Shown here: piece after piece, positions 1 to 45,489 of the stretch
Numbering within the stretch: the stretch's first letter is position 1
How the letters are laid out: each line of letters starts with the position of its first letter
DNA from: an uncultured Oscillospiraceae bacterium
GTDB lineage: Bacteria; Bacillota; Clostridia; Oscillospirales; Oscillospiraceae
Assembly: GCA_947626905.1 (NCBI GenBank)
Contig: CANQUE010000013.1
Coordinates: 1 to 45,489, forward strand
Direction of reading: 5' to 3'
DNA length: 45,489 nt
Position numbers and translations under genes: made by a program
Notes under the pieces: generated by a model
Seen by the model: only the letters and a program-made list of their open reading frames with translations
What the model was told of the DNA's origin: nothing
Databases searched by the model: none

Positions 1-5
1 ACCCG

Positions 6-34
6 TTGACACGAACATACGTTTCTGTTACAAT
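6..34 (+). promoter_or_regulatory. Sigma-A promoter with embedded LexA-type box
   Basis: TTGACA at 6-11 and TACAAT at 29-34 are 17 bp apart. The spacer holds CGAACATACGTTTC (12-25), which fits the Gram-positive LexA/DinR consensus CGAAC-RNRY-GTTYC. A repressor there would block the promoter, so SOS control is expected. No convincing gene begins directly downstream; the first plausible start codon is at 324. This is a sequence match only, without evidence of binding. Confidence 0.55.
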
Positions 35-157
35 AATCTCGACAGATGCAATAACGCTCTGCCCCTCTTTTCCCATTTGGGACAGTCGTGATTTTGCGCT
101 CCGTGTTTGAGCGTTCAAAGGGACGGCAAAGAGGCATATTGATTTTAGCTGTGCTGT

Positions 158-263
158 GGAGCCGCTGACAAGGCGAAGTCTTCCCAAAGCCGCAAGATGG
201 AGTTTTCCGTATGGAGAACTCTTTACCGGCGTTGGGATTTTTCTTTGCCGGTCATGCGGCTCC
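158..263 (+). other. Candidate structured RNA or DNA element upstream of the recombinase module
   Basis: An 8-bp perfect closing stem (GGAGCCGC at 158-165 with GCGGCTCC at 256-263) encloses two further helices: GAGTTTTCC/GGAGAACTC (200-208 with 213-221, one G-T pair) and ACCGGC/GCCGGT (225-230 with 247-252). Another hairpin, TTCTCCGC/GCGGAGAA (288-306), follows just before the ribosome site of the next gene. I do not recognise the family. It could be a cis-regulatory leader, a small RNA of the mobile element, or a DNA structure used in transfer. The rest of 35-323 shows no coding region I would support. Confidence 0.35.
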
Positions 264-323
264 TTCGTTTTCTTCCTCTTGTCGGGCTTCTCCGCACAGC
301 GGAGAAAAAACGGAGGTATCGAG

Positions 324-539
324 ATGAACGAGAACGAAAAGAGCAAAGATTTCAAGCTGGAAGAACTGTTTCCCATTATCAAACATCAGGGGCGGGAGTT
401 TCTCTGCCTGCCCACGAAAACCGAAATGGAGATGGAGGATGGAACGGTCTATCATGTCAACACATTTTACGGCGGCAGAACCGAGATGGGGCCTCTCCTT
501 GACGCGCTAACCCTCGAAAAAATCGACAGGGCGGGCTGA
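324..539 (+). CDS. Small element-encoded protein of unknown function
   Basis: This is a 71-residue acidic protein starting MNENEKSKDF. The start at 324 is chosen for the ribosome site GGAGG at 312-316; a longer reading from 156 lacks such a site and runs through the structured segment. It has no membrane segment or recognisable motif. It lies about 90 bp upstream of the serine recombinase and in the same direction, the position where Clostridia integrative elements often carry small accessory genes. It is not one of the small TnpV or TnpW proteins as far as I can tell. Function unknown. Confidence 0.5.
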   Translation: MNENEKSKDFKLEELFPIIKHQGREFLCLPTKTEMEMEDGTVYHVNTFYGGRTEMGPLLDALTLEKIDRAG

Positions 540-631
540 GGTCCTACTGGAATCATGGGCGGTGCTGTGGTATAATGAGTTAGGATTTCTGATTACCATA
601 CGCACTGCATATTGGGAGGTAAAAGAAAAAT

Positions 632-2242
632 ATGCAGGAAAATTACAACGTAGGTATCTATGCGCGGCTGAGCCGCGACGATGAAAGAGCCGGGGAATCT
701 GTTTCAATCGAAAACCAAAAGGAACTGCTGACCCGGTATGTCAGAGAGCAGGGCTGGAATCTCTATGACTACTACTGTGATGATGGCGTTTCCGGGACGA
801 CGTTCGACAGACCGAGCTTCAACCGGCTGGTGCAGGACGCAACGGACGGGAAGATCAACCTGATCCTCACGAAGGATCTCAGCAGGCTGGGGAGAGATTA
901 CATCGAGGCTGGCCGATATACAGATTTCGTTTTTCCAAGCCTCGGCTGCCGGTTCATCGCACTCAATGATGGCGTGGATACCATGCACAAGAATAATGAA
1001 ATGCTGGTCATTCTGAAAAATGTGATGAACGACCTCTATGCGCGGGATACCAGCAACAAGATCAAGGCGGTCAAGCAATCCACGTTCAAGAGCGGCAAGT
1101 ATGTCGGGTGCTACGCTCCATTGGGCTACAAAAAGAGCGCGGACGACAAGCATGTTTTAGAGATCGACCCGGTGACCGCGCCGGTGGTACGTCACATTTT
1201 CGACCTCAGACTGCAAGGCAACGGATTCCGAAAGATAGCGATACAACTCAATACAGAGGGTGTTCCTGCTCCGAGAACTTTCTACTATATGGCTGAGGGT
1301 AAAGAAAATCCTCGCGGCGAGACCCCGTACTGGAATGACGTGACTGTAAAGACGATTCTCCGAAACGAGGTTTACATCGGTCACATGGTACAGAACAAGA
1401 CAGGTACGGTGTCTTACAAAAACCATAAGCAGGTCAGCAAGCCGAAAGAGGATTGGATCAAGGTTGAGAATACCCATGAGCCTATCATCTCTCAGGAAAC
1501 GTGGGACGCCGTTCAGCGGATGGACAACCACCCGTCCAGAAGCAGGACGGGCAAGAGCGGAACGATTGCTCTATTCGGAGGACTTCTGCGGTGCATGGAT
1601 TGCGGATCTTCTTTTCGCTTTGTGAGGGACTACCGTACAAAGCGAAAAGCATCCGAGTATAGGGCTTATGCCTGCAACCGTTTTATGTCGGGTGGCAAAA
1701 TTGCCTGTTCCTCGCACTACATCAACGAGAAAGCTCTGGTATCTGTGGTGCTGACCGATATTCGGAACAAAGCGTTCTTCGCCCAGCAGAGCCGCGAAGC
1801 CCTTAAAGAGCGGATACTCGCTAAGAAAGAATCTGTTAACGCAGAACGGGCGAACACTCTGAAAGCAGAGTTGTCCGCACTGGATAAACGTCTTGCCGAA
1901 CTTGAAAAGCTGATTCAAGCCGCCTATGAGGATAAGGTCATGGGACGTATCCCGGAGAGTGTCTGTATCCAGCTTCTGAACAAGTACGAAGCGGAACGGA
2001 CGGAGAAGCTGGAACACAAAAAGGACATCTCCGCAAAGCTGGCGACCCGCCAGGCAAACGAGCAGTCGGTTGACGATTGGCTGGACATGATACAGGACTA
2101 CACCCAGCTTGAGGAACTTGACCGTCCCACCCTTGTCCGGCTTATCCAGAAAATCGAGGTCGGCGAGAAATATCAGGTGAATGACCACATGGAACGGGAC
2201 ATCAACATCTACTACAATTTCGTAGGCTTTGTGGAACTGTAA
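632..2242 (+). CDS. Large serine recombinase (site-specific integrase of the mobile element)
   Basis: This 536-residue protein probably catalyses integration and excision of the element whose right end lies here. An N-terminal resolvase domain (about 5-150) has the nucleophile in YARLSRDD (Ser14) and the LGRDY helix. It is followed by a Recombinase domain (about 165-290), a zinc ribbon (Cys321, Cys324, Cys348, about Cys358), a coiled coil rich in Lys/Glu/Leu (about 380-460) and a C-terminal tail ending near NFVGF. Length and order match intact TnpX/TndX-type integrases. The gene ends at the very edge of a truncated second recombinase, as expected when the integrase gene sits next to the attachment site. 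Base composition is lower in GC than the core genes further on. Confidence 0.93.
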   Translation: MQENYNVGIYARLSRDDERAGESVSIENQKELLTRYVREQGWNLYDYYCDDGVSGTTFDRPSFNRLVQDATDGKINLILTKDLSRLGRDYIEAGRYTDFVFPSLGCRFIALNDGVDTMHKNNEMLVILKNVMNDLYARDTSNKIKAVKQSTFKSGKYVGCYAPLGYKKSADDKHVLEIDPVTAPVVRHIFDLRLQGNGFRKIAIQLNTEGVPAPRTFYYMAEGKENPRGETPYWNDVTVKTILRNEVYIGHMVQNKTGTVSYKNHKQVSKPKEDWIKVENTHEPIISQETWDAVQRMDNHPSRSRTGKSGTIALFGGLLRCMDCGSSFRFVRDYRTKRKASEYRAYACNRFMSGGKIACSSHYINEKALVSVVLTDIRNKAFFAQQSREALKERILAKKESVNAERANTLKAELSALDKRLAELEKLIQAAYEDKVMGRIPESVCIQLLNKYEAERTEKLEHKKDISAKLATRQANEQSVDDWLDMIQDYTQLEELDRPTLVRLIQKIEVGEKYQVNDHMERDINIYYNFVGFVEL

Positions 2243-3500
2243 ACCCGTCATGCTTTATGCAAGGTTGACTAACGAGTTTTATGCGAGGGACACCAGCAGG
2301 AAGGTTCGCGCAGTCAACAAGTCAAAAGGTGAGCGCGGCGAACACCTGGCAGTCAATCCCCCGTATGGGTACATCAAGGACCCGGAGAATCCAAAAAAGT
2401 GGATTGTGGATGAAGAAGCCGCGCAAGTGGTACGGCATATCTTTGACCTTTGCATGGAGGGACGCGGCCCGATGCAGATCGCAAATACCTTGATGGCCGA
2501 AAAAATACTCACGCCCTCAGCGTATAAGAATCGGGAAAGCCGTGGAGCCACCCCTCCGAAAAGCGAAGAACAATACGCTTGGAACACAAAGACTGTCGTT
2601 CACATTCTGGAGTTGAAGGAGTACACGGGCTGCACCGTCAACTTCAAGACGCACAGGAACTCTATATGGGACAAGAAAAAGCGTCAGACGCCAGAAGAAG
2701 ATCAGGTCGTGTTCTACAACACCCAGCAAGCAATTATCACGGAGGAAGTGTTTGAGAAAGTCCAGCAGATACGTCAGCAACGTCATCGCAAGACAAAAAC
2801 AGGCAAGAGCAGTATGTTCTCCGGCCTGACGTTTTGTGCCGACTGCGGCGCGAAGATGCGTTACAGCACTACCAAGGACTTTGAGAAGCGGCAGGATTAT
2901 TTTGTTTGTGCCAACTATCGCAACATTACAGACAAGTGTTCCGCGCATTATATCCGTGCGGTGGTGTTGGAGGACATGGTGCTGCGGCACATGCAGATGG
3001 TCATTTCCTATGTGACCACGCATGAGGCGCACTTTCGGGAAGTCATGGGACAGCAGATGAAGCTGGCGTCCGACGAAGCCATCCGGGTGAACAAAAAGAA
3101 GCTGACCAAGGCGGAGAAGCGTCTGAATGAGCTGGACCGTATCTTCATGCGGCTGTATGAGGACCGGGTGAATGGGACGATCTCCGGCGAGAGGTTCGCC
3201 TCCATGAGCAAGTCCTATGAGGACGAGCAAACGAAGCTCAAACAGGAAGTGGAAACGCTCACAAAAGAGGTGGCCCAGCAGGAGCAGAAGGCCGATGATG
3301 TGGAACGCTTCATAGCTCAGGCACACAGGTACGTTGGGCTGGAAGAACTGACGCCCTACGCTCTGCATGAGCTGGTAAAGGCCATCTACATTGACGAGCC
3401 GAACAAGGGCGACGGCAAGCGGCGGCAGAGCATCCACATTTCCTATGACTTTGTGGGGTTCATCCCCATAGACGAGCTTATGCAAGAGGAAATGACATGA
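2229..3500 (+). pseudogene. 5'-truncated serine recombinase lacking its catalytic domain
   Basis: From about 2268 the frame encodes NEFYARDTSRKVRAV and then a full Recombinase domain, zinc ribbon (FCADCGAKM), long coiled coil and DUF4368-like C-terminus, ending at 3500. About 130 N-terminal residues are missing, including the catalytic serine and the whole resolvase domain. The first ~13 codons (2229-2267) are out-of-frame sequence from the end of the upstream recombinase gene and its flank. Without the nucleophile it cannot recombine DNA. It is best read as the 3' part of a resident recombinase gene cut by insertion of the upstream element; deletion is the alternative. The remaining sequence is clean of stops, so the break looks recent. 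Confidence 0.85.
2243..2270. other. Presumed element/chromosome junction (attR-like)
   Basis: Homology to a recombinase coding sequence begins here, immediately after the stop codon of the intact recombinase at 2242. That position is typical of an attachment site beside a large serine integrase gene. The crossover dinucleotide cannot be fixed without the left end of the element, which lies outside the window. Confidence 0.4.
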
Positions 3501-3598
3501 CCGAAGCCATGCCATTTCCGAAAAATGAGACACGATACTGTCTTATGATACCCCACCAAAGCGAGGCTCCTCCATCGGTCAGAGGTCTTTCTCCTTTT

Positions 3599-3631
3599 CC
3601 CATCGCAAACGCTCCGCTGGTTTGCGATGGG
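3599..3631. repeat. Perfect inverted repeat (12-bp arms) after the truncated recombinase
   Basis: CCCATCGCAAAC at 3599-3610 and GTTTGCGATGGG at 3620-3631 form a 12-bp stem with a 9-nt loop. There is no T tract on either side, so it is not a standard terminator. Its role is unknown. Confidence 0.6.
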
Positions 3632-3650
3632 GGCCCTGGTCGATTTGATA

Positions 3651-3688
3651 AAAAGAAGGACACGTCCCCGGGACGTGTCCTTCTTTTT
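3651..3688. terminator. Strong bidirectional terminator
   Basis: AAAAGAAGGACACGTCC (3651-3667) pairs perfectly with 3671-3687 around a tiny loop, with A and T runs on the two flanks. It lies between the convergent truncated recombinase (plus) and the acetyltransferase gene (minus) and can serve both. Confidence 0.85.
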
Positions 3689-3708
3689 GGAACACCTTTG
3701 TAATACGG

Positions 3709-4200
3709 CTAATCGACCTTGAATGCAAATGTGAGCTGATCTTCTTGCTTGTTTTTGTGCCCTGTATCTCGTTTGATGATAACGCCGCCCATCGCATAAT
3801 AGAAGGCTTGCGCGGGGTGGTTATGCGCGTTACAGCTACAGTAATACTTGCGTACCCCGCGTTCCATACAATACTGTTCTGCTATCCTAAATGCCTGTCT
3901 GCCGATCCCCTGATGTTGGTATTCTTTCAGCAGATACAAGGATTCGATATATACTGGCTCTGTTGTTTTATGGGTGAAATAGCCGATGGGCATATCTTCG
4001 AAATGGATAAGATAAACACGCAAATACGGGTCCTTGATCCTCGCCAGATCCCGTTGCGTATGCCACTTTAGATCGAAACCGTCGATGGCATCATCCGGAT
4101 AGATCCCTCGATACGTTGTGCCCCATATGACATGGCGAAGATCGGAAATCGTTCTTGCATCACTATCACGTGCAAGCGAAAAACGAACAGCGTCATCCAT
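3709..4200 (-). CDS. GNAT-family N-acetyltransferase
   Basis: This 163-residue single-domain acetyltransferase would transfer acetyl from acetyl-CoA to an unidentified amine. The acetyl-CoA loop is visible as QHQGIGR (95-101, motif A), preceded by the beta-strand VYIESLYLL. The C-terminal NHPAQAFYYAMGG is the usual motif B. The ATG at 4200 is preceded by a purine-rich GGTGATG. The gene faces the bidirectional terminator at 3651-3688 and lies in the lower-GC accessory stretch between the mobile element and murC. The family is certain; the substrate cannot be told from sequence. Confidence 0.88.
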   Translation of the reverse strand: MDDAVRFSLARDSDARTISDLRHVIWGTTYRGIYPDDAIDGFDLKWHTQRDLARIKDPYLRVYLIHFEDMPIGYFTHKTTEPVYIESLYLLKEYQHQGIGRQAFRIAEQYCMERGVRKYYCSCNAHNHPAQAFYYAMGGVIIKRDTGHKNKQEDQLTFAFKVD

Positions 4201-4344
4201 GGAATCATCACCACACCCGCAAAACCCTATGCCGAACAGCCGCCTGTCCGACAGTTATCATTGTACGCGCGAATTCTAACAGGAGCTACCGTCCTATTCC
4301 TCCGGCTCCGAGGTCTGTCTGCCCGGGGCGTCTTGTGCTTGGCG

Positions 4345-4484
4345 CTATTTCCCGCTGCTCACCAGGTCTTCGCCGATCTTGTACACGTCCCCCGCGCCCA
4401 CGGTGAGCACCAGATCGCCGGGCTGGATGCTGGCCCGCAGGACGCTCTCGATCTCCCCAAAGGTGGGGAAGAACATGCTGCCGG
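4345..4484 (-). pseudogene. murC 3'-end fragment
   Basis: The minus strand encodes the last ~45 residues of MurC, from GSMFFPTFGEI to VYKIGEDLV, and ends Ser-Ser-Gly-Lys-stop where the intact murC ends Asn-Ala-stop. The 125 bp at 4360-4484 match 7187-7311 with only two differences. Upstream of 4484 the frame continues into unrelated sequence next to the UbiA-family gene. The fragment has no ATP site or Mur ligase central domain and cannot act as a ligase. It is probably the displaced original tail of murC, or a tail copy carried by an inserted island. Confidence 0.85.
4360..4484. repeat. 125-bp direct repeat, copy 1 (murC 3' end)
   Basis: It matches 7187-7311 at 123 of 125 positions in the same orientation. 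The two copies bracket the two-gene segment 4523-7101, giving the look of attL/attR or of a partial gene duplication by homologous recombination. Confidence 0.9.
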
Positions 4485-4522
4485 TCTGCTGGCGGTCATG
4501 ACGCACGGCTTTCCGTAATATG

Positions 4523-5392
4523 TCAAAATACATAGAGGATCAGCGCCATAGCGAGAAGATAGCAGGAGGCAAGCAGGATCAAAAACTTGTCATGTAACAG
4601 GACTTCGACCGGGTCACCGTCCGTATCGCCGTCAATGTCCATGTTATATCGCATAAAGATCAGCAGGATGACGGGAACCGTCCAGACCAGCGAATGTTTC
4701 CCATACAATTCTGTGGTAGCGGCGTCCATGCTCCACAGGGCGTAGAACGTGTTGGTGAGAGCAAGGCAGAGGTACATGTTTTTATCCAGGAAGCCCACGG
4801 AATAGGACAGAAGGACTTTGCGCGTAGGCTGGGCTTGCTGCATACGGGCCAGCTCATTCCGGCGCTTTCCGAGGGCAAAGAACATGGCCGCGGTGATCAC
4901 CGTGAGATACAGCCATGAGGAAACCTGTATTCCCGACACGGCGGCGCCATATAATACGCGCAGCAAGTATCCCGAGGCCAGGATGGCGATATCCAGAAGG
5001 GGGATCTGCTTGAGTCCGAAGCTGTACCCCATGTTGAGGACAAAATAGAGAAAGAAAAGCGCATGGGCACGCCAATTTCTGGCGGCAAGGACATCCAGGA
5101 CCACCGCTGCCGCCAGCAGAAGGAGGAACAGCCTTTTGGCGGCCGCCACAGAAATGGAACCGCTCGCGATCGGTCGATGGCATTTTGTGGGGTGATGCCG
5201 GTCTTCCTCCAGATCGTGGATATCGTTGACGACATAGATGGCTGAGGCCAGGAAACAGAAACTGAGGAAGCCCAGCAGACAGGGGATAAACTTTCCGGCG
5301 GTGAAAAACTGTCCGCTGCAGACAAGAGGGACCAGGATCAGAACGTTCTTGATGCAATGATGCACGCGCATGGCGCGGAAGTATCTGCTCAT
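4523..5392 (-). CDS. UbiA-family prenyltransferase, decaprenyl-phosphate phosphoribosyltransferase-like
   Basis: This 289-residue integral membrane protein probably joins a polyprenyl phosphate to phosphoribose, giving a lipid-linked pentose donor at the inner face of the membrane. The first aspartate motif is NDIHDLEED (56-64), and a second Asp-rich motif (IDGDTDGDP) lies near the C-terminus. The KCHRPIASG segment between them is typical of the DPPR synthase branch (mycobacterial Rv3806c type). About eight to nine hydrophobic helices are visible. The start at 5392 (MSRYFRAMRV) is supported by AGAGGG upstream; a longer reading to 5749 runs into the neighbouring gene. It follows the large membrane protein by 14 bp and is co-directional with murC, inside the segment flanked by the murC-tail repeat. 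No DprE-type epimerase genes are nearby. Confidence 0.85.
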   Translation of the reverse strand: MSRYFRAMRVHHCIKNVLILVPLVCSGQFFTAGKFIPCLLGFLSFCFLASAIYVVNDIHDLEEDRHHPTKCHRPIASGSISVAAAKRLFLLLLAAAVVLDVLAARNWRAHALFFLYFVLNMGYSFGLKQIPLLDIAILASGYLLRVLYGAAVSGIQVSSWLYLTVITAAMFFALGKRRNELARMQQAQPTRKVLLSYSVGFLDKNMYLCLALTNTFYALWSMDAATTELYGKHSLVWTVPVILLIFMRYNMDIDGDTDGDPVEVLLHDKFLILLASCYLLAMALILYVF

Positions 5393-5406
5393 TTGCGATC
5401 CCTCTA

Positions 5407-7101
5407 CTAAAGCGCGGGGTAATAGGAAAACGCAAACTGCAAAAGTTCCGCCATACGGGGGATATTCCAGGCGAGCATTGCGGCGGTGAGCGCAACACAG
5501 GGCACGGGGAACAGCTTTGGCTGATGGAGCCGTTGGAGGACCCACTCCAGGAGCTGGATGAGCAACACCAGAAAGGCCCATCCGAAATACAGTGTGTACA
5601 GGACAGGCGTGTTCTCGCGGGAACCGTACCCAAACAGACATATGACGACGAATGAAACACATATCCAGCCGACGGCCGCTTGGGAGAGATAGTCCTTCCG
5701 ATGGAGCAGGAAAGACACTATGCACAGTATCAGGATGACGATGCCGCACAGGTTAACAGCAGTGGTGGGAAGCATCCACCAGGCAGTCCAACCGAGATTT
5801 TCCATGTATGTCACTGCCGCGGCGGGCGCGAAGAAACAACTCGCGATCAGGGAAGTGTACTGCCAAAACCGATACCCAAGAGGAAGATCAAGATTGGTTT
5901 CTGCTGCAAGGTTGCCAACAGAAGCTGTATGAAGAAACAGCTCTCCCCTGCCCAGCGCGACTACGACCAAAAGAAACAGCAGGCCATACTTGACCATGGA
6001 CAGGATCCATTTTTTCAGATCCTTCCCGGCAAAGCGAACGGTAATGATCGGGAGCAGAAGCGAACTGGTGATCAGACAGCCCGACGCTCCGATAAGTGAA
6101 ATACGATCCGGGGGGGGGTACCCCTCCGAAACATACAAGAAGAGAACGGCCCAGAAAAGCGAGGAGATGTACTGCTCCATCCCCACGGAGAAAAGCAGCG
6201 TGTTATACATACCGCAGCACAGGACGATGAAAAATATCCGCTGCAGAGGAGAGAGCTTCAGAAGTCTGGCGAGCATAAGGTCGACCGTGAACAGCAGGAA
6301 GATCTGGACCACGTTCATAAAAAGGGGAGCGGCATACGCCGTGCTGGGGAACAGAAGCGAGAGCAGATAAGGGATGCATGCGAAGGGAGCTGTGAAAACG
6401 GCAAACAGAGCCTGACTCGAAAAATTCTGGGCATGTGTCAGAACCATATAAGCCGATCCTTGGAGATCCCGGGACATGATGATCCCGCAGTCCAAAGAGT
6501 AGATCTTGTTGTATCCGCTGCTGTAAAAACAGTCGCTTTTTGAAAAGGCGATGGCGGAAAAAACGCAGAAGGCAAGAAAGAGCGCCGGATAAAGACAGCG
6601 CTCCGCTTTGACGAGGCCGGCAAATGGATTGTGCTCCCGGAGCATTTTTTCAAGATAACCAAAAAGGAACAGAAAGCCGCAGAAAACCGCAAAAACCCCA
6701 CCTGCTGCGCCGAGAACGCCGCAGGCGGTCAACAGCCCGGAGGGGGTCAGGGACAAGTGCTTTGAAACACTGGCCAGCAGCCCGGAGGGAATATAATACC
6801 GATAAAATATGGTGGCTCCATAATAACAGGCAGTGCAGGAGGACAACAGCGCCAGCAGCTTGCAAATCAAACTGCTTGATCTGATGAATGCGGGAATGTC
6901 CGCCTTGGCGGCCGTAAGCAGGCCGCAGGCAGCCAGGAGCGCTAAAACGGCGCCGAGTATATTTAGCGGTAGTGCCGAAATGGAAGTCGCGGTAAAAGAC
7001 AGGCACAGGAAAAGAAATTGCGATACGAAAAAATACCAGTTTCGTAGTCCGTATGACAGACACTCTTTCAAGAACTTGCGCGCGGTGTGCAGGCAAATCA
7101 T
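5407..7101 (-). CDS. Polytopic membrane protein, possible GT-C-type glycosyltransferase
   Basis: This 564-residue protein has roughly 12 to 14 hydrophobic helices. A charged extracytoplasmic-looking loop (CFYSSGYNKIYSLDCGIIMSR, shortened: SGYNKIYSLDCG) follows an early helix pair. Multi-helix proteins next to a lipid-phospho-pentose synthase are often GT-C enzymes that use the lipid donor outside the membrane, and I infer that role from the neighbour only; no family motif is certain. The start at 7101 has GGGAG upstream. A run of nine C residues in the coding strand (plus-strand G9 at 6110-6118) encodes Tyr-Pro-Pro-Pro and is a potential slippage site. GC content looks lower than in murC beside it, consistent with transfer. 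Confidence 0.6.
   Translation of the reverse strand: MICLHTARKFLKECLSYGLRNWYFFVSQFLFLCLSFTATSISALPLNILGAVLALLAACGLLTAAKADIPAFIRSSSLICKLLALLSSCTACYYGATIFYRYYIPSGLLASVSKHLSLTPSGLLTACGVLGAAGGVFAVFCGFLFLFGYLEKMLREHNPFAGLVKAERCLYPALFLAFCVFSAIAFSKSDCFYSSGYNKIYSLDCGIIMSRDLQGSAYMVLTHAQNFSSQALFAVFTAPFACIPYLLSLLFPSTAYAAPLFMNVVQIFLLFTVDLMLARLLKLSPLQRIFFIVLCCGMYNTLLFSVGMEQYISSLFWAVLFLYVSEGYPPPDRISLIGASGCLITSSLLLPIITVRFAGKDLKKWILSMVKYGLLFLLVVVALGRGELFLHTASVGNLAAETNLDLPLGYRFWQYTSLIASCFFAPAAAVTYMENLGWTAWWMLPTTAVNLCGIVILILCIVSFLLHRKDYLSQAAVGWICVSFVVICLFGYGSRENTPVLYTLYFGWAFLVLLIQLLEWVLQRLHQPKLFPVPCVALTAAMLAWNIPRMAELLQFAFSYYPAL
6110..6118. repeat. Homopolymer tract G9 (C9 in the coding strand)
   Basis: Nine consecutive G on the plus strand lie inside the 564-residue membrane protein gene. 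Gain or loss of one base would frameshift the protein after about residue 330. Confidence 0.9.
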
Positions 7102-7177
7102 AGGTGCAGCTCTCCCTTTATTTGTTGTTTATGTTTTGTGGCCGAGCACGGAGAAGGCCTGGACGAGGGACGGGGAT

Positions 7178-8551
7178 TCAGGCGTTCACCAAGTCTTCGC
7201 CGATCTTGTACACGTCCCCCGCGCCCACGGTGAGCACCAGATCGCCGGGCTGGATGCTGGCCCGCAGGACGCTCTCGATCTCCCCGAAGGTGGGGAAGAA
7301 CATGCTGCCGGGGATCTGTTGGGCCAGGGATCGGGAGCTGATGCCCAGGGTGTTGGTCTCCCGGGCGGCATAGATCTCCGCCAGCACCGTCAGGTCCGGA
7401 CGGCGCAGCTGCTCCACGAAGTCGTTGAAAAGGGCGTTGGTCCGGGAGTAGGTGTGGGGCTGGAAGACCATGACGACCCGCTTGTATCCCAGCGGCTCTA
7501 CCGCGTCCAGCAGGGCCCGCAGCTCGCCGGGGTGGTGGGAATAGTCGTCGTATACGTCCGCGCCGTTGTATTTGCCCTTGAATTCAAAGCGTCGGTTGGC
7601 CCCCTGGAACCCGGCCAGGCCGTATTTCACCGCGTTGGGAGAGATCCCCAGGGTGATGGCGGCGGAGGCGGCGGCCAGCGCGTTTTTCACGTTGTGCACG
7701 CCGGGGACCTGCAGATGCAGGTGGGTGAAAAACTCGCCCTTATACAGCACGTCGAAATCGCTCTGGGCCCCCCGGCTGACGATATTCACCCCTTGCACGT
7801 CCGCTCCCGGCGTGAGGCCGAAGGTGAGCACAGGCCGGTCCAGATCCTTCAGGGCGCTCATGGTGTTCTCGTCGTCCTGGTTGGCGATCACGGTGCCGCC
7901 GGGGGCCACCAGCCGGGCGAACCGCCGGAAAGAGGTCTTGATGGCCTCCAGATCGGCGAAGTAGTCCAGATGGTCCGCGTCGATGTCCAGGATCACGGCG
8001 ATGGTGGGGCAGAAGGACAGGAAACTGTCATAATACTCGCAGGACTCCATCACGATGGTATCCCCCTGGCCCACCCGGTGGCCGGCGTGGAGCAGGGGAA
8101 GTGTGCCGCCGATCATCACGGTGGGGTCCTTCTCCGCGGCCATGAGGATGTGGGTGCACATGGAGGTGGTGGTGGTCTTGCCGTGGGTGCCGGAAATGCA
8201 CAGGGCATTTTTGTACCGCTTCATCAGCGCGCCCCATGCCTGGGTGCGCTCAAACACCGGGATGCCCATGGCCCGGGCGGCCACGATCTCCGGGTTCTCG
8301 TCCCGGGCGGCGGCGGTGCGCACCACAAAGTCGATGTCCGGGGTGATGTGGGAGCCGTCATGGCCGATGTGCACCGGGATGCCCAGGCTCTCCAGGTGGA
8401 TGACCTTGTCGGAGTCCTGCATGTCGCTGCCGGAGATGACCAGCCCCTCCCCGTGGAGCACCTCTGCCAGCGGCGCCATGGAAACGCCGCCGATGCCGAT
8501 CAGAAAACCCCGCTTCCCGGAGTGAAGATATTCGTCAAATGATGCCGTCAT
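7178..8551 (-). CDS. murC: UDP-N-acetylmuramate--L-alanine ligase
   Basis: MurC adds L-alanine to UDP-N-acetylmuramate using ATP, the first step of peptidoglycan stem-peptide synthesis in the cytoplasm. The 457-residue length is normal. The UDP-binding N-terminus has FLIGIGGVSM (about 16-25), the ATP loop is GTHGKTTTTS (121-130), the central domain has ESCEYYDSF, and the C-terminal Mur ligase domain has DDYSHHPGE. A consensus promoter lies 35 bp upstream. The last 125 bp of homology are duplicated at 4360-4484, and two accessory genes follow immediately downstream in the same direction. The full-length copy is this one and it appears intact. Confidence 0.96.
   Translation of the reverse strand: MTASFDEYLHSGKRGFLIGIGGVSMAPLAEVLHGEGLVISGSDMQDSDKVIHLESLGIPVHIGHDGSHITPDIDFVVRTAAARDENPEIVAARAMGIPVFERTQAWGALMKRYKNALCISGTHGKTTTTSMCTHILMAAEKDPTVMIGGTLPLLHAGHRVGQGDTIVMESCEYYDSFLSFCPTIAVILDIDADHLDYFADLEAIKTSFRRFARLVAPGGTVIANQDDENTMSALKDLDRPVLTFGLTPGADVQGVNIVSRGAQSDFDVLYKGEFFTHLHLQVPGVHNVKNALAAASAAITLGISPNAVKYGLAGFQGANRRFEFKGKYNGADVYDDYSHHPGELRALLDAVEPLGYKRVVMVFQPHTYSRTNALFNDFVEQLRRPDLTVLAEIYAARETNTLGISSRSLAQQIPGSMFFPTFGEIESVLRASIQPGDLVLTVGAGDVYKIGEDLVNA
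7187..7311. repeat. 125-bp direct repeat, copy 2 (within murC 3' end)
   Basis: This is the partner of 4360-4484. The differences are one G/A near the start and one A/G in the CCCC(A/G)AAGG stretch. Confidence 0.9.
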
Positions 8552-8587
8552 AGGAAATACCCCGCGTGATCCAGAAGAAATCGATAT

Positions 8588-8616
8588 ATTATATTCTGCC
8601 GGTGAGATTTTTACAA
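8588..8616 (-). promoter_or_regulatory. murC promoter
   Basis: On the minus strand, TTGTAA (8616-8611) and TATAAT (8593-8588) are 17 bp apart, about 35 bp upstream of the murC start. Confidence 0.7.
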
Positions 8617-8630
8617 GCGTATTTTTCGCA

Positions 8631-8662
8631 AAAGGAAGCCCGGCATATACCGGGCTTCCTTG
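8631..8662 (-). terminator. Terminator after the DUF308 gene
   Basis: The arms GGAAGCCCGG and CCGGGCTTCC have a 6-nt loop. On the minus strand the hairpin is followed by CTTTTGCG, a modest T run. It separates the DUF308 gene from the murC promoter. Confidence 0.65.
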
Positions 8663-8677
8663 TCCTCAGGTAAGTAT

Positions 8678-9490
8678 TCAGGGCAGGTCGGAGGAAACGG
8701 TCTCCACAGGGACGCTGGGCGCCGCAGGCTCCGCCGCGGGAGCGGCGGGGGTGTAATAGCTGGCGGCGGGAGGCGCGGGGGGAGCCACAGGCTCCACGGG
8801 GGCCGCGGCCGCAGCGGCGGCTTCCGCCTTGGCGGCCTTCCGGTTGCGGACGGAAACCAGGATCAGCGTGATCAGATCCAGCAGGGCGTTGCAGCAGAAG
8901 GCCACGCCCAGAAGCATCATGGCGCTGGTAAAATCGTCCGGGCCCATGTGGAACCGCACGCCCAGATTCACGATCACGCCCATGGTGATGAGCACGCCCA
9001 GCGCTCCGCCCAGAAGGCTCACGATCAGGCCCACCCACCAGCCGGAAAACCGCATCCGGGCCAGGTCCAGGGTGTATTGGAGCTTCAAAATGCCGTCCAC
9101 CGTGATGAGCACGCCCAGCGCGGTGACGATCAGCCACAGGGTGATGCTGATGCCGGTGGCGTCGGGCCGGAGGCTGGCCAGGATCACATACACGCCCGCC
9201 GCCAGGGCGATGGCGCCGATGGCAAATTCAGAGCGGTAAATGCCGCTGACCTGCTTGCGGCAGAAATACATGATGATATAGATCAGGCCGATCAGACTGA
9301 TAAGCCCGCCGATCACGAACCCGCAGTAATCCCGCACGAACAGGGGCCTGACCAAAAAGGCCACGCCCAGCGCGGCGCATACCAGAGCGGTGATGAGCAT
9401 ATTGCGGATGGGGCTGGTGAGGATACCGCTCTTTTTCGCGGTCTGCTCGCTCCCCGCCGCCTTCGCCTCGCCATTTTTTTTCTTTGCCAT
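8678..9490 (-). CDS. DUF308/HdeD-like membrane protein
   Basis: This 270-residue protein has a short charged N-terminus (MAKKKNGEAK), six to seven hydrophobic helices grouped in pairs as in the HdeD/DUF308 family (about 28-220), and an Ala/Pro-rich cytoplasmic-looking tail (about 222-270). HdeD proteins are linked to acid resistance in enterobacteria; in Firmicutes their role is not established, so only the fold is called. The ribosome site AAAGGAG lies just upstream of the ATG at 9490. It is a single gene, divergent from the RND pump and ended by the hairpin at 8631-8662. Confidence 0.75.
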   Translation of the reverse strand: MAKKKNGEAKAAGSEQTAKKSGILTSPIRNMLITALVCAALGVAFLVRPLFVRDYCGFVIGGLISLIGLIYIIMYFCRKQVSGIYRSEFAIGAIALAAGVYVILASLRPDATGISITLWLIVTALGVLITVDGILKLQYTLDLARMRFSGWWVGLIVSLLGGALGVLITMGVIVNLGVRFHMGPDDFTSAMMLLGVAFCCNALLDLITLILVSVRNRKAAKAEAAAAAAAPVEPVAPPAPPAASYYTPAAPAAEPAAPSVPVETVSSDLP

Positions 9491-9722
9491 ATTGACTCCT
9501 TTCCCGCCGGGTAGGCGCGGATATATTTTCTACAAAAGCCCGTTCCAAATACAGGACCATTCTAGCATAAATGCCGGAGGATGTAAAGCCCATTCTTCCC
9601 GGCGGCGGCCGGCTCCGTCCCGGAAACAGGGCGGGAGTTTTTGAACAGTTTGTAAAACTTCCTGTCTGCCGGTTGCCTGCCCGCAAATGCTATGATATCA
9701 TTTAATAAAGAAATAGGAAATA

Positions 9723-9732
9723 TTATGTTAAC
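9723..9732. repeat. TTATGTTAAC motif, copy 1
   Basis: This ten-base AT-rich motif around the palindrome GTTAAC lies about 50 bp before the RND start codon. Further copies are at 13893-13902 and 13977-13986, flanking the same gene. Confidence 0.5.
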
Positions 9733-9779
9733 CGCGGCGTTCCGCCGCGACATTATTGTGGATTAGAGGGAGACCGTTC

Positions 9780-12700
9780 ATGTCGAAATTCAGTGTGCGC
9801 AAGCCGTTGACCGTGTTCGTGGCGGTGCTGGCGGTGATCATCCTGGGCGTGGTGGCGTTTACCCGCATGACACCGGACCTGTTCCCCAATATGGATTTCC
9901 CCTATGTGATGATCATGACCACCTATCCCGGCCAGAGCCCGGAGATCGTGGAGGAAGAGATCACCCGCCCTCTGGAGCAGTCCATGGCCACCTTGGAGCA
10001 TATCAAGCAGGTCACCTCCTCCTCCCGGGAGAACTACTCCCTGGTGGTGCTGGAGTTTGAGGACGACGTGAACATGGACACCATCGGCGTGGACATCCAG
10101 CAGAGCATCAGCGCCCTGCAGGGAGAGTGGGACGACACGGTGGGGTCCCCCTATGTGCTGAAGATCAACCCCTCGGTGATCCCCATTGCCATCGCCTCCG
10201 CGTCGAAAGAGGACATGGACATCACGGAGCTGTCCGATTTCCTGGATGAGACCATCGTGCCGAAGCTGGAGGGGGTCACCGGCGTGGCCAGCGTGTCCGT
10301 CAGCGGCGCCATTTACCGGCAGGTCCACGTAGTCATCAGCCAGGAGAAGATCGACGCGGTCAACCAGCGGATGGCCGACGTGGTCAATGAAAAGCTGAAC
10401 GATACCCAGTCCGAGCTGGAGGACGCCAAGACCGAGCTGGAGGACGCCAAGGCCGAGCTGGACGCGGCCCAGAAGGAACTGGACGACGGCAAACAGGCCC
10501 TCATCGGCCAGTCCTCCTCCGCCCAGTCCCAGCTCACAGACCGGCAGGCGGAGCTGCTGGAGGGAAAGATCCAGCTCCAGTCGGAACTGGTGAGGCTGCA
10601 GGAGACCCGCACCACCCTGGAGGGGGCGCTGGTCCCCCTGCGCCAGGCGGCGGACGGCTATGCCCAGCTGGACGCGGCCATGGCCCAGATCACCGCGGCC
10701 CAGGAGCAGCTGGACGCTCTGCCCGGGCTGCTGTCCCAGGCCCAGGCCCAGGAGGTCGTGCTCCAGGGGCAGGTCACCGAGCTGCAGCAGCAGATCGACG
10801 CGCTGGAGGCCATGGGCGACACCGCGGGGGAGGATACGGCCGATCAGCTGATACAGCTGCAATCGGCTCTGGCGGAGGCCCAGGCGGGCCTTGTGCAGCT
10901 CCAGGGGCAGATCATCGAGCTCCAGGCCCAGGTGGACGCGGCCCCCGCCCAGCGGGCGGCCCTTGAGACACAGCTTGTCCAGACCCAGGCGGGCTATACC
11001 ACGCTGGACGGACAGCTGGCGGCGCAGGGCATGGACCGGGCCGCTCTGGAGGCCCAGAAGGCGGAGCTGGAGGGCAATCTGGCCCAGGTGGACGCCGGTA
11101 TCACCCAGATGAACGAAACGATGGAGCAGCTGGAAAACGGTTCCATCCAGCTGAGCGACGCCATGGGGGCGCTGGCCTCCGGCCAGTCTGCCGGACTGCT
11201 GCAGCTGGCGGACGCGGCCACCCAGATCACCCTGAACAGCGCCTCTGTCCAGTCCGCTCTGGATGAGGTAGAGGCCGGGCTGGAGAGCCTGGAGGACTCC
11301 CGGGGCGACGCCCTGGAGCAGGCGGATCTGTCCGGGACCGTCACCATGAGCAATGTGGCCCAGATCCTGGGGGCCCAGGATTTCTCCATGCCCGCCGGAT
11401 ATATCGAACAGGACGGGATCAGCTACATGGTCTCCGTCGGCGACGAGATCGCCGACGAGAAGGAGCTGGAGGACCTGCTGCTGTTCGACACCGGCGAGGA
11501 CGCCATCGGGCCGGTGTATCTGAAGGACGTGGCGGACGTGTTCGTCACCGACAACTCCGGCAGCGTGTATGCCAAGCTCAACGGCTCCGACAGCGTCATG
11601 CTCACCTTCGACAAACAGTCCAACGCCGCCACCGCCGAGGTCAGCGACAATCTGCGGGAGCGGTTCGACGAGCTGGAGCAGCAGTATCCCGGGCTGAAAT
11701 TCGTGTTCATGATGGACCAGGGGGATTATATCTACCTGATCGTGGACTCCATCATGCAGAGCCTGCTCACGGGAGCGCTGTTCGCCATCATCGTGCTGCT
11801 CCTGTTCCTGCGGGATCTGCGGCCCACGGTGATCACGCTGGTGTCGATCCCGGTGAGCGTGATCTTCGCCTTCGTGCTGATGTACTTCTCGGGGGTCACG
11901 ATGAACATGATCTCCCTGTCCGGCCTGGCGGTGGCGGTGGGCATGCTGGTGGACAACTCCATCGTGGTGATCGAGAACATCTACCGCCTGCGGGCCAAGG
12001 GGGCCACGCCGGTGCAGGCGGCGGTGGCCGGCGCCCGGCAGGTGGCCGGGGCCATCACCTCCTCCACGCTGACCACGGTGTGCGTATTTTTGCCCATCGT
12101 CTTTGTAGAGGGCATCACCCGGCAGCTGTTCACGGACCTGGCCCTGACCATGAGCTATGCGCTGCTGGCGAGCCTTGTCATCGCCCTGACCCTGGTGCCC
12201 GCCATGGCCAAGGGGATGCTGAAGGACCGGAAGAACGCCAAGCCCAAGGCCGACAAGGGAGAGGGCGTGTTCTACCGGAACTACCGGAAGCTGGCGGCCT
12301 GGAACCTGAGCCACAAGTGGGTGGCGCTGGGCCTGGCGGTGCTGCTGCTGGCGGGCACGGCCTTTGCCGCCTTCCAGAAGGGCTACAGCTTCATCCCCGA
12401 GATCGACATGAATACGGTGAACGTCACCCTCACCATGCCGGAGGACGCGGACCGGGACGAGGCCGTGGCCATCGCCGACGAGGCCCTGGAGCGGATCGGA
12501 CAGCTGGAAAACGCCGAGTACGTGGGCGCGATGATGGGCTCCGGGTCCATTTCCCAGCTGGCCTCCGGCGGCGGGACGAATTACAACGTGTCGGTGTACG
12601 TGGGCCTGCCGGAGGGGGACTCCGGCGCGGCGGCCGGCAAGAAGATCGTGGAGCTGTGCCAGGGGCTGGACTGCGAGGTGAGCTATGACTCGGCCATGAT

Positions 12701-13838
12701 GGACATGAGCCTGCTCACCGGCAGCGGCATCACCGTGAATCTGTACGGTCAGGATATGGAGCAGCTCCAGTCTGCCGCCGGGGAAGTGGCGCAGACCCTC
12801 GCCGGCGTGGAGGGGGTGGCCGAGGTCAACGACGGCCTGGAGGACGCCCAGCCGGCCTATCACATTTCCGTGGACAAGAACAAGGCCATGTCCAAGGGCT
12901 TTACCGTGGCCCAGATCTATATGGATCTGGCGGGGGCGCTCACCGACTCCGCGGCCGCGCTGAGCATGGAGATGGACTCCGTGACCGCGGACGTGATCGT
13001 AGAGAAGGAAAACGCCATGACCATGGCGGATCTGAAGGCGTATACGTTTGAGAGCACCGATCCCCAGACAGGGGAGAAGACCTCCTTCCGCCTGGACGAT
13101 GTGGCGAAGGTGGAGGACACGGTGAGCCTGTCCACCATCGGGCGCATCGACCAGCGCCGGTATATAGCGGTGACGGCCTCCCTGGAAGAGGGGTATAACG
13201 TGACGAAAGTCGCCTCCGCGGTGGAAAAGGCCATGGCGGATCTCGATCTGCCCGAGGGGATCAGCTATGAGTTTGCCGGCGAGAACGAGACCATCATGGA
13301 CGCGGTGGACGATCTGTATTTGATGCTGCTCATCGGCGTGGTGCTGGTGTACTTCATCATGGTGGCCCAGTTCCAGAGCCTGAAGAGCCCCTTCATCGTC
13401 ATGTTCACCATCCCCCTGGCCTTTACCGGCGGCTTCGCCGCGCTGCTGCTGTTTGGCATGGACGTGAGCATCGTGTCCATCATCGGATTCGTGATGCTGG
13501 TGGGCATCATCGTCAACAACGGCATCGTGCTGGTGGACTACGTCAACCAGCTCCGGGCCGGCGGCATGGAGCGGCGGCAGGCCCTCATCGAGGCGGGCGT
13601 GACCCGTATGCGGCCCATTTTCATGACCAGTCTGACCACGATCCTGGGACTGATCGTCATGGCGGCGGGGAAAAACGTGGGCACCGCCATCATGCAGCCG
13701 GTCGCCGTGGTGTGCATCGGCGGGCTGCTGTACGCCACGCTGATGACCCTGTTCGTGGTGCCGTGCATCTACGATCTGATGAACCGCAAGGAACTGGTGG
13801 TCCTCACCGACGAGGATATGGAATTCAACGAGCTGTAA
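9780..13838 (+). CDS. RND-family efflux transporter with long coiled-coil insert
   Basis: This 1352-residue membrane pump uses the proton or ion gradient to move substrates outward; the substrate is unknown. The N-terminus MSKFSVRKPLTV starts TM1. TM2-6 (about 655-815) contain GMLVDNSIVVIEN, where the second Asp of the usual Asp-Asp pair is Asn. The second half repeats the layout, with VGIIVNNGIVLVDY in TM10, where the lysine of AcrB is Asn. About 200-530 in the first large external loop is a Gln/Glu/Ala/Leu-rich coiled coil with 21-nt repeats near 10411-10451, adding roughly 300 residues to the usual ~1050. The ATG at 9780 is chosen because GAGGGAG precedes it; a reading from 9756 lacks this. 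No membrane-fusion partner or outer channel gene is adjacent, as is common in Gram-positives (SwrC-like). Confidence 0.92.
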   Translation: MSKFSVRKPLTVFVAVLAVIILGVVAFTRMTPDLFPNMDFPYVMIMTTYPGQSPEIVEEEITRPLEQSMATLEHIKQVTSSSRENYSLVVLEFEDDVNMDTIGVDIQQSISALQGEWDDTVGSPYVLKINPSVIPIAIASASKEDMDITELSDFLDETIVPKLEGVTGVASVSVSGAIYRQVHVVISQEKIDAVNQRMADVVNEKLNDTQSELEDAKTELEDAKAELDAAQKELDDGKQALIGQSSSAQSQLTDRQAELLEGKIQLQSELVRLQETRTTLEGALVPLRQAADGYAQLDAAMAQITAAQEQLDALPGLLSQAQAQEVVLQGQVTELQQQIDALEAMGDTAGEDTADQLIQLQSALAEAQAGLVQLQGQIIELQAQVDAAPAQRAALETQLVQTQAGYTTLDGQLAAQGMDRAALEAQKAELEGNLAQVDAGITQMNETMEQLENGSIQLSDAMGALASGQSAGLLQLADAATQITLNSASVQSALDEVEAGLESLEDSRGDALEQADLSGTVTMSNVAQILGAQDFSMPAGYIEQDGISYMVSVGDEIADEKELEDLLLFDTGEDAIGPVYLKDVADVFVTDNSGSVYAKLNGSDSVMLTFDKQSNAATAEVSDNLRERFDELEQQYPGLKFVFMMDQGDYIYLIVDSIMQSLLTGALFAIIVLLLFLRDLRPTVITLVSIPVSVIFAFVLMYFSGVTMNMISLSGLAVAVGMLVDNSIVVIENIYRLRAKGATPVQAAVAGARQVAGAITSSTLTTVCVFLPIVFVEGITRQLFTDLALTMSYALLASLVIALTLVPAMAKGMLKDRKNAKPKADKGEGVFYRNYRKLAAWNLSHKWVALGLAVLLLAGTAFAAFQKGYSFIPEIDMNTVNVTLTMPEDADRDEAVAIADEALERIGQLENAEYVGAMMGSGSISQLASGGGTNYNVSVYVGLPEGDSGAAAGKKIVELCQGLDCEVSYDSAMMDMSLLTGSGITVNLYGQDMEQLQSAAGEVAQTLAGVEGVAEVNDGLEDAQPAYHISVDKNKAMSKGFTVAQIYMDLAGALTDSAAALSMEMDSVTADVIVEKENAMTMADLKAYTFESTDPQTGEKTSFRLDDVAKVEDTVSLSTIGRIDQRRYIAVTASLEEGYNVTKVASAVEKAMADLDLPEGISYEFAGENETIMDAVDDLYLMLLIGVVLVYFIMVAQFQSLKSPFIVMFTIPLAFTGGFAALLLFGMDVSIVSIIGFVMLVGIIVNNGIVLVDYVNQLRAGGMERRQALIEAGVTRMRPIFMTSLTTILGLIVMAAGKNVGTAIMQPVAVVCIGGLLYATLMTLFVVPCIYDLMNRKELVVLTDEDMEFNEL

Positions 13839-13858
13839 AGAAAAAACCGAGCCATCGG

Positions 13859-13891
13859 CCTCTCTCGCTTTGGCGAGAGAGGTCGTTTTTT
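13859..13891 (+). terminator. Terminator after the RND gene
   Basis: CCTCTCTCGC (13859-13868) pairs perfectly with GCGAGAGAGG (13873-13882) and is followed by TCGTTTTTT. Confidence 0.9.
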
Positions 13892-13892
13892 G

Positions 13893-13902
13893 TTATGTTA
13901 AC
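13893..13902. repeat. TTATGTTAAC motif, copy 2
   Basis: Identical ten bases to 9723-9732, directly after the RND terminator. Confidence 0.5.
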
Positions 13903-13969
13903 TTATTCTGCGAAACTGGCGATATTTTCCTTCTCCCACAGGATGTGACGGGAAACGATACGGAGGGGA

Positions 13970-13989
13970 TGTATAATTATGTTAACATA
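13970..13989 (+). promoter_or_regulatory. spoIIE promoter -10 region and 12-bp palindrome
   Basis: An extended -10 (TG-TATAAT, TATAAT at 13972-13977) lacks a good -35 box, as expected for an activator-dependent promoter. TATGTTAACATA (13978-13989) is a perfect palindrome containing copy 3 of TTATGTTAAC (13977-13986). A weak Spo0A-box-like TTCTGCGAAA lies at about 13906-13915, 7 of 10 matches to the consensus. In Bacillus spoIIE is driven by Spo0A with sigma-A; the same control here is an inference. Confidence 0.45.
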
Positions 13990-14009
13990 TTAGACGCGGA
14001 GGTATCGTC

Positions 14010-16325
14010 ATGGCGGCAGAAGCGGCAAAATGGAGGCAGAGTTTCGGACAGGCGCTCTTGCGGCAGCGTCCGGCGCTGCGGGCGGGTCTGGTGAACGGGG
14101 GATATCTCCTGTTGGGAGCCGCCGCCGGCGCGGGACGGCTGCTGGGCGGGCCGGGGCCGCTGGCCGTGGCGGCGGCGGCAGCCTCCGGATGGGGGCTGCG
14201 GGGACTGCTGTGCCTGCTGGGGTCCGCGGTGGGATACGTGGCGGCCTGCGGCCTGTTCCCGGCGCTGCGGTATATCGCGGCGGGATTTATGGTATACACG
14301 CTGGGGTTCATGACCCAGGGGCTGAGGGTGCGCCGGAGCCGGTGGTTCATGCCTTTGGCGGCGGCGCTGACCGTGGGATTCACCGGGGCCATGTATGGCC
14401 AGGGAGAGATCGGGGGCACGCCGGCGAGCGTGCGGCTGTTTTTGGAGGTGCTGCTGGCCGGGCTGGGTACATATTGCTTCATACCGGTGCTGGAGCCGGG
14501 GCGGACGGCGCCGGAGGGGACGGAGATGCGCCGGGGAGCCGGGGCTCTGGCGGTGTGTGCCGCCGCGCTGGCGGGGGCCGCGCCGGTGATGCTGTTCGGG
14601 GCCGCCTCTGTGGGCCGGTCGCTGGCCATGATCGTGGTGCTGGCGGTGGGCTTTTGCGGCGGGGCGCTGCCCGGATGCGCCGCCGGGGCCGTCATGGGCC
14701 TGGCCATGGATATGACGGCGGGGCCGGCGCTGTTCTATGGCGCGGTCTATCCCGCGGCGGGCCTGGTGGCGGGGGCGCTGTACCGGTACGGCCGGCTGAC
14801 TTATACGGTCAGCTTCTGCGCGGCCAACGCGGTGGCGGTGCTGCTGGGCTGGAGCGTACAGGGCCATTTGGCGGGGCTTTATGAGTGCTTCATCGCGTCG
14901 GTGCTGTTCATGCTCCTGCCCCAGGCGGCGCTGACGCCGATAGGGGCGTTGCTGCGGGTCGGCAAGGGAAAGGGGGAGGCGGCTTTCCGCCTGTATCAGG
15001 CCCAGCGGCTGGAGCATCTGGGCCAGGGGTTCCGGCGGCTTTACGACTGCGCGGCCCGGCCCGCGCCGGAGCGGGACAGCCGGGACGAGGCGGCGGCGGT
15101 ATTGGACAGGGCGGCGGACAATGTGTGCCGGGGCTGCGCGGGAAAGGAGCAGTGCTGGAAGGTGGAGGGGGCCGAAACGGCCCGGAGCCTGGCGCCGCTG
15201 CTGGACGTGCTGATGAAAAAGCGGGACCTGGCGGCGGAGGACCTGCCGGAACCCTTCCGGCGGCGGTGCACCCTGCCGGGGGCCTTTGCCGGGGCGGTGA
15301 ACGGGGAGCTGCGGGGCATGATGTACCGGCGGCAGTATCGGGCCAGGCTCCGGGAGGGCCGGGCGGCGGCCTATGGGCAGTTCATGGATATGGCGGAGGT
15401 GATGGAGGGCGCGGCCCGGGAGCTGGGCGGCACGGCGGGGCCGGATCTGACGGCGGAGCGGCGGCTGATCCACTATTTGAAGAGCCGGGATCTGGAGGGG
15501 ACATGCTCCGCCTTCCGGGACGGGGGCGGACGGCTCCACGCCATCCTAGAGGGGGCTGGGGTGGAAACGCTGGGCCAGGAACCGGATTATCTGGAGAGCC
15601 TCAGCCAGGCCCTGGAGGTGCGGCTGTGCCGGGTGAGCGGCGGCAGGCCGGGGCAGATGATGCTGCGCCAGGCGGAACCGCTGGCGGTGTCCGTGGGCGT
15701 GGCGTCCATGAAAAAGGAGGGGGAGCAGGTCTCCGGGGACAGGGGGACCTGGTTCAAAACGGACGGCGGGGTGCTGTGCGTGATCCTCTCCGACGGCATG
15801 GGCAGCGGCCCGGAGGCGGCGGAGGAGAGCGCCGCGGCGGTGGAGATATTGGAGCAGCTGCTGAAAGCGGGGATGGAGCCGGGGTGCGCCATGCGCCTGC
15901 TGAACAGCGCGGCCATGCTGAAAAACGGGGAGGACTGGGGCTATGCCACGGTGGACCTGTGCTGCATCGACCTGTTTTCCGGGCAGACACAATTTTATAA
16001 ATACGGCGCGGCCCCCAGCTATATCAAGACCGGCCGGGCCATCCGGCGGGTGAAGGGCGCCAGCCTGGCCGCCGGGATGCTGGCGGGAGAGGGCTCCGCC
16101 CCCGATGTGGTGCGGATGCGCCTGCGGCCCGGGAACGTGGCCCTCATCGCTTCCGACGGGGTATTGGCGGAAAATTCGGACCAGTGGCTGCGGGATATCC
16201 TGGCGTCCAGCGACGGGATGGAGACGAAGGCGCTGGCAAAGGCGGCGCTGCGGGCGGCGTCGGGCCGGTTCGGCAACGCCGACGACATGACCTGTCTGGC
16301 TATCCGGGTGGAGGAGCGGCGGTGA
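14010..16325 (+). CDS. spoIIE: Stage II sporulation protein E (PP2C-type phosphatase)
   Basis: SpoIIE dephosphorylates the anti-anti-sigma factor SpoIIAA and so releases sigma-F in the forespore; it also acts at the polar septum. The 771-residue protein has an N-terminal membrane region of about ten helices (about 25-310), a central cytoplasmic regulatory segment with a Cys cluster (CRGCAGKEQCW, about 370-385), and a C-terminal PP2C phosphatase domain (about 565-768). The metal-binding motifs are VILSDGMGSG, IASDGVLAEN and DDMTCLAIRV. GGAGG precedes the ATG at 14010. Its presence marks a spore-former. It is closely followed by a small conserved gene. Confidence 0.95.
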   Translation: MAAEAAKWRQSFGQALLRQRPALRAGLVNGGYLLLGAAAGAGRLLGGPGPLAVAAAAASGWGLRGLLCLLGSAVGYVAACGLFPALRYIAAGFMVYTLGFMTQGLRVRRSRWFMPLAAALTVGFTGAMYGQGEIGGTPASVRLFLEVLLAGLGTYCFIPVLEPGRTAPEGTEMRRGAGALAVCAAALAGAAPVMLFGAASVGRSLAMIVVLAVGFCGGALPGCAAGAVMGLAMDMTAGPALFYGAVYPAAGLVAGALYRYGRLTYTVSFCAANAVAVLLGWSVQGHLAGLYECFIASVLFMLLPQAALTPIGALLRVGKGKGEAAFRLYQAQRLEHLGQGFRRLYDCAARPAPERDSRDEAAAVLDRAADNVCRGCAGKEQCWKVEGAETARSLAPLLDVLMKKRDLAAEDLPEPFRRRCTLPGAFAGAVNGELRGMMYRRQYRARLREGRAAAYGQFMDMAEVMEGAARELGGTAGPDLTAERRLIHYLKSRDLEGTCSAFRDGGGRLHAILEGAGVETLGQEPDYLESLSQALEVRLCRVSGGRPGQMMLRQAEPLAVSVGVASMKKEGEQVSGDRGTWFKTDGGVLCVILSDGMGSGPEAAEESAAAVEILEQLLKAGMEPGCAMRLLNSAAMLKNGEDWGYATVDLCCIDLFSGQTQFYKYGAAPSYIKTGRAIRRVKGASLAAGMLAGEGSAPDVVRMRLRPGNVALIASDGVLAENSDQWLRDILASSDGMETKALAKAALRAASGRFGNADDMTCLAIRVEERR

Positions 16326-16429
16326 ACAGGACGAGGGCAACTTTTCCCTGGAAATGGCGCCCATCCCTGCATAAGAGCGCCAGAGCGCGGTTAGACTGGA
16401 AGCAATGGCAAACAGGGGAGGCGCCGACG

Positions 16430-16711
16430 ATGGTGAGAGGTACGAGCCGGAGGGTCGTGGTGGTCAAATCCCCCGATCCGCGGATCTTTGAGGAGGCGAT
16501 CTTTATCGTGCGGGAGGATCTGTTCCATCGGGGCGTCAGCGCCGAGAGCGTGCTGGCGGAAGCAAAAAAGGCCGCGGGGTCATACCTGCGCAAAAGCGCA
16601 GGCCCCCGGCGGCCGGGGCTGTGGCGGCGGGTGCCCAAGGCGCTGTACGCCGGTCTGGGCGGCCTGGCGGCCGGCCTGGCATGGCTGGCGTTCCGGCTGG
16701 TGGGCGTTTGA
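16430..16711 (+). CDS. Small conserved protein downstream of spoIIE, unknown function
   Basis: This 93-residue protein starts MVRGTSRRVVVVKSPDPR, continues with an amphipathic stretch (FEEAIFIVREDLF, GVSAESVLAEAKKAAG), and ends in a single hydrophobic C-terminal helix (about 72-90), so it is probably tail-anchored. The start at 16430 is chosen for AGGGGAGG upstream; the frame is open back to a GTG overlapping the spoIIE stop, but that region looks unlike a conserved protein. I recall similar proteins in other Clostridia but know no function for them. Position after spoIIE hints at, but does not show, a sporulation link. Confidence 0.6.
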   Translation: MVRGTSRRVVVVKSPDPRIFEEAIFIVREDLFHRGVSAESVLAEAKKAAGSYLRKSAGPRRPGLWRRVPKALYAGLGGLAAGLAWLAFRLVGV

Positions 16712-16731
16712 GCCCGGCGAGAGCAGAAACG

Positions 16732-16774
16732 AAATACCCCATATCCACAGAGTGTGTGGGTATGGGGTATTTTT
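16732..16774 (+). terminator. Terminator after the spoIIE unit
   Basis: 18-bp arms (16732-16749 and 16755-16772) with one G-T pair and a 5-nt loop end in TTTTT. The core is AAATACCCC/GGGGTATTT. Confidence 0.9.
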
Positions 16775-16777
16775 CAG

Positions 16778-16806
16778 TTGCTTTTGCCCGGGTAAAATGA
16801 TAATAT
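16778..16806 (+). promoter_or_regulatory. Promoter of the AEC transporter gene
   Basis: TTGCTT (16778-16783) and TAATAT (16801-16806) are 17 bp apart. The predicted start point falls at about 16813, exactly on the ATG of the transporter gene. Confidence 0.6.
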
Positions 16807-16812
16807 CGTCCT

Positions 16813-17733
16813 ATGGACGCTATGCTGGTTTTGAATGAGATGCTGATGATGATGCTCCTGCTGCTGGTGGGAGTGGCCGTGGCGAAGACGGGCGTGGTGG
16901 ACGGGGAGACGAACCGCCGCCTGACCCGCTTTGCCCTGGTGGTGCCTCAGAGCGCCGTCATCCTGTCCAGCGCCATCAACATGCAGATGGAGATGACGCC
17001 GGGAGAAGTGCTGGCCGTTTTGGGCGCGTCGGTGGTGATGTATGTGCTGCTGGTGGCCCCGGGGCTGCTGGCGCCCCGGCTGTACCGGATCGGGGCGGCG
17101 GACCGGGGGCTGTTCAGCTTTTTGGCCATTTTCGGCAACGTGGCGTATATGGGCTTCCCTCTGGTGCGGGCCCTGTTCGGCAGCGACGCGGTGTTTTATG
17201 CCGCTCTTTTGAACATCCCCTTCAACTGCCTGACCTACACGCTGGGAGTGAGCCTGGTCAGCGGCGGGGCAGAAAAGGGAAGGATGGATTGGCGGCAGCT
17301 GGTCAATCCGCCGCTGGTGTCCTCGGTGCTGGCCATCGCGATCATCTTCCTGCCCGTTTCCTGGCCCGGCCCGGTGTCCCGGGCGGTGGAAACGCTGGGG
17401 GATATGATCCTGCCCATGAGCATGATCATCATCGGCGCGTCCCTGGGCTCCCAGAAGCTGAAAGATGTGCTGGGGGACTGGCGGGTATACGCCTACGCCC
17501 CCATAAAGCTGATCGCCGCGCCGGTGCTGCTGTGGGCGGTGATGCGGCTGCTGGTGAGGGACCAGCTGCTTTTGAACGTGATCACCCTGGTGGGAGCGAC
17601 GCCCTCGGCGGCCATGGCCGCCATGCTGTCTATCCAGTACGGCGGCGATGAGAAGACGGCCAGCCGGGCCATCTTTGTGTCTACGGTGCTGTCGGTGGTG
17701 ACGATCCCTGTCATCTGCTGGCTGCTGCTGTGA
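16813..17733 (+). CDS. AEC-family (auxin efflux carrier) transporter
   Basis: This 306-residue permease has ten predicted helices in two five-helix halves, the plan of the AEC family, which includes bacterial malate or other organic-acid carriers. Visible family features are the crossed central helices with NVAYMGFPLV (about 107-116) and ATPSAAMAAMLS in the second half. The substrate is unknown. The first ATG at 16813 sits at the predicted transcription start without a ribosome site, so the message may be leaderless; ATGs at 16822 and shortly after are alternatives. The stop overlaps the region of the ksgA ribosome site, so the two are probably co-transcribed. Confidence 0.85.
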   Translation: MDAMLVLNEMLMMMLLLLVGVAVAKTGVVDGETNRRLTRFALVVPQSAVILSSAINMQMEMTPGEVLAVLGASVVMYVLLVAPGLLAPRLYRIGAADRGLFSFLAIFGNVAYMGFPLVRALFGSDAVFYAALLNIPFNCLTYTLGVSLVSGGAEKGRMDWRQLVNPPLVSSVLAIAIIFLPVSWPGPVSRAVETLGDMILPMSMIIIGASLGSQKLKDVLGDWRVYAYAPIKLIAAPVLLWAVMRLLVRDQLLLNVITLVGATPSAAMAAMLSIQYGGDEKTASRAIFVSTVLSVVTIPVICWLLL

Positions 17734-17741
17734 GGGAAGAG

Positions 17742-18584
17742 ATGGATCTTTGCGATCATAGCCAGATGCGGGCGCTGCTGGCGGAGGCGGGCTTTCGGTT
17801 CTCCAAGGCCAAGGGGCAGAATTTCCTCACGGCCCGCTGGGTGCCGGAGCGGATCGCCGAGGCGGCGGACCTGGGGCCCGGGGACGGCGTGGTGGAGATC
17901 GGTCCCGGCGTGGGATGCCTGACCGAGCAGCTGGCCGCCCGGGCGGAAAAGGTGCTGGCCTATGAGGTGGACGGGGCGCTGCGGCCGGTGCTGGCCCGGA
18001 CCCTGGCGGGGCTGGACAATGTGCAGGTGGTCTTCGCCGACGTGATGGACCGGGATCTGGCCGGGGATGTGGCCGGGATGCTGCCCGGCCTGCGGTGGAG
18101 CGTGTGCGCCAACCTGCCCTACAGCATCACCACGCCGGTGCTCACCAAGCTGTATCAGGCGGGCTGCTTTGAAAATATGATAGTGATGGTGCAAAAAGAG
18201 GTGGCCCAGCGGATGTGCGCCGGGGCGGGGGAAAGCAGCTACGGGGCGTTTTCCCTTTTGACCCAGTGGTATACCAAGCCGGAACTGCTGTTCGAGGTGG
18301 GACCGGAGTGCTTTGCGCCGCGGCCCAAGGTCCGCAGCGCCGTGGTGCGCCTGGCCGTGCGCCACGCTCCGCCGGCGCCGGCGGAGGAGGGGGCCTTTTT
18401 CCGGGTGGTGCGGGCCGCGTTCAACCAGAGGCGGAAGACTCTGGCCAACGCTTTGGACGGCCTGTGCGGCCGGGAAAAAGCCGCCGCGGCCATCGCGGCC
18501 TGCGGCTTTGACAGCCATATTCGTGGCGAGGCGCTGACATTGGCGGATTTTGCCGCCCTTGCCGACGCCATCGAAAACTTTTGA
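17742..18584 (+). CDS. ksgA: 16S rRNA dimethyladenosine transferase (RsmA)
   Basis: KsgA dimethylates two adjacent adenines near the 3' end of 16S rRNA during small-subunit assembly. In this 280-residue protein GQNFL is near residue 25, the SAM-binding VVEIGPGVGCLTEQL is at about 46-60, and the catalytic ANLPYSITTP is near 125-134. The ATG at 17742 is preferred over an upstream GTG at 17730 because relatives start with a similar M-x-LC motif and because GAGGGA lies just before it. It is 8 bp after the AEC transporter and 18 bp before pckG, so the three form a likely transcription unit. Confidence 0.95.
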   Translation: MDLCDHSQMRALLAEAGFRFSKAKGQNFLTARWVPERIAEAADLGPGDGVVEIGPGVGCLTEQLAARAEKVLAYEVDGALRPVLARTLAGLDNVQVVFADVMDRDLAGDVAGMLPGLRWSVCANLPYSITTPVLTKLYQAGCFENMIVMVQKEVAQRMCAGAGESSYGAFSLLTQWYTKPELLFEVGPECFAPRPKVRSAVVRLAVRHAPPAPAEEGAFFRVVRAAFNQRRKTLANALDGLCGREKAAAAIAACGFDSHIRGEALTLADFAALADAIENF

Positions 18585-18602
18585 TATATGGGGGTAAGAA
18601 CA

Positions 18603-20369
18603 ATGGCATTGACGACCAACAAACACGTATTGGACTGGGTGGCGGCGTGCGCCGAGCTGTGCCGGCCGGACGAGGTGGTCTGGCTGGACGGCAGCGAGGC
18701 GGAATTGGAGGCGCTGCGGCGGGAGGCCGTGGCCGCCGGCTCTCTCATCCCGCTGGACCAGCAGAAGCTGCCCGGCTGCTACTATCACCACAGCAACCCC
18801 AACGACGTGGCCCGGGTGGAGGGACGCACCTTCATCTGCTGCGAAAAGCAGGAGGACGCCGGCCCCACCAACAACTGGATGGCCCCCGACGAGATGAAGG
18901 CGAAGCTGAACGCCATCTACAAGGGCTCCATGATGGGCCGGAAGATGTACGTGGTGCCCTATTCCATGTCCGTGATGGGCTCCCCCTTCGCCAAGTACGG
19001 CTTCGAGCTGACCGACAGCATCTACGTGGTGCTGAACATGGCCATCATGACCCGCATGGGCAAGGAGGTCTACGACTACCTGGGCGACAGCCCCGACTTC
19101 ATCAAGGGCCTGCATTCCTCCGCAGATATGGACCCGGACCAGCGGTATATCGCCCACTTCCCCCAGGAGAACGCCATCATGACCGTGAACTCCGCCTACG
19201 GCGGCAACGCCCTGCAGGGAAAGAAGTGCTTTGCCCTGCGCATCGCCTCCTGCCTGGGCCGGGACGAGGGGTGGCTTGCCGAGCACATGCTCATCCTGGG
19301 CATCGAAAACCCCAAGGGGGAGATCACCTATGTGTGCGCCGCCTTCCCCTCCGCCTGCGGCAAGACCAACCTTGCCATGCTCATCCCCCCGGAGAGCTAC
19401 CGCAAAAAGGGCTGGAAGTGCTGGACCGTGGGCGACGACATCGCCTGGCTGCGGCCCGGCCCCGACGGGCGGCTGTGGGCCGTGAACCCGGAGAACGGCT
19501 TCTTCGGCGTGGCCCCCGGCACCAGCATGAAGTCGAACCCCAACGCCCTGGAGAGCACCAAGAAGAACACCATCTTCACCAACGTGGTCCTGAAGAAGGA
19601 CGGCACCGTCTGGTGGGAGGGCATGGACAAGAACCCGCCCACGGACGCGGTGGACTGGAAGGGCAACCCCTGGGACCCCGCCAGCGGCGTGAAGGGCGCG
19701 CACCCCAACTCCCGCTTTACCGCGCCGGCCAAGAACTGCCCCTGCGTCAGCCCCAAGTTCGACGATCCCCAGGGCGTGCCCATCTCCGCCATCATCTTCG
19801 GCGGCCGCCGCGCCAGCACCGTGCCCCTGGTGTACCAGTCGAAGAGCTGGGCCCACGGCGTGTTCGTCGGCTCCGTCATGGGTTCGGAGAAGACCGCCGC
19901 GGCCGAGGGCCAGGTGGGCGAGCTGCGCCGCGATCCCATGGCCATGCTGCCCTTCTGCGGCTACCACATGGCCGACTACTGGCAGCACTGGCTGGACATG
20001 GAGGGGAAGATCACCAATCCGCCCAAGATCTTCAACGTCAACTGGTTCCGCACCGATGAGCAGGGCCACTTCCTGTGGCCGGGCTTCGGCGAGAACCTGC
20101 GGGCCCTAGAGTGGATCCTGGGCCGCTGCGAAGGCACCGCCGACGCGGTGGAGACCCCTATCGGCTACGTGCCCAAGGCGGAGGACATCAACCTGGAGGG
20201 CCTGGAGGGCGAGGTGACGCCGGAGACCCTGCAGGAGCTGCTCAAAGTGGACCCCGCCCAGTGGAAGGCCGAGGTGGCCGACATCAAAAAGCACTACGCC
20301 AAGTTCGGCGACAAGCTGCCTCATGAGCTGGCCGACTGCCTGAAAGCGCTGGAGGCGTGGGTAGGCTGA
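18603..20369 (+). CDS. pckG: Phosphoenolpyruvate carboxykinase (GTP)
   Basis: PckG interconverts oxaloacetate plus GTP and PEP plus CO2 plus GDP. In anaerobes it can run in either direction, for gluconeogenesis or for CO2 fixation to oxaloacetate. The 588-residue length is normal. The P-loop with the reactive cysteine reads FPSACGKTNLAML (about residue 250), and the substrate loop YGGNAL and FGGRRA are present. Codon use is strongly biased to C/G third positions, suggesting high expression. The ATG at 18603 is used, with GGGGGT upstream; an ATG 15 bp earlier is possible. Confidence 0.97.
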   Translation: MALTTNKHVLDWVAACAELCRPDEVVWLDGSEAELEALRREAVAAGSLIPLDQQKLPGCYYHHSNPNDVARVEGRTFICCEKQEDAGPTNNWMAPDEMKAKLNAIYKGSMMGRKMYVVPYSMSVMGSPFAKYGFELTDSIYVVLNMAIMTRMGKEVYDYLGDSPDFIKGLHSSADMDPDQRYIAHFPQENAIMTVNSAYGGNALQGKKCFALRIASCLGRDEGWLAEHMLILGIENPKGEITYVCAAFPSACGKTNLAMLIPPESYRKKGWKCWTVGDDIAWLRPGPDGRLWAVNPENGFFGVAPGTSMKSNPNALESTKKNTIFTNVVLKKDGTVWWEGMDKNPPTDAVDWKGNPWDPASGVKGAHPNSRFTAPAKNCPCVSPKFDDPQGVPISAIIFGGRRASTVPLVYQSKSWAHGVFVGSVMGSEKTAAAEGQVGELRRDPMAMLPFCGYHMADYWQHWLDMEGKITNPPKIFNVNWFRTDEQGHFLWPGFGENLRALEWILGRCEGTADAVETPIGYVPKAEDINLEGLEGEVTPETLQELLKVDPAQWKAEVADIKKHYAKFGDKLPHELADCLKALEAWVG

Positions 20370-20396
20370 TTTTTTGCGGAAAACGCAAAATAACGA

Positions 20397-20425
20397 TTGA
20401 CAATCGGCGAAAAGTATGCTATTTT
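20397..20425 (+). promoter_or_regulatory. tRNA-Leu promoter
   Basis: TTGACA (20397-20402) and TATTTT (20420-20425) are 17 bp apart. A perfect 11-bp hairpin (20427-20437 with 20442-20452, tetraloop AGAA) spans the start point and ends 5 nt before the mature tRNA. Confidence 0.75.
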
Positions 20426-20457
20426 ATTTGGGCGTCCAGAAGGACGCCCAAATACAT

Positions 20458-20545
20458 GCGCGAGTGGTGGAATTGGCAGACTCGCTAGATTCAGGTTCTA
20501 GTGCTCATTCCGGGCGTGGGGGTTCAAGTCCCCCCTCGCGCACCA
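20458..20545 (+). tRNA. tRNA-Leu (anticodon CAG)
   Basis: The acceptor GCGCGAG pairs with CTCGCGC. The anticodon stem CTAGA/TCTAG holds the loop TTCAGGT, giving CAG. A long variable arm typical of tRNA-Leu, the T loop TTCAAGT and an encoded CCA end are present. Confidence 0.97.
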
Positions 20546-20553
20546 AAGTAAGG

Positions 20554-20588
20554 CCCTACAGCCCCCAGCGGGTTGTGGGGTTTTGCTT
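20554..20588 (+). terminator. Terminator after tRNA-Leu
   Basis: CCCTACAGCCC (20554-20564) pairs with GGGTTGTGGGG (20570-20580) using G-T pairs, followed by TTTTGCTTT. Confidence 0.75.
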
Positions 20589-20616
20589 TGTATGAGAGTT
20601 AGGAAGGACAAAACAT

Positions 20617-21738
20617 ATGAGAACACGGCGATTTGTGGCTCTGCTGATCGTACTGGCGCTGGTGGTGGGTCTGGAGGCGGTGCTCATGAGCCGCTGCACC
20701 GGGGAGCCTTCTTCCGCCGCCCAGGTCACGGCCAGCCCCGCGCCTACCGCGGAACCTACGGAGGAACCGGAGGCCACGCCGGAGATCGACCTGGACAAGA
20801 TCAAACCCAACGAGGCCGGCGAGATACCCATCGTGATGTTCCATGCGTTCGTGGACGAACTGGACCCGGACGAGACCTATTCGGAATCCTATCTCTTATG
20901 CACCCAGAGCTTTTCCTATTTCCGTGAGCTTCTGCCGCGCCTGTACGACATGGGCTACAGGCTGATCTCGATGAACGATTTTTTGAACAACGAGATCAAG
21001 GTGGAGGCCGGATACAAGCCCATCGTCTTTACCTTCGATGACGGCACTTCCAGCCAGTTCAGTCTGATCGAGCAGAACGGAGAGCTGACGCTGAACCCGG
21101 ACTGCGCCGCCGCGATCATTCTGGATTTTTACGAGGAGCATCCCGACTTCGGCAAGGACGCCACGTTCTATGTGTGCCTCGGCAACAACCCGTTTTACAC
21201 GGAGCGCTCCTCCGGGCCCAAGCTGGCGGGCACGCTGCAGGAGCGGATGCAGTATCTGGTCGACCTGGGATTCGACGTGGGCAACCACACCTACACCCAC
21301 TACAATCTCTCCTCCACCACCAGCGCGGATGACATCATCCGGGAGGTGGGGCAGAACCAGGCCAAGATGTACGAGCTGGTGGAAGGCTATACCTTTACCA
21401 GCTTCGCGCTGCCCTTCGGGAACATCCCCTCTGCCCTTTTTGAGTACGTCAAGAGCGGCGTCTATGAAGGGGTGGCGTATTATAACCAGGGCATAGTGGA
21501 GGCCGGGTGGGACCCGGCGATCTCCCCCGTCCACCCGGATTATGACCCCTACAGCATCGACCGTGTGAGCGGGAGAGGCTTCAAGGCCCAGGACATGGAC
21601 CTTATCTGGTGGCTGGAAAACCCCAGGCAGCCGCTGTATGTGAGCGACGGGGACCCCTATACGATCACGGTGCCGGAGGATTCCCTGTCGCTGGTCGACG
21701 AGAGCAAGCTGGGGGATAGGCAGCTGCGGGTCTATTGA
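20617..21738 (+). CDS. Membrane-anchored or secreted polysaccharide deacetylase (NodB family)
   Basis: This 373-residue enzyme probably removes N- or O-acetyl groups from a cell-envelope polysaccharide outside the membrane. An N-terminal hydrophobic helix (about 7-24) is followed by a low-complexity Pro/Glu/Thr linker (about 36-62) and the NodB homology domain. Motif 1 is TFDDG (about 139-143), the metal site is H-x3-H in HTYTHYN (about 224-230), and ALPFG is motif 3. AGGAAGGA precedes the ATG at 20617. It lies just upstream of the surface-polymer operon but is separated from it by the strong promoter at 21770, so a shared role is only suggested. Confidence 0.9.
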   Translation: MRTRRFVALLIVLALVVGLEAVLMSRCTGEPSSAAQVTASPAPTAEPTEEPEATPEIDLDKIKPNEAGEIPIVMFHAFVDELDPDETYSESYLLCTQSFSYFRELLPRLYDMGYRLISMNDFLNNEIKVEAGYKPIVFTFDDGTSSQFSLIEQNGELTLNPDCAAAIILDFYEEHPDFGKDATFYVCLGNNPFYTERSSGPKLAGTLQERMQYLVDLGFDVGNHTYTHYNLSSTTSADDIIREVGQNQAKMYELVEGYTFTSFALPFGNIPSALFEYVKSGVYEGVAYYNQGIVEAGWDPAISPVHPDYDPYSIDRVSGRGFKAQDMDLIWWLENPRQPLYVSDGDPYTITVPEDSLSLVDESKLGDRQLRVY

Positions 21739-21769
21739 TGCGCCAGGGCGGCCCCGTCAGGGGAAGAAA

Positions 21770-21798
21770 TTGACAAAAACATACGCTTATAGTATAAT
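21770..21798 (+). promoter_or_regulatory. Consensus promoter of the surface-polymer operon
   Basis: TTGACA (21770-21775) and TATAAT (21793-21798) match sigma-A consensus perfectly with a 17-bp spacer. The first gene starts 200 bp further on. Confidence 0.9.
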
Positions 21799-22007
21799 TG
21801 CATGCGCAGTATTTTTGGCGACTGCGGTGATGGCCCCGCGCTCCGCGCGGGGAAGAGATACAGGCAGGCTTTTACAGGAATTGGAAGCTATGGTGCTTTT
21901 ATCCAGGAAAGCGTAAGCGCCTCTCCCCGTATTTTGCGGTGGGGGGGGGTACATTTTTACCCTCTTTTTCGCTGAAACGGATAGAAGGGCGGAGAGGCAA
22001 AGCGCAC
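21799..22007 (+). promoter_or_regulatory. About 200-nt leader with hairpin, mini-ORF and G9 tract
   Basis: The leader carries a GC hairpin (CCCCGCG/CGCGGGG, about 21835-21852). It also has an 8-codon mini-ORF at 21890-21916 (MVLLSRKA) with a GGAA ribosome-site-like sequence before it, and a run of nine G at 21941-21949. The ribosome site for the first gene is at 21991-21997. I do not recognise a riboswitch family. Confidence 0.45.
21941..21949. repeat. Homopolymer tract G9 in the operon leader
   Basis: Nine G lie 58 bp before the first start codon. The frame upstream of the ATG is open back to a GTG at 21939, so slippage could alter either leader structure or an N-terminally extended product. 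Confidence 0.85.
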
Positions 22008-22673
22008 ATGAGAAGCGGCCGGGAAGGGCAGGACAAAGAGGATATCGGGGCGGTTTACGCCGCGAAGAGCGGGCTATATAAAGCGGTGAAGCGCTTTGCC
22101 GACTGTGTGCTGTCGGCGCTGGCGCTGGCGGTGCTGTCCCCGCTGCTGGCGGTGACGGCGGTATGCATCCGTCTGGAGGACGGAGGACCGGCGTTCTTTG
22201 TCCAGGAGCGGATGGGAAAGGACATGAAGCCTTTCCGGCTGTATAAGTTCCGGAGCATGCGCGTGGGCGCGGAGGAGGAGCTTCCCGCGCTTTTGAGGGC
22301 CAACGAGCAGACCGGCCACGCGTTCAAGATCAAAAATGATCCCCGGATCACAAAAGTGGGCAAGGTGATCCGCAAACTGTCCATCGACGAGCTGCCCCAG
22401 TTCGTGAACGTGATCAAGGGCGACATGAGCATCGTGGGGCCGCGGCCGATCCTGGTCTGGCAGATGGAGCAGTGCAGCGCCTATGAAAAACAGCGCCTCG
22501 TCGTGCGCCCGGGGCTTACCTGCTATTGGCAGGTGAGCGGACGGGCGAGTATTGGCTGGGACCGGTGGGTCGAGCTGGACCTGGACTATATCCGGGACAT
22601 GAGCGCGTGGACCGACCTGAAGATCATGCTCCGGACGGTACCGGCCATGTTCGACAGCAGGGGAGCGTATTGA
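22008..22673 (+). CDS. Bacterial sugar transferase (undecaprenyl-phosphate sugar-1-phosphate transferase)
   Basis: This 221-residue membrane enzyme would start a surface polysaccharide by moving a sugar-1-phosphate from a nucleotide sugar to undecaprenyl phosphate. One N-terminal hydrophobic segment (about 33-55) is followed by the catalytic core: the KFRSMR motif (about 82-87), NDPRITKVGKVIRK, the LPQFVNV and VGPRP motifs, and a C-terminal RPGLTCYWQVSGR. This is the short WcaJ/PglC-like form without extra membrane helices. The ATG at 22008 has GGAGAGG upstream. It is the first gene of the operon, 22 bp before the next. Which sugar it uses is not visible. Confidence 0.92.
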   Translation: MRSGREGQDKEDIGAVYAAKSGLYKAVKRFADCVLSALALAVLSPLLAVTAVCIRLEDGGPAFFVQERMGKDMKPFRLYKFRSMRVGAEEELPALLRANEQTGHAFKIKNDPRITKVGKVIRKLSIDELPQFVNVIKGDMSIVGPRPILVWQMEQCSAYEKQRLVVRPGLTCYWQVSGRASIGWDRWVELDLDYIRDMSAWTDLKIMLRTVPAMFDSRGAY

Positions 22674-22694
22674 CCGCCGCGTCGGGAGAGGGAT

Positions 22695-24446
22695 ATGACC
22701 ATGGGGAACGGCGTCGCTGCCGTTGTGGTGACCTATAACAGAAAAGCGCTGCTGTGCCGCTGCCTGGAGGCGGTCCTGGGGCAGCAGGGAGCGGCGTGCG
22801 ACGTTCTCGTGATCGACAATGCCAGCACGGACGGCACCGGGCAAATGGTGCAAGAGCGCTTCGGGTCCTGCGACAGGGTATCCTATCTCTCCACCGGGAA
22901 AAACCTGGGCGGCGCCGGCGGCTTTCAGACCGGCGTGCGGGAGGCCCTGCGCCGGGGCTATGACCGGCTGTGGCTGATGGATGACGACACGATCCCCGGC
23001 CCGAGCGCGCTGGCGGAGCTGGTCCGGGCCGGCGCCGGGCGGGAGGACTGGGGCTTTCTGGTCAGCGCGGCCTATTGGACCGACGGCTCCGTCTGCCGTA
23101 TGAATATCCCGAAGCGCACGATCTTCCGCCACGTGGGAGAAGAGGCCTATCGGGGCGGGCCGACGCCGGTGGCCATGTGTTCGTTCGTGTCCCTGTTCCT
23201 TCGGGCGGAGGCCGTGAAGGAAGTGGGGCTGCCCATCGGCGAGTATTTCGTCTGGACCGACGATTATGAATTCACCGGCAGGCTCTCCGCCCGCTATCCC
23301 TGCTATATGGTCCCGGCCAGCAAGGTGACCCACGCCATGCGGCGGCACACCCGGGTGGATTTTGCCACCGACGATGCGGACCGGCTGGAGCGGTACAAAT
23401 ATCTGTACCGGAACGACGTGCACTGCTACCGGAGGTACGGGCTGCGAGGCTGGGCCTATATCCTGCTGAAGGACCTTTATACGGCGGGGAACATCCTGCT
23501 GCGCTCCCAGGGGAACAGGGGAGAGAAGCTCCGCGTGCTGTACAGGGGATTTGCCAGCGGGCTGCGGTTCTCCCCGGAGATCGAAAAATGGCCGCCGGAC
23601 GCCGTCCGGCTGACCGGGGGCGAGGATATGCCGCCGGGACCACAGCTGAAAAAACTGCACGAACAGTTCCTCGTCCTTCTCAAGGCTTTCCACGCGCTTT
23701 GCGTGGAAAACGGCATAAAATACTCGCTGCACGGAGGCACACTATTGGGTGCTGTGCGGGAGAAGGGCTTCATCCCCTGGGACGACGATATGGACGTTTC
23801 TCTCACCCGGGAGGAGTATCGCCGGCTGTGCGGCGTGTTCCGGGCCCTGCCGGAGGGGGGAGCGCTGTCGCTGCGCATGATCGACCGGCTGCCCAGGGTG
23901 GTCCTGGCGGAAGAGGGAAAGCCCCTGGTCTGGATAGATCTGTTCATCTATGACCCCATCTCCAGCCGCCTTCTCCCCCAGAAGTGCAAGATCCTGGGCA
24001 CGATGTTCTTGACCGGCTTCAATAGAAACCGGGAGGTCTTCTCCATCACGCAGGCCAAGAATCGGGACCGCAAGGGAAAGGACGCGCTGCGATACGCCCT
24101 GTATCGGGCCGCGTATCTGATGGGGCGGCCCTTCCCCCAGGATATGAAATACCGGCTGTTCGATTGGTTCTGTCAGAACTGTTTCTGCGGGCGGGGAGAA
24201 TATATCTATCGGTCTAATGATAAGTATGACGGCGTGATCTGCGTAGTCCCCAAAGAATATATGGACCACTTCGTGACGGTCCCGTTTGAGGATACGGAGC
24301 TGATGATCCTCCGGGATCACGGGAAACTGCTGCCGCTGATGTATGGCGACGACTATATGACGCCGATAAAGTCCCCGGAAATAGAACTTGAGGCCCACGA
24401 GATCGTCCGGGGCATTTTGACCCGGATGGTGTGCGGCGGCCCATGA
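22695..24446 (+). CDS. Bifunctional glycosyltransferase family 2 - LicD fusion
   Basis: This 583-residue two-domain protein has a GT2 half (about 5-290), with VVTYNRK at the start, NASTDGTG, the metal-binding MDDDT (about 95-99) and WTDDYEF near the end; the acceptor region is galactofuranosyltransferase-like. Its LicD half (about 325-570) has HGGTLLGAV (about 346-354) and WDDDMDV (about 363-369), the nucleotidyltransferase-fold motif of enzymes that transfer phosphocholine or alditol phosphate from a CDP donor. The protein could add a sugar and then decorate it with a phospho-substituent. A second, free-standing LicD is encoded two genes on. The start chosen, 22695, is the only ATG near the family start, with GGGAGAGGG before it. 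Confidence 0.88.
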   Translation: MTMGNGVAAVVVTYNRKALLCRCLEAVLGQQGAACDVLVIDNASTDGTGQMVQERFGSCDRVSYLSTGKNLGGAGGFQTGVREALRRGYDRLWLMDDDTIPGPSALAELVRAGAGREDWGFLVSAAYWTDGSVCRMNIPKRTIFRHVGEEAYRGGPTPVAMCSFVSLFLRAEAVKEVGLPIGEYFVWTDDYEFTGRLSARYPCYMVPASKVTHAMRRHTRVDFATDDADRLERYKYLYRNDVHCYRRYGLRGWAYILLKDLYTAGNILLRSQGNRGEKLRVLYRGFASGLRFSPEIEKWPPDAVRLTGGEDMPPGPQLKKLHEQFLVLLKAFHALCVENGIKYSLHGGTLLGAVREKGFIPWDDDMDVSLTREEYRRLCGVFRALPEGGALSLRMIDRLPRVVLAEEGKPLVWIDLFIYDPISSRLLPQKCKILGTMFLTGFNRNREVFSITQAKNRDRKGKDALRYALYRAAYLMGRPFPQDMKYRLFDWFCQNCFCGRGEYIYRSNDKYDGVICVVPKEYMDHFVTVPFEDTELMILRDHGKLLPLMYGDDYMTPIKSPEIELEAHEIVRGILTRMVCGGP

Positions 24447-24492
24447 CGGAGCGGGAAAGCGCTTCGGACCGGCGGGAGGAAAGAGAAACCCC

Positions 24493-26271
24493 ATGCTGAA
24501 GAGCACGCTGTATATGATAGGCAAAGACCGGGCAGGGAAACTGTGCGGTCTTGTGGCGGTGCTGTTTGTCGGCGCGCTGCTGGAGACAGCCGGGATCTCC
24601 CTGATCGGAACGGTCTGTATGCTCTTGGTGGATAACGGCCAGGCCATGGAAAACGCCTTCATCGCCGCCCTTTCCCGGTGGCTCGGGATCGGTCCGGGGG
24701 AGAGGCTGGGCCTGGCGATGCTGGGGGCGCTGATCTGTTTTTATCTTTTCAAGCTGCTGTATATGCTGGTGGAAGACTACGCCCAGACAAGGTTCGTGCG
24801 TACCCTTCAGCACGAGCTGTCCGCGGAGCTGTACGAGGGGATACTCCGCAGCCCCTATGTGTTTTTCACGAAAACCAGCGGTTCCTCCGTGGTCTCTCTG
24901 CTGGAGTCGGATCTGTGGCGGGTATCCACGTATATAACCGCTTTGATGCGGGTCGTGACAGAGGGGCTGGTATTGGCGGCGATGAGCGTACTGCTGCTGA
25001 TACTGAATCCCGCCATGACGGCGTTCGTGCTGGCCGGCGTATGTGTGGCGTTTTTTCTGTCCAGCGTGATAATCAAACGTCGGATCCACCGGATCGGACA
25101 GCGCCGGCAGAAAGCGAACGCCCGGCGGCTGAACTGGCTCAACCAGGGAGTTTACGGGATCAAGGACGTGAAAGTCGGCCAGAAAGAGGCGTTTTTCAGC
25201 GCCCGCTACCGGCAGCAGGACGCGGAGATGACAAAGGATTCCCTCTGGGGACAGTTTTTTACAATGATCCCGGTACAGATGACCGAAACGATCCTGGCCA
25301 TCGCGGTGCTTTTGTATATGCTCGTCCTGGTCCGGATGCGGCAGGATATCGTGTCCCTTGTACCCAGCATGTCGGCGCTGGTGATGGCGGCGATCCGGCT
25401 GCTGCCCTCCTGCAGCCGCATCAGCTCCGGGCTGAACCAGATGAGCAATGTGCGCTCGTCGGTGGAGGCGATGGCGTCGGCCCTGAAACGGGTGCGCCGG
25501 CAGGAGCGCGAGGGGGCGGCTTCAGAGCCGGAGCAGGATGTGGCGCTGGAAAAGAGCATCACCGCGGAGGGCGTCACCTTCCGCTATGAGGGGCGGGCCG
25601 AGCCGGTGCTGGAAAATGTGGATATGGAGATCCCTGTGGGCTCGTCTGTGGGCATCGTCGGGCCCTCCGGCGCGGGGAAGACGACGTTGGTGGATGTGCT
25701 GCTGGGGCTTTTGGAGCCCCAGGAGGGCTCGGTCTGCGCCGACGGGGTGAGGATAGGACGGTGCCGGGACAGCTATCTGAAAGAGATCGCCTATATCCCC
25801 CAGAATGTTTTCCTTCTGAACGACACGATCCGGAGCAACGTGGCCTTCGGCGTACCGCCGGAGGAGATCGACGACGGGGCCGTGTGGGACGCGCTGGAGA
25901 AAGCGGCGCTGGCGGAGCTGGTGCGAAAGCTCCCCCAGGGCCTGGACGCTCTGATAGGAGAAAATGGCATCCGCCTTTCCGGCGGAGAGCGCCAGCGGCT
26001 GGGCATCGCCCGGGCGCTGTATCAGCGCCGGAAAGTGATGGTGTTTGACGAGGCCACCTCCGCGCTGGACCCGGAAACAGAGAAGGCGGTCCTGGACTCT
26101 GTCGGCAGCCTCCGGGGCGAAAAGACGCTGGTCATCATCTCCCACCGTCAGTCCGCGGTGGCGGGGTGCGAGCGGATCTATCGGGTGGAGGGCAGCCGGG
26201 TGGAGCTGTCGGCCATGACGGGGCGAGGAGAAGCCGGTATGTCCACGAGACCGGCCGATGCCCGATCGTGA
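24493..26271 (+). CDS. ABC exporter (fused permease and ATPase), likely polymer or lipid-linked-glycan flippase
   Basis: This 592-residue half-transporter has six helices (about 18-310) followed by one nucleotide-binding domain. Walker A is GPSGAGKTT (about 390-398), the signature is LSGGERQRL (about 494-502), Walker B ends in VFDEATSAL and the H-loop is ISHRQ. This is the MsbA/PglK type that works as a homodimer. Its place between glycosyltransferase and LicD genes, in an operon begun by a phospho-sugar transferase, suggests it flips the lipid-linked repeat or exports the glycan, as PglK does. The family is certain and the substrate inferred. It is 46 bp after the GT2-LicD gene. Confidence 0.9.
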   Translation: MLKSTLYMIGKDRAGKLCGLVAVLFVGALLETAGISLIGTVCMLLVDNGQAMENAFIAALSRWLGIGPGERLGLAMLGALICFYLFKLLYMLVEDYAQTRFVRTLQHELSAELYEGILRSPYVFFTKTSGSSVVSLLESDLWRVSTYITALMRVVTEGLVLAAMSVLLLILNPAMTAFVLAGVCVAFFLSSVIIKRRIHRIGQRRQKANARRLNWLNQGVYGIKDVKVGQKEAFFSARYRQQDAEMTKDSLWGQFFTMIPVQMTETILAIAVLLYMLVLVRMRQDIVSLVPSMSALVMAAIRLLPSCSRISSGLNQMSNVRSSVEAMASALKRVRRQEREGAASEPEQDVALEKSITAEGVTFRYEGRAEPVLENVDMEIPVGSSVGIVGPSGAGKTTLVDVLLGLLEPQEGSVCADGVRIGRCRDSYLKEIAYIPQNVFLLNDTIRSNVAFGVPPEEIDDGAVWDALEKAALAELVRKLPQGLDALIGENGIRLSGGERQRLGIARALYQRRKVMVFDEATSALDPETEKAVLDSVGSLRGEKTLVIISHRQSAVAGCERIYRVEGSRVELSAMTGRGEAGMSTRPADARS

Positions 26272-26282
26272 GCGCTCCCGCC

Positions 26283-27137
26283 ATGAAGAAAACAGCATCG
26301 GGCCAGGGCACGGATGAAGGGGCCGCGCTCACCCAGGAACAGATCCATGAGAGGATATTCGGGATCTTGTGCAGCCTTGCGGATTTTTGCGATGGGAACG
26401 GTCTGCGGTATTATCTTTGCGGCGGCACGCTTTTGGGAGCGGTCCGGCATAAGGATTTCATTCCCTGGGACGACGACGCCGATGTGCTGATGCCCAGAAG
26501 CGACTACGATCGCTTTTTGGAGCTGACGGAAAAGACGCCGCTTCATCGCGACTTCTATGTCAGCATCAGGGGGCGCGGAAGGTCCGTTTTTCCTAACGCC
26601 AAGGTCTTTGACCGACGCACGCGGATCGCCGAGGGCAATACGCCGGCTCTGTGGGTCGACGTCTTTCCGATGGACGGCTTGCCGGAGAATAAGCGAGACA
26701 GCGACGCCTTGCTGATCAAGGCCCGCATCCTCAAGGAGCTGTGCCGGTTTTCCCGCATGGGGATCGGGGACGGGAGCACCGTTTTTAGGAGGATCATGAA
26801 GATCCCGGTCGTTCTGTTCGCCAGATCGTTCGGACAGGAGTACTGGCTGAAAAAGCTCCGGGAGCTTTCTCATCGGTATCCTTTTGATGAGAGCGACTAT
26901 ATAGGCGCGATCGCCTCCAGCATGGGGCCATGCGAGCGCATGAAAAAGGAAGACTATTTGCCCGCGGTGGAGATGGGATTCCACGGACGGCTGTTTCATG
27001 CGCCCCAGTGCTGGGATGCTTATTTGACGTCGATGTATGGCGATTATAGGAAGCTGCCGCCAGAGCGCAAGCGCGAGCGCGAGCGGAGACGGCGCTTCCG
27101 GCAGCCTTACTGGATCGGCGGGGGAGAGGAGAGGTGA
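26283..27137 (+). CDS. LicD-family phosphotransferase
   Basis: This 284-residue stand-alone LicD domain transfers a phospho-alditol or phosphocholine from a CDP-activated donor to a glycan. CGGTLLGAV (about 46-54) and WDDDADV (about 61-67) form the catalytic site. Later motifs are LWVDVFPMDGL (about 128-138) and the tail with W-x-YLTSMYGDY. The ATG at 26283 is given, but an in-frame GTG at 26268 that overlaps the stop of the ABC gene is equally possible, since neither has a strong ribosome site. The gene is followed within 10 bp by the cytidylyltransferase that probably makes its donor. Confidence 0.88.
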   Translation: MKKTASGQGTDEGAALTQEQIHERIFGILCSLADFCDGNGLRYYLCGGTLLGAVRHKDFIPWDDDADVLMPRSDYDRFLELTEKTPLHRDFYVSIRGRGRSVFPNAKVFDRRTRIAEGNTPALWVDVFPMDGLPENKRDSDALLIKARILKELCRFSRMGIGDGSTVFRRIMKIPVVLFARSFGQEYWLKKLRELSHRYPFDESDYIGAIASSMGPCERMKKEDYLPAVEMGFHGRLFHAPQCWDAYLTSMYGDYRKLPPERKRERERRRRFRQPYWIGGGEER

Positions 27138-27144
27138 AGGCGCC

Positions 27145-27891
27145 TTGGAACAGGATCGCTCTGCAGACCGCGGCCGCCCGCCGGAAAAGCATGTGGCCGT
27201 CATCTTTGCCGGCGGCACGGGAGAGCGCATGGGAGGGAATGGCCGGCCCAAGCAATTCCTTGAGTATGACGGAAAGCCGGTCCTGGCGTATACGCTGGAC
27301 TGCTTTCAGCGGCATGGGGCCATCGATTCCATCATCCTGGTCAGCCTGCGGGAGTGGATCGGATACTGCGAAACGATGGTGCGCGACTACGGAGCGGAAA
27401 AGGTGGCGGCCATCGTCCCGGGCGGAAAGACCGGCCAGGCGTCTATCCGGAACGGATTGATCAAAGCGGGAGAAATGTTCGACGCGGCGTCCATCGTGCT
27501 CATCCACGACGGGGTGCGTCCCCTCGTGGACGGGGAGACCCTGGACCGTGCCATTGCCTGCACAAGACAAAACGGTACGGCGGTCACGGTGGCGCCCGCC
27601 GTTGAAACGATCCTATATGCCGATGGGCGCGGGATCGGCGGCATCGTGGACCGGTCCCAGTGCTGTGTGGCCCGGGCGCCCCAGTGCTTCCGGCTGGGGG
27701 ATATCCTGCAGGCCCATGGACGGGCGCAGGCCGACGGGCTGGAATTCATTGACTCCGCCAGTCTGATGGCCCATTACGGGCACAGGCTGTATACGGTGAA
27801 CGGCCCCCTGGAGAACATCAAGATCACCACGATGACCGACTTTTATATGTTCTGCGCCATGATGGACGCCCGGAAAGACCCGGGCGTTTGA
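27145..27891 (+). CDS. IspD/TarI-family cytidylyltransferase (probable CDP-alditol synthase)
   Basis: This 248-residue enzyme joins CTP to a polyol phosphate. The CTP site is AGGTGERMG followed by RPKQF (about 23-37), and HDGVRP and the conserved Lys in NIKITT are present. The same fold serves IspD (methylerythritol phosphate) and TarI (ribitol 5-phosphate). Position between LicD and an epimerase favours a CDP-ribitol-type product for the polymer rather than isoprenoid synthesis; this is an inference. The start is a TTG at 27145, chosen for the ribosome site AGGTGAAGG at 27132-27140. A GTG at 27193 is a shorter option. Confidence 0.8.
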   Translation: MEQDRSADRGRPPEKHVAVIFAGGTGERMGGNGRPKQFLEYDGKPVLAYTLDCFQRHGAIDSIILVSLREWIGYCETMVRDYGAEKVAAIVPGGKTGQASIRNGLIKAGEMFDAASIVLIHDGVRPLVDGETLDRAIACTRQNGTAVTVAPAVETILYADGRGIGGIVDRSQCCVARAPQCFRLGDILQAHGRAQADGLEFIDSASLMAHYGHRLYTVNGPLENIKITTMTDFYMFCAMMDARKDPGV

Positions 27892-27903
27892 CAGGTGACC
27901 GGT

Positions 27904-28941
27904 ATGGATATAAAATGCGCCATCCCTCAAAAAGATCTGGAGCACATCTGTTCACAGGATCATCTCCCCTGGGAGAAGCTGCGGGGCAGGACGGTGCTGA
28001 TCACCGGCGCCACCGGCATCATCGGGTATGCGCTGACCAGCGGTCTGCTGTATGCGGACCGGATGAGGGGGCTTGGCCTTACGGTGCTGGCATTGGTGCG
28101 GGACGAGGCCCGGGCCCGGGACAGATTCGCCGCGGAGCTGAAACGGTACGGCTCGCTGCGTTTTCTGTGCGGGAGCGTGGAGGATCTGCCCCCGGTGGAC
28201 GGCCCGGTGGATCACATCATCCACGGGGCCAGCCCGACGGCGAGCAGGACCTTTGTCCAACGGCCGGTCGAAACGCTCCGGACCGCGGCGCTGGGGACGT
28301 TCAACATGCTGGAGCTTGCCCGGGAAAAGCACGTTTCCGGATTTCTCTATGTGTCGAGCGTGGAGGTGTACGGCCCCGCTCAAAAGGGGCGGAAGATCGC
28401 GGAAACGGAGGCATGCTCTCTTCGCCCCCAGCAGATACGCGGCAGCTATCCCGCCGGCAAGCTGCTGGGAGAGGAGCTGTGCTGCGCCTACGCGGCGGAA
28501 TACGGTGTCCCGGCCGTGATCGTCCGGCCGTCAAAGGTCTTTGGCCCGGGCGCCCGATCCGGCGACGTCCGCATTTTTGCCGAATGTATGCGCTGCGCCC
28601 GGGAAAAACGGGACATCGTGCTCAGGACCCCCGGAGAGGCGGAGTACAGTTACCTCTATACGGCCGACGCGGCCACAGCGCTGCTGACCGCGCTGCTGAA
28701 GGGGGAGCCCGGAACCGCTTACAACGCGGCGGACGAGCGGACGTACTGCTCCGTCGCGGAGATGGCGGAGAGGATCGCCAGGGCCAATGGCGTGCGCGTA
28801 AGATATGAGATCGAGGACCGGCAGGCGAACGGCTACCCCGATACGGCGTACCTGGACCTGGATACGTCGCGGCTGAGAGCGCTGGGGTGGGCGCCGGGGG
28901 AAGTGGATCTCCATCTGCCACCATCCGGAGGAGCGCCATGA
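27904..28941 (+). CDS. NAD-dependent epimerase/dehydratase (extended SDR)
   Basis: This 345-residue enzyme probably modifies the sugar or polyol moiety of an activated nucleotide precursor. The NAD site is ITGATGIIG (33-41), and the catalytic pair is Tyr-x3-Lys in SYPAGK (about 182-186), with the upstream serine in VSSVEVYG. The ATG at 27904 has AGGTGA just before. It is 12 bp after the cytidylyltransferase. The last ~14 residues (from about 28900) run over DNA that in another frame resembles a FkbM methyltransferase C-terminus, so the natural C-terminus may have been altered by a deletion. The substrate is unknown. Confidence 0.85.
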   Translation: MDIKCAIPQKDLEHICSQDHLPWEKLRGRTVLITGATGIIGYALTSGLLYADRMRGLGLTVLALVRDEARARDRFAAELKRYGSLRFLCGSVEDLPPVDGPVDHIIHGASPTASRTFVQRPVETLRTAALGTFNMLELAREKHVSGFLYVSSVEVYGPAQKGRKIAETEACSLRPQQIRGSYPAGKLLGEELCCAYAAEYGVPAVIVRPSKVFGPGARSGDVRIFAECMRCAREKRDIVLRTPGEAEYSYLYTADAATALLTALLKGEPGTAYNAADERTYCSVAEMAERIARANGVRVRYEIEDRQANGYPDTAYLDLDTSRLRALGWAPGEVDLHLPPSGGAP

Positions 28942-29026
28942 GATCCCGTTCGTGATAAAGGAAACGGTCCCTGAATACAAACTGTATATCTGCCACCACG
29001 AGCTCAATAAAAACGACACGGTCTGA
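28901..29026 (+). pseudogene. Remnant of a FkbM-family methyltransferase C-terminus
   Basis: In the frame of codon 28901 the DNA reads KWISICHHPEER, HEIPFVIKETVPEYKLYI and CHHELNKNDTV before a stop. From memory this resembles the closing region of FkbM-type SAM methyltransferases, where ICxYH-PEDxWEIPLYIK and PEYKLYxRHH recur. It has no start or SAM-binding half and overlaps the end of the epimerase gene. It is probably what is left after a deletion fused the two genes. Confidence 0.45.
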
Positions 29027-29051
29027 GCCCGGCGCGGCGAAAAATAAAGGA

Positions 29052-29088
29052 CCCCGGAAAAGCTGCAACGCAGCCCTTCCGGGGTTTT
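29052..29088. terminator. Terminator between the polymer operon and the grd genes
   Basis: The stem CCCCGGAA/TTCCGGGG encloses GCTGC/GCAGC and is followed by TTTT on the plus strand. It sits between convergent units, and the minus strand has only a weak T run. Confidence 0.8.
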
Positions 29089-29114
29089 GCGATCTGCCGT
29101 CCGGCGGTTAAAAC

Positions 29115-30428
29115 TTAATCGTCGAACACGGTCTGGCCGTCTACCTCTGTCTCCAGAGCGGTCAGAGCCTTCTCCACCAGCTTCCGGCGGAGAGCCTTTT
29201 CGTCCTTGGGCTCCAGAGCCGGGTTGCCCAGGGGATGAGGGATCGCGATGGCCGGCACGATACGGTTCGCGCCAACCGTCATAGAGATCGGGGTGACTGT
29301 GCACACGTGAACCACAGGCAGGCCAGCCCGCTCCACTTCTTTCACCATCGTTGCGCCGCAACGAGTACAAGTCCCTCAAGTGGATGTTAGGATGACGGCA
29401 TCTACACCGTCAGCCTTCAGCTTCTGGGCGAATTCCGCCGCGAATTTCTTCGCGGAGGCCACGGCCGTGCCGTTGCCGACGGTGGCGTAATACAGGTGAT
29501 GGAGGGAGCCGATGCGGCCTTCCTTCTCCAGATCACGCATCACGTCCACCGGGAGCACACGGTCGGCGTCCGCGTTGGCATAGACCGGGTCGTAGCCGCC
29601 GTGGGCGGTCTCATAGGTGTCCGCAGTCAGGTCCATGACGCCGGCGATGTCATACTCGCCGTAGTGGGAGGCGCTGGAGCTCTCGATGTGGTCGGGGTTG
29701 CCCTTGGGCACGATGCCGCCGGAGGTGACCAGCGCGATCTTGGCGTGCGCCATGTCCTTCACGGCCGGGTTGGGAGCCACGCGGTCGAACACCGGCATGG
29801 GGAACTCGGTCTCGAAGGGCTTGCCGGCCAGCTTCTTGATGAGCATCTTCACCGCACGGGCGGAGCCGCGCTCCTTCTCGAAGAAGTTGACACGCACGCC
29901 GTTGGGCAGATAGCCCTCCTCCGCGGAGGCGCCGATCTTCTCGCCCTTGCCCAGCTTCAGAGCCAGGGGGGCCAGCTTGCTGACGGCGTCCCGCATGCCG
30001 GCGGCGCTGTTCTTGGTGGAGATGATATAGACCTTGTTCTTGAACATATCCGCGCCGGGGTTCTCCACGTACATACCGGTCACGGAGGGGATGCCCAGCT
30101 GCTCCTGGACGGCCGCGGCGATGGTGCCGCAGGCCACGCCGTAACGGCCCGCGTTGAAGGCGGGGCCCGCCACGAACACGTCAGGCTTCTGGCTCTTGAC
30201 CATCTCCAGGATATCGGCGGTGGCCTTGTCCAGATTCTCGTTGAAGTAGGAGTCGCCGCAGACGACGGTGGCTACGATCTCGGCCTCGTCACCGAATTTC
30301 TGCATCAGGGCCATGCCCGGGCCCACTACTTCACCGACGCGCAGTTCAGCAGGGTAATCAGCCTTTTCCTCGCCGCCGATCTGGGCGAAGAACTGGTTGA
30401 TATAGTGAACTACTCTCAGTTTTGCCAT
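29115..30428 (-). CDS. grdB: Glycine/sarcosine/betaine reductase component B, selenoprotein subunit
   Basis: Component B binds the amino-acid substrate and passes its carboxymethyl group to selenoprotein A, ending in acetyl phosphate made by component C. The gene reads through an in-frame TGA (29376-29378) encoding selenocysteine at residue 351: the product is ILTST-Sec-GTCTRCGATMVKE, giving the 437-residue length of the family. A hairpin fit for a bacterial SECIS follows the codon. Treating TGA as stop would split the gene into 350 residues and a meaningless 77-residue piece. The ATG at 30428 has GGAGGAAAG upstream. It lies 21 bp after grdE. Glycine (GrdB), sarcosine (GrdF) and betaine (GrdH) forms are hard to separate by eye. 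Confidence 0.93.
29349..29378 (-). promoter_or_regulatory. UGA selenocysteine codon and SECIS-like hairpin of grdB
   Basis: On the coding strand the UGA (29378-29376) is followed 12 nt later by CGTTGC-GGC-GCAACG (29363-29349), a perfect 6-bp stem with a GGC apical loop. Bacterial SECIS elements are short hairpins at this distance with G in the loop, recognised by SelB. Confidence 0.75.
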
Positions 30429-30449
30429 TACAGGTTCTTTCCTCCTTCC

Positions 30450-31730
30450 TTATCTGGCGCTCAGATTGATAAAGCCGGTCTCGTTGGTGGCGCCGGTGAT
30501 GACCTGCAGCTCCACCACCAGAGAACCGTCGGCTTGCAGAGTTTCCTCGCTGGCGCCAGCGATCTTGTTGACGTAGTCCAGCGTGCCGATCACCTTGTCC
30601 ATCTTGGGCAGGACGATGACTTCGTTGGCGTTGCCGCCGGTGACCACCGCGTCGGCGGCGGGATCGGCGTCGGCCAGCGACTGGCTCTTGCCGTCACGGC
30701 CGGCGTACTCGTCGGTGATGATGACGGTCTTGACGCCCTCGGCCTCGATCTTCTTGCAGTTCATGATCAGGTCGGTGTCGGGGTTGCCGAAGCCTTCCTG
30801 GGACACGATGACGCCGTCCAGATCCAGCAGGCGGCACAGCTTTGCCGTCCAGTCGGAGGAGCGCTGCTTGTCCGCCAGGTACACGTTCTCGTTGGTGATG
30901 ATCTGGCAGACGAAGTTCAGGGTCTTGCCGTGCTGGGCGAAGAGATCCTCCACCACCGGGTTGTTCTCATGGACATAGGTGGGGTTCTTGTCGCAGGCAG
31001 ACACGCAGTTGCCGGACACGATAGCGCCGTCCATGGTCTCGGTGGGGTTGAGGATGGTGGACAGGGTCTTTTTCGCGTCTACGCCATAGACGTAGGTGTC
31101 GTGCAGCAGACCCTGGCTCTGAAGCATCTGTACATAGGCCACCCGGGGCAGATCGGGATATTTCTCGATGCCCTCTTTGATGCCGCAGGTCTCATAGACC
31201 TTGGTCTCGTCGGGGGCGATGTTCCGTCCCAGCTCGCCCAAAGCCACCGCTACCCGGAAGCCCGCCAGACGGACGGCCTTCTCGTAGTCGTGCTGCTTCA
31301 GGCCCTCCACCGGCTCGCAGACCATGACAAGGTTCAGAGTCTTTGAAAACGGGGTGTAGGCGGCGCCCGGGCCGGACATATCGATGACGCCCTCCTGGAA
31401 GCCAACGATCTTGCCGGCGGTGACCACGGCCATGCCCTTCAGGACATGGGTCTTGCCGGAGCCGACGGTGTCGACCTTGGCGATGATGCCGGGGAAGATG
31501 CCTCCGCGGCCTTCCACCTTCACCCGCGGCTCGATCACGTCCTTCACAGGGGTGATGCGCACCGACTCGCCGGGCTTGGCAATGTCGAACGACACGGCCT
31601 TGATGGTCTCGTCCTCCAGGACCACTTTCTCCAGCGCGGCTTTATCCACATAGAGCACGCCGTCAGCGATCTTGGCTTCCGCTGCAAATTGGATGTCTTT
31701 GATGAAAATGTTGCCAATTTCCAGTTTCAA
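30450..31730 (-). CDS. grdE: Glycine/sarcosine/betaine reductase component B, proprotein subunit
   Basis: In this 426-residue family the precursor is cleaved at an Asn-Cys bond to give two subunits, the new N-terminal Cys becoming the pyruvoyl group that binds the substrate amine as a Schiff base. The cleavage site is visible as VSGN-CVSACDKNP, Asn241-Cys242. The start is a TTG at 31730 (reading MKLEIGNIF); no ATG fits, and AAGGAGG lies about 10 nt upstream. It is directly followed by grdB and preceded by grdX. Selenoprotein A, component C, and thioredoxin genes usually found in grd operons are not in the window. Confidence 0.93.
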   Translation of the reverse strand: MKLEIGNIFIKDIQFAAEAKIADGVLYVDKAALEKVVLEDETIKAVSFDIAKPGESVRITPVKDVIEPRVKVEGRGGIFPGIIAKVDTVGSGKTHVLKGMAVVTAGKIVGFQEGVIDMSGPGAAYTPFSKTLNLVMVCEPVEGLKQHDYEKAVRLAGFRVAVALGELGRNIAPDETKVYETCGIKEGIEKYPDLPRVAYVQMLQSQGLLHDTYVYGVDAKKTLSTILNPTETMDGAIVSGNCVSACDKNPTYVHENNPVVEDLFAQHGKTLNFVCQIITNENVYLADKQRSSDWTAKLCRLLDLDGVIVSQEGFGNPDTDLIMNCKKIEAEGVKTVIITDEYAGRDGKSQSLADADPAADAVVTGGNANEVIVLPKMDKVIGTLDYVNKIAGASEETLQADGSLVVELQVITGATNETGFINLSAR

Positions 31731-31811
31731 GTTCCTGTTCCCTCCTTACTGGGCGCCGGGCGGTCCGTCCGCTCCGGCGGCCAAATTTTTTTATACGGTT
31801 GCCAATGGTTT

Positions 31812-32189
31812 TCAAACAATGACCGATGCCAGCGCGCTCTCCAGCAGCGTCCAGTCGATGAGCCGGCAGTCAAGATCTACCGCGGGGCGGTACCGGTCAC
31901 ATCTCTGCTGAAACTTCGCGCAGGCCAGTATGGCGTTTTCGATCAGTGCCAGGGACTGCTCGTCCACATCACCCTTCCCGTTCACTAGTATCACTGACTT
32001 GTAAGGCGTTTCTCCCGGCTTCACGCTCCCTGAAAGGGGGTGGGACAGGAGCTTCGCGCCCTGATGGATACGGTCTCGCGCCGCCTCCAGTACAGCCTTG
32101 TAGGAACATTCCAGAAACTCCACCGGCGCTCCGGGGCCCAGCTTTTCCACTACCAGCGGATTGTTTGTGAGGATATATCCGCGATCCAA
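31812..32189 (-). CDS. grdX: GrdX family protein
   Basis: This protein of about 125 residues is the typical first gene of glycine reductase operons; its biochemical role is not established. Visible features are YILTNNPLVVEKL at the N-terminus, SHPLSGSVKPGETPYKSVIL in the middle and a C-terminal ENAILACAKF segment. The start is taken as TTG at 32189 because GGGAGG (32205-32200) lies 10 nt before it. The ATG at 32207 overlaps that ribosome site and has none of its own. It is 81 bp upstream of grdE, in the same unit. Confidence 0.8.
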   Translation of the reverse strand: MDRGYILTNNPLVVEKLGPGAPVEFLECSYKAVLEAARDRIHQGAKLLSHPLSGSVKPGETPYKSVILVNGKGDVDEQSLALIENAILACAKFQQRCDRYRPAVDLDCRLIDWTLLESALASVIV

Positions 32190-32368
32190 CTGCTGTTCGC
32201 CTCCCATGTTCACGCGGGGGTGGGGCGAAAGGAAAACGCACAGGGCAAAAACCCGGGAAAAGCGCGGCGCGCATTCTCTTTCCGTTCCAGGACCGGGTAT
32301 GACGCGGGGCCTGATCGAATCCGTGAAATTCAACAAGTTAAAGCGCCATACTCCATAATTTTATAACA

Positions 32369-32397
32369 AGTATACTATGTGCTACAAATAAAAGCAA
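32369..32397 (-). promoter_or_regulatory. Promoter of the grdX-grdE-grdB unit
   Basis: Minus strand TTGCTT (32397-32392) and TATACT (32374-32369) with a 17-bp spacer, leaving a leader of about 170 nt to grdX. Confidence 0.6.
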
Positions 32398-32487
32398 CAA
32401 TTAGAGGAAGTTTATAGAATTTTTCAATAAATATTCCTCCGTTCCGTTTCCTCAGACGCAAAAGGGGGCGCCGGGAGGGAGGGGGAC

Positions 32488-32516
32488 TTGCGGGGCGGAA
32501 AAAAGAGGTATATAAT
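32488..32516 (+). promoter_or_regulatory. Promoter of the DUF5714 gene unit
   Basis: TTGCGG (32488-32493) and TATAAT (32511-32516) with a 17-bp spacer; the start codon is at 32595. Confidence 0.7.
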
Positions 32517-32594
32517 CGAAGCGCGAAGAGGTCTGTCCCACGGCTTCATGTGTCCGCGGGAGATGGACATATCACGATCTGGGAGAGATGAGCT

Positions 32595-33308
32595 ATGCAG
32601 GAAGAATGCCTCATCTGCGGCGCGCCGCTGGAATATCTGGAGCGGGATGAGCTGATGGAGTGCTCCGTGTGCCACAGGAGCTATATGAGCAAGACCCGCT
32701 GTGTCCGCGGCCACTATGTGTGCGACGAGTGCCACCGCCAGGGACTGGACGCCATTTTCGGTGTATGTCTAACAGATACATCTAAAAATCCGGCGGCCAT
32801 ATTGGACCGGATGATGGACCTGCCTTTCTGCCATATGCACGGCCCGGAGCACCACATCATGGTGGGGGCGGCGCTGCTCACCGCCTATAAAAACGCCGGG
32901 GGAGAGCTGGATCTGGAGCGGGCGCTGTATGAGATCCGGAACCGGGGGCGGAACGTGCCCGGCGGCTCCTGCGGCTTCTGGGGCGCCTGCGGGGCGGGGA
33001 TCAGCACGGGCATGTTCGTGTCCATCGTTACCGGGGCCACGCCCCTGTCGGAGGAGAACTTCTCGCTGGCCCACAAGATGACGGCCCGGTCTCTGGAGGC
33101 CATCGCGGAGGTGGGTGGGCCCCGGTGCTGCAAGCGGGACTCCTATCTGTCCATCCGGGAGGCGGTGGCCTTCACCCGGGAACAGCTGGGCGTGGAGATG
33201 GAATGGCGCCCGGTAGTCTGCCGGTATGCCGGCAAAAACAACCAGTGTATAGGAAAAAGATGTCCCTTTTCCATGGCGAACCGTCCGAAAAAGGAGGCAC
33301 AGGCATGA
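32595..33308 (+). CDS. DUF5714 protein, Cys/His-rich, in the selenium cluster
   Basis: This 237-residue protein begins with zinc-ribbon-like pairs (CLICG, CSVCHRSYM, CDECHRQ, about 5-47). It continues with a DUF5714 core that is rich in conserved Cys/His/Gly (PFCHMHGPEHHIMVGAAL about 82-99, PGGSCGFWGACGAG about 122-135) and ends in a second Cys set (VCRYAGKNNQCIGKRCPF). Metal or sulfur/selenium binding is likely from these cysteines, but no activity is known to me. GGGAGAG precedes the ATG at 32595. Its stop overlaps the next start by 4 bp (ATGA), so it is translationally coupled to the cysteine-desulfurase-like enzyme. Confidence 0.7.
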   Translation: MQEECLICGAPLEYLERDELMECSVCHRSYMSKTRCVRGHYVCDECHRQGLDAIFGVCLTDTSKNPAAILDRMMDLPFCHMHGPEHHIMVGAALLTAYKNAGGELDLERALYEIRNRGRNVPGGSCGFWGACGAGISTGMFVSIVTGATPLSEENFSLAHKMTARSLEAIAEVGGPRCCKRDSYLSIREAVAFTREQLGVEMEWRPVVCRYAGKNNQCIGKRCPFSMANRPKKEAQA

Positions 33309-34462
33309 TCTATCTCGACAACGCGGCCACTACCCTGCATAAGCCGCCCCAGGTGGCGGAGGCGGTGATGACGGCCATGGGGAGCATGGGCAACGCCTCC
33401 CGGGGCGCGCACGCCCTGTCCCTGGGCGCGGCCCGGACCGTATATGACGCCCGGTGCCGGGCGGCGGAGCTGTTCGGCTGCTCCCGGCCGGACCATGTGA
33501 TTTTCACGGCCAACGCCACCGAGTCGCTGAACATCGCCATATGCGGCCTGTTCGGGCCGGGGGATCACGTGATCTCCACAGACCTGGAGCACAACAGCGT
33601 GCTGCGGCCCCTCTACCGGCTGCAGGCGGAGCGGGGCGTGGAAGTGGATTTCGTACCGGCGGACCGGCAGGGGCGGATCGACTACGGCGATCTTGAACGG
33701 CTGCTGCGGCCCAACACCCGGGCGGTGGTATGCACCCACGCGTCCAACCTGACCGGGAACATGGTGGACCTAGCCCGGGTGGGGCGCTTCGCCCATGAGC
33801 ACGGGCTGCTGCTGGTGGCGGACTGCTCCCAGACGGCCGGCTGCGTGCCCATCGACATGGGGGCCATGGGCATAGACGTGCTGTGCTTCACCGGCCACAA
33901 GGGACTGATGGGCCCTCAGGGGACCGGCGGGCTGTGCATCCGGGAAGGGGTGGAGATCCGGCCCTGGAAGGTGGGCGGCAGCGGCGTGCAGTCGTATAGC
34001 TGTACCCAGCCGCCGGAATATCCCACCCGGCTGGAGGCGGGCACCCATAACGGCCACGGCCTGGCGGGCCTGGGCGCGGCGCTGGAATTTTTGCTCCAGA
34101 CCGGCGTGGAAAACGTCCACGCCAAGGAGCAGCAGCTGATGCGCCGGTTTTATGAAGAGGTGCGCTCCATCCCCGGCGTGACGGTCTACGGGGACTTTGA
34201 CGCGGCGGACCGGGCGGCCATCGTGGCGCTGAACGTGTGGGACTGCGATTCCGGGGAGATATCCGACGCGCTGGCGGAGGAATACGCCATCGCCACCCGC
34301 CCCGGGGCCCATTGCGCCCCCCGGATGCATCAGGCCCTGGGCACGGTGGAGCAGGGGGCGGTGCGGTTCAGCTTCTCCTACTACAATACCAGCGAAGAAG
34401 TGGACGCCGCCGTAGCGGCTGTCCGCACCCTGGCGGCGGAGTCGGCGCCGGAGGCGCAGTGA
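33305..34462 (+). CDS. Cysteine desulfurase-like class V aminotransferase (selenium cluster type)
   Basis: This 385-residue PLP enzyme probably takes sulfur or selenium from cysteine or selenocysteine to form a persulfide or perselenide. It starts MIYLDNAATT, with the PLP lysine in TGHKGLMGPQG (about residue 200) and the mobile-loop cysteine in RPGAHCAPRMHQ (about residue 340). This RPGxHCAP form marks the subgroup often found with YedE, YedF and DUF3343 in selenium-using bacteria. The start at 33305 has AAGGAGG upstream and overlaps the DUF5714 stop. Context suggests it feeds selenophosphate synthesis; substrate preference cannot be read from sequence. Confidence 0.88.
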   Translation: MIYLDNAATTLHKPPQVAEAVMTAMGSMGNASRGAHALSLGAARTVYDARCRAAELFGCSRPDHVIFTANATESLNIAICGLFGPGDHVISTDLEHNSVLRPLYRLQAERGVEVDFVPADRQGRIDYGDLERLLRPNTRAVVCTHASNLTGNMVDLARVGRFAHEHGLLLVADCSQTAGCVPIDMGAMGIDVLCFTGHKGLMGPQGTGGLCIREGVEIRPWKVGGSGVQSYSCTQPPEYPTRLEAGTHNGHGLAGLGAALEFLLQTGVENVHAKEQQLMRRFYEEVRSIPGVTVYGDFDAADRAAIVALNVWDCDSGEISDALAEEYAIATRPGAHCAPRMHQALGTVEQGAVRFSFSYYNTSEEVDAAVAAVRTLAAESAPEAQ

Positions 34463-34471
34463 GGGACGGAT

Positions 34472-34708
34472 ATGCGGAAAAAAGAGATGAAGCTGGTGGT
34501 CACCTTCCACACCACCGCCGACGCCATGGCCATGGAAAAGACCTGCAAGGAGGACCAGACCCCTGGCCGGCTGATCCCTGTGCCTCGGGCCATCTCCGCC
34601 GGATGCGGGCTGGCCTGGTGCGCGCCGCTGGACAGCGAGGAACGGCTCGCCCGGTCCATGGCCCGGGTGGGACTGGTGCCGGAGGATATGCACCGCTGTC
34701 TGGTGTGA
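34472..34708 (+). CDS. DUF3343 protein
   Basis: This 78-residue protein has the DUF3343 features: a FHTTADAMAMEK helix, GRLIPVPRAISAGCGLAW with the conserved Ser-x-Gly-Cys-Gly, and a short tail. The family co-occurs with selenium utilisation genes and is a candidate selenium or sulfur carrier or reader, a role not proven. It lies 9 bp after the desulfurase-like gene and just before the selC promoter, as the last gene of the unit. Confidence 0.85.
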   Translation: MRKKEMKLVVTFHTTADAMAMEKTCKEDQTPGRLIPVPRAISAGCGLAWCAPLDSEERLARSMARVGLVPEDMHRCLV

Positions 34709-34718
34709 GGCGGGGCTC

Positions 34719-34747
34719 TTGACTTTCCGGCGTAAGTCCAATATAAT
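34719..34747 (+). promoter_or_regulatory. selC promoter
   Basis: TTGACT (34719-34724) and TATAAT (34742-34747), spacer 17 bp, 23 bp before the tRNA. Confidence 0.85.
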
Positions 34748-34770
34748 AAAAACAGCGAAGGCTTGTACTT

Positions 34771-34868
34771 GGAGGCGGATAGGTAACTGGTGTGCCTCCT
34801 GGTCTTCAAAACCAGTGTAGGGCGTGACGAGCGTCCTGGGTGGGTTCGATTCCCACACGTCTTCGCCA
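34771..34868 (+). tRNA. selC: tRNA-Sec (anticodon TCA)
   Basis: This 98-nt tRNA decodes UGA with selenocysteine after SelA/SelB action. The anticodon stem CTGGT/ACCAG carries the loop CTTCAAA (anticodon TCA). A long variable arm (AGGGCG/GCGTCCT), the T arm GTGGG-TTCGATT-CCCAC, discriminator G and encoded CCA are clear. The acceptor pairs GGAGGCG with CGTCTTC using two G-T pairs, and the eighth pair of the 8-bp stem is G-A. It sits 3.9 kb from the UGA-containing grdB. Confidence 0.95.
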
Positions 34869-34872
34869 AAAA

Positions 34873-34917
34873 ACACGGGTTTCCCAGGTATGCGGGAGGC
34901 CCGTGATTTTTTTGTTT
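34873..34917 (+). terminator. Terminator after tRNA-Sec
   Basis: CACGGGTTTCCC pairs with GGGAGGCCCGTG (G-T pairs allowed), followed by ATTTTTTT. Confidence 0.85.
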
Positions 34918-34968
34918 TTTGATTTATAGAAATATTTTATAAGAACTTGAAACTATCAAAACTAACGA

Positions 34969-35045
34969 TTGGACAGGGCAGTTTTTGCCATTTATAATAA
35001 ATTTGCGCAATTTGTGACACCGGAACATTGTTTTTTGCACAAATT
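34969..35045 (+). promoter_or_regulatory. yedE promoter and leader hairpin
   Basis: TTGGAC (34969-34974) and TATAAT (34993-34998) are 18 bp apart. Downstream, AATTTGTG (35009-35016) and CACAAATT (35038-35045) form a perfect 8-bp stem ending 11 nt before the ribosome site AAGGAGG (35057-35063). Confidence 0.6.
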
Positions 35046-35073
35046 GTCAAACAAAGAAGGAGGAATATGATTT

Positions 35074-36177
35074 ATGGACCGTCTGTTTGACGCGAAATGG
35101 AAACTGGCCATCGGCGGCGTGATCCTGGGCCTGCTGGCCGTGATCCTGGCTGTGGGAGGCAACCCGGGGAACATGGCGATCTGCGTGGCCTGCTTCATCC
35201 GTGACATGGCCGGAAGTCTGAAGCTGCACACCGCCGCGGTGGTACAGTATTACCGCCCGGAGATCGTGGGCTTCGTATGCGGATCGTTCCTGATCGCCCT
35301 GGCCACCAAGGAATACCGCACCACCGCTGGGTCCTCTCCGGTGATCCGTTTCATCCTGGGCTTCATCATGATGATCGGCGCGCTGGTCTTCCTGGGCTGC
35401 CCGCTGCGGATGCTCATCCGTATGGCCGCCGGCGACGCCAACGCCTATGTGGGCCTGGTGGGCTTTGCCGCCGGCATCGGCACCGGCTGCCTGTTCCTGA
35501 AGAAGGGCTTCAGCCTGGGCCGTGCCTATGAGGTGAAGTCGGTCAACGGCTACATACTCCCTGCGCTGCTGGTCATCGGCCTCATCGTCAGCGTGGCCAC
35601 CAGTCTGTTCGCCGTCAGCGAATCCGGCCCGGGCAGTATGCACGCGCCGGTCATTTTGGCTCTGATCGTGGCGCTGGTGTTCGGCGCCATCGCCCAGAAG
35701 ACCCGCGCCTGCTTCGCAGGCAGCCTGCGGGACGTGTTCCTGATGAAGGACTTCTCCCTGATCAGCATCCTGGGCGGCATGTTCGTGGTGCTGCTGGTGT
35801 ACAATGTGGCCACCGGCAAGTTCCACTTTGGCTTCACCGGCCAGCCCATCGCCCACGCCCAGCACATCTGGAACCTGCTGGGTATGTATGCGGTCGGCTT
35901 CGCCGCCGTGCTGGCGGGGGGCTGCCCCCTGCGGCAGCTGGTCCTGGCGGGCCAGGGCTCTTCTGACAGCGCCATCACCTTCCTGGGCCTGCTGGTAGGC
36001 GCGGCCTTCGCCCATAACTTCGGTCTGGCCGGCGCCGCCGCCACGGCCGCCACCGACACCGCCGCCGCCAACCCCGGCGGCCCCGGTACCGCGGGCAAGA
36101 TCGTGCTGGTGTGCTGCATCGTGGTGCTGTTCATCATCGCCGCCACCAACCTGAAAAAGAACGAAGCCAAGAATTAA
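35074..36177 (+). CDS. yedE: YedE-type selenium metabolism membrane transporter (YeeE/YedE family)
   Basis: This 367-residue membrane protein is built of two YeeE-type modules, each with a conserved cysteine motif: GCPLRMLIR (about 109-117) and GGCPLRQLV (about 284-292). In thiosulfate-transporting YeeE such cysteines pass the substrate through the membrane; this branch is associated with selenium users and is thought to import a selenium species. Ten or more hydrophobic helices are visible. The ATG at 35074 has AAGGAGG 10 nt upstream. It is 12 bp before the TusA-like gene, with which it is almost always paired. Confidence 0.88.
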   Translation: MDRLFDAKWKLAIGGVILGLLAVILAVGGNPGNMAICVACFIRDMAGSLKLHTAAVVQYYRPEIVGFVCGSFLIALATKEYRTTAGSSPVIRFILGFIMMIGALVFLGCPLRMLIRMAAGDANAYVGLVGFAAGIGTGCLFLKKGFSLGRAYEVKSVNGYILPALLVIGLIVSVATSLFAVSESGPGSMHAPVILALIVALVFGAIAQKTRACFAGSLRDVFLMKDFSLISILGGMFVVLLVYNVATGKFHFGFTGQPIAHAQHIWNLLGMYAVGFAAVLAGGCPLRQLVLAGQGSSDSAITFLGLLVGAAFAHNFGLAGAAATAATDTAAANPGGPGTAGKIVLVCCIVVLFIIAATNLKKNEAKN

Positions 36178-36189
36178 GGAGGTTTCACC

Positions 36190-36402
36190 ATGGAGTATAT
36201 CGAAGTGGACGTGAGGGGCCTGTCCTGTCCTGAGCCCGTGATGCTCACGGCGGCCGCCCTGAAAAACAATCCCGGCAAGGCGCTGAAGATCCTGGCCAGC
36301 GAGGCCCATGTGCGGACCAACGTGGAAAAGCTGCTCAAGTCCAAGAAGGTGGCCTTCTCCTCCTCGGAAGTCGGCCACGAGTATGAGATCGTGACGAAAT
36401 GA
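36190..36402 (+). CDS. yedF: TusA/YedF-type sulfurtransferase-like protein
   Basis: This 70-residue protein consists of one TusA-like domain with the active-site motif RGLSCPEPV (Cys13) that carries a persulfide or perselenide. Many selenium-cluster YedF proteins have a second DsrE-like domain; this one has only the TusA part. Ribosome site AAGGAGG lies just upstream of the ATG. Coupling to YedE suggests it receives imported selenium or sulfur in the cytoplasm and hands it on. Confidence 0.85.
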   Translation: MEYIEVDVRGLSCPEPVMLTAAALKNNPGKALKILASEAHVRTNVEKLLKSKKVAFSSSEVGHEYEIVTK

Positions 36403-36419
36403 TCCCCATTGCATAGCGC

Positions 36420-36461
36420 GAGGGCGCGACGCTGTATGAAACAGCGCCGCGCCCTCTTTTT
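36420..36461 (+). terminator. Terminator after yedF
   Basis: GAGGGCGCG pairs with CGCGCCCTC around the inner stem CGCTGT/ACAGCG, followed by TTTTT. Confidence 0.92.
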
Positions 36462-36514
36462 GTTTAAGGCCGTCACGTTTATTCTTGGCGATTGACAGTA
36501 GGGCAAAAGAGGGA

Positions 36515-36541
36515 TATAACAGCGGCAAAGCCGCTGTTATA
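36515..36541. repeat. Perfect 12-bp inverted repeat upstream of metF
   Basis: TATAACAGCGGC and GCCGCTGTTATA flank AAA. There is no T tract after it. It is a hairpin or operator 27 bp before the metF -35 box. Confidence 0.7.
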
Positions 36542-36567
36542 CATCAAGATACCGGTCGCGCTCCCGC

Positions 36568-36596
36568 TTGCGCAAAACCGCGCGACATGGTATAAT
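36568..36596 (+). promoter_or_regulatory. metF-metA promoter
   Basis: TTGCGC (36568-36573) and TATAAT (36591-36596), spacer 17 bp. Confidence 0.75.
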
Positions 36597-36609
36597 GCTG
36601 ACACCAATA

Positions 36610-36630
36610 AACCCACCATATTGATTGGTT
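36610..36630. promoter_or_regulatory. Putative methionine operator, site 1 (AACC-N13-GGTT)
   Basis: This 21-bp site, with ends AACC and ATTGGTT, lies 13 bp after the metF -10 box. It matches 14 of 21 positions with 43522-43542 in front of the metY leader. Confidence 0.5.
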
Positions 36631-36656
36631 GAATGTCGAACGAGAGGAACCATGCT

Positions 36657-37532
36657 ATGACCATTGCGGAAAAAATGTCAAAGACCACTACGCTGTCTTT
36701 TGAGGTGTTCCCGCCCAAGACGGAGGTCGGTGTAGGAAAGCTTCGTGTGGTCCTGGAGGACCTTTATAAATGGGACCCGGACTGGATCAGCTGCACCTAC
36801 GGCGCGGGCGGCTCCGACAGGGGCTATAACCTGGAGATATGCAAGGCCATGGCCGACGCGGGCCGGACCACGCCCGTCAGTCACTACACCTGCATCCACC
36901 ACACCAGAGCCGATATCGACGCGGACATCGAGGAATACCTCGCCATGGGCGTAGACCACTTCCTGGCCTTGCGGGGAGATTTTGTCTCCGGTGAGAACGC
37001 CACCCACGGCGACTTCGACCATGCCGACGGCCTCATCCGCTATATGCGGCAACGCTATGGGAACAAGATCACCATCGCTTGCTCCGGCATCCCGGAGGGG
37101 CACATCCTCTCCCCGAGCCTGGCCGCTGATACGGTATTTTTGAAGCAGAAGCAGGACGCGGGGGCGGACTTCATCGTGACCCAGCTGACCTATGACATGG
37201 ACCGCTTTGCCTGCTGGATGGAGGAGATACGGGCCGCGGGCGTCACGCTGCCGGTGGCGGTGGGCGTCATGCCGGTGCTGGACCGGGACAAGTGCATCCG
37301 CCACTGCCTTTCCATGAACGGGTGCGCCATCCCCCGGAAACTGGCCCGCCATATCTCCAAATACTACGACGACCCGGAGGGATTCCGGGACGCGGGGATG
37401 GATTACACGGTCCAGCAGCTGAATGAGTACATCGCGCTGGGCGTGAATGACCTGCACATCTACGCCCTGAACCAGTCTGCCGCCGTGGACGAGATCCTGC
37501 GGCGCAGCGGTCTGTTTGCCAAGCACGAGTGA
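36657..37532 (+). CDS. metF: Methylenetetrahydrofolate reductase
   Basis: MetF reduces 5,10-methylene-THF to 5-methyl-THF, the methyl donor for MetH. The 291-residue single-domain protein has LSFEVFPPK at the N-terminus (catalytic Glu), TYGAGGS (about 46-52), the flavin-contact HFLALRGD (about 100-107) and the C-terminal YTVQQLNEYIALGVNDLHIYALN region. The ATG at 36657 is chosen for GAGAGG nine nt upstream; an in-frame ATG at 36633 is weaker. It forms an operon with metA (16 bp gap) behind the promoter at 36568-36596. Confidence 0.95.
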   Translation: MTIAEKMSKTTTLSFEVFPPKTEVGVGKLRVVLEDLYKWDPDWISCTYGAGGSDRGYNLEICKAMADAGRTTPVSHYTCIHHTRADIDADIEEYLAMGVDHFLALRGDFVSGENATHGDFDHADGLIRYMRQRYGNKITIACSGIPEGHILSPSLAADTVFLKQKQDAGADFIVTQLTYDMDRFACWMEEIRAAGVTLPVAVGVMPVLDRDKCIRHCLSMNGCAIPRKLARHISKYYDDPEGFRDAGMDYTVQQLNEYIALGVNDLHIYALNQSAAVDEILRRSGLFAKHE

Positions 37533-37548
37533 GCGAAGGAGTGAGCCC

Positions 37549-38532
37549 ATGCCGATCAAAGTACAAAACGATCTGCCGGTCCGCCACATCCTGGAGGAGG
37601 AGAATATCTTCGTCATGGATGAGGACCGGGCCAACGCCCAGAACATCCGGCCGCTCCAGATCGCCATACTGAACCTGATGCCCCTGAAGGAGGCCACGGA
37701 GCTGGACATCCTGCGGGTGCTGTCCAACTTCCCCATCCAGGTGGAGATCACATTTTTGAAGGTCGCCTCCCATGCGTCCACCCATGCGGACGCGTCCCAC
37801 CTGAACAAGTTCTATATCACCATCGACGATGTGTGGGACCAGAACTTCGACGGGCTCATCATCACCGGCGCGCCGGTGGAGAAGCTGGAATACGAGCAGG
37901 TGGAGTACTGGCCGGAGCTGTGCCGCATCTTCCAGTGGAGCAAGACCCACGTGTTCTCCACCTTCCACATCTGCTGGGGCGCTCAGGCGGGACTCTACTA
38001 TCACTACGGCATCCAAAAGCACCTCCTGCCGGAAAAGCTCAGCGGCGTATATCAGCATCGGGTGCTGCATCGGAAGAAAATGCTCATGCGGGGCATGGAC
38101 GATCTGTTCTACGTGCCCCAGTCCCGGTACACCGGCATCGACGAGGCCGCCGTGCGGGCCGACCCGGAGCTCTACGTGGTGGCGGACAGCGAGGAGGCCG
38201 GAAGCTATCTCATATTGGCCTGCTCCTCCCGGCAGATCTTCGTCACTGGACACTCGGAATATGACCGGTACGACTTGGACAAGGAGTATAAGCGGGATAT
38301 CGCCCGGGGGTTGAATCCCAGCATCCCGAAAAACTACTACCCGGACGACGACCCCAGCCGGGAGCCCATCCTGTCCTGGCGGTCCAGCTCCAACTGCACC
38401 TATTGCAACTGGCTGAACTTCGTCTATCAGGAAACGCCCTATGACCTGCGCAAGCTGCGCCCGGTGGAGGAGGACAGCTATTGCAGCTCTGGCGGCAAGG
38501 AGCCGCGCGACGTGATCGACCCTCAGCCATAA
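37549..38532 (+). CDS. metA: Homoserine O-acetyltransferase (MetA family)
   Basis: This 327-residue enzyme activates homoserine for methionine synthesis. The nucleophile is Cys142 in HICWGAQAG, with the later His in GHSEYDRYD. Residue 111, in TGAPVEKLEYEQ, is Glu. In this family Glu at 111 goes with acetyl-CoA use and Gly with succinyl-CoA use, so acetyl specificity is predicted. That fits the O-acetylhomoserine sulfhydrylase gene (metY) at 43783. GAAGGAG lies 8 nt before the ATG. It is the second gene of the metF-metA unit, ended by a bidirectional terminator. Confidence 0.95.
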   Translation: MPIKVQNDLPVRHILEEENIFVMDEDRANAQNIRPLQIAILNLMPLKEATELDILRVLSNFPIQVEITFLKVASHASTHADASHLNKFYITIDDVWDQNFDGLIITGAPVEKLEYEQVEYWPELCRIFQWSKTHVFSTFHICWGAQAGLYYHYGIQKHLLPEKLSGVYQHRVLHRKKMLMRGMDDLFYVPQSRYTGIDEAAVRADPELYVVADSEEAGSYLILACSSRQIFVTGHSEYDRYDLDKEYKRDIARGLNPSIPKNYYPDDDPSREPILSWRSSSNCTYCNWLNFVYQETPYDLRKLRPVEEDSYCSSGGKEPRDVIDPQP

Positions 38533-38533
38533 C

Positions 38534-38572
38534 AAAAGACCGCGTGACGGACGACCTGTCACGCGGTCTTTT
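38534..38572. terminator. Bidirectional terminator between metA and metH
   Basis: AAAAGACCGCGTGAC (38534-38548) pairs perfectly with 38558-38572, with A and T runs serving both converging genes. Confidence 0.93.
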
Positions 38573-38581
38573 CTATATCGC

Positions 38582-40948
38582 TCACGCGCCGAAGACTTTT
38601 CGCGCCACCTCCACGGATTGCCGGGCGTCCTTGGAATAATAATCCGCGCCCATCTGACGGGCGTATTCCGACGTGACCACCGCGCCGCCCACCACCACCG
38701 CAGGAGGCTCCGGCAGAGCATGGAGAAGGCGGATGGTCTGCTCCATGGCCGGGAGAGTGGTGGTCATGAGGGCGGACAGCCCCACCAGCCGGATGTGCTC
38801 TCGCCGCACCGTGTCGGCGATGACCTGGGGCGGCACATCCCGGCCCAGATCGATGGTCTCGTAGCCGTAATTCTCCAGCACGGTCTTGACGATGTTCTTG
38901 CCGATGTCGTGGATGTCCCCCTGGACCGTGGCCAGCACCAGCCGCCCCCGCTTCACGCTCTCGCCGCCCGTTTGGGCGATGGCGGTCTTGATGACCTCGA
39001 ACACGGCCTGGGCCGCGCCGGCGGCGCTCAAAAGCTGGGGCAGGAACGCCGTGCCCCGCTCGTAGTCCTCGCCGATCTTATCCAGGGCCGGGATGAGCCG
39101 CTCCTCCACCAGCGCGAGAGGGGCCTGGCCCGCTTCCAGGGCCGCTGCGGCCAGCCGGGCCGCGTCGGCCTTCAGCCCCCGGACGACGGCGTCCTCCAGG
39201 GTGAGGGAGTCAGTAGCGGCCGCCGTCGCGGCGGTCTGCGCGGGCGCGTCCGCGAACCGGGCGATGTAGGCCCGGCTATCCCGATCCTCCCCGGACAGCA
39301 CCCGGAAAGCCGCCACCGCGTCCATCATCTCCCGCTGGTTGGGGTCCAGGATGGGCAGGGTCAGCCCCGCGCCCAATGCCTGGACGAGGAAGGTCTGGGT
39401 GACCAGCCGCCGGTCGGGCAGGCCGAAGGAGATGTTGGATACCCCCAGCACCACCTGCAGGCCCAGCTCTTCCCGCACCGTCCGCACGGCCCGGAGGGTC
39501 TCAGCGGCCTGCTCCTGCTGGGCGGAAACCGTCAGCGTCAGACAGTCGATCCATATATCCTCCCGGGGGATACCGTAAGAGAGCGCCGCGTCCAAAATGC
39601 GCTTGGCGATGGCCACCCGCTCCTGAGCCGTCCGGGGGACGCCGCCCTTGTCCAGGGTCAGGCCCACCACGGCGGCGCCGTATTTCTTCACGAGGGGCAA
39701 TATGCGGGCCAGCACCGCCGGATCGCCGTTCACGGAGTTGACCGCCGCCTTGCCGTTATAGACCCGCAGGCCGGCCTCCAGCGCGGCGGGGTCGGAGGAG
39801 TCCAGCTGCAGGGGCAGGGATACGGCGCTTTGCAGCTTTTTCACCACCTGGGGCAGAAGCGATGCCTCGTCCACGCCGGGATAGCCCACGTTCACATCCA
39901 GAATGTCCGCCCCCGCGTCCTCCTGTTGCACCGCCACGTCCAGGATATAGTCCAGATCGTGCTCCAAGAGCGCCTGCTGGAACCGCTTTTTCCCGGTGGG
40001 GTTGATCCGCTCGCCGATGACGCGCACCCCGTCCAGGCGGCAGGGAGTCGTGGGAGTACAGACGAAGCCTACCGCGTCGTAATGCCGGGCGGCGGGGCGC
40101 TTGCCCGCCAGGGCTTTGCGCAGCGCCTCGATATACGCCGGGGAGGTGCCGCAGCAGCCGCCGAAGATGGTCACCCCCGCGTCCAGCGAGGGCGCCAGCG
40201 CCGCCGCGAAGGCCTCCGGACCCATGTCGTAAAGCCCCGTGGCCGGGTCGGGCAGGCCCGCGTTGGGCTTGGCGATCACAGGCAGGCGGGTGTTCTCGCA
40301 AAGCTCCTTCAGAAGCGGGGCCAGAAGGTCCGGCCCCAGGGAGCAGTTCAGACCGATGGCGTCCGCGCCCAGGCCCTCCAGCGTCCGGGCCATGGAGGCC
40401 ACCGTGCAGCCGGTGAAAGTCCGGCCGCTCTCCTCAAAGGACATGGTGACGAATACCGGCAGGTCCGTGTTCTCCTTCACCGCCAACAGCGCCGCCTTTG
40501 CCTCATAGAGGTCGGTCATGGTTTCAATGACGGCCAGATCCGCCCCCGCGGCGGCGCCCGCCAGGGCGATCTGGCGGAAATACTCGTATGCCTTTTCGAA
40601 GCTGAGCGTGCCCATGGGCTCCAGAAGCTCCCCCAGAGGGCCGATGTCCAGGGCCACGGCCGCGGACCTCCCGGCCGCTTCTTTGGCCACGGCCACCGCC
40701 GCCGGGACCACCTCTTCCACTGTGTAGCCGGTGCGGGCCAGCTTGGGCGCACTGGCGCCGAAGGTGTTGGCGTAGATGATCTGGCTGCCGGCGGCCACGT
40801 ATTCCCGGTGGACGCCGAGCAGCAGCGCCGGGTCGGTCAGGGCTAACAGCTCCGGCTTGCCCCCGGGGGGCAGGCCCTTTTGCTGCAAAACGGTGCCCAT
40901 GGCCCCGTCCAGCAGCACGATATCCTTCTTCCAGCGTTCAGTCAGCAC
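38582..40948 (-). CDS. metH: Cobalamin-dependent methionine synthase lacking the reactivation domain
   Basis: MetH moves the methyl of 5-methyl-THF to homocysteine through cobalamin. The 788-residue protein has a homocysteine domain with zinc cysteines in GLNCS and GGCCGTSP (about 1-285), a pterin domain (about 305-560, VIGERINPTGKK, SVNGDP), and a cobalamin cap and binding domain with the axial-His motif DIHDIGKN (about 580-788). The usual ~330-residue C-terminal AdoMet domain is absent and appears as the separate upstream gene. The start is a GTG at 40948 with AAGGAGG 8 nt upstream (40963-40957); a longer ATG reading would overlap the upstream gene by 65 bp. The true overlap is 11 bp. Confidence 0.95.
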   Translation of the reverse strand: MLTERWKKDIVLLDGAMGTVLQQKGLPPGGKPELLALTDPALLLGVHREYVAAGSQIIYANTFGASAPKLARTGYTVEEVVPAAVAVAKEAAGRSAAVALDIGPLGELLEPMGTLSFEKAYEYFRQIALAGAAAGADLAVIETMTDLYEAKAALLAVKENTDLPVFVTMSFEESGRTFTGCTVASMARTLEGLGADAIGLNCSLGPDLLAPLLKELCENTRLPVIAKPNAGLPDPATGLYDMGPEAFAAALAPSLDAGVTIFGGCCGTSPAYIEALRKALAGKRPAARHYDAVGFVCTPTTPCRLDGVRVIGERINPTGKKRFQQALLEHDLDYILDVAVQQEDAGADILDVNVGYPGVDEASLLPQVVKKLQSAVSLPLQLDSSDPAALEAGLRVYNGKAAVNSVNGDPAVLARILPLVKKYGAAVVGLTLDKGGVPRTAQERVAIAKRILDAALSYGIPREDIWIDCLTLTVSAQQEQAAETLRAVRTVREELGLQVVLGVSNISFGLPDRRLVTQTFLVQALGAGLTLPILDPNQREMMDAVAAFRVLSGEDRDSRAYIARFADAPAQTAATAAATDSLTLEDAVVRGLKADAARLAAAALEAGQAPLALVEERLIPALDKIGEDYERGTAFLPQLLSAAGAAQAVFEVIKTAIAQTGGESVKRGRLVLATVQGDIHDIGKNIVKTVLENYGYETIDLGRDVPPQVIADTVRREHIRLVGLSALMTTTLPAMEQTIRLLHALPEPPAVVVGGAVVTSEYARQMGADYYSKDARQSVEVARKVFGA

Positions 40949-41612
40949 AGCTTTTTCCTCCTTCGCGAAGGGTACAGCTCCCGGCCAGGGAGCAGTATGC
41001 ACAGCCCCTTATGCGGGCCGGCTGGGGCCCGTCCGCCAGACCGATCACGGCGGTGACGGATTTGGATGGGTTCATGAGAAGGCTCCCCGTGACCTGGACG
41101 CCCAGCCGCCGCCCGGCGTCCAGGGCCGTGCAGATGGCGTCCTGTGTCTCCAACGGCAGGTCCCCGTAGCCGGGGCTGAAGCGGTCGGTGAGATACAGTC
41201 CGGGATACCGGCTTGCGATCTGCCGCTCCGCCGCATCGCAGCCTGCCTCCACCAGGGCGCTGCCGCAGGCGTCCAATATCACCGCCCGGGCCATGTCCCG
41301 GGCCTGGACCGAGCGGAGCATGGCTTCAAAGCCGGCTCCCAGGGTACAGGCCAGAAGCGCCGCCTGGCCGCACCGGGCCAGCATCCGCCCGGCCAGGCTG
41401 CCCGGCAGGGTGACGCCGCTGCCCTGTAAGACGACGCCTTCCGGTCCCCGCTCCAGGGGGAACAGGCGGTAGACATACCGGGGCCGGACGGCGCGGAGAA
41501 GCCCGTCCGCCTCGTCTTGCACGGCCCGGGCCATCGCCCCCTCCGGGTCCTCTTTCACGCCCAGATAGCGCAGCACCTCGCCAATATCCGGTTTTATGCC
41601 GTTTTCGCCCAT
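40938..41612 (-). CDS. Methionine synthase reactivation-domain protein (stand-alone)
   Basis: This 224-residue homologue of the AdoMet-binding activation domain of MetH is expected to remethylate oxidised cob(II)alamin on the short MetH using AdoMet and an electron donor. RFSPGYGDLPLETQ (about 144-157) and the SKSVTAVIGLADG segment (about 188-200) are the AdoMet-site motifs of the family. A Cys-rich tail, CAYCSLAGSCTLREGGKSC, may bind metal. It sits directly upstream of metH, overlapping it by 11 bp, so both are translationally coupled and probably made in equal amounts. Confidence 0.88.
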   Translation of the reverse strand: MGENGIKPDIGEVLRYLGVKEDPEGAMARAVQDEADGLLRAVRPRYVYRLFPLERGPEGVVLQGSGVTLPGSLAGRMLARCGQAALLACTLGAGFEAMLRSVQARDMARAVILDACGSALVEAGCDAAERQIASRYPGLYLTDRFSPGYGDLPLETQDAICTALDAGRRLGVQVTGSLLMNPSKSVTAVIGLADGPQPARIRGCAYCSLAGSCTLREGGKSCAD

Positions 41613-41616
41613 ATCG

Positions 41617-42063
41617 TCAGTCCGGGCGGTCCGCGTCAGACACCATCAGGTCGGCCAGGTCAGACACCATCAGGTCGGCCAGGGTAGTATGATCCAGATA
41701 GTCCATGATGACCTTGTTCAGTCCCTGCCAAAGGGGGAGCGTGCGGCATTGGGGCGCACGGCGGCACGGCTTTGCGCCTCTGGCAAGGCAGGTGACAGGC
41801 GCCAGTTCCTCCTCCGTCAGCCAGAGGATGTCGCTCACCTTGTATTCATCCGGGGCCTTCGCCAGGCGATAGCCGCCGCCCTTGCCCCGCAGCCCGTCCA
41901 GCATGCCGTTTTTCACCAGGATCTTTAGAATGCCTTCCACATATTTCTCCGATATCTCCTGACGGCGGGCCACATCCTTGAGCGGGATATAGCCGTCGCC
42001 CTGGTTCTCGGCCAGGTCGATCATCACCCGCAGCGCGTACCGGCCCCGTGTTGAGATCAGCAT
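41617..42063 (-). CDS. Rrf2-family transcriptional regulator
   Basis: This 148-residue regulator has an N-terminal winged helix (MLISTRGRYALRVM, EISEKYVEGILK as recognition helix, GLRGKGGGYRLA as wing). Three cysteines (92, 100, 106) are spaced somewhat like the iron-sulfur ligands of IscR. CymR, a relative in Firmicutes, controls cysteine metabolism, so control of the neighbouring sulfur amino-acid genes is plausible. The start at 42063 has GGAGG 8 nt upstream; an ATG at 42078 is weaker. The C-terminus carries an exact 8-residue tandem repeat (LADLMVSD). It is the first gene of the Rrf2-activase-metH unit, with a 4-bp gap. Confidence 0.9.
   Translation of the reverse strand: MLISTRGRYALRVMIDLAENQGDGYIPLKDVARRQEISEKYVEGILKILVKNGMLDGLRGKGGGYRLAKAPDEYKVSDILWLTEEELAPVTCLARGAKPCRRAPQCRTLPLWQGLNKVIMDYLDHTTLADLMVSDLADLMVSDADRPD
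41635..41682. repeat. Perfect tandem duplication of 24 bp in the Rrf2 gene
   Basis: 41635-41658 and 41659-41682 are identical and in frame, repeating LADLMVSD near the C-terminus. Confidence 0.95.
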
Positions 42064-42090
42064 CGAAAACGCCTCCATTCCAATTACCCT

Positions 42091-42126
42091 TCATCCTATT
42101 ATACAACACGGATGATAGGAAATCAA
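42091..42126 (-). promoter_or_regulatory. Promoter of the Rrf2-metH unit with dyad
   Basis: Minus strand TTGATT (42126-42121) and TATAAT (42103-42098), spacer 17 bp. TCATCC (42091-42096) and GGATGA (42111-42116) form an inverted repeat around the -10 box, placed for autoregulation. Confidence 0.6.
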
Positions 42127-42145
42127 AGGCGCGCCAATGAAAGGT

Positions 42146-43369
42146 TCACTTCGCTCTCTGGGCGGCGGGATGGGCCGTACGCTCCATCGCCACGGAGCAG
42201 GCCAGGTCGCCCAGCACGTTGCAGCAGGTGGCACCCATGTCGCACAGGGTGTTGACGCTGATGTACACCCCCATGATGCCGGTGGGAAGCCCCGCGATGG
42301 AGGCAAGAGCGGCAAAGGATGCGATGGCGCCGCCGGGCACGCCGGGCGTACCGATGCTCAAAAGTGTATTGCTCAAGAGCACCACCGCCAGCATGCCAAA
42401 GCTGACCTCTACGCCGCAGGCGTTGGCAAAAAACACGATCATGAAGGACATGACGATGGACACTGCGTCCATATTGATCGTAGCGCCCAGGGGCAGGGCC
42501 AGGGAGGATATCTCGTTGGACACGCCCAGCTCATCTGCGCATCGCTTGCTGATCGGCAGCGTGGCGGAACTTGAGCAGGTGCCGAAAGCGTTTAGGGCCG
42601 CAGGCATCACCTTGGCGAAGAAGGTCCTTATTTTGCATTTGCCAATGAGCCTGACGATGCCGCCGTACACGATCAGCACATAGAGGAACATGGTGATGTA
42701 CAGCGCCAGCAGAACGGCCCCCAGAGCCATGATGGTCCCCGTGCCGTTGGCATAGACCACCGAGGCGATGGAGCAGAACACGCCGATGGGCGTGAAGTAC
42801 ATGACCACGGAAATGATCTTGACAGAGATGTGGTCGACCGCCTCCGTCAGGCGGATGAACGGCGCGGCCTTCTCTCCCAATGTCAGACAAGTGACGCCCA
42901 CGATGATGGCAAATACGAGGACCTGGAGCATATCGCCATTGGCAAAGGAAGCGACGGGATTGGAGGGGATCAGGTTTTTGACCGTGTCCAGCAGGCTCGT
43001 GAAGGGAGTAGCCTCCACGGCGGCGTCCATCATCTCAATGGCGACGCCGCTGCCCAAGCCCAGCACCTTCGGCAGGAACAGCCCCAGGAGACTGGCAAAC
43101 AGCGTGGTAGCGACAAAATACAGCACAGACTGGGCCCCGATGCGGCCGGTGGCCGAGACGCTGCCGATGCTGTGGATGCCCACCACAAGCGAGCAGAATA
43201 CCAGCGGATAGATCATCATGCGCAGCGCGTTCATATAAAGGCCGCTCACAAGGTCCACCGCCGGGAGCAAAAACTCGTAGCGGCCGGGCATGAGCAGTCC
43301 GAAGAGGATGCCGAAGACCAACCCGAGAAAGATGAACAGCGTGATAAGCTTGGATTTTCCGCCTTTCAT
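42146..43369 (-). CDS. Dicarboxylate/amino acid:cation symporter (DAACS family)
   Basis: This 407-residue sodium- or proton-coupled importer for acidic amino acids, dicarboxylates or small neutral amino acids has eight helices and two re-entrant loops. The serine-rich hairpin FGTCSSSATLP (about 262-272) and the cation/substrate motif LGATINMDA (about 297-305) are clear. The second hairpin contains GTPGVPGGA. The substrate is not readable. The gene is divergent from metY and has its own near-consensus promoter, so the two may share a control region. The ATG is at 43369 with a GGGGTG ribosome-site-like stretch. Confidence 0.92.
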   Translation of the reverse strand: MKGGKSKLITLFIFLGLVFGILFGLLMPGRYEFLLPAVDLVSGLYMNALRMMIYPLVFCSLVVGIHSIGSVSATGRIGAQSVLYFVATTLFASLLGLFLPKVLGLGSGVAIEMMDAAVEATPFTSLLDTVKNLIPSNPVASFANGDMLQVLVFAIIVGVTCLTLGEKAAPFIRLTEAVDHISVKIISVVMYFTPIGVFCSIASVVYANGTGTIMALGAVLLALYITMFLYVLIVYGGIVRLIGKCKIRTFFAKVMPAALNAFGTCSSSATLPISKRCADELGVSNEISSLALPLGATINMDAVSIVMSFMIVFFANACGVEVSFGMLAVVLLSNTLLSIGTPGVPGGAIASFAALASIAGLPTGIMGVYISVNTLCDMGATCCNVLGDLACSVAMERTAHPAAQRAK

Positions 43370-43406
43370 GTCGATACACCCCTTTTATTTTTGTAAGATG
43401 TCCCCC

Positions 43407-43435
43407 AGTATATTGTCAGGTTGTCGCATTGTCAA
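43407..43435 (-). promoter_or_regulatory. Symporter promoter
   Basis: Minus strand TTGACA (43435-43430) and TATACT (43412-43407), spacer 17 bp. Confidence 0.85.
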
Positions 43436-43486
43436 TAATCAAACTACTAGGTTAATATCAAATTCGACGAAATGCAAAAATCGGCT

Positions 43487-43514
43487 TGACATGACAGGGT
43501 GCCGATGCTATAAT
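43487..43514 (+). promoter_or_regulatory. metY leader promoter
   Basis: TTGACA (43487-43492) and TATAAT (43509-43514), spacer 16 bp. Transcription would begin inside the dyad at 43522-43542. Confidence 0.85.
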
Positions 43515-43521
43515 CCCACCA

Positions 43522-43542
43522 AACCGATAGATTTAATTGGTT
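43522..43542. promoter_or_regulatory. Putative methionine operator, site 2 (AACC-N13-GGTT)
   Basis: AACCGAT, seven bases, then ATTGGTT. The site lies 7 bp after the -10 box and shares length, ends and 14 of 21 bases with the metF site at 36610-36630. Confidence 0.5.
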
Positions 43543-43570
43543 TATTTGGACCGGAAAGGAGGCGTACCGG

Positions 43571-43693
43571 ATGAAGGACCTGTTCCTTGCTCTTTTGCGA
43601 AGCAACTTTCGATGTGGACGAATGCTGAACTCCCGGGCTGAGAGAGCGGCCGGGCGTCCTGCTGCGTCCGTCGGGTGCCGTTGTATGTGTTGA
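43571..43693 (+). CDS. metY leader peptide ending Cys-Arg-Cys-Met-Cys
   Basis: This 40-codon ORF, MKDLFLALLR to GCRCMC-stop, is preceded by the full ribosome site AAAGGAGG at 43555-43562. The last five codons are TGC CGT TGT ATG TGT before TGA, three Cys and one Met. An intrinsic terminator follows 25 nt after the stop and 33 bp before metY. A seven-base segment in the ORF, CTCCCGG (43630-43636), is complementary to the left arm of that terminator (CCGGGAG, 43719-43725) and could act as antiterminator. The layout is that of an amino-acid attenuation leader sensing cysteine and methionine supply. The peptide itself matches nothing I know. Confidence 0.6.
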   Translation: MKDLFLALLRSNFRCGRMLNSRAERAAGRPAASVGCRCMC

Positions 43694-43717
43694 GGCATAC
43701 CCATGACCGCTTTTCAG

Positions 43718-43750
43718 TCCGGGAGCTTTTGGAAGAGCCCCGGATTTTTT
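43718..43750 (+). terminator. Leader terminator (attenuator) before metY
   Basis: TCCGGG-A-GCTT (43718-43728) pairs with GAGCCCCGGA (43735-43744) with a bulged A, followed by TTTTTT. TTTTCAG (43711-43717) and CTGAAAA (43752-43758) can close a larger stem around it. No gene ends just before it except the leader ORF. Confidence 0.8.
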
Positions 43751-43782
43751 GCTGAAAATTTTGGATCGAAAGAGGTTGCATT

Positions 43783-45066
43783 ATGAGCAATTATAAGTTT
43801 GAAACGCTTCAGCTCCATGTGGGCCAGGAGCAGGCGGACCCCGCCACCGACGCCCGGGCCGTACCCATCTACGCCACCACCAGCTATGTGTTCCACAACT
43901 CCGCCCATGCCGCCGCGCGTTTTGGCCTGGCGGACGCGGGCAATATCTACGGCCGGCTGACCAACTCCACCCAGGACGTGCTGGAAAAGCGCATCGCGGC
44001 CCTGGAGGGGGGCGTGGGCGCTCTGGCCCTGGCCTCCGGCGCGGCGGCTATCACCTATACCATCCAGGCCCTGGCCACCCAGGGGGAGCATATCGTGGCC
44101 CAGAAGACCATCTACGGCGGAAGCTATAACCTGCTGGCCCATACCCTGCCCCAGTACGGCATCACCACCACCTTCGTGGACGCCCACGATCTGGCCGAAG
44201 TGGAGGCCGCCATCCAACCCAACACCAAGGCCCTCTACATCGAAACCCTGGGCAATCCCAACTCCGACATCCCCGACATCGACGCCATCGCGGCCATCGC
44301 CCATAAGCACGGCCTGCCTCTCGTCATCGACAACACCTTCGGCACCCCCTATCTCATCCGGCCCATCGAGCACGGCGCGGACATCGTGGTCCACTCGGCC
44401 ACCAAGTTCATCGGCGGCCACGGCACCACCCTGGGAGGCATCATCGTGGACGGCGGCACCTTTGATTGGGCCGCCAGCGGCCGGTACCCCGCTATCAGCG
44501 AGCCCAACCCCAGCTACCACGGCGTGCGCTTTACCGAGGCCGCCGGCCCTGCCGCCTTCGTTACCTACGTCCGGGCCATCCTCCTGCGGGACACCGGCGC
44601 CACCATCTCCCCCTTCGCGGCGTTCCTGCTGCTCCAGGGCGTGGAGACCCTCTCCCTGCGGCTGGACCGGCATGCAGAGAACACGAAAAAGGTGGTGGAG
44701 TACCTGGCCCATCATCCCCAGGTGGAGCATGTGAATCATCCCTCTCTGCCGGACCATCCCCAGCACGCCCTCTATGAGAAGTACTTCCCCAATGGCGGCG
44801 CGTCCATCTTCACCTTTGAGATCAAGGGCGGCGTGGCCGAGGCCCACAAGTTCATCGACAATCTGGAGATCTTCTCCCTGCTGGCCAATGTGGCGGACGT
44901 GAAGAGCCTGGTCATCCACCCGGCCACCACCACCCACTCCCAGCTCACCGAGGAGGAACTGCTGGATCAGGGCATCAAGCCCAACACCATCCGCCTGTCC
45001 ATTGGCACCGAGCATATCGACGACATCATCGCCGACCTGGAAAAGGGCTTTGCCGCCGTCCGATGA
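43783..45066 (+). CDS. metY: O-acetylhomoserine aminocarboxypropyltransferase (sulfhydrylase)
   Basis: This 427-residue PLP enzyme of the Cys/Met metabolism family makes homocysteine from O-acetylhomoserine and sulfide. The PLP lysine is in HSATKFIGGHG (about residue 207). YGRLTNST, ASGAAAITY and the insertion SEPNPSYHGVRFTEAAG mark the MetY branch rather than cystathionine gamma-synthase. The start at 43783 has GAGG nearby. It fits the acetyl-type MetA at 37549 and gives direct sulfhydrylation. Expression appears controlled by the operator and leader attenuator upstream, and it is followed by an amino-acid ABC transporter gene. Confidence 0.95.
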   Translation: MSNYKFETLQLHVGQEQADPATDARAVPIYATTSYVFHNSAHAAARFGLADAGNIYGRLTNSTQDVLEKRIAALEGGVGALALASGAAAITYTIQALATQGEHIVAQKTIYGGSYNLLAHTLPQYGITTTFVDAHDLAEVEAAIQPNTKALYIETLGNPNSDIPDIDAIAAIAHKHGLPLVIDNTFGTPYLIRPIEHGADIVVHSATKFIGGHGTTLGGIIVDGGTFDWAASGRYPAISEPNPSYHGVRFTEAAGPAAFVTYVRAILLRDTGATISPFAAFLLLQGVETLSLRLDRHAENTKKVVEYLAHHPQVEHVNHPSLPDHPQHALYEKYFPNGGASIFTFEIKGGVAEAHKFIDNLEIFSLLANVADVKSLVIHPATTTHSQLTEEELLDQGIKPNTIRLSIGTEHIDDIIADLEKGFAAVR

Positions 45067-45139
45067 ACAAGTGTGTGCATTACCATCTAAAACTCATTGC
45101 TTCGCGGCTAAACACCGCAGAAAAGGAAGGTATAAGAAA

Positions 45140-45489
45140 ATGAAAAAGACCAATAAGCTCCTTGCCCTGCTTCTGGCTCTGGTAATGGTGCTGTCCCTGG
45201 CCGCCTGCGGCGGCAGTGAGCCCGCTGCCGAGGGCGGCGAGCCCGCGGAAGAGGCCGATGAGCCCGCGGAAGAGGCCGAGGGTGATTTCCGGACCCTGGA
45301 CGAGATCAAGGCCAGCGGCGTGGTCAACATCGGCGTGTTCTCTGACAAGAGCCCCTTCGGCTATGTGGATGAAAACGGCGACTATCAGGGCTATGACGTA
45401 TACTTTGCCAACCGCATCGGCGAGGACCTGGGCGTGGAGGTCAACTTCGTCTCCACGGAGGCCGCCAGCCGCATCGAGTATCTGCAGAC
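45140..45489 (+). CDS. Amino-acid ABC transporter substrate-binding lipoprotein (3' end outside window)
   Basis: The first 116 residues of an extracellular binding protein are present. A lipoprotein signal peptide has the lipobox LSLAAC (Cys23), then an acidic Glu/Ala/Pro linker with a 21-bp near-perfect repeat (PAEEAD/PAEEAE), then the start of a family 3 solute-binding domain: LDEIKASGVVNIGVF, SPFGYVDENGDYQGYDVYFA. The wording of this region is typical of polar amino-acid or cystine/methionine binding proteins. Position after metY suggests a sulfur amino acid as substrate, an inference. The ATG at 45140 has AAAGGAAGG 10 nt upstream. Truncated by the window edge. Confidence 0.9.
   Translation, partial: MKKTNKLLALLLALVMVLSLAACGGSEPAAEGGEPAEEADEPAEEAEGDFRTLDEIKASGVVNIGVFSDKSPFGYVDENGDYQGYDVYFANRIGEDLGVEVNFVSTEAASRIEYLQ

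Follow-up and report, generated by a model that had tools for sequence, protein, structure and literature searches.

A conserved leader ORF with an invariant CGA-AUG codon pair precedes metY in Clostridia and may control methionine genes as a ribosome-mediated switch

The window analysed here is the whole stretch of 45,489 nucleotides from an uncultured Oscillospiraceae bacterium (contig CANQUE010000013.1 of assembly GCA_947626905.1). Near its end lies metY (43783-45066, +), encoding an O-acetylhomoserine sulfhydrylase (TIGR01326, 631 bits, over the cut-off), preceded by a leader whose main parts had been proposed in an initial annotation. The strong promoter claimed there is a sigma-70-type TTGACA-17-TATAAT at 43486-43514 (+), with 12/12 consensus bases and a TG ahead of the -10 element. 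Near the expected transcription start follows an imperfect inverted repeat, AAACCGAT...ATTGGTTT (43521-43543, +; loose pattern, no control), and then the Shine-Dalgarno sequence AAAGGAGG (43555-43562, +), 8 nt before the ATG at 43571 of the 40-codon leader ORF (43571-43693, +). This ORF, present in the ORF list and with homologues in relatives, does end in Cys-Arg-Cys-Met-Cys, as had been described. Comparison of leaders marks its first 18 codons, MKDLFLALLRSNFRCGRM (43571-43624, +), as the conserved core, which contains the TGT codon of Cys15 (43613-43615, +), an invariant CGA for Arg17 (43619-43621, +) and the ATG of Met18 (43622-43624, +), our proposed sensor codon on the basis of codon counts and fold register.

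The terminator annotated before metY was likewise recovered, as a hairpin with a T-run at 43716-43750 (+; -17.8 kcal/mol) that a simple consensus scan overlooked and a hairpin detector picked up. The complementarity reported between 43630-43636 and 43719-43725 is exact, and the pairing extends to approximately 43630-43651 with 43706-43725. By folding and a swap test, segment 1 (43630-43651, +), within the ORF, is the 5' arm of an antiterminator, and segment 3 (43706-43725, +), which overlaps the left arm of the terminator, its 3' arm; a nested hairpin, H2, of the GGGYG...CRCCC type is placed at 43652-43669 (+), also within the ORF, by folding of relatives. The free window leader, at minimum energy, folds with segments 1 and 3 paired, and the terminator forms once the upstream part of the leader is removed. 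The whole leader folds only moderately more stably than shuffled sequences (z -1.86). No T-box or SAM riboswitch core had been seen in the leader, and Rfam scans likewise found neither, with no family at gathering score and one permissive match at chance level (E 6.3).

A gene for an Rrf2-family regulator lies near metY (41617-42078, -; Pfam Rrf2, E 2.5e-35) and, taken together with the inverted repeat at 43521-43543, suggests a CymR-like promoter control besides the leader. The repeat is a possible operator for a regulator that we infer to be of the Rrf2/CymR type; the palindrome found upstream of leaders at 87/197 loci was counted with a loose pattern and no control, and no firm conclusion follows from it. 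Since a methionine synthase-like ORF of 806 aa and an adjoining ORF of 224 aa (38582-41612, -; judged by eye from their translations) are found nearby, the region resembles a methionine gene cluster.

The leader element extends beyond Oscillospiraceae and beyond metY. A search with the 40-aa window peptide gave matches in 28/200 family genomes at E <= 0.05, about half of the resulting loci lacking the core motif and representing chance matches. With a profile of the core, matches at E <= 0.1, weak ones counted, appeared in 98/300 genomes of the family and in 58/391 of the class. Among the loci inspected from the class search, the core ORF was confirmed in 28 genomes, which carry 15 different family labels within the class of the window, a count covering class-search matches with a retrieved locus. 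A shorter model run at E <= 0.02 on 398 phylum-wide genomes found a strong match in the window's own genome only, along with four weaker ones (E 0.003-0.02). Scanning named genomes with a DNA pattern returned at least 120 loci; the matches listed are nearly all from Clostridia or Bacillota and include Butyricicoccus, Agathobaculum, Ruminococcus, Christensenella, Emergencia, Gemmiger and named Lachnospiraceae. Single matches in Methanimicrococcus and Mariniphaga lack the core, and L087 (E 0.0013), which has AGG-ATG and no ORF of the leader kind, was taken as chance. Five genomes of the window's own genus (G095, G163, G216, G257, G294) gave no core match at E <= 0.1. The 198 loci used below combine those from the protein searches with L130-L249, obtained with a DNA pattern containing CGAATG, and the R.N..R.GR conservation in this set owes partly to the search pattern.

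The core reads MxxxFxxLLRxN[FWY]R[FCNY]GRM. If the nearest upstream Met is taken as the start, Met18 falls at codon 18 in 146/170 leaders; as starts were assigned in precisely this way, a count of leaders without internal Met was left unused. A loose RBS-like motif, scored without control, precedes 69/84 non-redundant leaders having an ATG. Between the window and its relative L208, the six bases that differ within codons 4-19 all leave the amino acid unchanged, and amino acid changes are found at codons 2, 3 and 20 and at several positions past 29, which argues that the leader is selected as a peptide. So short a peptide is hard for Pfam and NCBIfam models, and no match to either was obtained. 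Recurrence of both the ORF core and the pairing in relatives indicates more than chance.

The tails past the core are unrelated among leaders and often missing. The initial annotation had placed the sensor in the terminal Cys-Arg-Cys-Met-Cys codons and had proposed an alignment of relatives; in that comparison the ORF core and the pairing partners recur, whereas the terminal Cys/Met codons are not kept. Two close relatives have endings resembling that of the window (GCLCMC in L208, GCRCMR in L210), L002 ends in CRLPF and L008 has no such codons, so sensing by these codons was dropped as the mechanism of the family, for which they appear to be dispensable as judged from the aligned leaders. Still, folds that permit pairing across the ribosome predict readthrough in the window leader for a ribosome paused close to the terminal codons, and stalling there may therefore operate in this one leader. 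The remainder of the earlier proposal, a leader ORF coupled to an antiterminator/terminator switch, is well supported by the results below, and its sulfur amino-acid signal fits the regulated genes.

The most constrained position is found at codon level. Arg17 is encoded by CGA in 97/97 leaders read from protein-search matches, in 94/94 and 89/89 after two ways of removing duplicates, and in all 88 distinct cores retrieved with a pattern open to any Arg codon; these counts exclude L130-L249, and the protein-search pattern was one without CGA. In the 153 metY ORFs of the leader loci, CGA accounts for 3.1% of 2003 Arg codons. Within the protein-search leaders all six Arg codons are used at Arg10 and Arg14, both codons at Asn12 and all four at Gly16, and the codon after Met18 varies (TGA, TGY, CTG, CCG). 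An invariant CGA amid a synonymously varying core indicates that codon 17 is additionally selected, as codon or as RNA. CGA belongs to the slowly translated codons in a Salmonella his leader assay, according to the parts of that report available to us (PMC4046918). A conserved peptide and an invariant hexamer could also be expected of a small protein acting in trans, or of a regulator-bound RNA motif, CGAAUG, in place of control by ribosome position. We consider this extremely improbable, given that the tails are unrelated and often absent, that the other conserved codons vary synonymously, and that the RNA elements begin directly past the hexamer.

A terminator was detected in 29/198 leaders and none in 150, the remaining 19 stretches being too short to judge; the detector missed some terminators of the window type (L008, L041), and three of its matches, L007 (a far hairpin), L095 and L213, fall outside that type. 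In window-type leaders the antiterminator arm begins 8 nt past the A of AUG18. When only the RNA ahead of the ribosome edge was folded, the terminator flipped on at edges M+9..M+13 in 27/29 leaders, with a mean P(terminator) of 0.06-0.18 at M+0..M+8 and at least 0.95 at M+13..M+25. This set comprised the 33 window-type leaders minus L096, which has no terminator, and minus L135, L230 and L239; folded separately, these three terminator-bearing leaders showed no flip, so that 27/32 terminator-bearing leaders flip in this interval and 5/32 deviate. The duplex between segments 1 and 3 reached -35.5 with the leader's own partner vs -30.8 with swapped partners (sd 0.65), and outside the invariant CTCCCGG -17.3 vs -13.6; in neither comparison was any of 200 swaps as strong. 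The pairs at M+15 and M+17 covary, and the nested hairpin is predicted in most of 28 distinct window-type leaders. By these folds, the mutually exclusive antiterminator and terminator are kept among window-type relatives.

Which codon decides depends in these models on the footprint assumed, which shifts it by one. The helicase of the ribosome lies at about P+11, and with this edge the flip falls where the ribosome leaves the position with Met18 in its A site and moves onto the codons directly after; with an edge at P+15 it coincides with the CGA17 step, so CGA17 rather than Met18 would decide. The conserved codons adjoining the switch in window-type leaders are Cys15, CGA17 and AUG18. The P+15 register, in which CGA17 would occupy the A site at the flip, and the strict invariance of CGA would suit a sensor based on CGA decoding itself, with the abundance or modification of tRNA-Arg(ICG), for instance 2-thiocytidine-32, serving as a gauge of sulfur. 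We regard this as very improbable. 2-thiocytidine restricts the reading of CGA; abundant sulfur would accordingly delay the ribosome and induce metY, contrary to the direction needed, for which reason tRNA thiolation was set aside as the main model.

If pairing across the ribosome is allowed and the edge is put at P+11, the window leader remains antiterminated, at 0.05 in either case, whether the ribosome has Met18 in its P site or stands at the stop codon; in the same folds across all leaders, the terminator is favoured in 21/29 at Met18 and in 4/28 at the stop. With the edge at P+14 the window is fully flipped at Met18 (1.00), and the terminator is on in 16/16 window-type leaders computed. 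With no ribosome at all, 22/29 window-type leaders are antiterminated. The OFF state consequently needs a kinetic argument, since the window is antiterminated at Met18 and at the stop under cross-pairing at P+11; with many leaders antiterminated at the stop or ribosome-free, repression would have to rest on timing or on trailing ribosomes covering segment 1.

In leaders without a detected terminator, the pairing partner appears to be the ribosome-binding site of metY. For 89 non-redundant leaders that are not of the window type and have metY 20-140 nt downstream, the duplex of the leader with its own metY ribosome-binding site averaged -13.2 vs -10.8 when swapped (sd 0.24), and 0/200 swaps were as strong. 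An earlier run on 97 loci, with duplicates kept, agreed; it had included L008 and L041, whose terminators had been missed and which were removed for later runs. The effect on the Shine-Dalgarno sequence is modest in the free leader, with an unpaired fraction of 0.33 in real vs 0.41 in swapped constructs; masking to M+12 brings both to 0.57, a gain of 0.24 vs 0.16. On average the site opens mostly at edges M-15..M-12, before Met18, with a smaller rise past M+6. The fold results of each class predict that a ribosome held at codons 17-18 favours expression in both, and the direction of this predicted ON state suits genes for methionine synthesis or uptake.

We propose with moderate confidence, on the strength of the codon counts, the regulated genes and these folds, that the leader is a ribosome-mediated switch for methionine genes in which slow decoding of Met18 behind CGA17 turns the gene on. 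The leading ribosome would translate the 18-codon core and reach Met18 with the slow CGA codon of Arg17 in its P site. Under scarcity of charged Met-tRNA, possibly also of Cys-tRNA at an adjacent Cys codon, it would wait there, so that the segment beginning 8 nt past the A of AUG18 would stay mostly uncovered. Segment 1 of the window leader, thus freed, could pair with the left arm of the terminator, which would be blocked, and metY would be transcribed. When methionine is plentiful, the ribosome would advance over segment 1, the terminator would form and transcription would end before metY. In relatives lacking the terminator, the parked ribosome may instead protect the metY ribosome-binding site from pairing with the leader. 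Probably, then, a ribosome waiting near one Met codon decides whether metY is on. That there is only a single Met codon, where an amino-acid attenuator would be expected to have more, counts against this model, and the strong conservation of the peptide exceeds the need of a plain codon-starvation attenuator, which suggests an arrest function.

The main rival to starvation is a ligand-induced arrest of the TnaC or plant CGS1 kind, in which the nascent RxNFRxGRM would bind methionine, SAM or a related metabolite and, when this is plentiful, halt the ribosome while Met18 occupies the P site. The conserved C-terminal nascent residues characteristic of arrest peptides are found in the core: conservation covers the residues directly before Met18 but not the codon that follows, and the distance from the upstream Met is 18 codons in those same 146/170 leaders. 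With the P+14 edge, moreover, the terminator is favoured in 16/16 window-type leaders computed when Met18 occupies the P site. Arrest at Met18 would, however, repress the window type yet tend to expose the ribosome-binding site in leaders of the other class, with opposite signs for the same genes, and this conflict led us to set aside Met18 in the P site as the repressing state of all classes. As ligand arrest alone also leaves the invariant CGA unexplained, we judge it rather unlikely.

The regulated genes fit with sulfur amino acids as the signal. metY is found downstream in 153/198 loci (142/183 non-redundant). Ten of the 45 loci without metY have no downstream ORF at all in the stretch analysed. 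Proteins of 22/45 were scanned, and 14/22 have as best match MetQ/NlpA- or MetN-type parts of methionine transporters; none of these 14 reaches the NCBIfam curated cut-off, and the three submitted to a Pfam scan are all over the Lipoprotein_9 threshold. Other targets encode an amino-acid ABC permease (L023), an amino-acid binding protein (L005), an SsuA-like protein (L006), a TauC/SsuC-like permease (L235), a URO-D protein (L004) and, 532 nt distant, an FAD protein (L007); the downstream proteins of L010 and L115 gave no family match. In 61 family genomes, 68 metY genes score over the cut-off. Among the 24 top-scoring ones (> 605 bits) the leader precedes 16 of the 23 with upstream DNA, and among the 44 lower-scoring ones it was found at G046 only, as a partial match. 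No SAM riboswitch at gathering score was found in 58 other metY upstream regions; a T-box precedes metY in one of them, the sole case (L291, 239-464, genome G017; 95.2 bits vs gathering 93).

Cysteine codons are common at the positions adjoining GRM, so a joint response to methionine and cysteine is possible. Cys15 is present in 24/29 non-redundant window-type leaders, a set of 29 distinct from the one folded and obtained from the 33 by removing near-duplicates. The other 154 leaders include 50 that stop right at Met18 (TGA 47, TAA 3) and 104 with a tail, of which 97 have a Cys within 8 residues past Met18. With Cys15 in the A site, antitermination is predicted in 27/29 window-type leaders. 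These counts would all suit a leader that senses mainly cysteine, by stalling at Cys15 or in a Cys-rich tail when cysteine is scarce. We hold that reading to be distinctly improbable, considering that 48/183 non-redundant leaders end at Met18 and lack Cys15 while retaining CGA-AUG, and that MetQ/MetN-like transporters are frequent among the remaining targets. Under the Met18 starvation model, cysteine may add to the signal, Met18 being its constant part.

Methionine genes of Gram-positive bacteria are, in the textbook picture, controlled by SAM riboswitches and T-boxes, and the leader points to another methionine control in gut Clostridia, apparently undescribed: a literature search that included core peptide strings, with most subscription journals and preprints outside its scope, found no description of it. 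We tentatively propose, as possible but short of probable, a widespread clostridial sensor family in which a Met codon, hypersensitised by an invariant P-site CGA and a conserved nascent peptide, would sense the charging of Met-tRNA (and Cys-tRNA), with a terminator or masking of the ribosome-binding site as output, before metY genes without a SAM riboswitch. What sets it apart is a strictly fixed synonymous codon and the coupling of one leader core to two kinds of output, and the old idea that slow codons set the sensitivity of attenuation becomes directly testable at CGA17.

Several known systems share some of these features. The trp, his and leu leader-peptide attenuators consist of a short ORF with codons of the pathway amino acid and mutually exclusive antiterminator and terminator, with counterparts here in the ORF, the proposed sensor codon and the predicted structures. 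Our leader differs from them in having one putative sensor Met codon rather than several, a strongly conserved peptide with an invariant synonymous CGA ahead of the Met codon, and a second class, lacking a detected terminator, for which control of translation initiation is predicted. In how it would work, the leader resembles a ribosome-mediated attenuator, distinguished by the CGA-preceded Met, the conserved peptide and the two outputs. The erm-type translational attenuators likewise rely on a parked ribosome to expose the downstream ribosome-binding site, as proposed for our second class; their signal is an antibiotic, and we know of no sequence relation to the clostridial leader. The arrest peptides TnaC and SpeFL, and plant CGS1, have conserved residues just before the stall site; the leader shares this before its putative stall site, whereas an arrest output would carry opposite signs in its two classes. 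Mycobacterial polycysteine leader attenuators also place sulfur amino-acid codons in a leader ORF; the clostridial core differs in lacking a polycysteine run and occurs in other bacteria. His leaders have been described in bacilli, going by the accessible portion of PMC2965389. Met leader peptides have been proposed in Campylobacter jejuni, where, as far as the available parts of both reports state, MetL and CJsORF19 precede metBA and a D-methionine transporter gene, a likeness to our targets (PMC3847290, PMC11955535). MetL (20 aa) and CJsORF19 (MMYQMR) each have 3 Met codons, unlike the single putative sensor Met of the clostridial core; the same parts of these sources report MetL in C. jejuni, C. 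coli and C. doylei only and mention no CGA-AUG core for either peptide (PMC3847290, PMC11955535).

A few leaders depart from the core. L125 (G085:C32:1014-1064) keeps CGA, has lost Met18 and carries a Cys after CGA, and L026/L056 (G113:C23) keeps CGA with Met18 replaced by Ile; these leaders without Met18 are possibly products of natural decay or variants. All of these, together with L121 and L255 (F to S), are variants at or outside the search pattern. Elsewhere in the window, Rfam scans located a tRNA-Sec at 34771-34864 (+) and a SECIS_4 element at 29338-29375 (-), which point to selenocysteine machinery and probably a selenoprotein gene in the window.
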